Assembly: GCA_900299145.1 (NCBI GenBank)
Contig: OMIN01000089.1
Span: forward strand, 1-39,957
Reading direction: 5' to 3'
Source: Betaproteobacteria bacterium
GTDB taxonomy: Bacteria > Pseudomonadota > Gammaproteobacteria > Burkholderiales > SG8-41
Length of the DNA: 39,957 bases
A program made the translations under genes and the position numbers. Positions 1 to 39,957 of this stretch are shown here, piece after piece. Below the pieces are notes generated by a model. That model saw only the letters and a list, made by a program, of their open reading frames with translations, made no database searches and was not told the DNA's origin. Each line of letters begins with the position of its first letter. Positions within the stretch are counted from its first letter, which is position 1.

Positions 1-2
1 CG

Positions 3-1130
3 ACCAAGACGCTGCTTGAAGCCAATGCCAAAGATGTTGCCGACGCTCGCTCGAAGCAGCTTGCCGATGCCGCCATCGACCGGCTGATACTCACGCCCAA
101 AACCATCGCTGCGATGGCGGATGGCTTGCAACAAATCGCCAAGCTCCCCGACCCCGTCGGCGAAATTAGCGGGTTGCGCTACCGGCCTTCGGGCATCCAG
201 GTGGGGCAGATGCGCGTGCCATTGGGTGTTGTTGGCATCATTTATGAATCACGCCCGAACGTGACGGCCGATGCCGCCGGGCTCTGTCTGAAATCTGGCA
301 ACGCGGCCATTTTACGCGGCGGCTCCGAAGCGCTACATTCGAATCAGGCCATCGCTGCGTGCGTGCGCAACGGGTTGGCGGCCGCGGGACTGCCTGAGAA
401 TGCGGTGCAGGTTATCGAAACCTCGGATCGCGCCGCCGTGGGCGAACTCATCACCATGCGCGAGTTTGTCGATGTCATCGTGCCGCGCGGCGGCAAGGGG
501 CTGATCGAGCGGCTACTGCGTGATGCGCGCATTCCGATGATTCAGCACCTGGATGGCATTTGCCATGTGTATATCGATGACAAAGCCGATATTGCCAAAG
601 CCATCAAGGTGGCGGACAACGCCAAGACACAGCGTCTGGGCGTGTGCAACGCCATGGAAACGCTGCTGGTGGCACGCGGTATCGCGCAAGCCGTGTTGCC
701 GCCGCTGTGCAAGATTTACCGTGACAAAGGTATCGAGCTGCGCGGCGACGAGGCTGCGCGCAACATCATCGCGGACATGAACCCGGCCACCGAGCAGGAC
801 TGGTACACCGAATACCTCGCGGCGATTCTCAGCGTGCGCGTGGTGGATGGGCTGGATGAAGCTATTGACCACATCACCACTTATGGCTCGAAACACACTG
901 ACGCCATCATCACCGAAGACCTCACGCGCGCGCGGCGCTTTATCACCGAAGTCGATTCGAGTTCGGTGATGGTCAATGCCTCCACGCGTTTTGCCGATGG
1001 CTACGAGTACGGCCTCGGCGCTGAGATCGGCATTTCCACCGACAAGCTGCACGCGCGCGGACCGGTGGGGTTGGAGGGACTGACGTCGTTAAAGTATGTG
1101 GTGTTTGGTGATGGACACATTCGCACCTGA
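3..1130 (+). CDS. proA: Glutamate-5-semialdehyde dehydrogenase (gamma-glutamyl phosphate reductase), 5' end cut by window
   Basis: This enzyme reduces gamma-glutamyl phosphate to glutamate-5-semialdehyde with NADPH in cytoplasmic proline synthesis. The frame is open from base 3 and reads like ProA before the first in-window ATG (114), so the true start lies outside the window and the ATG at 114 is internal. The motif [12 protein letters not shown] holds the expected catalytic cysteine (codon 645-647). PRGGKGLI and the C-terminal [24 protein letters not shown] stretch (first part [18 protein letters not shown]) are family hallmarks. About 375 residues are visible, so only a few tens are missing. 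No proB is adjacent within the window. The gene ends 42 bp before lpdA, and that gap contains one copy of the dispersed AT-rich repeat. Confidence 0.96.
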
Positions 1131-1145
1131 ATGACGCCAAAATCG

Positions 1146-1172
1146 TAAGTATCTGTTTTTATTGGATTTTTA
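1146..1172 (+). repeat. Dispersed AT-rich repeat, copy 1
   Basis: A 27-bp AT-rich motif starting TAAGTATCTG followed by TTTTTATTGGATTTTTA. It fills most of the proA-lpdA gap and ends directly before the lpdA ATG. It is one of eight related intergenic copies in the window (others near 6420, 9809, 11377, 13607, 18004, 21144 and 37628). Confidence 0.7.
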
Positions 1173-2984
1173 ATGCCGAAGCTGATCGAAGTCAAAGTCC
1201 CCGCCATCGGCGACTTCAAGAACATTCCCATCATCGAAGTGCTGGTGAAGCCGGGCGATGCGGTCAAGCCCGAAGACGCGCTGGTCACGCTGGAATCCGA
1301 TAAAGCGACGCTCGATGTGCCCGCGCCGGTGGCCGGCGTGGTGAAAGAAATCAAGGCGAAGATTGGCGACAAGGTATCTGAAGGTTCGCTGATACTCATG
1401 CTCGACGCCTCCGAGGCGGGAGCAGCTGCGACTGTTGCGCCTGCAGCTCCTGCTGGCATCGCGTCACCAACGCCGCCTGCCCCACCCGCAGTAGCCACCG
1501 CCCCCACGCCAAACTCGTCCCCCCTCACGCCTCACGCAACGCAAGCCGACATCCACGCTGAAGTTCTGATCCTCGGCGCCGGCCCCGGCGGTTACACGGC
1601 GGCGTTTCGCGCGGCCGATCTGGGCAAAAAAGTCGTGCTGGTCGAGCGTTACCCGACACTGGGCGGCGTGTGCCTGAACGTCGGCTGCATTCCGTCGAAA
1701 GCGCTGTTGCATGTGGCGAAAGTCATCACCGAAGCGGAAGAGGCCTCGCACAGTGGCATCACCTTCGGCAAACCCGCCATCGACATTACAAAGCTGCGCA
1801 CTTGGAAGGCCGGCGTCGTTGGCAAACTCACCAAGGGGCTGTCGGGGCTGGCCAAGCAGCGCAAAGTGCAAGTGGTGACGGGGCGTGGCGAGTTTGCCTC
1901 ACCCCACACGTTGAAGGTGGAAACCACCGAGGGCGTTAAGACCATTGCGTTTGAGCATTGCATTATCGCCGCCGGTTCGCAGGTCGCGCGCATTCCTGGC
2001 TTTCCGCATGACGATCCGCGCATTATCGACTCCACCGGCGCACTGGAACTGGCGCAAATTCCCAAGCGCCTGCTAGTGGTGGGCGGCGGGATCATCGGTC
2101 TGGAAATGGCCACGGTGTACGATGCGCTCGGCAGCAAAATTACCGTGGTCGAGCTGATGGATGCGCTGATTCCCGGCGCCGACCCCGACATCGTGCGCGT
2201 ACTGCAAAAGCGCATCAGCGCACGTTACGAAAAAATCCTTTTAAAAACAAAAGTCTCCAAAATAGAAGCGCTTAAGGAAGGCCTCAAAGTCACTTTTGAC
2301 GCCAGTGGTACGAACGGTACGAATGGCACGCAAACCACCGACACCTTCGACGCAATTCTGATGGCGACGGGCCGCCGCCCGAACGGGCGCGATATCAAGG
2401 CCGATGCGGCGGGCGTTACGGTAAACGAGCGCGGCTTCATTCCCACGGACAAGCAAATGCGCACCAATGTGCCGCATATTTTTGCCATCGGTGATATCGC
2501 TGGCGAACCCATGCTGGCGCACAAAGCCTCGCACGAAGCGAAAATCGCCGCCGAGGTGATCGCCGGGCACAAGGCGTTTTTTGACGCTCGCACGATTCCT
2601 TCAGTCGCCTACACCGACCCGGAAATTGCGTGGATGGGCCTTACCGAAACGCAGGCCAAGGCACAGGGTATGGATTACGATAAAGCCGCGTTTCCGTGGG
2701 CCGCCAGCGGGCGGGCGCTTTCCACCGGGCGTGATGACGGCATGACCAAAGTGCTGTTCGACAAAACAACCCGGCGCGTCCTCGGTGCGGCAATCGTCGG
2801 CATCAACGCGGGCGAACTCATCGCCGAGGCAGTCCTGGCGCTGGAAATGGGCGCGGATGCCGCTGATTTGTGTCTGACCATCCATCCACACCCAACGCTG
2901 TCCGAGACCGTCGCGTTTGCCGCGGAAATCGCGGAAGGCTCTATCACCGACCTGTATTTTCCGCCGCGCGCCGCCAAAAAATAG
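1173..2984 (+). CDS. lpdA: Dihydrolipoyl dehydrogenase (E3) with N-terminal lipoyl domain
   Basis: E3 subunit of a 2-oxoacid dehydrogenase complex; it reoxidises dihydrolipoamide with NAD+ through FAD and a redox disulfide. Of 603 residues, about 1-80 form a lipoyl domain with the lipoylation motif ESDKATLDVP (Lys44). An Ala/Pro-rich linker runs to about residue 125. The FAD site follows (ILGAGPGGYTAA), then the disulfide motif GGVCLNVGCIPSK, an NAD site (VVGGGIIGLEMA) and the C-terminal active-site motif HPHPTLSE. Lipoyl-E3 fusions are usual in betaproteobacterial pyruvate dehydrogenase operons, normally after aceE and aceF. Here proA lies upstream and a sensor kinase downstream, so the cognate E1/E2 genes are not in the window. 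A short 9-bp repeat near 2306-2332 encodes GTNGTNGTQ, probably a surface loop. Confidence 0.96.
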   Translation: MPKLIEVKVPAIGDFKNIPIIEVLVKPGDAVKPEDALVTLESDKATLDVPAPVAGVVKEIKAKIGDKVSEGSLILMLDASEAGAAATVAPAAPAGIASPTPPAPPAVATAPTPNSSPLTPHATQADIHAEVLILGAGPGGYTAAFRAADLGKKVVLVERYPTLGGVCLNVGCIPSKALLHVAKVITEAEEASHSGITFGKPAIDITKLRTWKAGVVGKLTKGLSGLAKQRKVQVVTGRGEFASPHTLKVETTEGVKTIAFEHCIIAAGSQVARIPGFPHDDPRIIDSTGALELAQIPKRLLVVGGGIIGLEMATVYDALGSKITVVELMDALIPGADPDIVRVLQKRISARYEKILLKTKVSKIEALKEGLKVTFDASGTNGTNGTQTTDTFDAILMATGRRPNGRDIKADAAGVTVNERGFIPTDKQMRTNVPHIFAIGDIAGEPMLAHKASHEAKIAAEVIAGHKAFFDARTIPSVAYTDPEIAWMGLTETQAKAQGMDYDKAAFPWAASGRALSTGRDDGMTKVLFDKTTRRVLGAAIVGINAGELIAEAVLALEMGADAADLCLTIHPHPTLSETVAFAAEIAEGSITDLYFPPRAAKK

Positions 2985-3014
2985 CCGTGTGCGAATACGC
3001 TCCGACGAACTGAC

Positions 3015-5159
<2,145 letters not shown>

Positions 5160-5211
5160 TTTTTAGCCGTTTTCCTGTTGCCTCTCCTTTCACAACCACG
5201 CTGGAATCTCC

Positions 5212-6414
5212 ATGAAGTTACCGCTTGAAGGGGTCAAGATTCTTGACCTGACGCACGCGCTCGCTGGCCCGTTTTGTTCCACCATGCTCGCCGACTACGG
5301 CGCCGAAGTCATCAAACTCGAAGCCTTCGGCGCGGGCGACATCGCGCGCGGCTGGGGCACGCAGTTGCCCGGCGGCGAAACGGCGTATTTCGCCTCGCTC
5401 CATCGCAACAAGAAGGGCATTGAAATCAACCTCAAGCACGCGCGCGGCAAGGCGATATTTTTTGATCTGATAGAGCGCTGCGACATCGTGATCGAAAATT
5501 TTCGCGTCGGCACGCTGAAAAAGCTCGGCCTCGATTACGACAAGGCGAAGGCGCGCAACCCCGGCATCATCTACTGCTCGATTTCAGGCTTCGGCCAGAC
5601 CGGGCCGTACAAGGAACGCGCCGCGCTCGATCTGATTTTGCAGGCGGAAAGCGGCATGATCAGCGTTACCGGTGAGCCCGGCGGCCGCGGCGTGCGCTGC
5701 GGCGTGTCGATTGCCGACCTGACGGCAGGCCTGAACGCCGCGTTTGGCATCATGGCGGCGCTGCGCGTAAAAGAGAAGACCGGGCGTGGCCAGCAGGTCG
5801 ACGTATCGATGATGGAAGGGCAGATGGCGTTGCTCAACACGCTGATCGGCAATTACCTTGCAGACGGCAAGCTGCCAGCGCAAATGGGCACGGCTTATAC
5901 CGCGCTGACCCCCTATCAGACGTTTCACACCAAGACCAAGGATTTCGCACTGGCGGTGGGCAGTGAAAAGCTGTGGAAGACATTCTGCCCGGCCATCGGC
6001 CACCCGGAACTGATGGACGATCCGCGTTTCGCCGTCAATCCGCAGCGCACGAAAAATCGCAAAGTATTGATCGACACGTTGCAGGCGATTTTCATGGAAC
6101 GCACGTTCGAGGAATGGGAAACCCTGCTGCTCGGCGCCGGCATTCCGTTTGGCGCGCTCAACAACATCGCGCAACTGGTGGAGCACCCGCAGGTCAAGGC
6201 ACGCGGGTCGATGGTGGATATCGATCACCCAAAAATCGGCAAAACGCGCGTGGTTGGCCCGGTTGCAAAGCTCTCGGAAACGCCCGCCACCATCCGCAGT
6301 TTGTCGCCGTCACTCGGCGAACACACGGCGGAAGTGCTACGTGACTTTCTCGGCATGGATGCTGCGGCCATTGCCGGGCTGCGCGCGGACGGCGTGATTG
6401 CCGCCGAGAAGTAG
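5212..6414 (+). CDS. Family III CoA-transferase (CaiB/BaiF type)
   Basis: Moves coenzyme A between carboxylic acids through an aspartyl-CoA intermediate; the substrate pair cannot be told from sequence. At 400 residues it has normal family length. It opens with LEGVKILDLTHALAGPFCS and continues with the nucleotide-binding stretch ADYGAEVIKLE. The likely catalytic aspartate is in AALDLILQAESG (Asp140), followed by the family motif TGRGQQVDVSMMEG. It follows the sensor kinase by 52 bp and converges on the selenoprotein candidate, with only about 38 bp and one AT-rich repeat copy between the stop codons. CoA-transferases of this family are often multiplied in Burkholderiales and act in degradation of unusual acids. 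That would fit the many Bug receptors here, but the link is inference. Confidence 0.93.
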   Translation: MKLPLEGVKILDLTHALAGPFCSTMLADYGAEVIKLEAFGAGDIARGWGTQLPGGETAYFASLHRNKKGIEINLKHARGKAIFFDLIERCDIVIENFRVGTLKKLGLDYDKAKARNPGIIYCSISGFGQTGPYKERAALDLILQAESGMISVTGEPGGRGVRCGVSIADLTAGLNAAFGIMAALRVKEKTGRGQQVDVSMMEGQMALLNTLIGNYLADGKLPAQMGTAYTALTPYQTFHTKTKDFALAVGSEKLWKTFCPAIGHPELMDDPRFAVNPQRTKNRKVLIDTLQAIFMERTFEEWETLLLGAGIPFGALNNIAQLVEHPQVKARGSMVDIDHPKIGKTRVVGPVAKLSETPATIRSLSPSLGEHTAEVLRDFLGMDAAAIAGLRADGVIAAEK

Positions 6415-6419
6415 CAACA

Positions 6420-6446
6420 CAACTATTTGTTTTTATTGATATTTTT
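6420..6446 (+). repeat. Dispersed AT-rich repeat, copy 2
   Basis: Starts CAACTATTTG and continues TTTTTATTGATATTTTT. It lies between the convergent ends of the CoA-transferase and the selenoprotein candidate, starting a few bases after the CoA-transferase stop. Confidence 0.7.
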
Positions 6447-6452
6447 GCAAAC

Positions 6453-7013
6453 TCAAGACTGCTTCAGCGCAGTCTTGATGAGTTCCACCACTTGCGGAAT
6501 TGCCGCCAACGCGCGGCCCTCCACCTGTTCCAGCGACAGCCCGCCCAGCGGGTGCTCGATCATCACCAGCGGCAACGCCGGCACGCCAAACACGCGCGCC
6601 TGATTTTTGCCGAGGCCGCGAAACGGCTCGGAGCACACCACCGCCGTGGTCAGACCACGTTTTGCGAGTTGCGTCATGTCGTGGACACTCCACGACGTGC
6701 ACGCGCCTCAATCGGCCATGGCGGAAATCACCACGTCCGCCTCGCGCGCCAGTTGATCGAGAATGTCCGTCGGAGCTGCCAGCGACACAATGGGCTTGCG
6801 CGCAAACGACACTGAAGCTAGGGGCACTTCCTTCTTCACGCCCTCGACAATCATGCGCAGCAGGTGATCGGCATTGCCCTTGCTGTTGTCGAGCACGCCC
6901 AGACGCACGCCTTTGCCTTCCATCGTGCCGGCGCGCCGCTGCGTGGCCTTTGCATCCGCCACCGGCGCCGGTGCGGGCGCCGCCGGTATGACCAGTCTTA
7001 CCGTTTCATTCAT
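6453..7013 (-). CDS. UGSC-motif family selenoprotein candidate (in-frame TGA read as selenocysteine)
   Basis: If read only to the first stop, the gene ends at TGA 6708-6710 with ...DVVISAMAD. The same frame continues for 84 more codons with no other stop, giving Sec-G-A-C-T-S-W-S-V-H-D-MTQLAKRG and then LTTAVVCSEPFRGLGKN...IEHPLGG. As I recall, this matches the UGSC-type (seleno)protein family, in which Sec or Cys precedes Gly-Ser-Cys; here the motif is U-G-A-C with Sec at position 102 of 186. The start chosen is the ATG at 7013 (MNETVRLVIPAAP), with GCGAGG just upstream. An alternative in-frame start at 7046 adds 11 residues. The Sec-x-x-Cys pair suggests thiol/selenol redox chemistry, but the substrate is unknown. 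No sel genes are in the window. Alternative reading: a Cys-type gene broken by a nonsense mutation. The hairpin after the TGA argues against that. Confidence 0.8.
6454..6477 (-). terminator. Hairpin at the 3' end of the selenoprotein candidate
   Basis: A perfect 9-bp inverted repeat (CAAGACTGC and GCAGTCTTG, 6-base loop) overlaps the last codons of the minus-strand gene. It is well placed for transcription termination between convergent genes. No clear T-run follows on either strand, so it may instead be a 3'-stabilising structure. Confidence 0.4.
6678..6710 (-). promoter_or_regulatory. Bacterial SECIS-like element after the in-frame TGA
   Basis: On the minus strand the TGA (6710-6708) is followed by an 11-nt spacer and then a perfect hairpin: GTCGTGG (6696-6690), loop AGTGT, CCACGAC (6684-6678). 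The stem starts at +12 and the loop at +19 after the TGA. From memory, the E. coli fdhF SECIS apical stem and GGUC loop occupy about the same positions, and both loops place G-U at +20/+21. Unlike fdhF there is no bulged U in the stem. SelB recognition is inferred. Confidence 0.65.
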
Positions 7014-7649
7014 GATATGCCTCGCCTCGTGTGCCTGAACGCACATATTGCACGTGTCGCACAGGTTGAATTGTCAGGTGCTTCGCACTTCGTTGTCTGG
7101 TGCAGGGTGTTTCGTAATTGCCGACCCTGCAATTGTGACACGTGTAACACCGGGGCGGCTGTTCGCGCAGCGCATCCCATGCGGGCGCACTGAAGTGTGG
7201 CCTGCGCGCGTGCCGCGCACCGATAGGGCGCGCTCACCGGCCACGCCATGCCACACAGCCGGCCGAAAACCCGACGCCGGCGCTCCAAGGCCGGCCGATT
7301 GGGAACAATTTGGAACGACTGGGAGTGAAATGGGTTTTTCTTGCGGCAGATCAAGGCGCGCACCCGCGGCGCGGTCACGATATTCCGGCAGGTTGCACGC
7401 TTCTTGCTGGAATCTCCAGGAACCGGCCAATTTCCTGCTGCCGGCACTTTATTGAATACGTCGTGAATAAAGTCACACAACCCCGCGTGAAAATATCACA
7501 GCGCGCACGAACTAATCGTACGCGTCACACGCCGATTTGCCATGATGGAGGCGAGACAAAACACAACCCGCTGCACCGGCCACAAACAAAAAGCAGACTC
7601 GAAGACACCGGACGTCAACCATAACTGATCGCAAAGAGACGAGACGAAT
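7014..7649. other. 636-bp intergenic region between divergent genes
   Basis: No convincing gene was found; the open frames here have implausible composition. It must carry the promoters of the minus-strand selenoprotein candidate and the plus-strand LuxR-type gene. Two related boxes, GCACGTGTCGCAC (about 7050-7062) and GTGACACGTGT (about 7135-7146), form a weak inverted pair that could be an operator. Just before the LuxR gene, GAGACGAG precedes the ATG as a plausible ribosome-binding site. Confidence 0.4.
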
Positions 7650-8528
7650 ATGGAACACACATCCCTGGTCACGACTTCCATGCCAACGCGCGATATTTCA
7701 TCTTCAACTGCCCAAGGCAACGCCGCCCTTACGCGGGCGCAATCCCGCCTGGAGCAGGCCGCCACGGCACAGGATGACAGCGAGCGCTTCATGCGCATTG
7801 TGCAGGCCACCAGTGCCGTTGTCAGTCACTACGATCTCTTCATTTTCCTGCAAAGCAAGGTGCAGCACTTCATTCCGCACCAGATCATGCTCGCCGCGTG
7901 GGGTGATTTTCGCGGTGACAGCCCGAGGTTCGACGTGGTGTCGGCGCTGCCGGGCGTGCGCACCGACGTGCTCGCCGACTGCGGCATCGAGCACATGCTG
8001 AAAAACTGCTATCACCGATACATCTCCGGTGGCCGCAAGCCGCTGCGGCTGGAGAGCCCGCTGGCGGGCATGGAACGGCACGTCAGCTGCAACTGTGCGC
8101 TGCACGCGGCGATGAAAAACATGCGCTCCATCACTGTATTTGGCGTGCGCAACGAGCGTGACAATCAGGATGCCCTCTATATCGCCATGCACCCGAAGGG
8201 ATCGAGACGGGCGAAGTGCGACGAGTATTTCGCCTTTCTGGTGAACTCGGTGGTGTCGCAAATCGACGTGGCATTCCGCAAGGTTGCGGCGCTCAAACGC
8301 CCCTGCACGGAGGCGCCGGCCAGCATCCCGCTGTCGCTCGGGCAGTTCAGCGAACGCGAACACGAGGTGCTGCACTGGCTGGCGCAGGGCAAGTGCAATT
8401 CCGAGATCGCGGAAAAGCTCAACATCAGCGCGTTCACTGTCAAGAATCACGTGCAGCGCATTTACAAAAAGCTGGCCGCAGGCAACCGCACCGAGGCGGC
8501 GGAAAAATACCGGCTGTTGAACGCGTAA
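7650..8528 (+). CDS. LuxR-family transcriptional regulator, EpsA-like
   Basis: DNA-binding regulator of 292 residues. The C-terminal ~60 residues are a clear LuxR helix-turn-helix: FSEREHEVLHWLAQGK, then NSEIAEKLNISAFTVKNHVQ and RIYKKL. The N-terminal ~210 residues (FLQSKVQHFIPHQIMLAAWGDF and following) resemble the sensor region of the EpsA regulators linked to PEP-CTERM/exosortase exopolysaccharide loci, and not an acyl-homoserine-lactone domain or a receiver. No exopolysaccharide or PEP-CTERM gene is nearby, so the EpsA name is tentative and its targets are unknown. It is monocistronic, with long hairpins right after the stop codon. The start ATG has GAGACGAG upstream. Confidence 0.85.
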   Translation: MEHTSLVTTSMPTRDISSSTAQGNAALTRAQSRLEQAATAQDDSERFMRIVQATSAVVSHYDLFIFLQSKVQHFIPHQIMLAAWGDFRGDSPRFDVVSALPGVRTDVLADCGIEHMLKNCYHRYISGGRKPLRLESPLAGMERHVSCNCALHAAMKNMRSITVFGVRNERDNQDALYIAMHPKGSRRAKCDEYFAFLVNSVVSQIDVAFRKVAALKRPCTEAPASIPLSLGQFSEREHEVLHWLAQGKCNSEIAEKLNISAFTVKNHVQRIYKKLAAGNRTEAAEKYRLLNA

Positions 8529-8545
8529 GCCAACCTCTACATGAC

Positions 8546-8573
8546 GGCCCGGCGGCACTTGAGCCGCCGGGCC
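8546..8573. terminator. GC-rich hairpin between convergent genes (first)
   Basis: Perfect 11-bp stem (GGCCCGGCGGC / GCCGCCGGGCC, 6-base loop), 17 bp after the LuxR-type gene. There is no T-run, so it may be Rho-assisted or act as an mRNA 3' stabiliser. Confidence 0.55.
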
Positions 8574-8620
8574 GGGAGCCGGCAACGTTATACCGGCTGT
8601 GGCACTCTGGTGAATTGCAA

Positions 8621-8652
8621 GCCCGGCGGCGGACCTCCCTCCGCCGCCGGGC
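8621..8652. terminator. GC-rich hairpin between convergent genes (second)
   Basis: Perfect 13-bp stem (GCCCGGCGGCGGA / TCCGCCGCCGGGC, 6-base loop), about 50 bp before the stop of the minus-strand Bug gene. Its stem shares the CCCGGCGGC core with the first hairpin, so the two may be copies of one element. No T-run. Confidence 0.55.
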
Positions 8653-8701
8653 AGGGGCCAGGAACTCGGGTTGGACGGCGCCGGCACCCCGACGTTACCT
8701 C

Positions 8702-9664
8702 TTACGGCGCCTCACTAATCCCCATTTCCTTCAATACTTTGCTCCAACGCGCAAGTTCGTTCCGCACATAGCCCGCGAACGCCGTGGGCGTGGATTGCAT
8801 CAATTCCACGCCCTGCGCGTTGAACTGCTCGCGAAATTCCGGCGTGGCAAGCGCGCGCACCAGCGCCTCGTTGATTTTTTGCAGCAACGGCTGCGGCAAG
8901 CCCGCCGGGGTAAACACGCCATACCACTGCACCACCTCGAAGCCCGGCAACCCCTGCTCAGCGAAGGTCGGCACATCAGGGATCGCCGACATGCGCTTTA
9001 ACGTGGTGACGCCCAGCGCGCGCAGACGCCCGCCACGCAAATGCGGCTGCGCGGTCGACACCGCGCCGAACGAAGCCTGCACGTGGCCGCCCATGATGGC
9101 GACGATGGAATCGCCGCCGCCCTTGAAAGGCACGTGCGTCATCGATAGGCCTGCCGCGCGTTTCAAGAGCTCGCCCGCAATGTGCGGTGCGCCGCCGTAG
9201 CCCGTCGAGCCGTAACTCAAGGCATCCTTTTTCGCCCACTGAATGAGATCAGGCAACGTGCGCGCGGCCGCGGCCGCCTGCACCGTCAGCATTACCGGCG
9301 TGATCGCGGCGTTGCTCACCGGCGTGTAGTCGCGCACCGGGTCATACGGCAGATTGGGCCGCAACGCCGGGTTGATCGAAAACTGCGTCGAGGAACCCAT
9401 CAGCAGCGTGTATCCATCGGGCGCGGCCTTGCCGACAATTTGCATGCTGATGACACCGCCGCCGCCCGCGCGGTTGTCGACTATCACCTGCTGACCCCAT
9501 GTGTCTGTCAATTTTTGCGCCAGCGCGCGCGCCAGCAAATCCGCCACGCCGCCCGGCACAAAACCGACGATAAAGCGCACCGGCCGCGCCGGGTATTGCT
9601 GCGCCCACGCGGCCGCCGGCCAACACGCCGCGAGGCACAAGCCCGCGGCAACCCAGCCGCGCAT
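8702..9664 (-). CDS. Bug/TctC-family periplasmic solute receptor
   Basis: Periplasmic binding receptor of the tripartite tricarboxylate transporter family, which binds small carboxylates. The ATG at 9664 gives 320 residues with a signal peptide (MRGWVAAGLCLAACWPAAAWA, cut before QQYPARPVRF). Family marks are RPVRFIVGFVPGG, the DNRAGGGGV loop, PDGYTLLMG and THVPFKGGG. An in-frame TTG at 9688 has a better ribosome-binding site (GGGAGA, 9 nt upstream) and adds 8 residues, so the start is uncertain. No membrane subunits (tctA, tctB) are in the window, making this an orphan receptor as is common in Burkholderiales. It is divergent from a second Bug gene, the two sharing an upstream region of about 210 bp. 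Confidence 0.9.
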   Translation of the reverse strand: MRGWVAAGLCLAACWPAAAWAQQYPARPVRFIVGFVPGGVADLLARALAQKLTDTWGQQVIVDNRAGGGGVISMQIVGKAAPDGYTLLMGSSTQFSINPALRPNLPYDPVRDYTPVSNAAITPVMLTVQAAAAARTLPDLIQWAKKDALSYGSTGYGGAPHIAGELLKRAAGLSMTHVPFKGGGDSIVAIMGGHVQASFGAVSTAQPHLRGGRLRALGVTTLKRMSAIPDVPTFAEQGLPGFEVVQWYGVFTPAGLPQPLLQKINEALVRALATPEFREQFNAQGVELMQSTPTAFAGYVRNELARWSKVLKEMGISEAP

Positions 9665-9808
9665 TGCCAAAATGAATCCGATGTTCAACGCTGCTTTCTC
9701 CCGACACACTGTTGCAATGCCGCGTATTCTGAAGCACGGCCTGCACCCTCGGCGGCAACAGCGGCGATTGCCTTTACAATGGCAAACCACTCACTGCCGC
9801 CCGTTATG

Positions 9809-9835
9809 TAACTATCTGTTTTTATTGAATAAAAT
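9809..9835 (+). repeat. Dispersed AT-rich repeat, copy 3
   Basis: TAACTATCTG followed by TTTTTATTGAATAAAAT. It lies in the region between the two divergent Bug genes and is followed directly by a G that would complete an ATG (9834-9836). That ATG opens only a 15-codon frame. Confidence 0.7.
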
Positions 9836-9877
9836 GTTTTTTCCGCTCTACCCGATGCTCGTACCATCCGCGCCGCC

Positions 9878-10852
9878 TTGACTCTCGCGGTGTTTGCCAC
9901 GTTCGCCACGTTCGCTACGTTTGGCGTTCCAGCCATGGCGTTGGCGCAAGATTATCCCAACCGTCCGGTGCGTTGGGTGCTGGGTTTCGCACCCGGCGGT
10001 TCGCCCGACTCGGTGGCACGCATTATCACACCTCAACTCACGGCGCAGATGGGCCAATCCGTAGTGCTCGACAACCGGCCCGGCGCGAACGGCATTCTCG
10101 CCGCCGACATCGTGGCAAAGGCAAACCCGGACGGCTACTCCGTGCTGATTACCTCCGGCGCGTTCGCCATCAACCCCAGCATCGTGAAGAAGCTGCCGTT
10201 TGACACCGTGAAGAGCTTCGAGCCGGTCACCAACATCTGTTCGTCTGAAGCGCTGCTGCTGGCCATCAACCCGGCGGTGCCCGCCAACACCGTGCAGGAA
10301 CTGATACAACTGGCAAAACGTCCCAACGCAAAATTCGCCTATGGCACGTCGGGCGTGGGCAACGTCACGCATCTGGCGGCGGCGCTCTTCGCGGTGCGCA
10401 CCGGCACGCAACTCACCCACGTGCCGTATAAGGGCGGCGGGCCGATGACGGTGGCGCTGATGAGCGGTGAAGTGCAAATCGCGATATCCAATCCCGGCAC
10501 GCTGCTCCAGCAGGTGCGCGCCGGCCGACTGCGCGCGCTGGCCTACAACGCGCCCACGCGTTCACCGCTGCTGCCCAACGTGCCGACGATGATCGAAGCC
10601 GGCGTCACCGGCATGGAATTCGATTCAAGCTGGTACGGCGTATTCGCCCCTGCCAAAACACCCGCTGCCATCGTCAACCGGCTGCATGGCGAAATCCGCG
10701 CCGCGCTGAAAGTGACAGCTGTGCGCGAAAGCCTGGCCGCCATCGGCATGGAACCGGTCGGCAACACGCCCACCGAGTTCAAGGGATTTGTCGAAAAATC
10801 CATCAAACGCTACGCTGAAATCGTGAAGATAGCGGGGATACAGCCGGAGTAA
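9878..10852 (+). CDS. Bug/TctC-family periplasmic solute receptor, start uncertain
   Basis: Second orphan carboxylate-binding receptor, 324 residues from a TTG at 9878. The body is typical: YPNRPVRWVLGFAPGG, VLDNRPGANGI, PDGYSVLITS, THVPYKGGGP. The leader is a signal peptide ending AMALA, cut before QDYPNRP. The TTG start gives a leader with no positive charge. The same frame upstream reads RTIRAAL, an ideal n-region, but has no start codon before a TAA at 9830. The nearby ATGs at 9834 and 9855 are in other frames. Either the start is non-canonical or a small deletion has shifted it. Three 9-bp tandem repeats (ACGTTCGCC-like, 9898-9924) encode FATFATFATFG in the hydrophobic core. Confidence 0.85.
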   Translation: MTLAVFATFATFATFGVPAMALAQDYPNRPVRWVLGFAPGGSPDSVARIITPQLTAQMGQSVVLDNRPGANGILAADIVAKANPDGYSVLITSGAFAINPSIVKKLPFDTVKSFEPVTNICSSEALLLAINPAVPANTVQELIQLAKRPNAKFAYGTSGVGNVTHLAAALFAVRTGTQLTHVPYKGGGPMTVALMSGEVQIAISNPGTLLQQVRAGRLRALAYNAPTRSPLLPNVPTMIEAGVTGMEFDSSWYGVFAPAKTPAAIVNRLHGEIRAALKVTAVRESLAAIGMEPVGNTPTEFKGFVEKSIKRYAEIVKIAGIQPE

Positions 10853-10868
10853 CGCCCGCACGCCGGCT

Positions 10869-11186
10869 TCAGTCTCTCGACTCCTCCACTTTGGCCGACG
10901 TGACTTTGCCGTTTTCAACCGTCAGCGCGCAGAAATAGCCGTTAAACGGGGGCCCCTGAAAAAACACCTTGTGCGTATTGCTCTGCGCGCTTGAGAGAAA
11001 GCGTGCGCCCGCAGCCGAGGCTTTCCCGGCAATAGCGTCCAGCGCCATGCCCGGCGCGACACTGCTGCAAAACGCGTTGGCGGCATTTTCCGCGCGGCGG
11101 TCGGCATAAAAATAGTAGCCGCCAAATGCAAGTATCAGCAGCACGAACAGTGCCAGCAATTGACCCAGCGCTTTCAATAAAACCAT
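10869..11186 (-). CDS. Small membrane-anchored or exported protein of unknown function
   Basis: 105 residues, not recognised. It starts with a strong hydrophobic segment (ALGQLLALFVLLILAFGGYY) after a short basic start, so it is either anchored by one membrane helix or cleaved. The outside part has two cysteines (AFCSSVAPG and GYFCALTVENG) that could form a disulfide, and the C-terminus reads as beta-strand followed by a charged tail (ENGKVTSAKVEESRD). The overall plan resembles small periplasmic lipoprotein-like domains without a lipobox. It converges with the Bug gene (16 bp between the stops) and is divergent from the MFS gene. Confidence 0.65.
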   Translation of the reverse strand: MVLLKALGQLLALFVLLILAFGGYYFYADRRAENAANAFCSSVAPGMALDAIAGKASAAGARFLSSAQSNTHKVFFQGPPFNGYFCALTVENGKVTSAKVEESRD

Positions 11187-11376
11187 GCGGGCTTTTCCGG
11201 GAATTCAGTCAAACCGTTGTTTCACGTGCGCGCATTGTCGCGCCGCCCACCCGCACTGACAACGTGAAGGTTCCTCCACGGTGTCTTTCAGCCGGGCCGG
11301 TCGTAAAGCCCTTCTTCCATTTGAACGGCTGCTTGTGGAAGCAGCTGCAGTCCGCGGTTGGCGTACACGGACTCAA

Positions 11377-11403
11377 AAAATATTCAATTAAAACAGATAG
11401 TTA
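11377..11403 (-). repeat. Dispersed AT-rich repeat, copy 4
   Basis: On the minus strand: TAACTATCTG followed by TTTTAATTGAATATTTT, the closest copy to the consensus. It lies in the 284-bp region between the divergent small membrane protein and the MFS gene, 67 bp before the MFS start. A 7-bp hairpin (GCTGCTT/AAGCAGC, 11328-11345) lies nearby. Confidence 0.7.
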
Positions 11404-11470
11404 TATTAATACCCGGCATTCACACGCCACGCCATTGCGCAGTTCGCATCGCTTCTGCTAAACAGACGCC

Positions 11471-12685
11471 ATGCAGACTTCGTTGTTCCGGCACGCCGCG
11501 TTCACGCGCTTTTGGGTGGGCGACATTGCCTCCACGCTCGCCAACCAGATGGTGGTGCTGGCGGTGGGCTGGCAGATTTACGACATTACCCACAGCGCAT
11601 TGAGTCTGGGGCTGGTGGGGCTGGCGCACTTCGGTGCGCAGTTGTTGTTCACACTGCCGGCGGGCAACGTGGCCGACCGCTATGAGCGGCGGCTGGTGAT
11701 GACGATCTGTCAGGCCGTGCAATGCGCCGCAGCGATGATGCTGGCGGCCGCCAACCTCGGCGGCTGGATCAACGCTGAAATCATTTATGCCTGTGTCGCG
11801 CTCACCGGCATCGCGCAAACGTTTCAGAACCCGGCCATGCGCTCGCTGCTGCCGTCGCTGGTGGGCGAAGCGCTGCTGCAACGCTGCATCGCATTCCACG
11901 CAGCGGCGAAAAAGTCCGCGGTGATTGCCGGCCCCGCGCTGGGCGGCGTGGTGTACTTTTGGGGCGCCAGCGCGGTGTATGTCAGCAGCGCCGTGGTCTA
12001 CGCGCTCGCGGGCGTGGTGCTTTTCGGCCTGCACGCGGCACACGCCCTGCGCAACGCGGAACCGGCAACCCTGCGCTATGTGTTCGGCGGCCTCACGTAT
12101 ATTTTCAATCGCCCGGTGATTTTCGGCGCGATCACGCTGGATTTGTTTGCCACGCTGCTCGGCGGCGCGGTGGCGCTGATGCCGATTTACGCGCGCGATA
12201 TTCTGCAAACCGGCCCGCTGGGGCTGGGCCTCTTGCGCGCGGCGCCGGCGCTGGGCGGCGTGCTGGCCTCGGTGTATCTGGTGCGCTATCCGATCACGCA
12301 CAGCGTCGGCAAGGTGCTGTTTTTGTGCGTGGCGCTGTTCGGCGCCACCACCGTGGTGTTTGGCGTATCCGTTTGGCTGCCGCTGTCTTTACTGGCGCTG
12401 ACGGCCATGGGCGCGGCCGACATGGTGAGCGCGGTGATCCGCATGTCGCTGGTGCAACTGGAAACCCCGCCGGACATGCGCGGGCGCGTCAGCGCCGTGC
12501 ATTCGCTGTTCACCGGCACGTCAAATCATCTGGGGCAGTTTGAATCCGGCGTCACCGCCGCGTGGTGGGGCGCGGTGCCCGCCGTGGTGGTGGGCGGGCT
12601 CGGCACGCTGGTGGTGGTGGGGCTGTGGCTGCGCTGGTTTCCGGATTTACTGAAGCGGGAGCAGTTGGTGGCGCGGCGGGAATAA
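11471..12685 (+). CDS. MFS transporter, EntS-like exporter family
   Basis: Inner-membrane major facilitator, 404 residues, with about eleven or twelve hydrophobic segments. The N-terminus (FRHAAFTRFWVGDIASTLANQM) and the loop-2-3 motif GNVADRYERR match the MFS_3/EntS branch, whose members export siderophores or drugs. No siderophore genes are nearby, so the substrate is unknown. The conserved motif NPAMRSLLPSLV sits after the fourth helix. The gene ends only 6 bp from the stop of the convergent aldo/keto reductase, leaving no room for a separate terminator. Confidence 0.88.
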   Translation: MQTSLFRHAAFTRFWVGDIASTLANQMVVLAVGWQIYDITHSALSLGLVGLAHFGAQLLFTLPAGNVADRYERRLVMTICQAVQCAAAMMLAAANLGGWINAEIIYACVALTGIAQTFQNPAMRSLLPSLVGEALLQRCIAFHAAAKKSAVIAGPALGGVVYFWGASAVYVSSAVVYALAGVVLFGLHAAHALRNAEPATLRYVFGGLTYIFNRPVIFGAITLDLFATLLGGAVALMPIYARDILQTGPLGLGLLRAAPALGGVLASVYLVRYPITHSVGKVLFLCVALFGATTVVFGVSVWLPLSLLALTAMGAADMVSAVIRMSLVQLETPPDMRGRVSAVHSLFTGTSNHLGQFESGVTAAWWGAVPAVVVGGLGTLVVVGLWLRWFPDLLKREQLVARRE

Positions 12686-12691
12686 CGCTTT

Positions 12692-13525
12692 TTACAACAT
12701 CTCCAACGGCCGCGCCCCGCGCGGCGGCGGGAAAATCTTGTCCAGTTCGGCCATTTGCGCGGCAGTCAGTTTTATTTCACGTGCGGCGGCATTTTCTTCG
12801 ACGCGTGCGGGCGACGAGCATTTCGGGATCACCATCACGCCATCTTTTGCCAGCAGCCACGCCAGCGCAAGTTGCGCCGGCGTTGCGCCGGATGCCTTGG
12901 CCAGCGCCACAAATTTCGCATTCTTGAACAGCCGTGCCTGTTCCAGTGGTGAATACGCCATCACCGGGATGCCGCGCGCGCGCAGCCACGGCAGCAAATC
13001 CCATTCGATGCCACGCCTTGAAAGGTTGTAGAGCAACTGGTTGGTGGCCGTGGCTTCGCCGCCGCGCGCCTCGAACCATTCCTTCGTTTCGGCCAGATCA
13101 AGATTGCTCACGCCGTAGTGGCGAATTTTGCCGGCGCGCTTTAACGTCATCAGCGCGTCCAGCGTTTCGGCGAACGGCACGCCGCCGCGCCAGTGCAGCA
13201 GATACAAATCGATGCGGTCGGTCTTAAGATGCTTGAGGCTGCGCTCGCACGCCGCCGCCGTGCCGCGCCGCGAGGCATTGTTGGGCAACACCTTGCTGAC
13301 GATGAACACTTCATCGCGCCGCCCGGCAATGGCCTCGGCAATCAGTTGCTCCGAACGGCCATCGCCGTACATCTCGGCGGTGTCGATCAGCGTGAGACCC
13401 AAGTCAATGCCACGGCGCAGCGTGGCAATCTCAGCCGCGCGCGAGGCGCTGCTGTCGCCCATGTTCCACGTGCCCTGGCCGAGCGCCGGTACCGCTTCGC
13501 CGCCGGGTAAGGTGACGGTCTTCAT
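12692..13525 (-). CDS. Aldo/keto reductase
   Basis: NADPH-dependent cytoplasmic oxidoreductase of 277 residues from the ATG at 13525 (MKTVTLPGG); an in-frame ATG 9 bp upstream would add MCR. The catalytic tetrad is visible: Asp48 and Tyr53 (LIDTAEMYGDG), Lys78 (FIVSKVLP) and His111 (LYLLHWRGG). The GVSN substrate-site motif and the C-terminal cofactor motif VIPKCSSPARVEEN (IPK and the S/R pair) are present. It resembles the YeaE / 2,5-diketo-gluconate reductase-like group, which reduces small aldehydes such as methylglyoxal; the real substrate is not known. It is a single-gene transcript, convergent with the MFS gene. Confidence 0.92.
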   Translation of the reverse strand: MKTVTLPGGEAVPALGQGTWNMGDSSASRAAEIATLRRGIDLGLTLIDTAEMYGDGRSEQLIAEAIAGRRDEVFIVSKVLPNNASRRGTAAACERSLKHLKTDRIDLYLLHWRGGVPFAETLDALMTLKRAGKIRHYGVSNLDLAETKEWFEARGGEATATNQLLYNLSRRGIEWDLLPWLRARGIPVMAYSPLEQARLFKNAKFVALAKASGATPAQLALAWLLAKDGVMVIPKCSSPARVEENAAAREIKLTAAQMAELDKIFPPPRGARPLEML

Positions 13526-13606
13526 GCGGCACATGGTATACGTGGTTGCGCTAAACTGAAATCAACTTTGAATTCCGGTGTCGTACGGGCTTTTGCGGAA
13601 TCGCGC

Positions 13607-13633
13607 TATCTATTTGTTTTTATTACATATTTT
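13607..13633 (+). repeat. Dispersed AT-rich repeat, copy 5
   Basis: TATCTATTTG followed by TTTTTATTACATATTTT. It lies about 80 bp upstream of the aldo/keto reductase start and in front of a doubtful small frame. Confidence 0.65.
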
Positions 13634-13699
13634 AGACATGCCGCTGTAGTGATTAGCACCGGGCGCCTACACATTCATGTTCGCCCGTGGCGGAATTTT

Positions 13700-13885
13700 T
13701 TGATTGCCAGCAGCAAAGACAGCCAAGAAGGCGGAACCGTCGTCTTTCGCCCGGCCAAGAGCGACAAGCCGCCGCAACTCATCGCCAGCATCAAAATCGA
13801 CGAATGGGAATTGCTCGCGCGCGGCAACCTGTGCCGCGCGCCGCGCGCCTACTGGAGCGGGCAGGGTGAACCACCAGTGGATTAG
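13700..13885 (+). CDS. Doubtful small hypothetical gene or gene remnant
   Basis: 61 residues from a TTG: MIASSKDSQEGGTVVFRP..., then LIASIKIDEWELLARGN and a Trp/Gly/Pro-rich end. Its composition (IKIDEWELLARG) looks protein-like, while the two overlapping plus-strand frames are Arg/Gln/Ala-rich and look like shadows. The frame stays open upstream to 13568, but that part runs through the AT-rich repeat and is not convincing. The ribosome-binding site is weak (GGCGGA). I do not recognise the family; it may be a decayed fragment. Confidence 0.3.
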   Translation: MIASSKDSQEGGTVVFRPAKSDKPPQLIASIKIDEWELLARGNLCRAPRAYWSGQGEPPVD

Positions 13886-13925
13886 TTGTGGAAATCTTTA
13901 CTTGATTTGATGAACACCAGCCACA

Positions 13926-14004
13926 GGAAGAAAAAGCGACACGTGTAGTATTCCGACATAGAATGGGCTTACCTGCCCTACAGCACGTTGTCGCTTTTCG
14001 TTCC
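13926..14004. repeat. Long imperfect inverted repeat (nested hairpin)
   Basis: Outer arms AAAAGCGACACGTG (13932-13945) and CACGTTGTCGCTTTT (13984-13998) pair over 14 bp with one bulged T. GGAA/TTCC extends the stem outside, and an inner hairpin GGGC/GCCC (13965-13978) sits in the loop with TAG/CTA on each side. It lies in a lower-GC stretch between the doubtful small gene and the SRA-HNH gene. It could be a terminator-like RNA fold or a leftover end of a mobile element. Confidence 0.5.
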
Positions 14005-14134
14005 AGTTTTATCCGTATTGAAAATTCGACAAGTATTTCCAACTATCCATTTCTAGTGAAATATACTCGACCGTTAATTGAAATGGTATCCGTCGCGCTG
14101 GAATGTTATTCGGCGTTTTCACCGTTTAAAGCTA

Positions 14135-14859
14135 GTTAGGCGTCACGCACGACTCCCGCTAATGTCCAACGAAGTTATCTCGTACCTCGACATGTGTCAG
14201 CGTGAGGGCACAAGCTTGCAAGCTGGCATGAACTTCGGCCTCGGTAGGAATCACTCTGTCATTCTTATGTCCGTCCGCCCAAACTCGCCTTACCGGGATC
14301 GACTGGAGGATGACGGCACCACGCTTGTCTATGAAGGCCACGATCATCCAAAGGTCGCAAGCTGTCCCAACCCGAAGCTCGTGGATCAACCGCTCGCAAC
14401 GAACACTGGAAGACCAACACAGAATGGAAAGTTCTTTATTGCAGCCAAGGCCACTGCAGCAACCAAACGATCGCCAGAGAGGGTGCGAGTCTACGAGAAG
14501 CTACGCCCAGGAATTTGGTCCTACAACGGGATCTTCCACCTGGTCGACGCGTGGACCGAGCGAGACGACCACAGGACCGTCTGCAAGTTCAAGTTAGTGG
14601 CCGTCGAAGGGGAGGAAGACTTCAGCCAACCAGTGCGCTTAGCTGCTGAGCGCAGAAGAATCATCCCGTCACATGTCAAGCTCGAAGTCTGGCAACGAGA
14701 CGCCGGCAAATGCGTGATCTGCAGTGCGACAGATGAACTGCATTTTGATCACATCCTCCCTTTCTCTAAAGGCGGAACATCTGAAACTGCTGCCAACGTT
14801 CAGTTGCTCTGCGCACGTCACAACTTGGCAAAGTCAGCGCGCATTGAGTGAAGCCTAAC
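14135..14859 (+). other. Possible integron-type gene-cassette boundaries around the endonuclease gene
   Basis: GTTAGGC (14135-14141) lies 20 bp before the endonuclease ATG. Its exact reverse complement GCCTAAC (14853-14859) lies 1 bp after the stop codon. These match the integron recombination core GTTRRRY and its partner RYYYAAC, and the layout is that of a cassette: short leader, one gene, attC starting right at the stop. A full attC (paired L boxes and closing GTTRRRY) is not visible downstream, and no integrase is present, so this may be a decayed or chance arrangement. Confidence 0.35.
14162..14851 (+). CDS. SRA(YDG)-HNH endonuclease, probable modification-dependent restriction enzyme
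   Basis: 229 residues from the ATG at 14162 (MSNEVISYLDM); an in-frame start at 14078 would add 28 unlikely basic residues. The N-terminal half resembles an SRA/YDG base-flipping domain (LQAGMNFGLGRNHSVILMS, VYEGHDHP, then RVYEKLRPGIWSYNGIF), which reads modified cytosine. The C-terminal 55 residues are an HNH nuclease: CVIC zinc pair, HFDHILPFSKGG, AANVQLLCARHN with the second zinc pair. SRA-HNH proteins are known to cut DNA containing 5-methyl- or hydroxymethylcytosine, so defence against modified phage DNA is the likely role. No methyltransferase partner is present, as expected for such enzymes. Base composition is visibly less GC-rich than the neighbours and codon use is more mixed, pointing to horizontal transfer. 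Confidence 0.85.
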   Translation: MSNEVISYLDMCQREGTSLQAGMNFGLGRNHSVILMSVRPNSPYRDRLEDDGTTLVYEGHDHPKVASCPNPKLVDQPLATNTGRPTQNGKFFIAAKATAATKRSPERVRVYEKLRPGIWSYNGIFHLVDAWTERDDHRTVCKFKLVAVEGEEDFSQPVRLAAERRRIIPSHVKLEVWQRDAGKCVICSATDELHFDHILPFSKGGTSETAANVQLLCARHNLAKSARIE

Positions 14860-14881
14860 CCGTCGTCCCTCACCCTAATCC

Positions 14882-14898
14882 TTTTCCCGGTGGGAAAA
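14882..14898. terminator. Short hairpin between convergent genes
   Basis: TTTTCCC / GGGAAAA with a 3-base loop, preceded by CCCTCACCCTAATCC. The arrangement resembles the widespread proteobacterial CCCTCACCCTAA...-type 3' repeat. It lies between the endonuclease stop and the stop of the minus-strand NHL gene and could serve both. Confidence 0.55.
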
Positions 14899-14900
14899 CG

Positions 14901-15887
14901 TCAGTTCCGCACATACTTGGTCACACTCTTGTGCGCCACCTCGGCGCCATAAATCGCGCCCTTGCCGTCGGCGGCGATGCCTTCGGCCATGTCCTGCTTG
15001 TCCGGCTCCGCGCCGCGCGCGGGGATGTGGGTGTGCACCTTGCCGTCTTGGGCGCTGCCGATGCGTATGCCGCGCCGCACGCCGGGATTGCGCTTGGCGT
15101 CGGACTGGTGATCCGTCACGTACAGCGTGTCGTTGGCGTCGATGTAAATGCCGCTCGGCCGCCCGAACTGTTTCCATTCGTCCAGATATTTTCCGTTGGC
15201 GTCGAAAATTTGCACACGGCTGTTGCCGCGGTCGGCGACGAACACGCGCCCGGTTGAATCGACTGCGATGCCGTGCAGTTCGCCGAAGTCTCCGGGGCCG
15301 GTGCCCTTTTTGCCCCAACTCAGCAGGAATTTGCCGTCTTTGGAAAATTTCATCACGCGCGCGTTGGATTTGCCGCCGTGCCCGTCGGACACATAAACAT
15401 CGCCATTGGGCGCGGTGGCCACACCCGAGGGCCGGTTGAAGGTGTCGCTGCCATCACCCGCCACGCCTGGTTTACCCAATGTGAGCAGCACCTTGCCTTC
15501 GCGGTCGAACTTCACCACGGTATGCCCCTTGCCCGGCGTGCTTTCGGGCAGCGCGGCATCGGCGGCCCACACGTTGCCCTCGCGATCCACATGGATGCTG
15601 TGCGGAAACACGAACAGCCCCGCGCCGAAGCTGCGCACGAACGCGCCCGCTGTGTCGAATTGCAGTACCGGCGGCAGGTTCGACGCCGCGCAGGAATTCG
15701 CGCCGCACCGCTCGAATACCCACACGTTGCCCGCACGATCCACGTCCAGCGTGCTGGTCGAACCCCACGCGCGGCCTTCAGGCATGCGCGCCCAGTGCTC
15801 GATGGATCGCCACGTGGCCTCTTGAGCGATAACCCATGGCGCAACAACGATAGCCATCAACAGCAAAGCCTTACCTGTGGGTTTCAT
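14901..15887 (-). CDS. Exported NHL-repeat beta-propeller protein (second of two)
   Basis: 328 residues with a signal peptide (KALLLMAIVVAPWVIAQ). The body is a series of NHL-type blades, recognisable by repeated GVATAPNGDVYVSDG, GIAVDSTGRVFVADR, GIYIDANDTLYVTD and SRVQIFDANGKYL. It resembles the propeller of peptidyl-alpha-hydroxyglycine lyases, but such hits usually reflect the shared fold and not the enzyme activity. Its role is unknown; ligand binding or protein-protein scaffolding in the periplasm is plausible. It follows the first NHL gene by 41 bp on the same strand, so the two are probably co-transcribed, perhaps with soxYZ. Confidence 0.85.
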   Translation of the reverse strand: MKPTGKALLLMAIVVAPWVIAQEATWRSIEHWARMPEGRAWGSTSTLDVDRAGNVWVFERCGANSCAASNLPPVLQFDTAGAFVRSFGAGLFVFPHSIHVDREGNVWAADAALPESTPGKGHTVVKFDREGKVLLTLGKPGVAGDGSDTFNRPSGVATAPNGDVYVSDGHGGKSNARVMKFSKDGKFLLSWGKKGTGPGDFGELHGIAVDSTGRVFVADRGNSRVQIFDANGKYLDEWKQFGRPSGIYIDANDTLYVTDHQSDAKRNPGVRRGIRIGSAQDGKVHTHIPARGAEPDKQDMAEGIAADGKGAIYGAEVAHKSVTKYVRN

Positions 15888-15928
15888 GCAATTTCCCCTA
15901 TCCCCCTCGCCGTGGCGCGCCCGTCAGC

Positions 15929-17134
15929 TTAGCGCGCCGGCACGTTGATCAACCCCTTGAACACAAACTTCTGCGCGCGTTTACCGTCCTGCACTTCGGT
16001 GGTGTAGAGATTGCCCTTGCTGTCGACGTTCATGTGATGCAGCACGTAAAACTCGCCGGGGCCTACGCCGGGCCTGCCGAATGCGCCCAACGGTTCCAGC
16101 GTTTTGCGGTCGAGTATCCAGATGCGCGCTGGGCTGCGGCTGGCCACATACAAAAAGCGCTGCTGCGGATCGTGTGAAAACGCGGTGCTCGCCACCGTCT
16201 GCCCGTTGCCGCAGTGGGGCGCCTCGCACCAGCGGTCGACGAAGGTTTGCGCGACGAATTTGCCCTCGAGTGTGAACACCTGCACGCGCTTGCCGCCGCG
16301 GTCGGACACGTACACCAGATCGTCGTTAGACACGCGCGCCGCGTGTACCGGCATCACAAAATCGTCGGGGCCGGGGCCGGTTTCTTCTTTCGCGGGAATG
16401 CGGTCGTTTTCCGCCACCTTGGCCTTGCGCGGTGCGTCGTCGCGCGCCGGATTGCCGAACGCGCCCCACATGCGCTTGAACGCGCCGGTGTCGGCGTCGA
16501 ACACGATAATGCGCCGGTTGCCGTAGCCATCGGCGACATACAGCTCGCTGGTTTTGGCGTGCACCCAGGTATCGGCTGCCTGATTGACATTTTGCGTGTC
16601 GGTGTTGCCCTTGCTCGCGCCGCGGCGGCCGATCTGCATCACGAACTTGCCCTGTTTGGTGAACTTGAGCAGATGATGATCGGTCTTGCCATTGCCGCCG
16701 ATCCACACGAACCCCTTGGGATCGACGTAGATGCCGTGCTCGGATTCCACCCAGTCGTAGCCTTCGTTGTTTTGAGCGGGGCCGCCCCAACCCTGCACAA
16801 AATTGCCGGCAACATCAAACTCCAGCACTGGCGGCGCGGCCATACCCTTGGCCTTTTGATCGTTGCGCACGGTGGAGGGCCGTTGCAATATCCACGCGTG
16901 GCCGCGTTCGTCGATGGACACGCTCGACACTTGCCCGAATACCCATTTTGCCGGCAGCTTGGGCCACGTCAGATCCGGCTCAAAATAGGGAATCTCGCGC
17001 GTCTCAGGGCGCGGCTGCGCTTGGGCTGTATTAATCGCGCCAATCAGCGCACCGGCGAACATGCCCGCCAGCGCCACCCGGCAAAGTAGAAAAGATTTCG
17101 CCCAACGCCGGGCGTTCACCCGATTATTCCGCAT
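15929..17134 (-). CDS. Exported NHL-repeat beta-propeller protein (first of two)
   Basis: 401 residues with a long basic n-region and signal peptide ending INTAQAQ. Blades are seen as SVSIDERGHAWILQR, GIYVDPKGFVWIGG, SELYVADGYGNRRIIVFD, DLVYVSDRGGKRVQVF and HMNVDSKGNLYTTEVQDGKR. An insertion near the middle (GNPARDDAPRKAKVAEN...) sits between blades. A Cys pair (RWCEAPHCGNG) may form a disulfide or bind metal. Many such proteins are encoded in Burkholderiales clusters for degradation or redox functions without a proven activity. It follows soxZ by 39 bp on the same strand, suggesting one operon soxY-soxZ-NHL-NHL, possibly with a shared periplasmic role. Confidence 0.85.
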   Translation of the reverse strand: MRNNRVNARRWAKSFLLCRVALAGMFAGALIGAINTAQAQPRPETREIPYFEPDLTWPKLPAKWVFGQVSSVSIDERGHAWILQRPSTVRNDQKAKGMAAPPVLEFDVAGNFVQGWGGPAQNNEGYDWVESEHGIYVDPKGFVWIGGNGKTDHHLLKFTKQGKFVMQIGRRGASKGNTDTQNVNQAADTWVHAKTSELYVADGYGNRRIIVFDADTGAFKRMWGAFGNPARDDAPRKAKVAENDRIPAKEETGPGPDDFVMPVHAARVSNDDLVYVSDRGGKRVQVFTLEGKFVAQTFVDRWCEAPHCGNGQTVASTAFSHDPQQRFLYVASRSPARIWILDRKTLEPLGAFGRPGVGPGEFYVLHHMNVDSKGNLYTTEVQDGKRAQKFVFKGLINVPAR

Positions 17135-17173
17135 GCTGCTTCGCCTCCGCGCGCCGCACGCTACCGCAGCGCG

Positions 17174-17497
17174 TCAAGTAACGGTAATCTGAGCAGACGC
17201 CGAGGCGCTATGACCCTGGTCGCCCGTCCATCGGAATTCGAGTGTGCCACTTTCCGTGGCGACCGTGGTGAAATGCAGAAACGGATTCGCCGATATCGAC
17301 GGATGCAGTTCGGCGCGGAACACTTCCACGCCGTTGTAGGCGCAGGTGAAGGTGGTGATGATGTCGCGCGGAATAGGCGCGCCCAGATACGTGCGCCGGA
17401 AACCGGTTTCCATGCCGTGCGCGGCGAGGGTTTTGATTTCGATCACCTCGCCCTTGCGCGCGGTTTTCGGCACGTCGACGCGTACGTTGCCGCTCAT
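17174..17497 (-). CDS. soxZ: Thiosulfate oxidation carrier subunit SoxZ
   Basis: Partner of SoxY in the SoxYZ periplasmic carrier, which holds sulfur intermediates during thiosulfate oxidation. 107 residues, normal length, all-beta. The family pattern is clear: VRVDVPKTARKGEVIEIKTL, HGMETGFRRTYLGAPIPRDII, VFRAELHPSISANPFLHFTT and FRWTGDQGHSASASAQITV. The start at 17497 (MSGNVRV) overlaps the soxY stop by ATGA, so the two are translationally coupled. It has no signal peptide and would be carried across the membrane with Tat-exported SoxY. None of soxA, soxX, soxB or soxCD is in the window. Confidence 0.93.
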   Translation of the reverse strand: MSGNVRVDVPKTARKGEVIEIKTLAAHGMETGFRRTYLGAPIPRDIITTFTCAYNGVEVFRAELHPSISANPFLHFTTVATESGTLEFRWTGDQGHSASASAQITVT

Positions 17498-18003
17498 GGC
17501 GAAGCGCTCACCGGCAATTCTTCGAGGCACGCCGCCAGCGTGACGATCAGATGCACGCTGTCAGACCAGAACGAGCCGTCACTCAGGTGCGCGATCGCCG
17601 TGACGTTTTGTGTGTCGGCCATGCGCACGCGCGTGGCGACGAACGCACGGCCGGCGCGCGGCCCCAGATGAAAACTCACCGTTTCAGGCAACGGATTGCG
17701 TTCGGTGAAAACATGGATGGCCTTGACGTGATCGGCCGAGGTCATCGGGCTGTCGACGCTCACCGACATCGGCACCAGAAATCCGTTTTCCACGAGCGGG
17801 GGGATATCGAGGGTCACGCGGCCGCGAGTCACTGGTGCGCCGCCGGTGATTCTTTTGATCGCTTCGGGCATGTTGTTCAGCGGCGTGCGGATCATTTGCG
17901 CGCGCACCAAACGCGGCGCGGCGGCCATCAAGGCGGTGGCCGCCGCGCTGCCAGACACTGCAAGAAAACGCCGCCGCGAGGGGGCATCCATCAATCGATT
18001 CAT
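17494..18003 (-). CDS. soxY: Thiosulfate oxidation carrier subunit SoxY, atypical C-terminus
   Basis: 169 residues with a Tat signal (SRRRFLAVSGSAAATALMAAA), as for other SoxY. In the family the swinging arm ends GGCGG, with the Cys carrying the sulfur intermediate. Here the gene ends VTLAACLEELPVSASP: the single Cys of the whole protein (Cys159) is at the right place, but the flanking glycines are replaced and ten residues follow it. The rest of the fold is typical (TLDIPPLVENGFLVPMSVSVDSPM, AIHVFTERNPLPETVSFHLGP). It is first in the likely soxYZ-NHL-NHL operon. One AT-rich repeat copy ends directly at its ATG. Function as a sulfur carrier is likely but the altered arm makes the partner enzymes uncertain. 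Confidence 0.85.
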   Translation of the reverse strand: MNRLMDAPSRRRFLAVSGSAAATALMAAAPRLVRAQMIRTPLNNMPEAIKRITGGAPVTRGRVTLDIPPLVENGFLVPMSVSVDSPMTSADHVKAIHVFTERNPLPETVSFHLGPRAGRAFVATRVRMADTQNVTAIAHLSDGSFWSDSVHLIVTLAACLEELPVSASP

Positions 18004-18030
18004 AAAATATTCAATTAAATCAAATACTTA
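18004..18030 (-). repeat. Dispersed AT-rich repeat, copy 6
   Basis: On the minus strand: TAAGTATTTG followed by ATTTAATTGAATATTTT, running directly into the soxY ATG. It fills part of the 84-bp gap between the hydroxylase large subunit gene and soxY. Confidence 0.7.
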
Positions 18031-18087
18031 TGCATGGATTCCCATACTGCAGCAGCGCTTGCGTTCACACCAGCGGATCAAACCCGC

Positions 18088-20301
18088 TTACACCAGCTTA
18101 TAGCCCGCGTTCTTCAACGGCACGTCGCGCAGGCGTTTGCCGGTGGCGGCAAAGATCGCGTTCAACACCGCCGGCGCCGCCACGCAAATGGTCGGCTCGC
18201 CGATGCCACCCCAGAAACCGCCGGAGGGCATCACAATCGATTCCACCTTCGGCATCTGCGCGATTTTCATGCACTGATAAGTGTTGAAGTTTTCCTGCTC
18301 AATGCGGCCATTCTTCACGGTGCATTCCTGATCGAACAGCGCCGACAGGCCATACACGAACGAGCCGGCAATCTGGCGCTCGATCTGCGCCGGATTCACC
18401 GCATAGCCACAATCGGTAGCGGCAACAATGCGGTGCACTTTCACCTCGTTCTTGGCCGACACCGACACTTCTGCGCATGCCGCGACATAGCTGTTGAACG
18501 CCTTCATCTGCGCCAGCCCCATGCCCCAGCCCTTGCCCATGGGCTTCGAGCCGTAACCGGCGCGCTTGGCAACTGCCTCAAGTACGGCCCAATGCTTGGG
18601 CGTCTTGGCCATCAGCTTCTGACGGAATGCCAGCGGACTTTGCCCGGCGGCCTGCGCGAGTTCATCCATAAAGCACTCGATGTAGATCGCGTTCTGATTG
18701 ATGTTCACGCCGCGCCAGAAACCCGGCGGCACATGCGGATTGCGCATGGCGTGGTCGATCAGGTAATTGGGAATGCCTTGATAGCCGAACTCAAACTCGC
18801 CGCCGCGCATCAGGCCCTGGAAAGTCGCCGGGTCCATGCCCTTTACCAGCGCTTCCGGCCGTACTGCCGTCAAAATCGACTGGCCGGCGATACGCATATG
18901 CAGGCCTGTCAGATTGTTGTTGGCATCAAATCCGCCCACCAGCTTGCACTGCGTGACCGGGTGGAAGCGGCCCTGACGCATGTCTTCCTCGCGCGTCCAC
19001 AACAGCTTGACGGGCACGCCGGGCATTTCCTTGGCTATGCGCACGGCTTGCGTCACGTAATCGTGGAACGCGCCGCGCCGGCCGAAACCGCCACCGAGGT
19101 TGATTTTGTAAACCTCGCACTTGTCAGCGGGCAGGCCGGACGCCGCGAGTGTTGCCGCGAATGCCGCTTCGCCGTTTTGCGTGGGCACCCACACTTCGCA
19201 CTTGTCGGCCGTGTAGCGGGCGGTGGCGTTCATCGGCTCCATCGGCGCGTGGTTCTGGTACGGGTATGAGTACACCGCCTCCACTTTCTTCGCCGCACCG
19301 GCGAGCGCCTTGCGCGCGTCACCCGCATCGTTGCCGACAAACGCCTGCGGGGCATCGAGCGCCGCCTTGTTGATGGCGGCAATCGAGGCACTGGAGACTT
19401 TCGCGTTGGGGCCTTCGTCCCACACGATAGGCAGCGCGTCCAACGCGGTCTTGGCCTGCCACCAGGTATCGGCCACTACCGCGACAGCGGTTTCGCCCAC
19501 TTGCACGACTTTCTTCACACCCTTGCGGCCCGTGACCTTGGCGGCGTCGAAGCTCTTCACTTTGCCGCCGAACACCGGGCACTCGATGATGCAGGCGTTC
19601 AGCATGCCCGGCAGCTTCAGGTCGGCGCCGTAGACATGCGAGCCATCCACCTTGTCGCGCACATCCAGACGCGCGAGCGGCTTGCCGGCGATCTTCCACG
19701 TTTTCGGATCCTTCAACGGCACGTCCTTCGGTGGCGTCAGTTTCGACGCGGCCACAGCCACTCCGCCAAAACGCACGGTGCGGCCGCTCGCGCGATGCGT
19801 GATTACGCTGTTGGCGGCAGACAGCTCTGAGGCCGGCACTTTCCACTGATCGGCCGCAGCCTGTATCAGCATCATGCGAGCAGTGGCACCACCTTTACGC
19901 ACATATTCGTGTGACTCGCGGATTCCGCGGCTGCCGCCTGTGGAATAATCACCCCATGCGCGTTTGCGCTTGACGCTCTCACCCGGTGTCGGGTATTCGG
20001 TGGTGACCTTGTTCCAGTCACATTCGAGTTCCTCAGCCACGAGCTGAGCCAGGCCGGTCAGCGTGCCTTGGCCCATTTCCGAGCGCGCGATGCGAATCAC
20101 CACGGTGTCGTTGGGCTTGATCACCACCCAGTGAGTGACTTCGACGCCCGGCACGTCAGCCTCGCCCGTGCCGGCGCAGCCGGTAAGGTTAAGGCCTATG
20201 GCCAAGCCGCCACCCAGCGCGGCGCCGCCAATGATGAAGGAACGGCGGCTGAAATCCGGGAGCTGACTTTGTTGTTTCTTCGGCATTTCCATCATATCCA
20301 T
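18088..20301 (-). CDS. Molybdenum hydroxylase large subunit, isoquinoline 1-oxidoreductase beta-type
   Basis: Molybdopterin-binding subunit of a xanthine-dehydrogenase-family enzyme that hydroxylates an aromatic heterocycle or oxidises an aldehyde. 737 residues, typical for IorB-like single-chain subunits. A Tat signal (DFSRRSFIIGGAALGGGLAIG) is followed by a Cys (LTGCAG) that could be lipidated. Then come the substrate-channel regions, GGGFGRRGAFHDYVTQA (family Moco motif), and the C-terminal GGIGEPTICVAAPAVLNAIF with the catalytic Glu region. The ATG at 20301 has a strong ribosome-binding site (AAGGAG, 7-nt spacing). It follows the 2Fe-2S subunit by 11 bp. No FAD subunit or maturation gene is adjacent; Ior-type enzymes use a cytochrome as acceptor instead. 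Substrate unknown. Confidence 0.92.
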   Translation of the reverse strand: MDMMEMPKKQQSQLPDFSRRSFIIGGAALGGGLAIGLNLTGCAGTGEADVPGVEVTHWVVIKPNDTVVIRIARSEMGQGTLTGLAQLVAEELECDWNKVTTEYPTPGESVKRKRAWGDYSTGGSRGIRESHEYVRKGGATARMMLIQAAADQWKVPASELSAANSVITHRASGRTVRFGGVAVAASKLTPPKDVPLKDPKTWKIAGKPLARLDVRDKVDGSHVYGADLKLPGMLNACIIECPVFGGKVKSFDAAKVTGRKGVKKVVQVGETAVAVVADTWWQAKTALDALPIVWDEGPNAKVSSASIAAINKAALDAPQAFVGNDAGDARKALAGAAKKVEAVYSYPYQNHAPMEPMNATARYTADKCEVWVPTQNGEAAFAATLAASGLPADKCEVYKINLGGGFGRRGAFHDYVTQAVRIAKEMPGVPVKLLWTREEDMRQGRFHPVTQCKLVGGFDANNNLTGLHMRIAGQSILTAVRPEALVKGMDPATFQGLMRGGEFEFGYQGIPNYLIDHAMRNPHVPPGFWRGVNINQNAIYIECFMDELAQAAGQSPLAFRQKLMAKTPKHWAVLEAVAKRAGYGSKPMGKGWGMGLAQMKAFNSYVAACAEVSVSAKNEVKVHRIVAATDCGYAVNPAQIERQIAGSFVYGLSALFDQECTVKNGRIEQENFNTYQCMKIAQMPKVESIVMPSGGFWGGIGEPTICVAAPAVLNAIFAATGKRLRDVPLKNAGYKLV

Positions 20302-20312
20302 GTCGGTTCTCC

Positions 20313-20762
20313 TTAGGCTTTGGCGGCGGCGTGTATTGCTTCGCGCACTTGTTGGAAGGTGCCGCAGCGGCAGATGTTGGTAATGGCGGCGTCAATGTCG
20401 GCGTCCGTGGGCCGCGGCTTGCTCTTCAACAGCGCCTCCACCGCCATGATCATGCCCGACTGGCAATAGCCGCACTGCGGAACCTGGTTGTCAATCCAGG
20501 CCTGCTGGATTTTCGACAACCGTCCGCCCTGCGCGATGCCCTCGATGGTGGTGATCGCCTTCCCCTCGGCCGCACTGACCGGCATTACGCACGAACGCAC
20601 CGCCACGCCATCCACGTGCACCGTGCACGAGCCGCACTGCGCCACCCCACAGCCATATTTGGTACCGGTCAAACCCACATGCTCGCGTATCGCCCAAAGC
20701 AGCGGCATGCCGGGTTCGACATCCACGTCGTGAGTTCTGCCATTGATATTCAGTCGTGCCAT
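20313..20762 (-). CDS. Molybdenum hydroxylase small subunit with two 2Fe-2S clusters
   Basis: 149 residues, normal for IorA-like subunits, passing electrons from molybdopterin outward. The plant-type cluster is [16 protein letters not shown] with a fourth Cys in VRSCVMPV. The second cluster is in CGYCQSGM and ICRCGTF. The start has an excellent ribosome-binding site (GAGGAGG, 5 nt before the ATG). First gene of the two-subunit operon. It has no signal peptide, so it is probably exported together with the Tat-signal-bearing large subunit. Confidence 0.94.
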
Positions 20763-20935
20763 GATGCCTCCTCGTTGAAACCGGAATGAAGACGAAAAAA
20801 TGTGCCCTGCAACAAACCCTGCAAGGCATACAGTGTGGAAACGGACGCGGCATTATTCGTCATCGTGCGGGGAAAGACAAGCACCAAAGCCGGCGTCTCC
20901 CGGAGTGCAGTGGTGGGGCAACGATGCGTCGAAAC

Positions 20936-20989
20936 GATGGCTCTGCTGCCGCCCGGCATCACCAAGTGACGGGCGGCAGCAGAGCCATC
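20936..20989. repeat. Perfect 20-bp inverted repeat
   Basis: GATGGCTCTGCTGCCGCCCG (20936-20955), a 14-base loop, and its exact reverse complement (20970-20989). There is no T-run on either side. It is long and GC-rich enough to form a very stable RNA hairpin in either direction. Confidence 0.8.
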
Positions 20990-21143
20990 ACATCGGTCGC
21001 AAGCGGCAAACACAAACCGAGACCGCCGAGTGGCGACGAAGCGTCGCCGCCTAAAGTCACGCAGCCTTTAGTATAGGGTTATAGGGCACGGTGGAGGTGG
21101 CCGCCCCCACCCCACCTCATCAGCACCACCATCAGCAGATCGA

Positions 21144-21170
21144 AAAAAAATAAATAAAAACAGATATTTA
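21144..21170 (-). repeat. Dispersed AT-rich repeat, copy 7
   Basis: On the minus strand: TAAATATCTG followed by TTTTTATTTATTTTTTT. It begins 6 bp downstream of the FixJ-type regulator stop codon. Confidence 0.65.
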
Positions 21171-21175
21171 TAACA

Positions 21176-21865
21176 CTACTCCGCCAGCAAATCCCCCATG
21201 CGCACGATGTCGATGACGCTGCGCACCTTGAGCTTTTCCATGATGTGCGCCTTGTGCACTTCGACGGTGCGGTGGCTGATGCCGAGTTGTTCGCCGATTT
21301 CCTTTGCGTGCAGACCACGTGTGAGGAAGCGCAGCACCTCCCGTTCACGCGGCGAGAGTGACGACACCATGGCCTCGCGCCGCGCCTTGCCCGCCAGTGT
21401 GTCCATGCGGCCGAGTTCATGCCGGAACGCGGTTTCGATCGCATTGATCAACTGTTCGTCGTCAATCGGCTTTTCCAGAAAATCGACGGCCTGTCCGCGA
21501 AACGCGGTGCGAGCGGAAGTCACATCACCATGGCCGGTGATGATCACCACCGGCAGCTTCGCACCGCGCGCCGCCAGTTCCGCTTGCAGTTGCAGGCCGC
21601 TCATGCCCGGCATGCGGATATCGGCGATCACGCAGCCGAGCCACGCGGGGTCGTACGCGTTCAGAAAGTCCTCCGCGCTGGCGAACTGCGCGATATGGTA
21701 GCCGCGCAGGCTCAATGACAGCGACAACGAATCGCGTATCGCGGGATCGTCGTCCACCACGTAAATCGTCAGCCGCGAGCGCTGCACGTCCTGTGAAGCG
21801 CCGGCCGGCTCGGCACGAATACCCGGCGCAGCGGCGCCGGGAGCTGAGAGTTGTAGGTTCATCAT
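21176..21865 (-). CDS. FixJ-family response regulator
   Basis: 229 residues from the ATG at 21865 (MMNLQLSAP), which has GGAAGG five bases upstream. Residues about 30-150 form a receiver domain: IYVVDDDPAIRDSLS, the phospho-acceptor Asp82 in IADIRMPGMSG, VVIITGHGD and the Lys of FLEKPIDD. The C-terminal LuxR helix-turn-helix is SPREREVLRFLTRGLHAKEI, then GEQLGISHRTVEVHKAHI. This is the plan of FixJ/TodT/StyR regulators. It lies 23 bp after the MASE1 sensor kinase on the same strand, which is surely its partner. Targets are unknown; the neighbouring hydroxylase operon is a candidate. Confidence 0.93.
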   Translation of the reverse strand: MMNLQLSAPGAAAPGIRAEPAGASQDVQRSRLTIYVVDDDPAIRDSLSLSLSLRGYHIAQFASAEDFLNAYDPAWLGCVIADIRMPGMSGLQLQAELAARGAKLPVVIITGHGDVTSARTAFRGQAVDFLEKPIDDEQLINAIETAFRHELGRMDTLAGKARREAMVSSLSPREREVLRFLTRGLHAKEIGEQLGISHRTVEVHKAHIMEKLKVRSVIDIVRMGDLLAE

Positions 21866-21888
21866 GCGTGCCTTCCTGAAATTGAATC

Positions 21889-23541
21889 TTACGGGCTCGC
21901 GGGTGCCAGCCCGTCCTGCGGCAATGTCAAACACAACAGCCCGCCCGTGCCTGGCACCGCCCATAACGCGCCACCATGAGCCTCTACGATAGCACGGCAG
22001 ATGGCAAGCCCGATGCCCATGCCGTTGGTTTTAGTGGTCACAAACGCCTCGAAAATGCGTTCCACGTCGGCGGCGCCTATGCCCGCACCGCTGTCACGTA
22101 CCTCCATTTGCTGCATGCCGGCCTTGTTGACGGCAAGCGACACCGTCACACTACCTTTGCCGGAGGCCGCCGCCGTCCCCGCTTGCGCGGCGGCTGCACT
22201 GTCCAGCGCGTTCATCAGCAAATTACGCAGCACCACTTCCAGTTGCACATCATCCACTAGTACTGGTGCAAGGGTGTCCTGCGCCGTGCAAGTAAGCGAA
22301 ATCCCCGCTGCCTGCGCGCGGGGCTGTAACGCCGCTGTCACACGGGCGGCGATATCGGCAAGTGCGTGGCGCTCCAGCCGGGTCGCGCCGGAGCGGAAAA
22401 AATCGCGCAGCCGCCGCACCACCGCCGCGGTACGACGGGATTCCTCCACCAGCCGGCCCATGGCGTCGTCAAGGCACGCGCGGTCCAGCACCGGTGCGGC
22501 TGCCAGTAACTGCCCTGCCGTGGCATAGCCCGACATCGCGGTAAGCGGCTGGTTGATTTCATGTGTGATGGCGGCAGCCATTTCGCCGGCGGCTGCCAGC
22601 CGCAGGGATTCACGAAAATCCGCAGCCGCGCGCTGTTGTTCATCGATGGTCACCCCCAGCAGCAGCCCGGTGATCGCCAGCGCAATCAGCAGTAGTTGCA
22701 ATTCAAACACCGACTGCGGCTGATAGCCGGTGAAATACATCACCCCGTAGACACCGCTCTGAATCAGCGCCAATGCACTGGATGCGCCCACCATGCCAAA
22801 GCGCGCCGCCGACCAGATCACCGGCATGAACAGCACATAGAAAAAACGCACATGCTCCTGCGTGTCCTGCAAGAATACCCAGCCGATGCAAGCCAGCATC
22901 ACCGCCGCCTGCAGCCAGGCTTCGCGCGAATGCAACATTTGGGCAAAACGCACGCGGCGTTTTGCGCTGAACAGCATCAGCACCAGCGGCGCGGCCACCA
23001 GCATGCCCACGCTATAGCCGATGAAAAACCGCCGCGCACCGTTGAAGTAACGGGCCTCTCCGCCAACACCATGCGCCACCAACAACCCGACGTAAACGAT
23101 GCCGCACAAAAGCATGCACGAAAGCGTCACGGCCATCAGCCGCAACACGTCGCGCCGAGTATCCATGTCCAGACTTACCCGAAACCGCCCCGAAAGCAGG
23201 TGCGCCATCAGGGCATAACTCGCTGTCAGTAGCGCACCGTTGAACACTATCGCACTCCACGGCCGCTGCGTGGGCGGCAGGGAATACTCGCCCCACAGCG
23301 CAGCCAACAGCAGAAGCGGGATAAAGCGCTTGCCGCAGATTATCAACAGCGCAACGGCGATGGCCGCCTCGGGATTGAACGGCGTAATGCCAAACCGCGC
23401 GGGAAATACGTACGTCAATTTATCCAGCACGACATACGCCAGAAAGAAAACCGCCACGCGCGCGCCGGCATGACGCCACAAGCCGGCCAGTGGCAGCATG
23501 CCTTGCCCCATGGACGCTAGCGGCGGGTATACTTTTTCCAT
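21889..23541 (-). CDS. MASE1-domain sensor histidine kinase
   Basis: 550 residues from the ATG at 23541 (MEKVYPPLASMG); upstream in-frame codons to 23583 are less likely, and an ATG at 23511 is also possible. The first ~290 residues are hydrophobic with several membrane passes and fit a MASE1 sensor (DKLTYVFPARFGITPFNPEAA near the start). The kinase core has H-box AAITHEINQPLTAMSG (His327), an N-box (LRNLLMNALDSA), G1 (DSGAGIGAADVERIF) and TTKTNGMGIGLAICR. The HEINQPL form is typical of FixL-like kinases pairing with FixJ regulators. The ligand is unknown. Confidence 0.92.
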   Translation of the reverse strand: MEKVYPPLASMGQGMLPLAGLWRHAGARVAVFFLAYVVLDKLTYVFPARFGITPFNPEAAIAVALLIICGKRFIPLLLLAALWGEYSLPPTQRPWSAIVFNGALLTASYALMAHLLSGRFRVSLDMDTRRDVLRLMAVTLSCMLLCGIVYVGLLVAHGVGGEARYFNGARRFFIGYSVGMLVAAPLVLMLFSAKRRVRFAQMLHSREAWLQAAVMLACIGWVFLQDTQEHVRFFYVLFMPVIWSAARFGMVGASSALALIQSGVYGVMYFTGYQPQSVFELQLLLIALAITGLLLGVTIDEQQRAAADFRESLRLAAAGEMAAAITHEINQPLTAMSGYATAGQLLAAAPVLDRACLDDAMGRLVEESRRTAAVVRRLRDFFRSGATRLERHALADIAARVTAALQPRAQAAGISLTCTAQDTLAPVLVDDVQLEVVLRNLLMNALDSAAAAQAGTAAASGKGSVTVSLAVNKAGMQQMEVRDSGAGIGAADVERIFEAFVTTKTNGMGIGLAICRAIVEAHGGALWAVPGTGGLLCLTLPQDGLAPASP

Positions 23542-23622
23542 ACGTAAATTGTCACATAGTTGGCGTCGCGCCCGGCGCTGCATTCGATTGCGCGATGACG
23601 CGCCAGTGTGGTATCGTAAAGT

Positions 23623-24015
23623 ATGCGTAACATATTGCTTTTATTGGGTTTTATTTTGGGCGCACCGGCATTTCCGGTGGTTTTTGGCGTACTGGTCGGC
23701 GCCACGGTGCTGTTGCAACCGCAGCCAGTTCCCGCACAACAGCAAATCCGCCAGCTGCCCGCCAACGGCAAACGCGGCACGACTGGCGATCTGCTGCCGC
23801 TGCCGCAGGTGGTGATAAACCGCGAAACCCTCACGCTGGCACCCGGCGGGCTGATTTTCGACACCAACAATCGCACCATATTGCATCAGAGCCTGCCGCC
23901 CGGCTCGGACGTGTGGTTTCAGTTGAACAACATCGGGCAGATTCAGCGCATTTACATCCTGCGCCCCGAAGAGCAGGCCCGGCTCGACAGCGAGAAGAAG
24001 TTTTTCTTCTTCTGA
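23623..24015 (+). CDS. Small exported hypothetical protein
   Basis: 130 residues, not recognised. The N-terminus (LLLLGFILGAPAFPVVFGVLVGA) is a signal peptide or a membrane anchor. A Pro/Gln-rich linker leads to a compact C-terminal part (VVINRETLTLAPGGLIFDTN, SDVWFQLNNIGQIQRIYILR) that reads as beta-strands. It ends with a charged run and four Phe (SEKKFFFF). It is divergent from the MASE1 kinase, with its start 81 bp from the kinase start, and lies 78 bp before miaB. The ATG is preceded by no strong ribosome-binding site. Confidence 0.65.
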   Translation: MRNILLLLGFILGAPAFPVVFGVLVGATVLLQPQPVPAQQQIRQLPANGKRGTTGDLLPLPQVVINRETLTLAPGGLIFDTNNRTILHQSLPPGSDVWFQLNNIGQIQRIYILRPEEQARLDSEKKFFFF

Positions 24016-24093
24016 TCGTTTGACCGCGCGTATTGAAGTAAACCTGCGTTACCCTCTTCTCGTTACCCCTTCCTTATAGCCCGCGAGCCCTGC

Positions 24094-25452
24094 TTGGCGA
24101 AAGTCTATATCAAGACCTTCGGCTGCCAGATGAACGAGTATGACTCGGACAAAATGGCGGACGTTTTGCGCGCCTCGCACGCGCTGGAACCGACAGACAA
24201 CCCCGCCGACGCCGATGTGATTCTGTTCAACACCTGCTCGGTGCGCGAAAAGGCGCAGGAAAAGGTGTTTCACGACCTCGGCCGCGTGCGGCAGTTCAAA
24301 AATGCGAACCCCAACGTGCTGATCGGCGTGGGCGGCTGCGTGGCAAGTCAGGAAGGCGCGGGCATCGTCGCGCGCGCGCCATACGTGGACATGGTGTTCG
24401 GCCCGCAAACGCTGCACCGGCTGCCGCAGCTTATCGAAGCCCGGCGCAAGAGCGGTAAGCCGCAAGTCGACATTTCGTTCCCCGAAGTCGAAAAATTTGA
24501 CCACCTGCCGCCCGCGCGCGTGGAAGGCGCCACCGCCTTCGTGTCGATCATGGAAGGGTGCAGCAAGTATTGTTCGTTCTGCGTGGTGCCGTACACGCGC
24601 GGCGAAGAAGTCTCGCGCTCCTTCGACAGCGTGCTCACTGAAATCGCGGAGCTCGCGTTAAAGGGCGTAAAGGAAATCACGCTGCTGGGGCAAAACGTCA
24701 ACGCGTATCGTTCCACTACTGAAGAGAATGAACCAGCCGATTTCGCGCTGCTGCTGGATTACGTGGCAGAGATTCCCGGCATCGAGCGCATCCGCTACAC
24801 AACGTCACATCCGAAGGAATTCACGCAGCGGCTGATCGATGCCTATGCCACGATTCCCAAGCTGGTCAATCAGGTGCATCTTCCGGTGCAGGCCGGGTCG
24901 GATCGCGTGCTTGCGGCGATGAAGCGCGGCTACACCGTGCTGGAATATAAGTCCATCATCCGCCGGCTGCGCGCGGTGCGGCCGGACATTTCCATCGCCA
25001 CCGATATCATTGTTGGCTTTCCCGGTGAAAGCGACGCGGATTTCGAGGCAACGATGCGGCTTATTGACGACATCCAGTTCGATGGCGCGTACAGCTTTGT
25101 TTACAGCCGCCGCCCCGGCACGCCCGCCGCCGATTTGCCGGACGAAACGCCGCAGGAAGTCAAACTCGCGCGGCTGCAGCGGCTGCAAGCATTGGTGGAT
25201 GAACAATCGCATAGCGTCAGCCGCGCGATGGTCGGCACGTGCCAGCGCACGCTGGTCACGGGCCACGCGCGCCGTGCAGGTTACGAAAATAAGCAGCTTG
25301 CAGGCCGCACCGACAATAATCGCGTCATCAATTTCGACGGGCCAGCATCGCTGATCAACCAGTTTGTCGATATCACCGTCACCGAAGCGCTGCATTATTC
25401 GCTGCGCGGCGAGCTTGCGAGCCATATACAAAAAACTCTTGAAAAACAATAG
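24094..25452 (+). CDS. miaB: tRNA-2-methylthio-N6-dimethylallyladenosine synthase
   Basis: Radical-SAM methylthiotransferase that adds the 2-methylthio group to i6A37 in tRNAs reading UNN codons. 452 residues from a TTG start ([18 protein letters not shown]); no earlier in-frame start fits. The N-terminal cluster Cys are in FGCQMNEYD (Cys11), [10 protein letters not shown] and GVGGCVASQ. The radical-SAM motif is CSKYCSFC (Cys156, 160, 163). [11 protein letters not shown] and a C-terminal TRAM domain complete the family plan. It heads the conserved block miaB-phoH-ybeY-corC-lnt. Confidence 0.97.
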
Positions 25453-25453
25453 C

Positions 25454-26452
25454 TTGGAAATATCATTCACACCAGTCAATAATCAGCGGCTGGCCAATCT
25501 GTGCGGCGCGCTGGACGCCAATCTGCGGCAGATCGAAAACGCCTGCGAAGTAGCCATCGCGCGCCGGAGCGAGGTTTTCACCATCACCGGCGCGCCGGAC
25601 AAAGCGCGTGTCGCCGCCCGCGTGCTCGAATCGTTTTACGGCAAAGCCACGCACGCATTAAACCCCGAAGACCTGCAGCTCGGCCTCGTGCAGGCCGCGC
25701 ACATGCCCGGCACGCACGACGCAGCGGGCAACATCGTGCTGATCACGCGGCGCGCCGATTTGCAGGGCCGCACGCCACATCAGATCGAGTATCTGAAAAA
25801 AATCCAGGCGCACGACATCACCTTCGGCATCGGCCCGGCGGGCACCGGTAAGACCTATCTGGCGGTGGCGTGCGCGGTGGACGCGTTCGAGCGCGACGCG
25901 GTCAAGCGGCTGGTGCTGGTGCGCCCGGCGGTGGAGGCCGGCGAGCGGCTGGGCTTTCTGCCCGGCGACATGGCGCAAAAAGTTGACCCGTATCTGCGGC
26001 CGCTCTACGACGCGCTTTACGATCTGATGGGCTACGACAAGGTGGCGAAAATGTTCGAGCGCGGCGCGATTGAAGTCGCCCCGCTCGCCTTCATGCGCGG
26101 ACGCACGCTGAATCACGCCTTCGTGATTCTCGATGAAGCGCAAAACACCACGCCGGAGCAGATGAAAATGTTCCTCACGCGCATCGGCTTTGGCAGCCGC
26201 GTGGTGGTCACCGGCGACGTGACGCAAATCGATCTCGCCAAAGGCCAGAAAAGCGGTCTCATCGACGCGCACGAAATTTTGAAGCGCGTGCGCGGCATTG
26301 CGTTTACTTACTTCGGTGCGGAAGACGTGGTACGGCATCCACTGGTGCAGCGCATTGTCAACGCTTACGAAGCGCGCAAGTCGAAAAAAGACACGCCAAG
26401 AGACGTACTACGAGAAATGCCACGGGAGGCGCCGCGCGCGCCGGATGCATGA
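25454..26452 (+). CDS. phoH: PhoH-like ATPase
   Basis: Cytoplasmic ATPase of the PhoH (YbeZ) family, linked with YbeY in rRNA processing and RNA quality control. 332 residues from a TTG just 1 bp after the miaB stop (MEISFTPVNNQ); the frame is open further upstream inside miaB, but those residues are not conserved-looking. Walker A is GPAGTGKT and Walker B with DEAQ motif is FVILDEAQNTTPEQMKMF. GDVTQIDLAKGQKSGL is also characteristic. The stop overlaps the ybeY start (ATGA), so the two are translationally coupled. The TTG start makes coupling to miaB translation likely. Confidence 0.96.
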   Translation: MEISFTPVNNQRLANLCGALDANLRQIENACEVAIARRSEVFTITGAPDKARVAARVLESFYGKATHALNPEDLQLGLVQAAHMPGTHDAAGNIVLITRRADLQGRTPHQIEYLKKIQAHDITFGIGPAGTGKTYLAVACAVDAFERDAVKRLVLVRPAVEAGERLGFLPGDMAQKVDPYLRPLYDALYDLMGYDKVAKMFERGAIEVAPLAFMRGRTLNHAFVILDEAQNTTPEQMKMFLTRIGFGSRVVVTGDVTQIDLAKGQKSGLIDAHEILKRVRGIAFTYFGAEDVVRHPLVQRIVNAYEARKSKKDTPRDVLREMPREAPRAPDA

Positions 26453-26919
26453 GCGCCGGGGCACGTCAGAAGCCGCGGCCCCGGTTGAATCTGGCGGTGC
26501 AGTACGCCGTTTCCGCCACCGGCAAGCCTTCCCGCGCACAGTTTCGCCGATGGGTGAATGCCGCGCTGGAACACGATGCACGCATCACGTTGCGTATCGT
26601 CGGGCAGGCAGAAGGGCTGGCCCTTAACCACAACTTTCGCGCGAAGGCTTATGCCACCAATGTGCTGACGTTTGTACTCCACGACAAGCCGCCGTTTGAA
26701 GGTGATCTTGTGCTGTGTGCGCCAGTGGTGGCAAGCGAGGCGCGCGCGCAGAAAAAAACACTGGCCGCGCATTACGCGCATTTAACGGTGCACGGCGTGA
26801 TGCATTTGCAAGGCTACGATCACGAAAACAGCCGCGACGCCGCCCGGATGGAAAAGCAGGAAACGCGCATCATGGCACAATTGGGGTATGCTGATCCTTA
26901 CGAAGTTCAGCCCGCTTAG
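26449..26919 (+). CDS. ybeY: Endoribonuclease / rRNA maturation factor YbeY
   Basis: Zinc-dependent protein needed for 16S rRNA 3'-end maturation and ribosome quality control. 156 residues, normal length. The metal-binding motif H-x3-H-x5-H is seen in HGVMHLQGYDHE. The family motif for the central strand is NHNFRAKAYATNVLTF, and GDLVLCAPVVASEA follows. The start overlaps the phoH stop by 4 bp. Order and coupling with phoH match other proteobacteria. Confidence 0.96.
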   Translation: MSAGARQKPRPRLNLAVQYAVSATGKPSRAQFRRWVNAALEHDARITLRIVGQAEGLALNHNFRAKAYATNVLTFVLHDKPPFEGDLVLCAPVVASEARAQKKTLAAHYAHLTVHGVMHLQGYDHENSRDAARMEKQETRIMAQLGYADPYEVQPA

Positions 26920-26927
26920 ACTTGAAC

Positions 26928-27755
26928 ATGCCTGACCCTCACGATAAACCCTCCGTGCTCGACCGCATCTCGGCTTTCCTGATGCGCGAGCCGGAAGATC
27001 GCGAGCAATTGCTGGCGCTGCTGCGTTCGGCGCACGAGCGCAACCTGCTCGACGCCGACGCGTTGACCATGATCGAGGGCGCGCTGCAAGTGTCGGACAT
27101 GCAGGCACCCGACATCATGATCCCGCGCTCACAAATGGACGTGATCGATATCGCCGATTCGCCCGCGAATTTCATTCCTATGGTGATGGAAACCGCGCAC
27201 TCGCGCTTTCCGGTGATCGAGGAAAAAAAGGATAACGTGATCGGCATTCTGCTCGCCAAGGATCTGCTGCGCTATTACGCGGGCGAGGAAGAATTCAACG
27301 TACGCGAAATGCTGCGTCCGGCAGTATTCATTCCAGAATCGAAACCGCTCAACGTGCTGCTGAAAGAGTTTCGCGCCAGCCGTAACCACATCGCCATCGT
27401 GGTGGATGAATACGGCGGCGTGGCGGGGCTCGTCACCATTGAAGACGTGCTCGAACAAATCGTCGGCGACATCGAGGACGAACACGACATCGACGAGGTG
27501 GACGAAAAAATCGTCGAGGAACGCGGCGGCCAGTATCGCGTCAAGGCCCTCACGGAACTATCTGATTTTAATGATTTTTTTGGCACAAACTACGACACCG
27601 GAGAAACCGATACCATCGGCGGGCTGGTGCTCAAACAATTTGGCCGAATTCCGAAACGCGGCGAGCAGGTGAGCTTCGACAACCTCACGGTAAAAGTGCT
27701 GCGCGCCGACAGCCGCAAGCTGCATCTGCTGCAGGTCGTACGCAAGAAGACCTGA
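26928..27755 (+). CDS. corC: CorC/YbeX-type CBS-domain protein
   Basis: 275 residues from the ATG at 26928; a TTG two codons upstream is possible. Historically linked to magnesium/cobalt efflux, and more recently YbeX to ribosome maturation alongside YbeY. Two CBS domains (about 60-200; APDIMIPRSQMDVIDIADSP and HIAIVVDEYGGVAGLVTIED) are followed by a CorC_HlyC domain (YRVKALTELSDFNDFFGTNY and RIPKRGEQVSFDNLTVKVL). The DUF21 membrane part of larger family members is absent, as in E. coli YbeX. Its TGA overlaps the lnt ATG (TGATG). Confidence 0.94.
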   Translation: MPDPHDKPSVLDRISAFLMREPEDREQLLALLRSAHERNLLDADALTMIEGALQVSDMQAPDIMIPRSQMDVIDIADSPANFIPMVMETAHSRFPVIEEKKDNVIGILLAKDLLRYYAGEEEFNVREMLRPAVFIPESKPLNVLLKEFRASRNHIAIVVDEYGGVAGLVTIEDVLEQIVGDIEDEHDIDEVDEKIVEERGGQYRVKALTELSDFNDFFGTNYDTGETDTIGGLVLKQFGRIPKRGEQVSFDNLTVKVLRADSRKLHLLQVVRKKT

Positions 27756-29260
27756 TGCCGACGGCAGCGGCGCACCCAGGCCAAATGGCGCGCTGGCAAG
27801 CCGGCGCAGCCCTCATCGCAGGCGCGGCCACTGTGCCGGGCTTCGCGCCCATCGGCGCTTTCGTGTTTCCGCTAATTACACTCGCGGTGCTGTTCTGGCT
27901 GTGGCTCGACGCCACGCCACGGCGCGCATTTTTTCTCGGCTGGCTGTTCGGACTGGGCCTGTTCTTGACCGGCACGTCGTGGGTTTACGTCAGCCTGCAC
28001 ACCTTCGGCGCCATGCCGATGCCACTGGCGGCGCTGGCGACACTTTTGTTCTGCGCTTTCCTCGGGCTGTTCCCGGCGGTTGCGGGCTGGTGCACTGCAC
28101 GCTGGCGTGGAAATGCATCTGTGACGTTACTGCTGCTGTGCCCAGCCACGTGGATGTTTTCTGAATGGGTACGCGACTGGATATTCACCGGGTTTCCGTG
28201 GCTGGCGCTGGGCTATTCGCAGGTGGACGCAAGCCCGCTCGCAGGATACGTGCCGCTGGCGGGCGTTTTCGGCATCACGCTGCTGTTGGCGCTGTGCAGC
28301 GGGTTGCTGGTACTGCTGGCGCGGCGGGATGGCGCCGGGTGGCAGTATGCTTTGCCGCTTGCCGCCGTGGTGGGCGCGGGTTTCGCGCTGAAATTCATCG
28401 ACTGGACACAGCCCACCGGCATCAACACGCGCGTGAGCCTGTTGCAAGGCAATGTGCCGCAGGACATGAAATGGCGGCCTGAGGCGCTCGCCGCCACGCT
28501 GAAAACCTATCGCGACATGGTCACGGCAAGCAAAGCGCAACTCATCGTGATGCCGGAAACCGCGCTGCCGATGTTTTTGCATCAGGCGCCGCCGGAGTAT
28601 CTGGAGGAACTCGCGGCGCATGCACGCGGCAACAAAGGAGACGTGCTTCTCGGCGTGCCCGAACGGCGGCCCACCGGCGAATACTATAACTCGGTCATTT
28701 CGCTGGGTAGCGCGAAGCCGCAGGTCTACCGCAAGTATCATTTGGTGCCGTTCGGTGAGTTCATTCCGCTGCGGCCCATCCTTGGCCCCATTGTGGGCGC
28801 GCTGGCCATCCCCTTGCAGGACTTCTCGCGCGGCGCGGAAACACAACCGCCGCTCGACATCGCCGGCCAGCGCGTGGCCGTCAACGTGTGTTACGAAGAC
28901 GTGTTCGGCGAAGAAATCATTCGCCCCCTGCCGCAAGCGACGTTGCTGGTGAATGTAAGCAACGTCGCGTGGTTCGGCGATTCGTTAGCGCCGGCGCAAC
29001 ACCTTCAAATTTCGCAAATGCGCGCGCTAGAAACCGGCCGTTACATGTTGCGCGCCACCAATACCGGCATGACCGCCGTCATTGATCAACGCGGCAAAGT
29101 GCTAAAAGCCGCGCCGCCGTTCCAGCAGGCGGCCGTCGAACACGATGTGCCCGGCTATCAGGGCACGACACCTTTCGTGCGCTGGGGCAACGGGCTGGCG
29201 CTGGCACTGGCCGGCCTGATGTTGCTGGCGGGGATTTTGCTGCGAAAGCGCAAACCTTAA
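27755..29260 (+). CDS. lnt: Apolipoprotein N-acyltransferase
   Basis: Inner-membrane enzyme that adds the third acyl chain to lipoproteins. 501 residues, normal length. About six or seven hydrophobic segments come first, then a nitrilase-type periplasmic domain. The catalytic triad is Glu268 (VMPETALPMF), Lys327 (YRKYHLVPFGE) and Cys379 (VNVCYEDVFGE). A last membrane helix and basic tail end the protein. The start codon overlaps the corC stop. The gene order corC-lnt is conserved. Confidence 0.97.
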   Translation: MPTAAAHPGQMARWQAGAALIAGAATVPGFAPIGAFVFPLITLAVLFWLWLDATPRRAFFLGWLFGLGLFLTGTSWVYVSLHTFGAMPMPLAALATLLFCAFLGLFPAVAGWCTARWRGNASVTLLLLCPATWMFSEWVRDWIFTGFPWLALGYSQVDASPLAGYVPLAGVFGITLLLALCSGLLVLLARRDGAGWQYALPLAAVVGAGFALKFIDWTQPTGINTRVSLLQGNVPQDMKWRPEALAATLKTYRDMVTASKAQLIVMPETALPMFLHQAPPEYLEELAAHARGNKGDVLLGVPERRPTGEYYNSVISLGSAKPQVYRKYHLVPFGEFIPLRPILGPIVGALAIPLQDFSRGAETQPPLDIAGQRVAVNVCYEDVFGEEIIRPLPQATLLVNVSNVAWFGDSLAPAQHLQISQMRALETGRYMLRATNTGMTAVIDQRGKVLKAAPPFQQAAVEHDVPGYQGTTPFVRWGNGLALALAGLMLLAGILLRKRKP

Positions 29261-29289
29261 AGGGCCTGATATCGCCGAAAGACAACAAC

Positions 29290-30267
29290 ATGCGTAACCG
29301 AAATTCCTTCATCGGCCTGGTGACCACGCTGGTTGCTGTTTCTACGACCGCGCAGCCGCTACCCAGAGACTACCCGAACAAACCCATTCGCGTGGTCGTG
29401 CCCTCGCCCGCTGGCGGGCCGCCCGATCTGGTGATGCGCATGCTGCTGCCGCACTACAGCGCGCAACTCGGTCAGCCCTTGGTGCTCGACAATCGCGCCG
29501 GCGCAGGCGGGGTCGTCGGCTCGGCAACGGTAGCCAAGGCCGCGCCCGACGGTTACACGTGGCTTTCCACCACCGCGTCACACACGAATACCCCGCCCTT
29601 TAACAAAAACGTGCCGTTCGATCCAGTGAAGGATTTTTCGCACGTGACACTGCTTGCGCAAAATTTCGGCCAGGCGGTGGTGGTGCCGCTGAATTCTCCG
29701 GCGAAGAACGTTCAGGACTTGATCGCGCTGGCGAAAAAGCAGCCGGGCAAACTGAACTACGCCTCAGCCGGCGCGGGCACCGCAAGCCATATCCCCGCCG
29801 AAGTGATGAAGTCGATGGCGGGCGTGGACATCGTCGCCGTGCAATACAAGGGCACGCCCGAAGGCATGACGGATTTGATCGCGGGGCGCATGGATGTGAT
29901 GTTCATTGGCACGCCGGTTGCGCTGCCGCTGTTGCAGTCGGGCAGGTTGCGCGTGCTCGCACTGACTGGCGCCAAGCGCTGGAAGGGCATGCCCGACATT
30001 CCGACCATGCAGGAAGCGGGCTTCAAGGATTACGATCTTATCAACTGGTTTGGATTGTGGCTGCCGGCGGGCGCTTCGCCGGCGATGATCGCGCGGCTGC
30101 ACGCGGAATCGGTGAAAGCGCTCGCTATGCCGGAAGTGGTCAAACAGTTTGACGTGCTGGGGCTGGAAGGTGTCGGCTCCAAGCCGGCGGACTTTACCAA
30201 ATTCGTCGCACAACAATCGGCGTTCATGACGGCGTTGGCGCGCAAAATCGAAACTGCGGGCAAGTAG
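29290..30267 (+). CDS. Bug/TctC-family periplasmic solute receptor inserted in the housekeeping block
   Basis: Third orphan Bug receptor of the window, 325 residues. It has a signal peptide (NSFIGLVTTLVAVSTTAQP) and the family marks YPNKPIRVVVPSPAGGPPD, VLDNRAGAGGVVGSATVAKA, PDGYTWLST and VAVQYKGTPEGMTDL. It lies 29 bp after lnt on the same strand, so it may be expressed from the upstream operon. A hairpin overlaps its stop codon and separates it from glyQ. In related genomes, as far as I recall, lnt and glyQ are direct neighbours, so it looks like a later insertion. Confidence 0.92.
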   Translation: MRNRNSFIGLVTTLVAVSTTAQPLPRDYPNKPIRVVVPSPAGGPPDLVMRMLLPHYSAQLGQPLVLDNRAGAGGVVGSATVAKAAPDGYTWLSTTASHTNTPPFNKNVPFDPVKDFSHVTLLAQNFGQAVVVPLNSPAKNVQDLIALAKKQPGKLNYASAGAGTASHIPAEVMKSMAGVDIVAVQYKGTPEGMTDLIAGRMDVMFIGTPVALPLLQSGRLRVLALTGAKRWKGMPDIPTMQEAGFKDYDLINWFGLWLPAGASPAMIARLHAESVKALAMPEVVKQFDVLGLEGVGSKPADFTKFVAQQSAFMTALARKIETAGK

Positions 30268-30275
30268 GCCCGCAG
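30254..30275 (+). terminator. Hairpin over the Bug stop codon
   Basis: CTGCGGG / CCCGCAG with an 8-base loop spanning the stop codon, without a T-run. A second small hairpin (CAGGGA/TCCCTG, 30297-30311) lies 31 bp before the glyQ ATG. Together they could separate the Bug transcript from glyQS. Confidence 0.45.
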
Positions 30276-30341
30276 CGTTACCTTCGTGACCTCGGGCAGG
30301 GAAAATCCCTGTAAAATTCGTGGTTTACGAGCGAATTTCTG

Positions 30342-31298
30342 ATGCAAACCTTTCAGCAATTGATCCTCGCGCTCAACCACTACTGGGACCGCAATGGTTG
30401 TGCGCTGCTGCAACCGTACGACATGGAAGTGGGCGCGGGCACGTTTCACACCGCAACGTTTCTACGCGCCATCGGGCCGGAACCGTGGAAGGCCGCCTAC
30501 GTGCAGCCTTCGCGCCGGCCCAAGGACGGTCGCTATGGTGAGAACCCCAACCGCTTGCAGCACTATTACCAGTATCAGGTGGTGTTGAAGCCCTCGCCGG
30601 CGAATATTCTCGACCTCTACCTGGGTTCGCTGAGGGAAATCGGCATCAACCCGCAGGAACACGACATCCGCTTCGTCGAGTACGATTGGGAGTCACCCAC
30701 GCTCGGTGCGTGGGGTCTCGGCTGGGAAGTGTGGTTGAACGGCATGGAAGTCACGCAGTTCACGTATTTTCAGGAGGTCGGCGGCATCCCGTGCAAGCCG
30801 GTGATGGGCGAAATTACCTACGGATTGGAGCGCCTCGCGATGTACTTGCAGGGCGTGCAAAGCGTGTTTGATCTCGTGTGGACGCCGGGCGTCACGTACC
30901 GCGATGTGTATCACCAGAACGAAGTCGAGCAGTCGACCTTTAACTTCGAATACGCGAATGTGGACGTGCTGCTGCAACACTTCACGCAATACGAGGCCGA
31001 GGCCAAGCGGCTGTTTGAAGCGGGACTCGCACTGCCCGGCTACGAGATGGTGATGAAGTGCTCTCACAGCTTCAATTTGCTGGATGCGCGCGGCGCGATT
31101 TCAGTGACTGAGCGCGCGGCCTACATTGCCCGCGTGCGGGCGTTGGCGCGTGCTGCCGCGACGGCGTACTACAACTCGCGCAAGGCTCGCGGGTTTGAGC
31201 GAGCTTCTGACGAGGCTGTGCAAGCCTTTGTTTCTAAAGAAGATTTGGATGAGGCTTTGGCGCTGCGGCAGCGTACCAAGCAGGGGGTGCCGGCATGA
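30342..31298 (+). CDS. glyQ: Glycyl-tRNA synthetase alpha subunit
   Basis: Catalytic subunit of the alpha2-beta2 bacterial glycyl-tRNA synthetase. 318 residues. The sequence starts [20 protein letters not shown] and carries the near-invariant [20 protein letters not shown]-like stretch (here [18 protein letters not shown]), [40 protein letters not shown] and the adenylate-site region [13 protein letters not shown]. The last four bases overlap the glyS start (ATGA), giving coupled 1:1 synthesis. Confidence 0.98.
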
Positions 31299-33418
31299 GC
31301 ACGCCCCTGTTGGTTGAACTCTTTACCGAAGAATTGCCGCCCAAAGCGTTGAAAAACCTGGGCGACGCCTTTGCGCGCGTGTTGCTAGCCGAGTTAAAGC
31401 ACGGCGGTCTGCTCGATGCCAACTGTAAGGTAGAGATATTCGCTACGCCACGTCGATTGGCGGCGCGATTTTCGTCGGTGCAGGCAAAAGCAGCCGATCG
31501 CCAAACCGACGAACGCCTGTTGCCGGAAAAAGTAGGCCTTACCGCCGATGGCAATGCCACGCCAGCACTGATTAAAAAACTGACGTCAATGGGCCGTGAT
31601 GAAAGCGCCTTGGCCTTAATCAAGAAGGTTAACGACGGCAAGATGACGATGCTGTTTCTGCCAGTACAGGCTGCAGGGCAGACGCTGGCTGCAGGCCTGT
31701 CTGCGGCGCTGGAAAAAGCCATCGCGCAATTGCCAATACCCAAGGTGATGAGTTATCAGTTGGCCAACAGCACCGAAACCGTGAAGTTCGTGCGGCCGGC
31801 GCACGGTTTGATCGCGCTGCACGGCGGCGATGTGGTTAGTGTGAGCACGCTGGGCTTGCAGGCAGGGCGTGTGACGCACGGCCATCGCTTTCTTGGGGCG
31901 GCCGACATTGAGCTCAAGCATGCCGATGAATACGAAGCGCGTTTGAAAGATGACGGCAAGGTCGTGGCATCGTTCGATACCCGCCGTGCGGAAATCGAGC
32001 GCCAGCTCAAAGCCAAAGCCGCCGAACTCAACGCCACACTCGGTGATTACGACACGCTGCTCGACGAAGTCACCGCGCTGGTGGAGTGGCCGGTGGTGTA
32101 CGTCGCGGGGTTCGATCAGGAATTTCTGGAGGTACCGCAGGAGTGTCTGATTCTGACCATGCGCACCAACCAGAAATATTTCCCGCTGTTTGCCGCCGAT
32201 GGCAAGCTCACCGCGAAATTTCTGGTCGTCAGCAACATGCAGGTGGCCGACCCGACAAACATCATCGAAGGCAACGAGCGCGTGGTGCGCCCACGGTTGG
32301 CGGACGCGCGCTTTTTCTTCGAGCAGGATCGCAAGGCGCGGCTGGAGACGCGCGTGCCTCAACTCGCCAAGGTGGTGTACCACAACAAGCTCGGCAGCCA
32401 GTTGGAGCGCGTCGGGCGCATTCAATTGCTGGCTGGCAAGATCGCGCGCCTCATTGGTGCCGATGTGCTGCTGGCCGAGCGCGCGGCATGGCTCGCCAAG
32501 GCCGATTTGTTGACCGGCATGGTGGGAGAATTCCCCGAGTTGCAGGGGGTCATGGGGCGTTACTACGCGCAACACGATGGCGAACCGGTACTGGTAGCCG
32601 ATGCGATTTTCGAACATTATTTACCGCGATTCGCTGGCGACAAGCTGCCCGAAAGCAAGGAAGCCTGTTGCGTGTCACTCGCGGACAAGCTCGACACCAT
32701 CATCGGCATTTTCGGTACTGGCGCCATTCCCACCGGGGACAAAGACCCGTTCGCGTTACGGCGACATGCGCTGGGGGTGATACGAATCTTGGCGGAGCGC
32801 CAGTTGCCGCTTACCGCAGGCGCATTGCTGCGACTCGCCCACGAAACGTTTCCCAAAGGTACCGTGATTGACAGTCATGATCGCAAGGGCGTCGCGGTTG
32901 CCAATTTCGTCGAAGCCGCCTTTTTCGTCACCGAACGTGCTCGTAGCTATTTGCGCGAAATGGGATATACCGCGCTGGAAGTTGAATCGGTACTTGCCGT
33001 TGAGTCGGCTCCGAGGGAATACATTGGTCGGCTGGATGCGGCGCGCAGGTTTCTTGCGTTACCTGAATCAGCTGGCCTCTCCGAAGCAGACAAGCGCATT
33101 GGAAATATCTTAAGCAAGTCAGGCGGCTTATCGATCGCGCAAGATGTCGATGAGGCTTTGTTTGAAAAAAACGAAGAAAAACAATTACTTAACGTATCCC
33201 GCGCACTACGAAGCAAAGTGGATGGATTGCTGAGTGAAGGAAAATTCAGCGATGCATTGCTGTTGACGGCGCAGTTACACCAGCCCGTCACAAGTTTTTT
33301 CGACACGGTAATGGTTAACGCCAACGAAGCAGCGGTACGCAACAACCGTTTCGCCCTATTGCATGAGGTCGAAGCGCTAATGAATCGGGTTGTTTTTATC
33401 TCAAAACTCGCCCAATAA
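31295..33418 (+). CDS. glyS: Glycyl-tRNA synthetase beta subunit
   Basis: tRNA-binding subunit of the tetrameric glycyl-tRNA synthetase, 707 residues, normal length. Characteristic parts: [19 protein letters not shown] at the start, [43 protein letters not shown]-type motif (here [18 protein letters not shown]), and an HD-like region ([31 protein letters not shown]). The C-terminal DALR-like domain binds the anticodon. The 3' third (after about 33,000) is noticeably less GC-rich than the rest of the gene, perhaps from weaker codon selection. Confidence 0.98.
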
Positions 33419-33434
33419 CGGCCGTTCACACCCA

Positions 33435-33968
33435 TTGAAACTCGTCATTCTCGACCGCGACGGCGTCATCAATCACGATAGCGAGGCGTTTATCAAATCG
33501 CCAGCTGAGTGGAAGCCCATTGCCGGCAGCCTTGCCGCAATTGCGCGACTGAATCAGGCGGGCTTTCATGTGATAGTTGCCAGTAATCAGTCTGGCGTCG
33601 GGCGCGGGCTGTTTGACATGGCGGCGCTGAACGCCATTCACGACAAAATGCACAAGGCGCTGGCGCAGGCGGGCGGGCGCGTGGACGCGATTTTTTTCTG
33701 CCCGCACGCTGCGGACGACAACTGCCACTGCCGCAAGCCCAGGCCCGGCATGTTGACCGACATCGCGCACCGGCTGAATACCGATCTCAACGCCGTGCCG
33801 GTGGTGGGAGACAGCATCCGCGATCTTCAGGCCGCCGTGGCCGCGGGCGCGTCGCCGGTACTGGTGCTCACCGGCAACGGCAAAAAGACCCAGCGCGCGG
33901 GCGGGCTGCCGCCGGGCACGCGGGTGTTTGCCGATCTTGCGGCCGCCGCCGACGCGCTGATTGCCTGA
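33435..33968 (+). CDS. gmhB: D-glycero-beta-D-manno-heptose-1,7-bisphosphate 7-phosphatase
   Basis: HAD-family phosphatase in ADP-heptose synthesis for the LPS inner core. 177 residues from a TTG at 33435 (MKLVILDRDGVINHDS); the upstream in-frame start lies inside glyS and would add 15 unrelated residues. The nucleophile and acid/base are Asp7 and Asp9 (LDRDGVIN). The zinc loop is CPHAADDNCHCRKPRPGM, and VVGDSIRDLQAA is the last HAD motif. It lies 16 bp after glyS. glyS-gmhB-plsC is a usual betaproteobacterial order. Confidence 0.95.
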   Translation: MKLVILDRDGVINHDSEAFIKSPAEWKPIAGSLAAIARLNQAGFHVIVASNQSGVGRGLFDMAALNAIHDKMHKALAQAGGRVDAIFFCPHAADDNCHCRKPRPGMLTDIAHRLNTDLNAVPVVGDSIRDLQAAVAAGASPVLVLTGNGKKTQRAGGLPPGTRVFADLAAAADALIA

Positions 33969-33991
33969 ACGCCGTCATCCGTGACATCACC

Positions 33992-34705
33992 TTGATAGTT
34001 CTGCGTTCCTGCCTGTTCGCGCTGTTTCAGGGTGTGCTGACACCGGTGTTCGCGGTGATTGCGCTGCTGACGTTTCCGCTGCCGCGCATGGCGCGCTATC
34101 GCATTATTACGACGTGGTCGCGGCTGATGACAGGCGCGGCCCGCGTGCTGTGCGGCGTGCGTTACCGTGTGATCGGCGCGGAGAACATTCCCGCCGAGCC
34201 CTGCGTGATTTTGTCCAAACACCAGTCGGCGTGGGAAACACTGGCATGGCAAACGATATTCCCGCCGCAAGTTTGGGTGATGAAGCGCGAGCTCTTGTGG
34301 ATACCGTTTTTCGGCTGGGGGCTGGCGATGTTGTCCCCGATAGCCATTGATCGCGGTTCCGGCACCAAAGCGTTGCGGCAAATGGCGGAACAAGGCGCGG
34401 AACGGCTGAAGGCCGGGTTTTACATCGTGATTTTCCCCGAGGGCACGCGGGTTGTACCCGGCGAGCGGGGCGTGTACCATCCCGGCGGTGCATGGCTCAC
34501 GGTAAAAACCCGCGCGCTGGCGCTGCCGGTGGCGCACAACGCGGGCGAGTGCTGGCGAAAAAATGCCTTCATCAAGCAGCCAGGGCTGATTACGGTGAGC
34601 ATCGGCAAACCCATAGCCTCGGAAGGCTTGAGTGCGGCGGAACTGAATCAACGCATTGAAGACTGGATCGAATCTGAAATGCCCCGGTTGAAGACGTATG
34701 GCTAA
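33992..34705 (+). CDS. plsC: 1-acyl-sn-glycerol-3-phosphate acyltransferase
   Basis: Membrane enzyme making phosphatidate from lysophosphatidate. 237 residues from a TTG (MIVLRSCLFALFQGV), 23 bp after gmhB; no ATG fits. An N-terminal membrane helix is followed by the catalytic motif KHQSAWET, so the usual H-x4-D is H-x4-E (His77, Glu82). The acceptor-site motif FPEGTR and GKPIASEG are present. The Glu variant seems common in this betaproteobacterial group, so activity is expected. Its end overlaps the next gene by 8 bp. Confidence 0.92.
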   Translation: MIVLRSCLFALFQGVLTPVFAVIALLTFPLPRMARYRIITTWSRLMTGAARVLCGVRYRVIGAENIPAEPCVILSKHQSAWETLAWQTIFPPQVWVMKRELLWIPFFGWGLAMLSPIAIDRGSGTKALRQMAEQGAERLKAGFYIVIFPEGTRVVPGERGVYHPGGAWLTVKTRALALPVAHNAGECWRKNAFIKQPGLITVSIGKPIASEGLSAAELNQRIEDWIESEMPRLKTYG

Positions 34706-35468
34706 CGCATCAGTCCAGGTCAGCGCGCAGCTCGAACTGCCGTTCGCGCCGCTGTCGATGAATCCGGTGGTTACGTCGTCTACGGTGCTGGACGGGCAGG
34801 CGGTCAATTACATCCTCCACCGCAGCCATGGGCGGCGGCGCATTTCGCTGTCGATCGACGAGCGGGGGCTGCGCGTCGGCGCGCCGCTGCGCGCGAGCCT
34901 GCGCGAGATTGACAATGTGCTGCGCGAACACGCCCGCTGGGTACTGCGCAAGCTCGCCGATTGGACGGCAAGACGAGCCCCCACGCGCCGATGGGAAAGC
35001 GGTGAAACCGTTTTCTATCTGGGGTTGCCGTTAAAGCTGCAAATTGCCGCCGGGCCGCGCGCGGTGCTGCTCGCCGAGCCACTGCTTCAAGTACACACGC
35101 CGGACGAATCACCCGGTGCGGTGGCCGCGCTCGCCCAGCACTGGCTGCGCGGACAGGCGCTGGCGCATTTTCAGCAGCGTATCGAGCATTTCCGCACACG
35201 CATTACGCTGGAGGCGGTGTCGGTGCGGCTCTCCAACGCGCGTTCGCGCTGGGGCAGTTGCCACGCCAGCGGGCGCATTTCGCTCAACTGGCGGCTGATT
35301 CACATGCCGCCCCATTTGATCGACTACGTGGTAGTGCACGAGCTTGCGCATATGCGTGAGATGAATCACTCGCCGCGTTTCTGGGCGGTGGTCGGTGGGG
35401 TGGTTCCCGATTACGCCGCGCGGCGGCGTGAAATTCGCCGCGAGTCGCATCGCTATCTGGCGGATTGA
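34698..35468 (+). CDS. YgjP-type M48-like metalloprotease (DUF45)
   Basis: 256 residues. The zinc site is VVHELAHMREMNHSPRFW (His214, Glu215, His218, and His224 as third ligand candidate), the usual form of the YgjP/WSS1-like family. Before it lies the conserved RWGSCHASGRISLNWRLIHMP. The N-terminal half (HRSHGRRRISLSIDERGLRV) is a small beta domain. The true substrate is not known. The ATG overlaps the plsC end by 8 bp, implying translational coupling. Confidence 0.9.
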   Translation: MANASVQVSAQLELPFAPLSMNPVVTSSTVLDGQAVNYILHRSHGRRRISLSIDERGLRVGAPLRASLREIDNVLREHARWVLRKLADWTARRAPTRRWESGETVFYLGLPLKLQIAAGPRAVLLAEPLLQVHTPDESPGAVAALAQHWLRGQALAHFQQRIEHFRTRITLEAVSVRLSNARSRWGSCHASGRISLNWRLIHMPPHLIDYVVVHELAHMREMNHSPRFWAVVGGVVPDYAARRREIRRESHRYLAD

Positions 35469-35541
35469 TCTGCCGCCCGCACGCAGCTTGCGTGTCACCT
35501 GCGTGTTAGACTTTACGGCCCCAGATACGCTCCGCCACGAC

Positions 35542-35730
35542 ATGCGCACGCTGCCAATTTCCCTGGTTTTTTCCCTGGTTTTCACGATGACGCTCACCGC
35601 TTGCGGTTACCGCACGCCATTGACGTTGCCACCCGCCAAGCCAGCGCCAGTAAAGCCCTCCCCCACGGCGCCTGCACCCATGCCACAAGAGCCGCCCGCG
35701 ACAGCACCTGCGCCCGCGCCAGCGACGTAA
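35542..35730 (+). CDS. lptM: LptM-like small lipoprotein
   Basis: 62 residues. A short signal peptide with lipobox LTAC (MTLTACGYRTPLTLPP) is followed by a Pro/Ala/Lys-rich tail. The CGxxxPLxLP pattern after the lipid Cys is that of LptM (YifL), the lipoprotein that helps mature the LptD/LptE translocon; in pseudomonads and betaproteobacteria it lies upstream of lysA, as here (18 bp). The acylated N-terminus would be processed by the nearby Lnt. The same frame is open upstream, but the signal peptide fixes this start. Confidence 0.88.
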   Translation: MRTLPISLVFSLVFTMTLTACGYRTPLTLPPAKPAPVKPSPTAPAPMPQEPPATAPAPAPAT

Positions 35731-35748
35731 GCGCAACAAGTATTCCCT

Positions 35749-37020
35749 ATGACCCCTAACGATCCCAGCGGCTTTAACACTCGCGGCGGCAGGCTATACG
35801 CCGAAAACGTTGCACTTGCCGATATCGCGGCCGCCCACGGTACGCCGTGTTTTGTGTACTCAAAAGCGGCCCTTATCGCAGCCTATACCGGATTCGATAC
35901 CGCATTTGCAGCCCACCCACATCTGGTGTGCTACGCGGTCAAGGCGAATCCGAATTTGGCGATACTCAACCTGTTCGCGCGACTTGGGGGCGGCTTTGAT
36001 ATCGTTTCCGGTGGTGAGTTGGCGCGCGTGATTGCGGCAGGCGGTGATCCGCACAAGGTGGTTTTTTCCGGCGTCGGCAAGAAGGCCCAAGAGATACGCG
36101 ACGCGTTAAGCGCCGGAATACTGTGCTTTAACGTCGAATCACCATCGGAACTGGAACGTATCGATCAAATCGCCGCCGAAATGGGTAAGGTCGCGCCGGT
36201 GAGCTTGCGCGTGAATCCCGATGTGGACGCGAAAACGCATCCGTATATCGCTACGGGTCTTAAGGAAAGCAAGTTCGGTGTAGCACACGGTGATGCGCTG
36301 GCGCTGTACCGGCGCGCGCGCACGTTGAAGCATTTGCGAATCGACGGCATCGATTGCCATATTGGTTCGCAACTGACCGAAACCGCACCATTCAGCGCCG
36401 CAGTTGAGCGCGTGATGTCGCTGGTGGAGCAACTCGGGGCAGACGGCATTGCGCTTACACATATCGATGTCGGCGGCGGACTGGGCATTCAATACAAAAC
36501 GGAAGAGCATCCTTGCCGCGTGGATGAATACGCCGCCGCGATACTGGCTGGCGTTAAGGGTCGCACGGAAAAACTGGTGTTCGAACCAGGACGATTCCTC
36601 GTTGGCAACGCCGGCGTGCTACTGACGCGCGTGGAGTACTTGAAGCGTACGGCGGATCGCAACTTCGCGGTGGTGGATGCCGCGATGAACGATCTGATGC
36701 GCCCGGCGCTTTACGATGCGTGGCATGACGTCTTGCCCGTGGATACCGCGCACGCCGCCACCGGCACGCTGGAACCGTGGGATGTCGTCGGGCCGGTGTG
36801 TGAGAGCGGCGATTTTCTGGCGCGCGGACGCAAACTCGCACTGAAAGAGGGCGATTTACTGGCAATACGCTCTGCTGGCGCCTATGGAATGAGCATGAGT
36901 TCCAACTACAACACACGTCCGCGCGCGGCCGAGGTGATGGTCGATGGCGCGCGCATGCACGTGATACGCCAACGCGAGAATGTGGCGGCGCTGTTCGCCG
37001 GTGAAGCAATTCTGCCGTAA
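35749..37020 (+). CDS. lysA: Diaminopimelate decarboxylase
   Basis: Final lysine-synthesis enzyme: PLP-dependent decarboxylation of meso-diaminopimelate. 423 residues, normal length, a TIM-barrel of fold III. The PLP lysine is Lys65 in CYAVKANPN. Further marks are CHIGSQLTE, the phosphate-binding [18 protein letters not shown] and the substrate-site Cys351 of CESGDF from the partner subunit. The start ATG follows the lptM stop by 18 bp, so the two are probably co-transcribed. Confidence 0.97.
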
Positions 37021-37159
37021 CAACTTGACGGCATCACGATGCATTGCACGTGCCGCGTTGTACGAAAACAACATTTCAACACCTTGATTGCGCGTATGCG
37101 ACAGTGATGATTACCGCTGATGTATTGGCTGCAAGTTTTCGCGCCGTGGTCGAGATGCT

Positions 37160-37192
37160 GTTGATGTGATGTTGACGTGATATTGAAGTGTT
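37160..37192. repeat. Three imperfect 11-bp direct repeats
   Basis: GTTGATGTGAT, GTTGACGTGAT and ATTGAAGTGTT follow each other without a gap in the region between lysA and the small Lys/Ala-rich gene. They end about 50 bp before a promoter-like pair and could be a regulator binding array. The rest of 37021-37447 holds no gene that I can see. Confidence 0.5.
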
Positions 37193-37244
37193 GTACGAAT
37201 CGCACAATCTCAATCATCTTCCGAAAAAAAAGTCAATAAAGGTA

Positions 37245-37274
37245 TTGCATTATTTTTGTACGGTGGAATAGAAT
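37245..37274 (+). promoter_or_regulatory. Sigma-70-type promoter candidate for the Lys/Ala-rich peptide gene
   Basis: TTGCAT (37245-37250) and TAGAAT (37269-37274) with an 18-bp spacer, in an AT-rich stretch. About 170 bp of leader would follow before the small gene. Found by inspection only. Confidence 0.4.
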
Positions 37275-37447
37275 TGCGACACCATGCATGGTTTCGTTGG
37301 TGTACTTCGTGTGGTTGCAGTAAGTGCAGCGCGTGGTACTCAACAGAATGATGCGGCAAGTTGCGCAGAGTTCTTTGAATTATGGATGGGGCTGCGGAAA
37401 AATATCCGTAGCAAACGATGCCACAGTTAACCAAAAAGGAGACTCAA

Positions 37448-37510
37448 ATGGCAGCGAAGAAAAAAGCAGCAAAGAAAAAAGTAGCCAAGAAAAAAGCAGC
37501 TAAGAAGTAA
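37448..37510 (+). CDS. 20-residue Lys/Ala-rich histone-H1-like peptide
   Basis: A tiny gene: M, then repeats of the type AAKKKAAKKKVAKKK ending AAKK (20 residues, 12 Lys). It has a strong ribosome-binding site (AAAGGAG, 8 nt before the ATG) and a textbook terminator right after, so it is a true transcription unit. The KKKAA pattern matches the C-terminal tails of bacterial histone-H1-like proteins (AlgP, BpH1/Hc1-like), which bind DNA or RNA non-specifically. Here the tail exists alone. It may be a nucleoid- or ribosome-associated peptide; function is not shown. Confidence 0.7.
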   Translation: MAAKKKAAKKKVAKKKAAKK

Positions 37511-37527
37511 TAGCAGTAACTTCGAGC

Positions 37528-37562
37528 AACGGAGACCGATGTTTGGTCTCCGTTGTTTTTTT
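37528..37562 (+). terminator. Rho-independent terminator of the Lys/Ala-rich peptide gene
   Basis: Perfect 10-bp stem (AACGGAGACC / GGTCTCCGTT, 7-base loop) followed by G and seven T. The best intrinsic terminator in the window. Confidence 0.9.
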
Positions 37563-37627
37563 GTGGAGTGGATTTTGAGGGTGCGTGTAAGTACGAATGG
37601 GCGCGCTGGCGTTGGGCGAGAACCCCT

Positions 37628-37654
37628 AAAAACATATTTTAAAACAAATACTTA
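37628..37654 (-). repeat. Dispersed AT-rich repeat, copy 8
   Basis: On the minus strand: TAAGTATTTG followed by TTTTAAAATATGTTTTT. It lies between the convergent small peptide gene and mgtE, the only copy outside the first 21.2 kb. Otherwise the 37563-37731 gap holds nothing recognisable. Confidence 0.6.
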
Positions 37655-37731
37655 TAGTTTAAGGCCATGGCTCGCACTTCAACCTGGCCATAGTTGCAAA
37701 CGGCTTTTGCGCGATAACGCCGTCTCGCAAA

Positions 37732-39234
37732 TCACACGAGAAATAGCGTCGCCAACCCAAGAAAAATAAAGAATCCGCCGCTGTCGGTGATGGCGGTGAT
37801 CATCACGCTGGAGCCTACGGCGGGATCGCGGCCCAGTTTATCCATCGCCATCGGAATCAGCACGCCCATGAAAGCGGCGAGCAGCAAATTCAGCTCCATC
37901 GCCAGCAACATTACCAGGCTCAACTGCCAACTGTGGTAAATCAGGAACGCGAACAATCCCACCACACTGCCCCAGATCAGGCCGTTCAGCGCACTTACGC
38001 CCAACTCCTTGGCAAACAGCTTTTTTGCGTTCTGACGTGTAATCTGCCCCAGCGCCAGCGCGCGCACGATCATGGTAATGGTTTGATTGCCTGAATTGCC
38101 GCCGATGCCCGCGATAATCGGCATCAGCGCCGCCAGCGCAACCAGCTTGGCGATTGAACCTTCAAATACGCCGATCACACGCGAGGCCGCAAATGCGGTA
38201 ATCAGATTCAGCGCCAGCCACGACCAGCGGTTTTGCACGCTTTTCCACACCGAGGCGAAGATGTCCTCATCCTCGCGCAAACCGCCAGCGCTTAGTTTTT
38301 CGCTGTCGGTCTTTTCACGCGTGTAATCCACCACCGCGTTCACCGTCATGCGCCCGGTGAGCTTGCCGGCGTCGTCCACCACGGGCGCCGACACCAGATC
38401 GTAGCGCTCGAAGGCCGCCGCCACGTCCGCCGCATCGTCGTTGACGTTAAATTGCGTGTAATCCTTCAGCATGACGTCGCCGACCACCGCATCCAGATCA
38501 GCGACCAGCAGCCGGTTGACCGGCATCAACCCCTTTAACTGTTCGGCGCGGTCCACCACGAACAACTGGTCCGTGTGATCCGGCAGTTCATCGAGCCGCC
38601 GCAGGTACCGCAACACCACTTCCAGCGTCACATCCTCGCGGATCTGCACCATGTCGAAGTCCATCAGCGCACCGGCAGTGTCTTCCTCATAAGACATCGC
38701 CTCGCGCAACTGCTCGCGCTCTTCCGGCGGCAGCAGCTTGAACACGTCCTCAATAACCTCGCGCGGCAGATCAGGCGCCAGGTCGGCAATTTCATCGGTA
38801 TCAAGTTGCCCGGTGGCGGCGACCAGTTCGTGGTCGTCCATGTACTCGATAAGGGTCTCGCGCACCGCGTCGGAGACTTCGAGAAGGATCTCGCCGTCGC
38901 GGTCGGCCTTGACCAGATCCCACACCACCAGCCGCTGTTCACGCGGCAGCGCTTCGAGAATGTACGCGACATCCGCCGGATGCAGCGGCTCGAGCAGCGA
39001 ACGGATTTCTTCGAGGTTTTGCGCCCGCAGCTTCGGATCGGGCGGCAGCGCGGCGCCGGGTTCCCCGGCCGTCTCTTCGTACTCTTCGGCTTGCGCCCGC
39101 AGCTCGTCGTGAATGCGCAGCAACTCGGCCGCGCACTCAAGCGCCTCGTGCACGTCGTTTACATCATGCGCCTCGACGGGTGGATTGCGGGCCGGCTCCA
39201 TTGGTTTTCCACGACTCTCGCCATTTGCATGCAC
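37732..39234 (-). CDS. mgtE: Magnesium transporter MgtE
   Basis: Inner-membrane Mg2+ channel of 500 residues. An N-terminal MgtE_N helical domain (EIRSLLEPLHPADVAYILEA, LPREVIEDVFKLLPPEE) is followed by two CBS domains (DQLFVVDRAEQLKGLMPVNR and DLVSAPVVDDAGKLTGRMTV), which sense cytoplasmic Mg2+. The five-helix pore domain has the selectivity region GIGGNSGNQT. Intracellular Mg2+ gates the channel through the N/CBS domains. The start at 39234 is the longest; an in-frame ATG at 39201 (MEPARNPP) is as likely because neither has a clear ribosome-binding site. Convergent with the small peptide gene. Confidence 0.95.
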   Translation of the reverse strand: MHANGESRGKPMEPARNPPVEAHDVNDVHEALECAAELLRIHDELRAQAEEYEETAGEPGAALPPDPKLRAQNLEEIRSLLEPLHPADVAYILEALPREQRLVVWDLVKADRDGEILLEVSDAVRETLIEYMDDHELVAATGQLDTDEIADLAPDLPREVIEDVFKLLPPEEREQLREAMSYEEDTAGALMDFDMVQIREDVTLEVVLRYLRRLDELPDHTDQLFVVDRAEQLKGLMPVNRLLVADLDAVVGDVMLKDYTQFNVNDDAADVAAAFERYDLVSAPVVDDAGKLTGRMTVNAVVDYTREKTDSEKLSAGGLREDEDIFASVWKSVQNRWSWLALNLITAFAASRVIGVFEGSIAKLVALAALMPIIAGIGGNSGNQTITMIVRALALGQITRQNAKKLFAKELGVSALNGLIWGSVVGLFAFLIYHSWQLSLVMLLAMELNLLLAAFMGVLIPMAMDKLGRDPAVGSSVMITAITDSGGFFIFLGLATLFLV

Positions 39235-39240
39235 ACAATG

Positions 39241-39264
39241 ACCCCGTGCAGGGCCGCACGGGGT
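39241..39264 (-). terminator. Hairpin between the glycosyltransferase-like gene and mgtE
   Basis: ACCCCGTGC / GCACGGGGT, 9-bp stem with a 6-base loop, 33 bp after the upstream gene's stop and just before the mgtE start. No T-run follows. Confidence 0.5.
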
Positions 39265-39297
39265 GCGCCCGATTTTATGGCCCGCAGTTTGATTTGT

Positions 39298-39957
39298 CTA
39301 AGGCTTTTTGCCGCCGGAAACACCGGCGGATGCGATCAACATGGCATCGCATTCTCGCCGCCAGTCGTCCGCGTACTCGCAATCCTCGTAAGCGGAAAAA
39401 TACGGCCCGCCGAGTGTGTAATGTACCAGTGCCGCATCCGTGCGCGGCGGGTTGTAACCGACCAGATGATTCCAGCGCTCCGGCAACGCGCCGATCAGCG
39501 CATCGTCACCCAGCCATTTGAACTGATGCAGTTCCAGCCCCGACGCAGTATTGACTATATCCGGAGTCAGCGAGCGGCAACGGGCGTTATTGAACAGCAT
39601 CACGCTCGACCAGTTCTTTTTCTCGTATTTGGTTTGCGGCTCACCGAGAAACTTGGTGGTCTCGCGCGGCACATGGTCGTGCTTTACCACCATCACCGCG
39701 TACCGGTCATCGCGCAGCGCCCACAGCCGGGCGATGTCGTCCAGCATCAACATGTCGCAATCCATAAAAAGCGACCAGCCGGTGTAACCGGCAAGATACG
39801 GCGTCAAAAAGCGCGAAAACGAAAAATCCGTGCTCTGCAGGGCATGCCGCTCGCGCGTGAGTACCCCGGCAAGCTGCGACAACATCAGCGGCGCGATCGA
39901 CACCGGCTGGCTCGCACGCGCGTGGATGCTGTGCGCCAGCACACTGAAGGCAACGGC
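39298..39957 (-). CDS. Glycosyltransferase-like protein, 5' end cut by window
   Basis: At least 219 residues; the frame runs out of the window at 39957 (AVAFSVLAHSIHARASQPV), so the in-window GTG at 39942 is probably internal. The fold clues are FTPYLAGYTGWSLFMDCDML-type (here YLAGYTGWSLFMDCDMLMLD), with a DxD metal motif (DCDM), then YAVMVVKHDHVPRE, SSVMLFNNARC and ALVHYTLGGPYF. This is the pattern of GT-A glycosyltransferases related to family 8. The acceptor is unknown. A hairpin after the stop separates it from mgtE. Confidence 0.75.
   Translation of the reverse strand, partial: AVAFSVLAHSIHARASQPVSIAPLMLSQLAGVLTRERHALQSTDFSFSRFLTPYLAGYTGWSLFMDCDMLMLDDIARLWALRDDRYAVMVVKHDHVPRETTKFLGEPQTKYEKKNWSSVMLFNNARCRSLTPDIVNTASGLELHQFKWLGDDALIGALPERWNHLVGYNPPRTDAALVHYTLGGPYFSAYEDCEYADDWRRECDAMLIASAGVSGGKKP

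Follow-up and report, generated by a model that had tools for sequence, protein, structure and literature searches.

A well-supported UGSC-family selenoprotein gene in a betaproteobacterial genome, and a tentative two-part enzyme reading of its expanded family

The locus and its in-frame TGA

The window analysed in this study (the whole stretch of 39,957 nucleotides) carries on its minus strand a short gene interrupted by an in-frame TGA, which lies between a convergent CoA-transferase gene and a divergent regulator gene. The features referred to below are as follows, in order of position:

5212..6414, plus strand: family III CoA-transferase (CaiB type), convergent neighbour (PF02515, 430 bits)
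6453..7013, minus strand: predicted UGSC-family selenoprotein gene coding for 186 residues, Sec102 among them; start codon ATG at 7011-7013, stop codon TGA at 6453-6455; read-through translation matches NF041046 and PF24696
6453..6455, minus strand: terminal TGA without a hairpin behind it (internal control: same codon as stop)
6678..6696, minus strand: bacterial SECIS hairpin; arms 6690-6696 and 6678-6684, loop AGUGU 6685-6689, GU at 6687-6688 (+20/+21)
6708..6710, minus strand: predicted Sec codon TGA (U102 of U-G-A-C); same TGA at 10 of 11 loci and in 19 of 19 own copies
7020..7023, minus strand: GAGG, putative ribosome-binding site, 6 nt upstream of the start codon, judged from the sequence
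7650..8528, plus strand: LuxR-type regulator, divergent neighbour (PF00196); same order in L072
8702..9790, minus strand: TctC/Bug solute receptor (PF03401)
9878..10852, plus strand: TctC/Bug solute receptor (PF03401)

When the internal TGA is read as selenocysteine (Sec), the gene forms one open frame of 101 codons, the TGA, 84 sense codons and the terminal TGA at 6453-6455. Its start is shared by the relatives L072-L079, which begin at the Met corresponding to the window ATG. The preliminary description of this locus had claimed that the 84 stop-free codons after the TGA complete a UGSC-family protein, which was confirmed by the read-through translation: it exceeds the curated cutoffs of both family models, NF041046 (130.5 bits vs 125) and PF24696 (145.1 bits vs 25), each in a single stretch spanning the TGA. 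The active site is U102-G-A-C105, with the TGA at the Sec/Cys column of the family and Cys at U+3, as had also been described. In an alignment of 38 sequences (A1, composed of the 19 UGSC genes of the window's own genome, eight of the 10 named loci found with the window protein and 11 of the 30 family loci read at the site), the U column is invariant (38/38) and Cys stands at +3 in 37 rows. The literal U-G-S-C motif is absent from the window gene; the family is named after it, and curated membership goes by score. The earlier remark that the motif is U-G-A-C and not U-G-S-C is correct as a reading and marks no peculiarity, since seven of the 10 named loci share UGAC.

We put the probability that the window gene is a selenoprotein gene and a member of the UGSC family at about 0.95, and Sec is almost certainly inserted at the UGA at 6708-6710. 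The proposal of a "probable new UGSC-type selenoprotein gene" stands as far as the selenoprotein gene is concerned; its novelty is confined to this single gene, as the UGSC family is already in the literature and in NCBIfam.

A hairpin maintained downstream of the TGA

A perfect 7-bp hairpin with a 5-nt loop had been noticed 12 nt past the TGA, and it was recovered as such (loop AGUGU, first pair at +12/+30). Its spacing had been likened to that of the E. coli fdhF element and a G-U at +20/+21 noted in its loop; the K-12 fdhF record has GT at the identical positions after the UGA. The window hairpin differs from that of fdhF in having an uninterrupted stem of 7 bp and in its stability, folding over the same span giving -12.6 kcal/mol for the window and -5.7 kcal/mol for fdhF. 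It falls within the published limits for bacterial SECIS elements (loop of 3-9 nt, stem of 4-16 bp, G in the first two loop positions, spacing of 16-37 nt and MFE of at most -7.5; PMC13188914), with a stem of 7-8 bp, a spacing of 18-19 nt and a value of -11.1 kcal/mol when the hairpin is folded alone. An Rfam search of positions 6400-7050 gave no match up to an E value of 5.

The same rules were passed at 85 of 89 Sec sites, namely 17 of 19 in the own genome, all 30 family loci, all 10 named loci and 28 of 30 in the relative G050 (the 30 best-scoring of its 58 matches), compared with 391 of 4251 non-Sec codons (9.2%) of the own and G050 genes. Among the own copies, C29 satisfies the rules only with a bulge, and C110b departs from them, has no proper hairpin and carries Ser at the +3 Cys (U-G-S-S). 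When each peptide was recoded with the codon usage of the 19 own UGSC genes (2000 samples), the stability of the window hairpin was equalled in 0.3% of the synonymous recodings. A P value of 0.022 or less was obtained for 15 of the 19 own copies, and the four that did not stand out were C29 (0.054), C100 (0.15), C110b (0.62) and C44 (0.90). Applied at four further offsets within these genes, this null gave mean z values between -0.48 and 0.15. The long UGSC copies of the own genome have a different peptide after Sec, yet the hairpin is formed in most of them.

Covariation was examined in 62 distinct sequences from 82 genes, a set that left out seven long-class own copies. Across these 62 sites, 97.5% of the stem cells are paired, compared with 15-50% when one arm is slid by one to three bases. 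The observed value was reached by none of 1000 shuffles, a figure that is no probability because the sequences are related. The outer stem pair is G-C in 51 sequences, A-U in five, G-U in one and C.C in five. In four of the five A-U rows, the change from G-C involves third codon positions in both arms, ACG becoming ACA (Thr) and GAC becoming GAT (Asp). The pair that closes the loop is G-C in 45 sequences, C-G in 16 and G.G in one. On these patterns of pairing and codon choice, the hairpin is under selection.

Conservation of the TGA and of the codons beyond it

Queried with the window protein, the GTDB genomes returned 11 loci, at 10 of which the TGA and the hairpin are in place; the eleventh (L082) is partial, no in-frame TGA was read in it, and it stands outside the counts of 10. 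The records are mostly titled as Burkholderiales, Betaproteobacteria or beta proteobacterium MAGs, with one Rokuibacteriota. Two records titled Bordetella parapertussis (L079) and Chitinophaga pinensis (L077) hold UGSC and partner genes near those of betaproteobacterial MAGs, and these species titles look wrong.

The dN/dS ratio fell from 0.275 before the TGA to 0.092 after it in comparison with L072, and from 0.281 to 0.097 in comparison with L073. A much lower ratio past the TGA was seen only against these two; the gap was smaller against L074 (0.224 before, 0.191 after), L075 (0.186, 0.129), L076 (0.364, 0.317) and the own copy C111 (0.405, 0.400), so that in these four comparisons, too, constraint on the part after the TGA is no weaker than on the part before it. 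In all six comparisons the ratio after the TGA was below 0.41, and the codons after the TGA are, by this measure, under purifying selection. It is highly improbable that the TGA is a normal stop or arose by nonsense mutation or sequencing error, with the remainder of the gene a remnant. TGA does serve as the terminal codon of the window gene itself; the recurrence of the internal TGA and its hairpin at 10 of 11 loci, the presence of exactly one in-frame TGA, at the same site, in all 19 own copies, the low dN/dS past the TGA against L072 and L073 and the covariation of the hairpin all argue against such a remnant.

The expected exchange of Sec and Cys at this column was also found. An intact homologue from another family of the phylum (L130) has TGC (Cys) at the Sec column, and its hairpin region reaches only -4.0 kcal/mol. 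A second homologue (L129) likewise has Cys there and is damaged at other places, where it has an in-frame TGA and an interruption of the frame; three other homologues beside these two in distant genomes have TGA. In the ocean survey of 2008, 255 Sec and 21 Cys forms of UGSC were reported (PMC2398784). A family search with at most eight candidates scored per genome placed UGSC in five of 398 genomes of the phylum, the own genome included. A degenerate DNA pattern for Cys forms found none in the 398 genomes, a null result that is weak because the family is present in only five of them, and this pattern could not have matched the Cys form of L130. Within the window's GTDB family, all 74 genomes gave a match; every match listed has one TGA, 30 were read at the site, and no Cys form occurs among the matches listed.

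Selenocysteine machinery

The window's assembly (5.5 Mb, 99.7% complete) encodes the complete Sec machinery, the absence of which had been named as a refutation of the proposal. The tRNA-Sec gene (selC) lies at C110:66482-66572 (74.5 bits), and ARAGORN agrees, with anticodon tca. The selA gene (568.4 bits, cutoff 267.9) is just upstream of selB (442.7 bits), and a thioredoxin-reductase-like gene scoring 231.4 bits, below the cutoff of 343.45, sits between selB and the tRNA-Sec gene. On a separate contig, selD was identified with 422.6 bits, or 428.8 bits when read through its TGA (cutoff 125). This selD gene (C129:8959-9888, L053) has one in-frame TGA of its own, so that selenophosphate synthesis would require its own product. 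In the region C110:59997-66572, a UGSC-partner fusion gene stands head to head with the cluster of selA, selB, the thioredoxin-reductase-like gene and tRNA-Sec, its longest-ORF start being a few dozen nt from that of selA.

The frame is open whatever residue stands at the TGA, and in principle reassignment of the codon or leaky read-through might insert Trp or Cys instead of Sec. This is scarcely credible given the dedicated selA, selB, selC and selD, the terminal TGA of the window gene with no hairpin behind it (MFE 0.0) and the Cys form L130, which also lacks the hairpin. Decoding as Sec is strongly supported: as in the known bacterial Sec system, SelB with Sec-tRNA would bind the hairpin at 6678-6696 and decode the UGA at 6708-6710 as selenocysteine. 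The product would be a 186-residue protein in which Sec opens a helix and is followed by Cys three positions later.

Expansion of the UGSC family

The 19 UGSC genes of the own genome comprise 13 with UGSC, two with UGAC, two with UGTC, one with UGGC and one with UGSS. The UGSS copy (C110b, C110:32769-33266; L063 14698-15306) has lost the resolving Cys and kept its frame and its partner, and is a decaying or unusual Sec site. Across the 74 genomes of the GTDB family, UGSC matches range from one to at least 45 per genome, and four relatives chosen for their high counts gave 35, 36, 40 and 58 matches when searched again. These counts come from draft assemblies, in which a mixture of strains could have raised the numbers.

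The genome with 58 matches (G050; 98% complete, 2% contamination, 330 contigs) has 51 matches with one TGA and no other stop, three with a TGA and another stop, and four with none. The TGA was confirmed at the Sec site for 30 of the 51, and the 30 genes examined read UGSC (15), UGGC (12) and UGAC (3). Of the four stop-free matches, two are partial and miss the site, and two are long forms. The latter (C76:16708-17226 and C80:22300-22671; L163, L164) are UGSC-type with a partner domain and by eye have neither Sec nor Cys; the C80 copy is below the family cutoff. They are possibly non-catalytic paralogues.

We know of no expansion of a single selenoprotein family larger than that of UGSC. A survey of more than 5200 genomes counted 33 UGSC selenoproteins in 26 organisms (PMC5029168). 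The window gene resembles the family described there and in the models NF041046 and PF24696 in exceeding both cut-offs, in its UxxC site, in the use of Sec with rare Cys forms and in the bacterial SECIS after the UGA; it differs in reading UGAC, in being one of 19 paralogues and in having no adjoining partner. The largest bacterial selenoproteomes given in a 2026 review comprise 57 and 63 genes, the latter in a MAG attributed to Deng 2026 (PMC13188914). Should the radiation prove real, some of the largest selenoproteomes known would belong to a lineage that the pertinent passages of that review do not list as selenoprotein-rich, and the review's statement that selenoprotein-rich organisms are predominantly anaerobes of a few groups would call for re-examination.

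A partner domain fused to or beside UGSC genes

In nine own copies, UGSC is fused to a C-terminal domain (WSDGLPIVPPT...) of 327-386 residues, which gives proteins of about 550-635 residues when measured from stop to stop, and eight others lie directly beside a separate gene for this WSDGLP partner domain (309-372 residues), so that the partner is fused or adjacent in 17 of the 19 own copies. It is also adjacent at 28 of 30 family loci (L041 and L047, where it is missing, are truncated at the end of a contig), at eight of the 10 named loci with the TGA and at all five UGSC loci in four distant Pseudomonadota genomes. It was found in none of 20 control stretches (210 kb; one stretch of only 991 bases). 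For the family loci, the named loci and the control stretches, partners were sought by tblastn with six stand-alone partners as queries. In G050, 63 partner matches were counted, fragments included.

The partner has one nearly invariant Cys. No model of Pfam or NCBIfam describes it: all 18 partner sequences gave at best an E value of 0.044 against Pfam, with five families matched in one member each. Our comparisons revealed no kinship of the partner with GrdB or PrdB sequences. A fusion of UGSC to a conserved domain of unknown function, "Unknown_1", was drawn from ocean reads in 2008 (PMC2398784, Figure S1A). Unknown_1 is probably the partner domain of the nine fused own copies; the window copy differs from that fusion in being unfused. 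The pertinent passages of the 2008 paper make no mention of separate neighbouring partner genes, of GrdB kinship or of large UGSC copy numbers.

For the window copy, no partner is encoded in the window or anywhere on its contig (C89), and adjacent partners are likewise absent for its two nearest relatives, L072 and L073, and for the own copy C76. The own genome has 20 partner domains and one fragment, 18 of which are fused to or beside 17 UGSC genes; the remaining two are orphans. Hidden UGSC pairing of these two genes was considered and rejected, no UGSC frame being seen upstream. The orphan on C145 shares 66-67% identity with the C114 partners; the UGSC gene of C114 is the sister of that of C76, and C145 may therefore serve C76. 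The orphan on C78 is nearest to that of C110a, at 48%. Identity between the L074-L079 partners and that of the own C111 is 70-73%; neither orphan is close kin of these orthologues' partners, so that supply of a partner to the window copy in trans is no more than a possibility.

The window copy might have left the two-part arrangement and taken another role together with the convergent CoA-transferase, a reading that we regard as rather unlikely. It would suit the fact that the window gene, L072 and L073 form one clade with no nearby partner, and that L072 keeps the gene order for all 10 window genes checked, including a 96% identical CaiB-type gene beside the orthologue. Genes 60-62% identical to the window's CaiB type lie downstream of UGSC and the partner in L076, L077 and L079. 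Against such a role stand the 20 partner domains of the genome, including the two orphans, and the convergent orientation, which makes a shared operon with the CoA-transferase unlikely. A CaiB gene as a general UGSC companion was rejected, being present in two of 18 UGSC stretches vs five of 20 control stretches (genes named by eye). Under the two-part reading, the window copy would use a partner encoded elsewhere or act alone.

Remote kinship with Sec-dependent reductases

Matches to TIGR01917 (glycine reductase selenoprotein B) at E values up to 0.1 were obtained for 24 of the 38 UGSC rows (best 9e-6), to PrdB for nine (best 1.9e-7), to GrdF for seven (best 3.2e-7) and to GrdH for five (best 1.9e-7). 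The window protein itself reached GrdB only at an E value of 0.037, and unrelated families reached at best 0.012-0.015, with five rows each. In a profile comparison with hhalign, UGSC and GrdB-type sequences of the same bacterial family (three of four loci aligned) were matched Sec on Sec with a probability of 85% and an E value of 6e-6. The comparison with PrdB-type sequences (10 of 16 loci aligned) was weak, at 13.6%. The negative control, against the unrelated partner, gave 0.3%, and the positive control, GrdB-type against PrdB-type, gave 99%. By sequence comparison, UGSC is remotely homologous to the Sec domain found in the glycine, betaine and D-proline reductases.

This likeness is confined to one domain. 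The window protein scores 12.9 bits against the GrdB full-length cutoff of 602.2, with the Sec domain alone aligning, as it does for the glycine/sarcosine/betaine reductase selenoprotein B models in general (GrdB, GrdF and GrdH; TIGR01917, TIGR01918, NF040794, NF040795). It has 101 residues before Sec, vs 351 in the GrdB-type protein L083. PrdB (TIGR04483) and a PrdB-like protein of the own genome (C134) share with UGSC the UxxC site, the Sec domain and a TGA followed by a hairpin; the latter differs in reading UPNC and in having 247 residues after Sec, vs 84 in the window protein.

The predicted structure of the window protein (mean pLDDT of 91.4) is alpha/beta with five strand-helix repeats, and Sec102 lies between a strand (94-100) and a helix (103-118). 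The thioredoxin fold has a different order of strands and helices. Fold searches indicated a general alpha/beta architecture only, with flavodoxin, receiver-domain and PurE-like folds at similar scores, and no thioredoxin-fold protein was recognised among the best 50 matches, a result that weighs neither for nor against that fold; of the long form, effectively the N-terminal domain was compared. A sequence search of solved structures gave four matches with the UGSC alignment, none convincing (best E value of 0.2), and none up to an E value of 1 with the long-form alignment.

UGSC proteins were held in 2008 to be probably of thioredoxin fold (PMC2398784). They could accordingly be simple thiol-disulphide redox proteins, perhaps of that fold, for whose chemistry the partner and the GrdB kinship would be irrelevant. 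The U-x-x-C site is a classical redox motif, the partner has its one nearly invariant Cys, and the thioredoxin-reductase-like gene lies between selB and selC. We nevertheless consider this explanation doubtful in view of the partner fused to or beside most copies tested, the matches to the GrdB, GrdF, GrdH and PrdB Sec domains, the five predicted strand-helix repeats, the Ser in place of the resolving Cys in one own copy and the number of paralogues, which suggests many substrates.

Solute receptors and a proposed function

TctC/Bug receptor genes occur within 200 nt of 10 of the 19 UGSC units, compared with 19 of 136 control ORFs (p 3.5e-4; the distances were tried after the gene list had been seen). 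The corresponding values are seven of 19 vs 12 of 136 within 100 nt, and 10 of 19 vs 25 of 136 within 300 nt. Such receptors are frequent genome-wide, with 30 in the 210 kb of control stretches. Their raw number was set aside as evidence (41 genes in 15 of 18 UGSC stretches vs 30 in 13 of 20 control stretches), and closeness alone stands out. The window's own TctC genes lie farther from its UGSC gene.

Taken with the linkage to the partner, the GrdB/PrdB-type matches and the predicted structure, the closeness of TctC genes to UGSC units leads us to infer a two-part reductive enzyme acting on small imported organic compounds, of which UGSC would be the selenol subunit; we rate a chemistry like that of GrdB/PrdB as somewhat less probable than even. 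By analogy with the Sec domain of GrdB/PrdB, the Sec of UGSC would attack a small substrate held together with the partner, and the U-x-x-C pair would form a selenenyl-sulphide that is reset by a thioredoxin-type system. The chemistry of GrdB and PrdB is that of glycine, betaine and D-proline reductases. With the same reserve we propose, tentatively, that UGSC and the WSDGLP partner form a two-part selenoenzyme family remotely related to glycine and D-proline reductases, which in some genomes of this bacterial family would have radiated to dozens of copies, each unit tuned to a different small compound imported via neighbouring TctC receptors.

If this were true, the expansion of this one selenoprotein family would be unusually large, and one relative would near or exceed the 57- and 63-gene selenoproteomes (PMC13188914) mainly through UGSC. 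The window gene is by itself of modest interest, as one well-supported addition to a family that the pertinent passages of the 2026 review leave functionally uncharacterised (PMC13188914); the expansion and the partner without a model add interest. Its surroundings make the function testable, through the conserved partner, the remote link to Sec reductases of known chemistry and the link to solute receptors. In the passages of the UGSC literature consulted, we met no experiment on any UGSC protein and no mention of the expansion, the separate partner genes or the GrdB link; Haft and Tolstoy 2025 may already cover the neighbourhoods.

Other selenoproteins were observed in the same bacterial family. 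A PrdB-like second selenoprotein family, with UPNC and a long C-terminal extension, is present in many of its genomes (own C134:29001-29360, L094; L087-L102), and in all 16 loci read the TGA precedes a hairpin of -10.7 to -13.6 kcal/mol. Four relatives (L083-L086) encode GrdB/GrdF-type selenoproteins (UGTSTRCG, UGTCTRCG), with up to six PF07355 matches per genome when short ones are counted, and Ser replaces the second Cys in three of these four loci.
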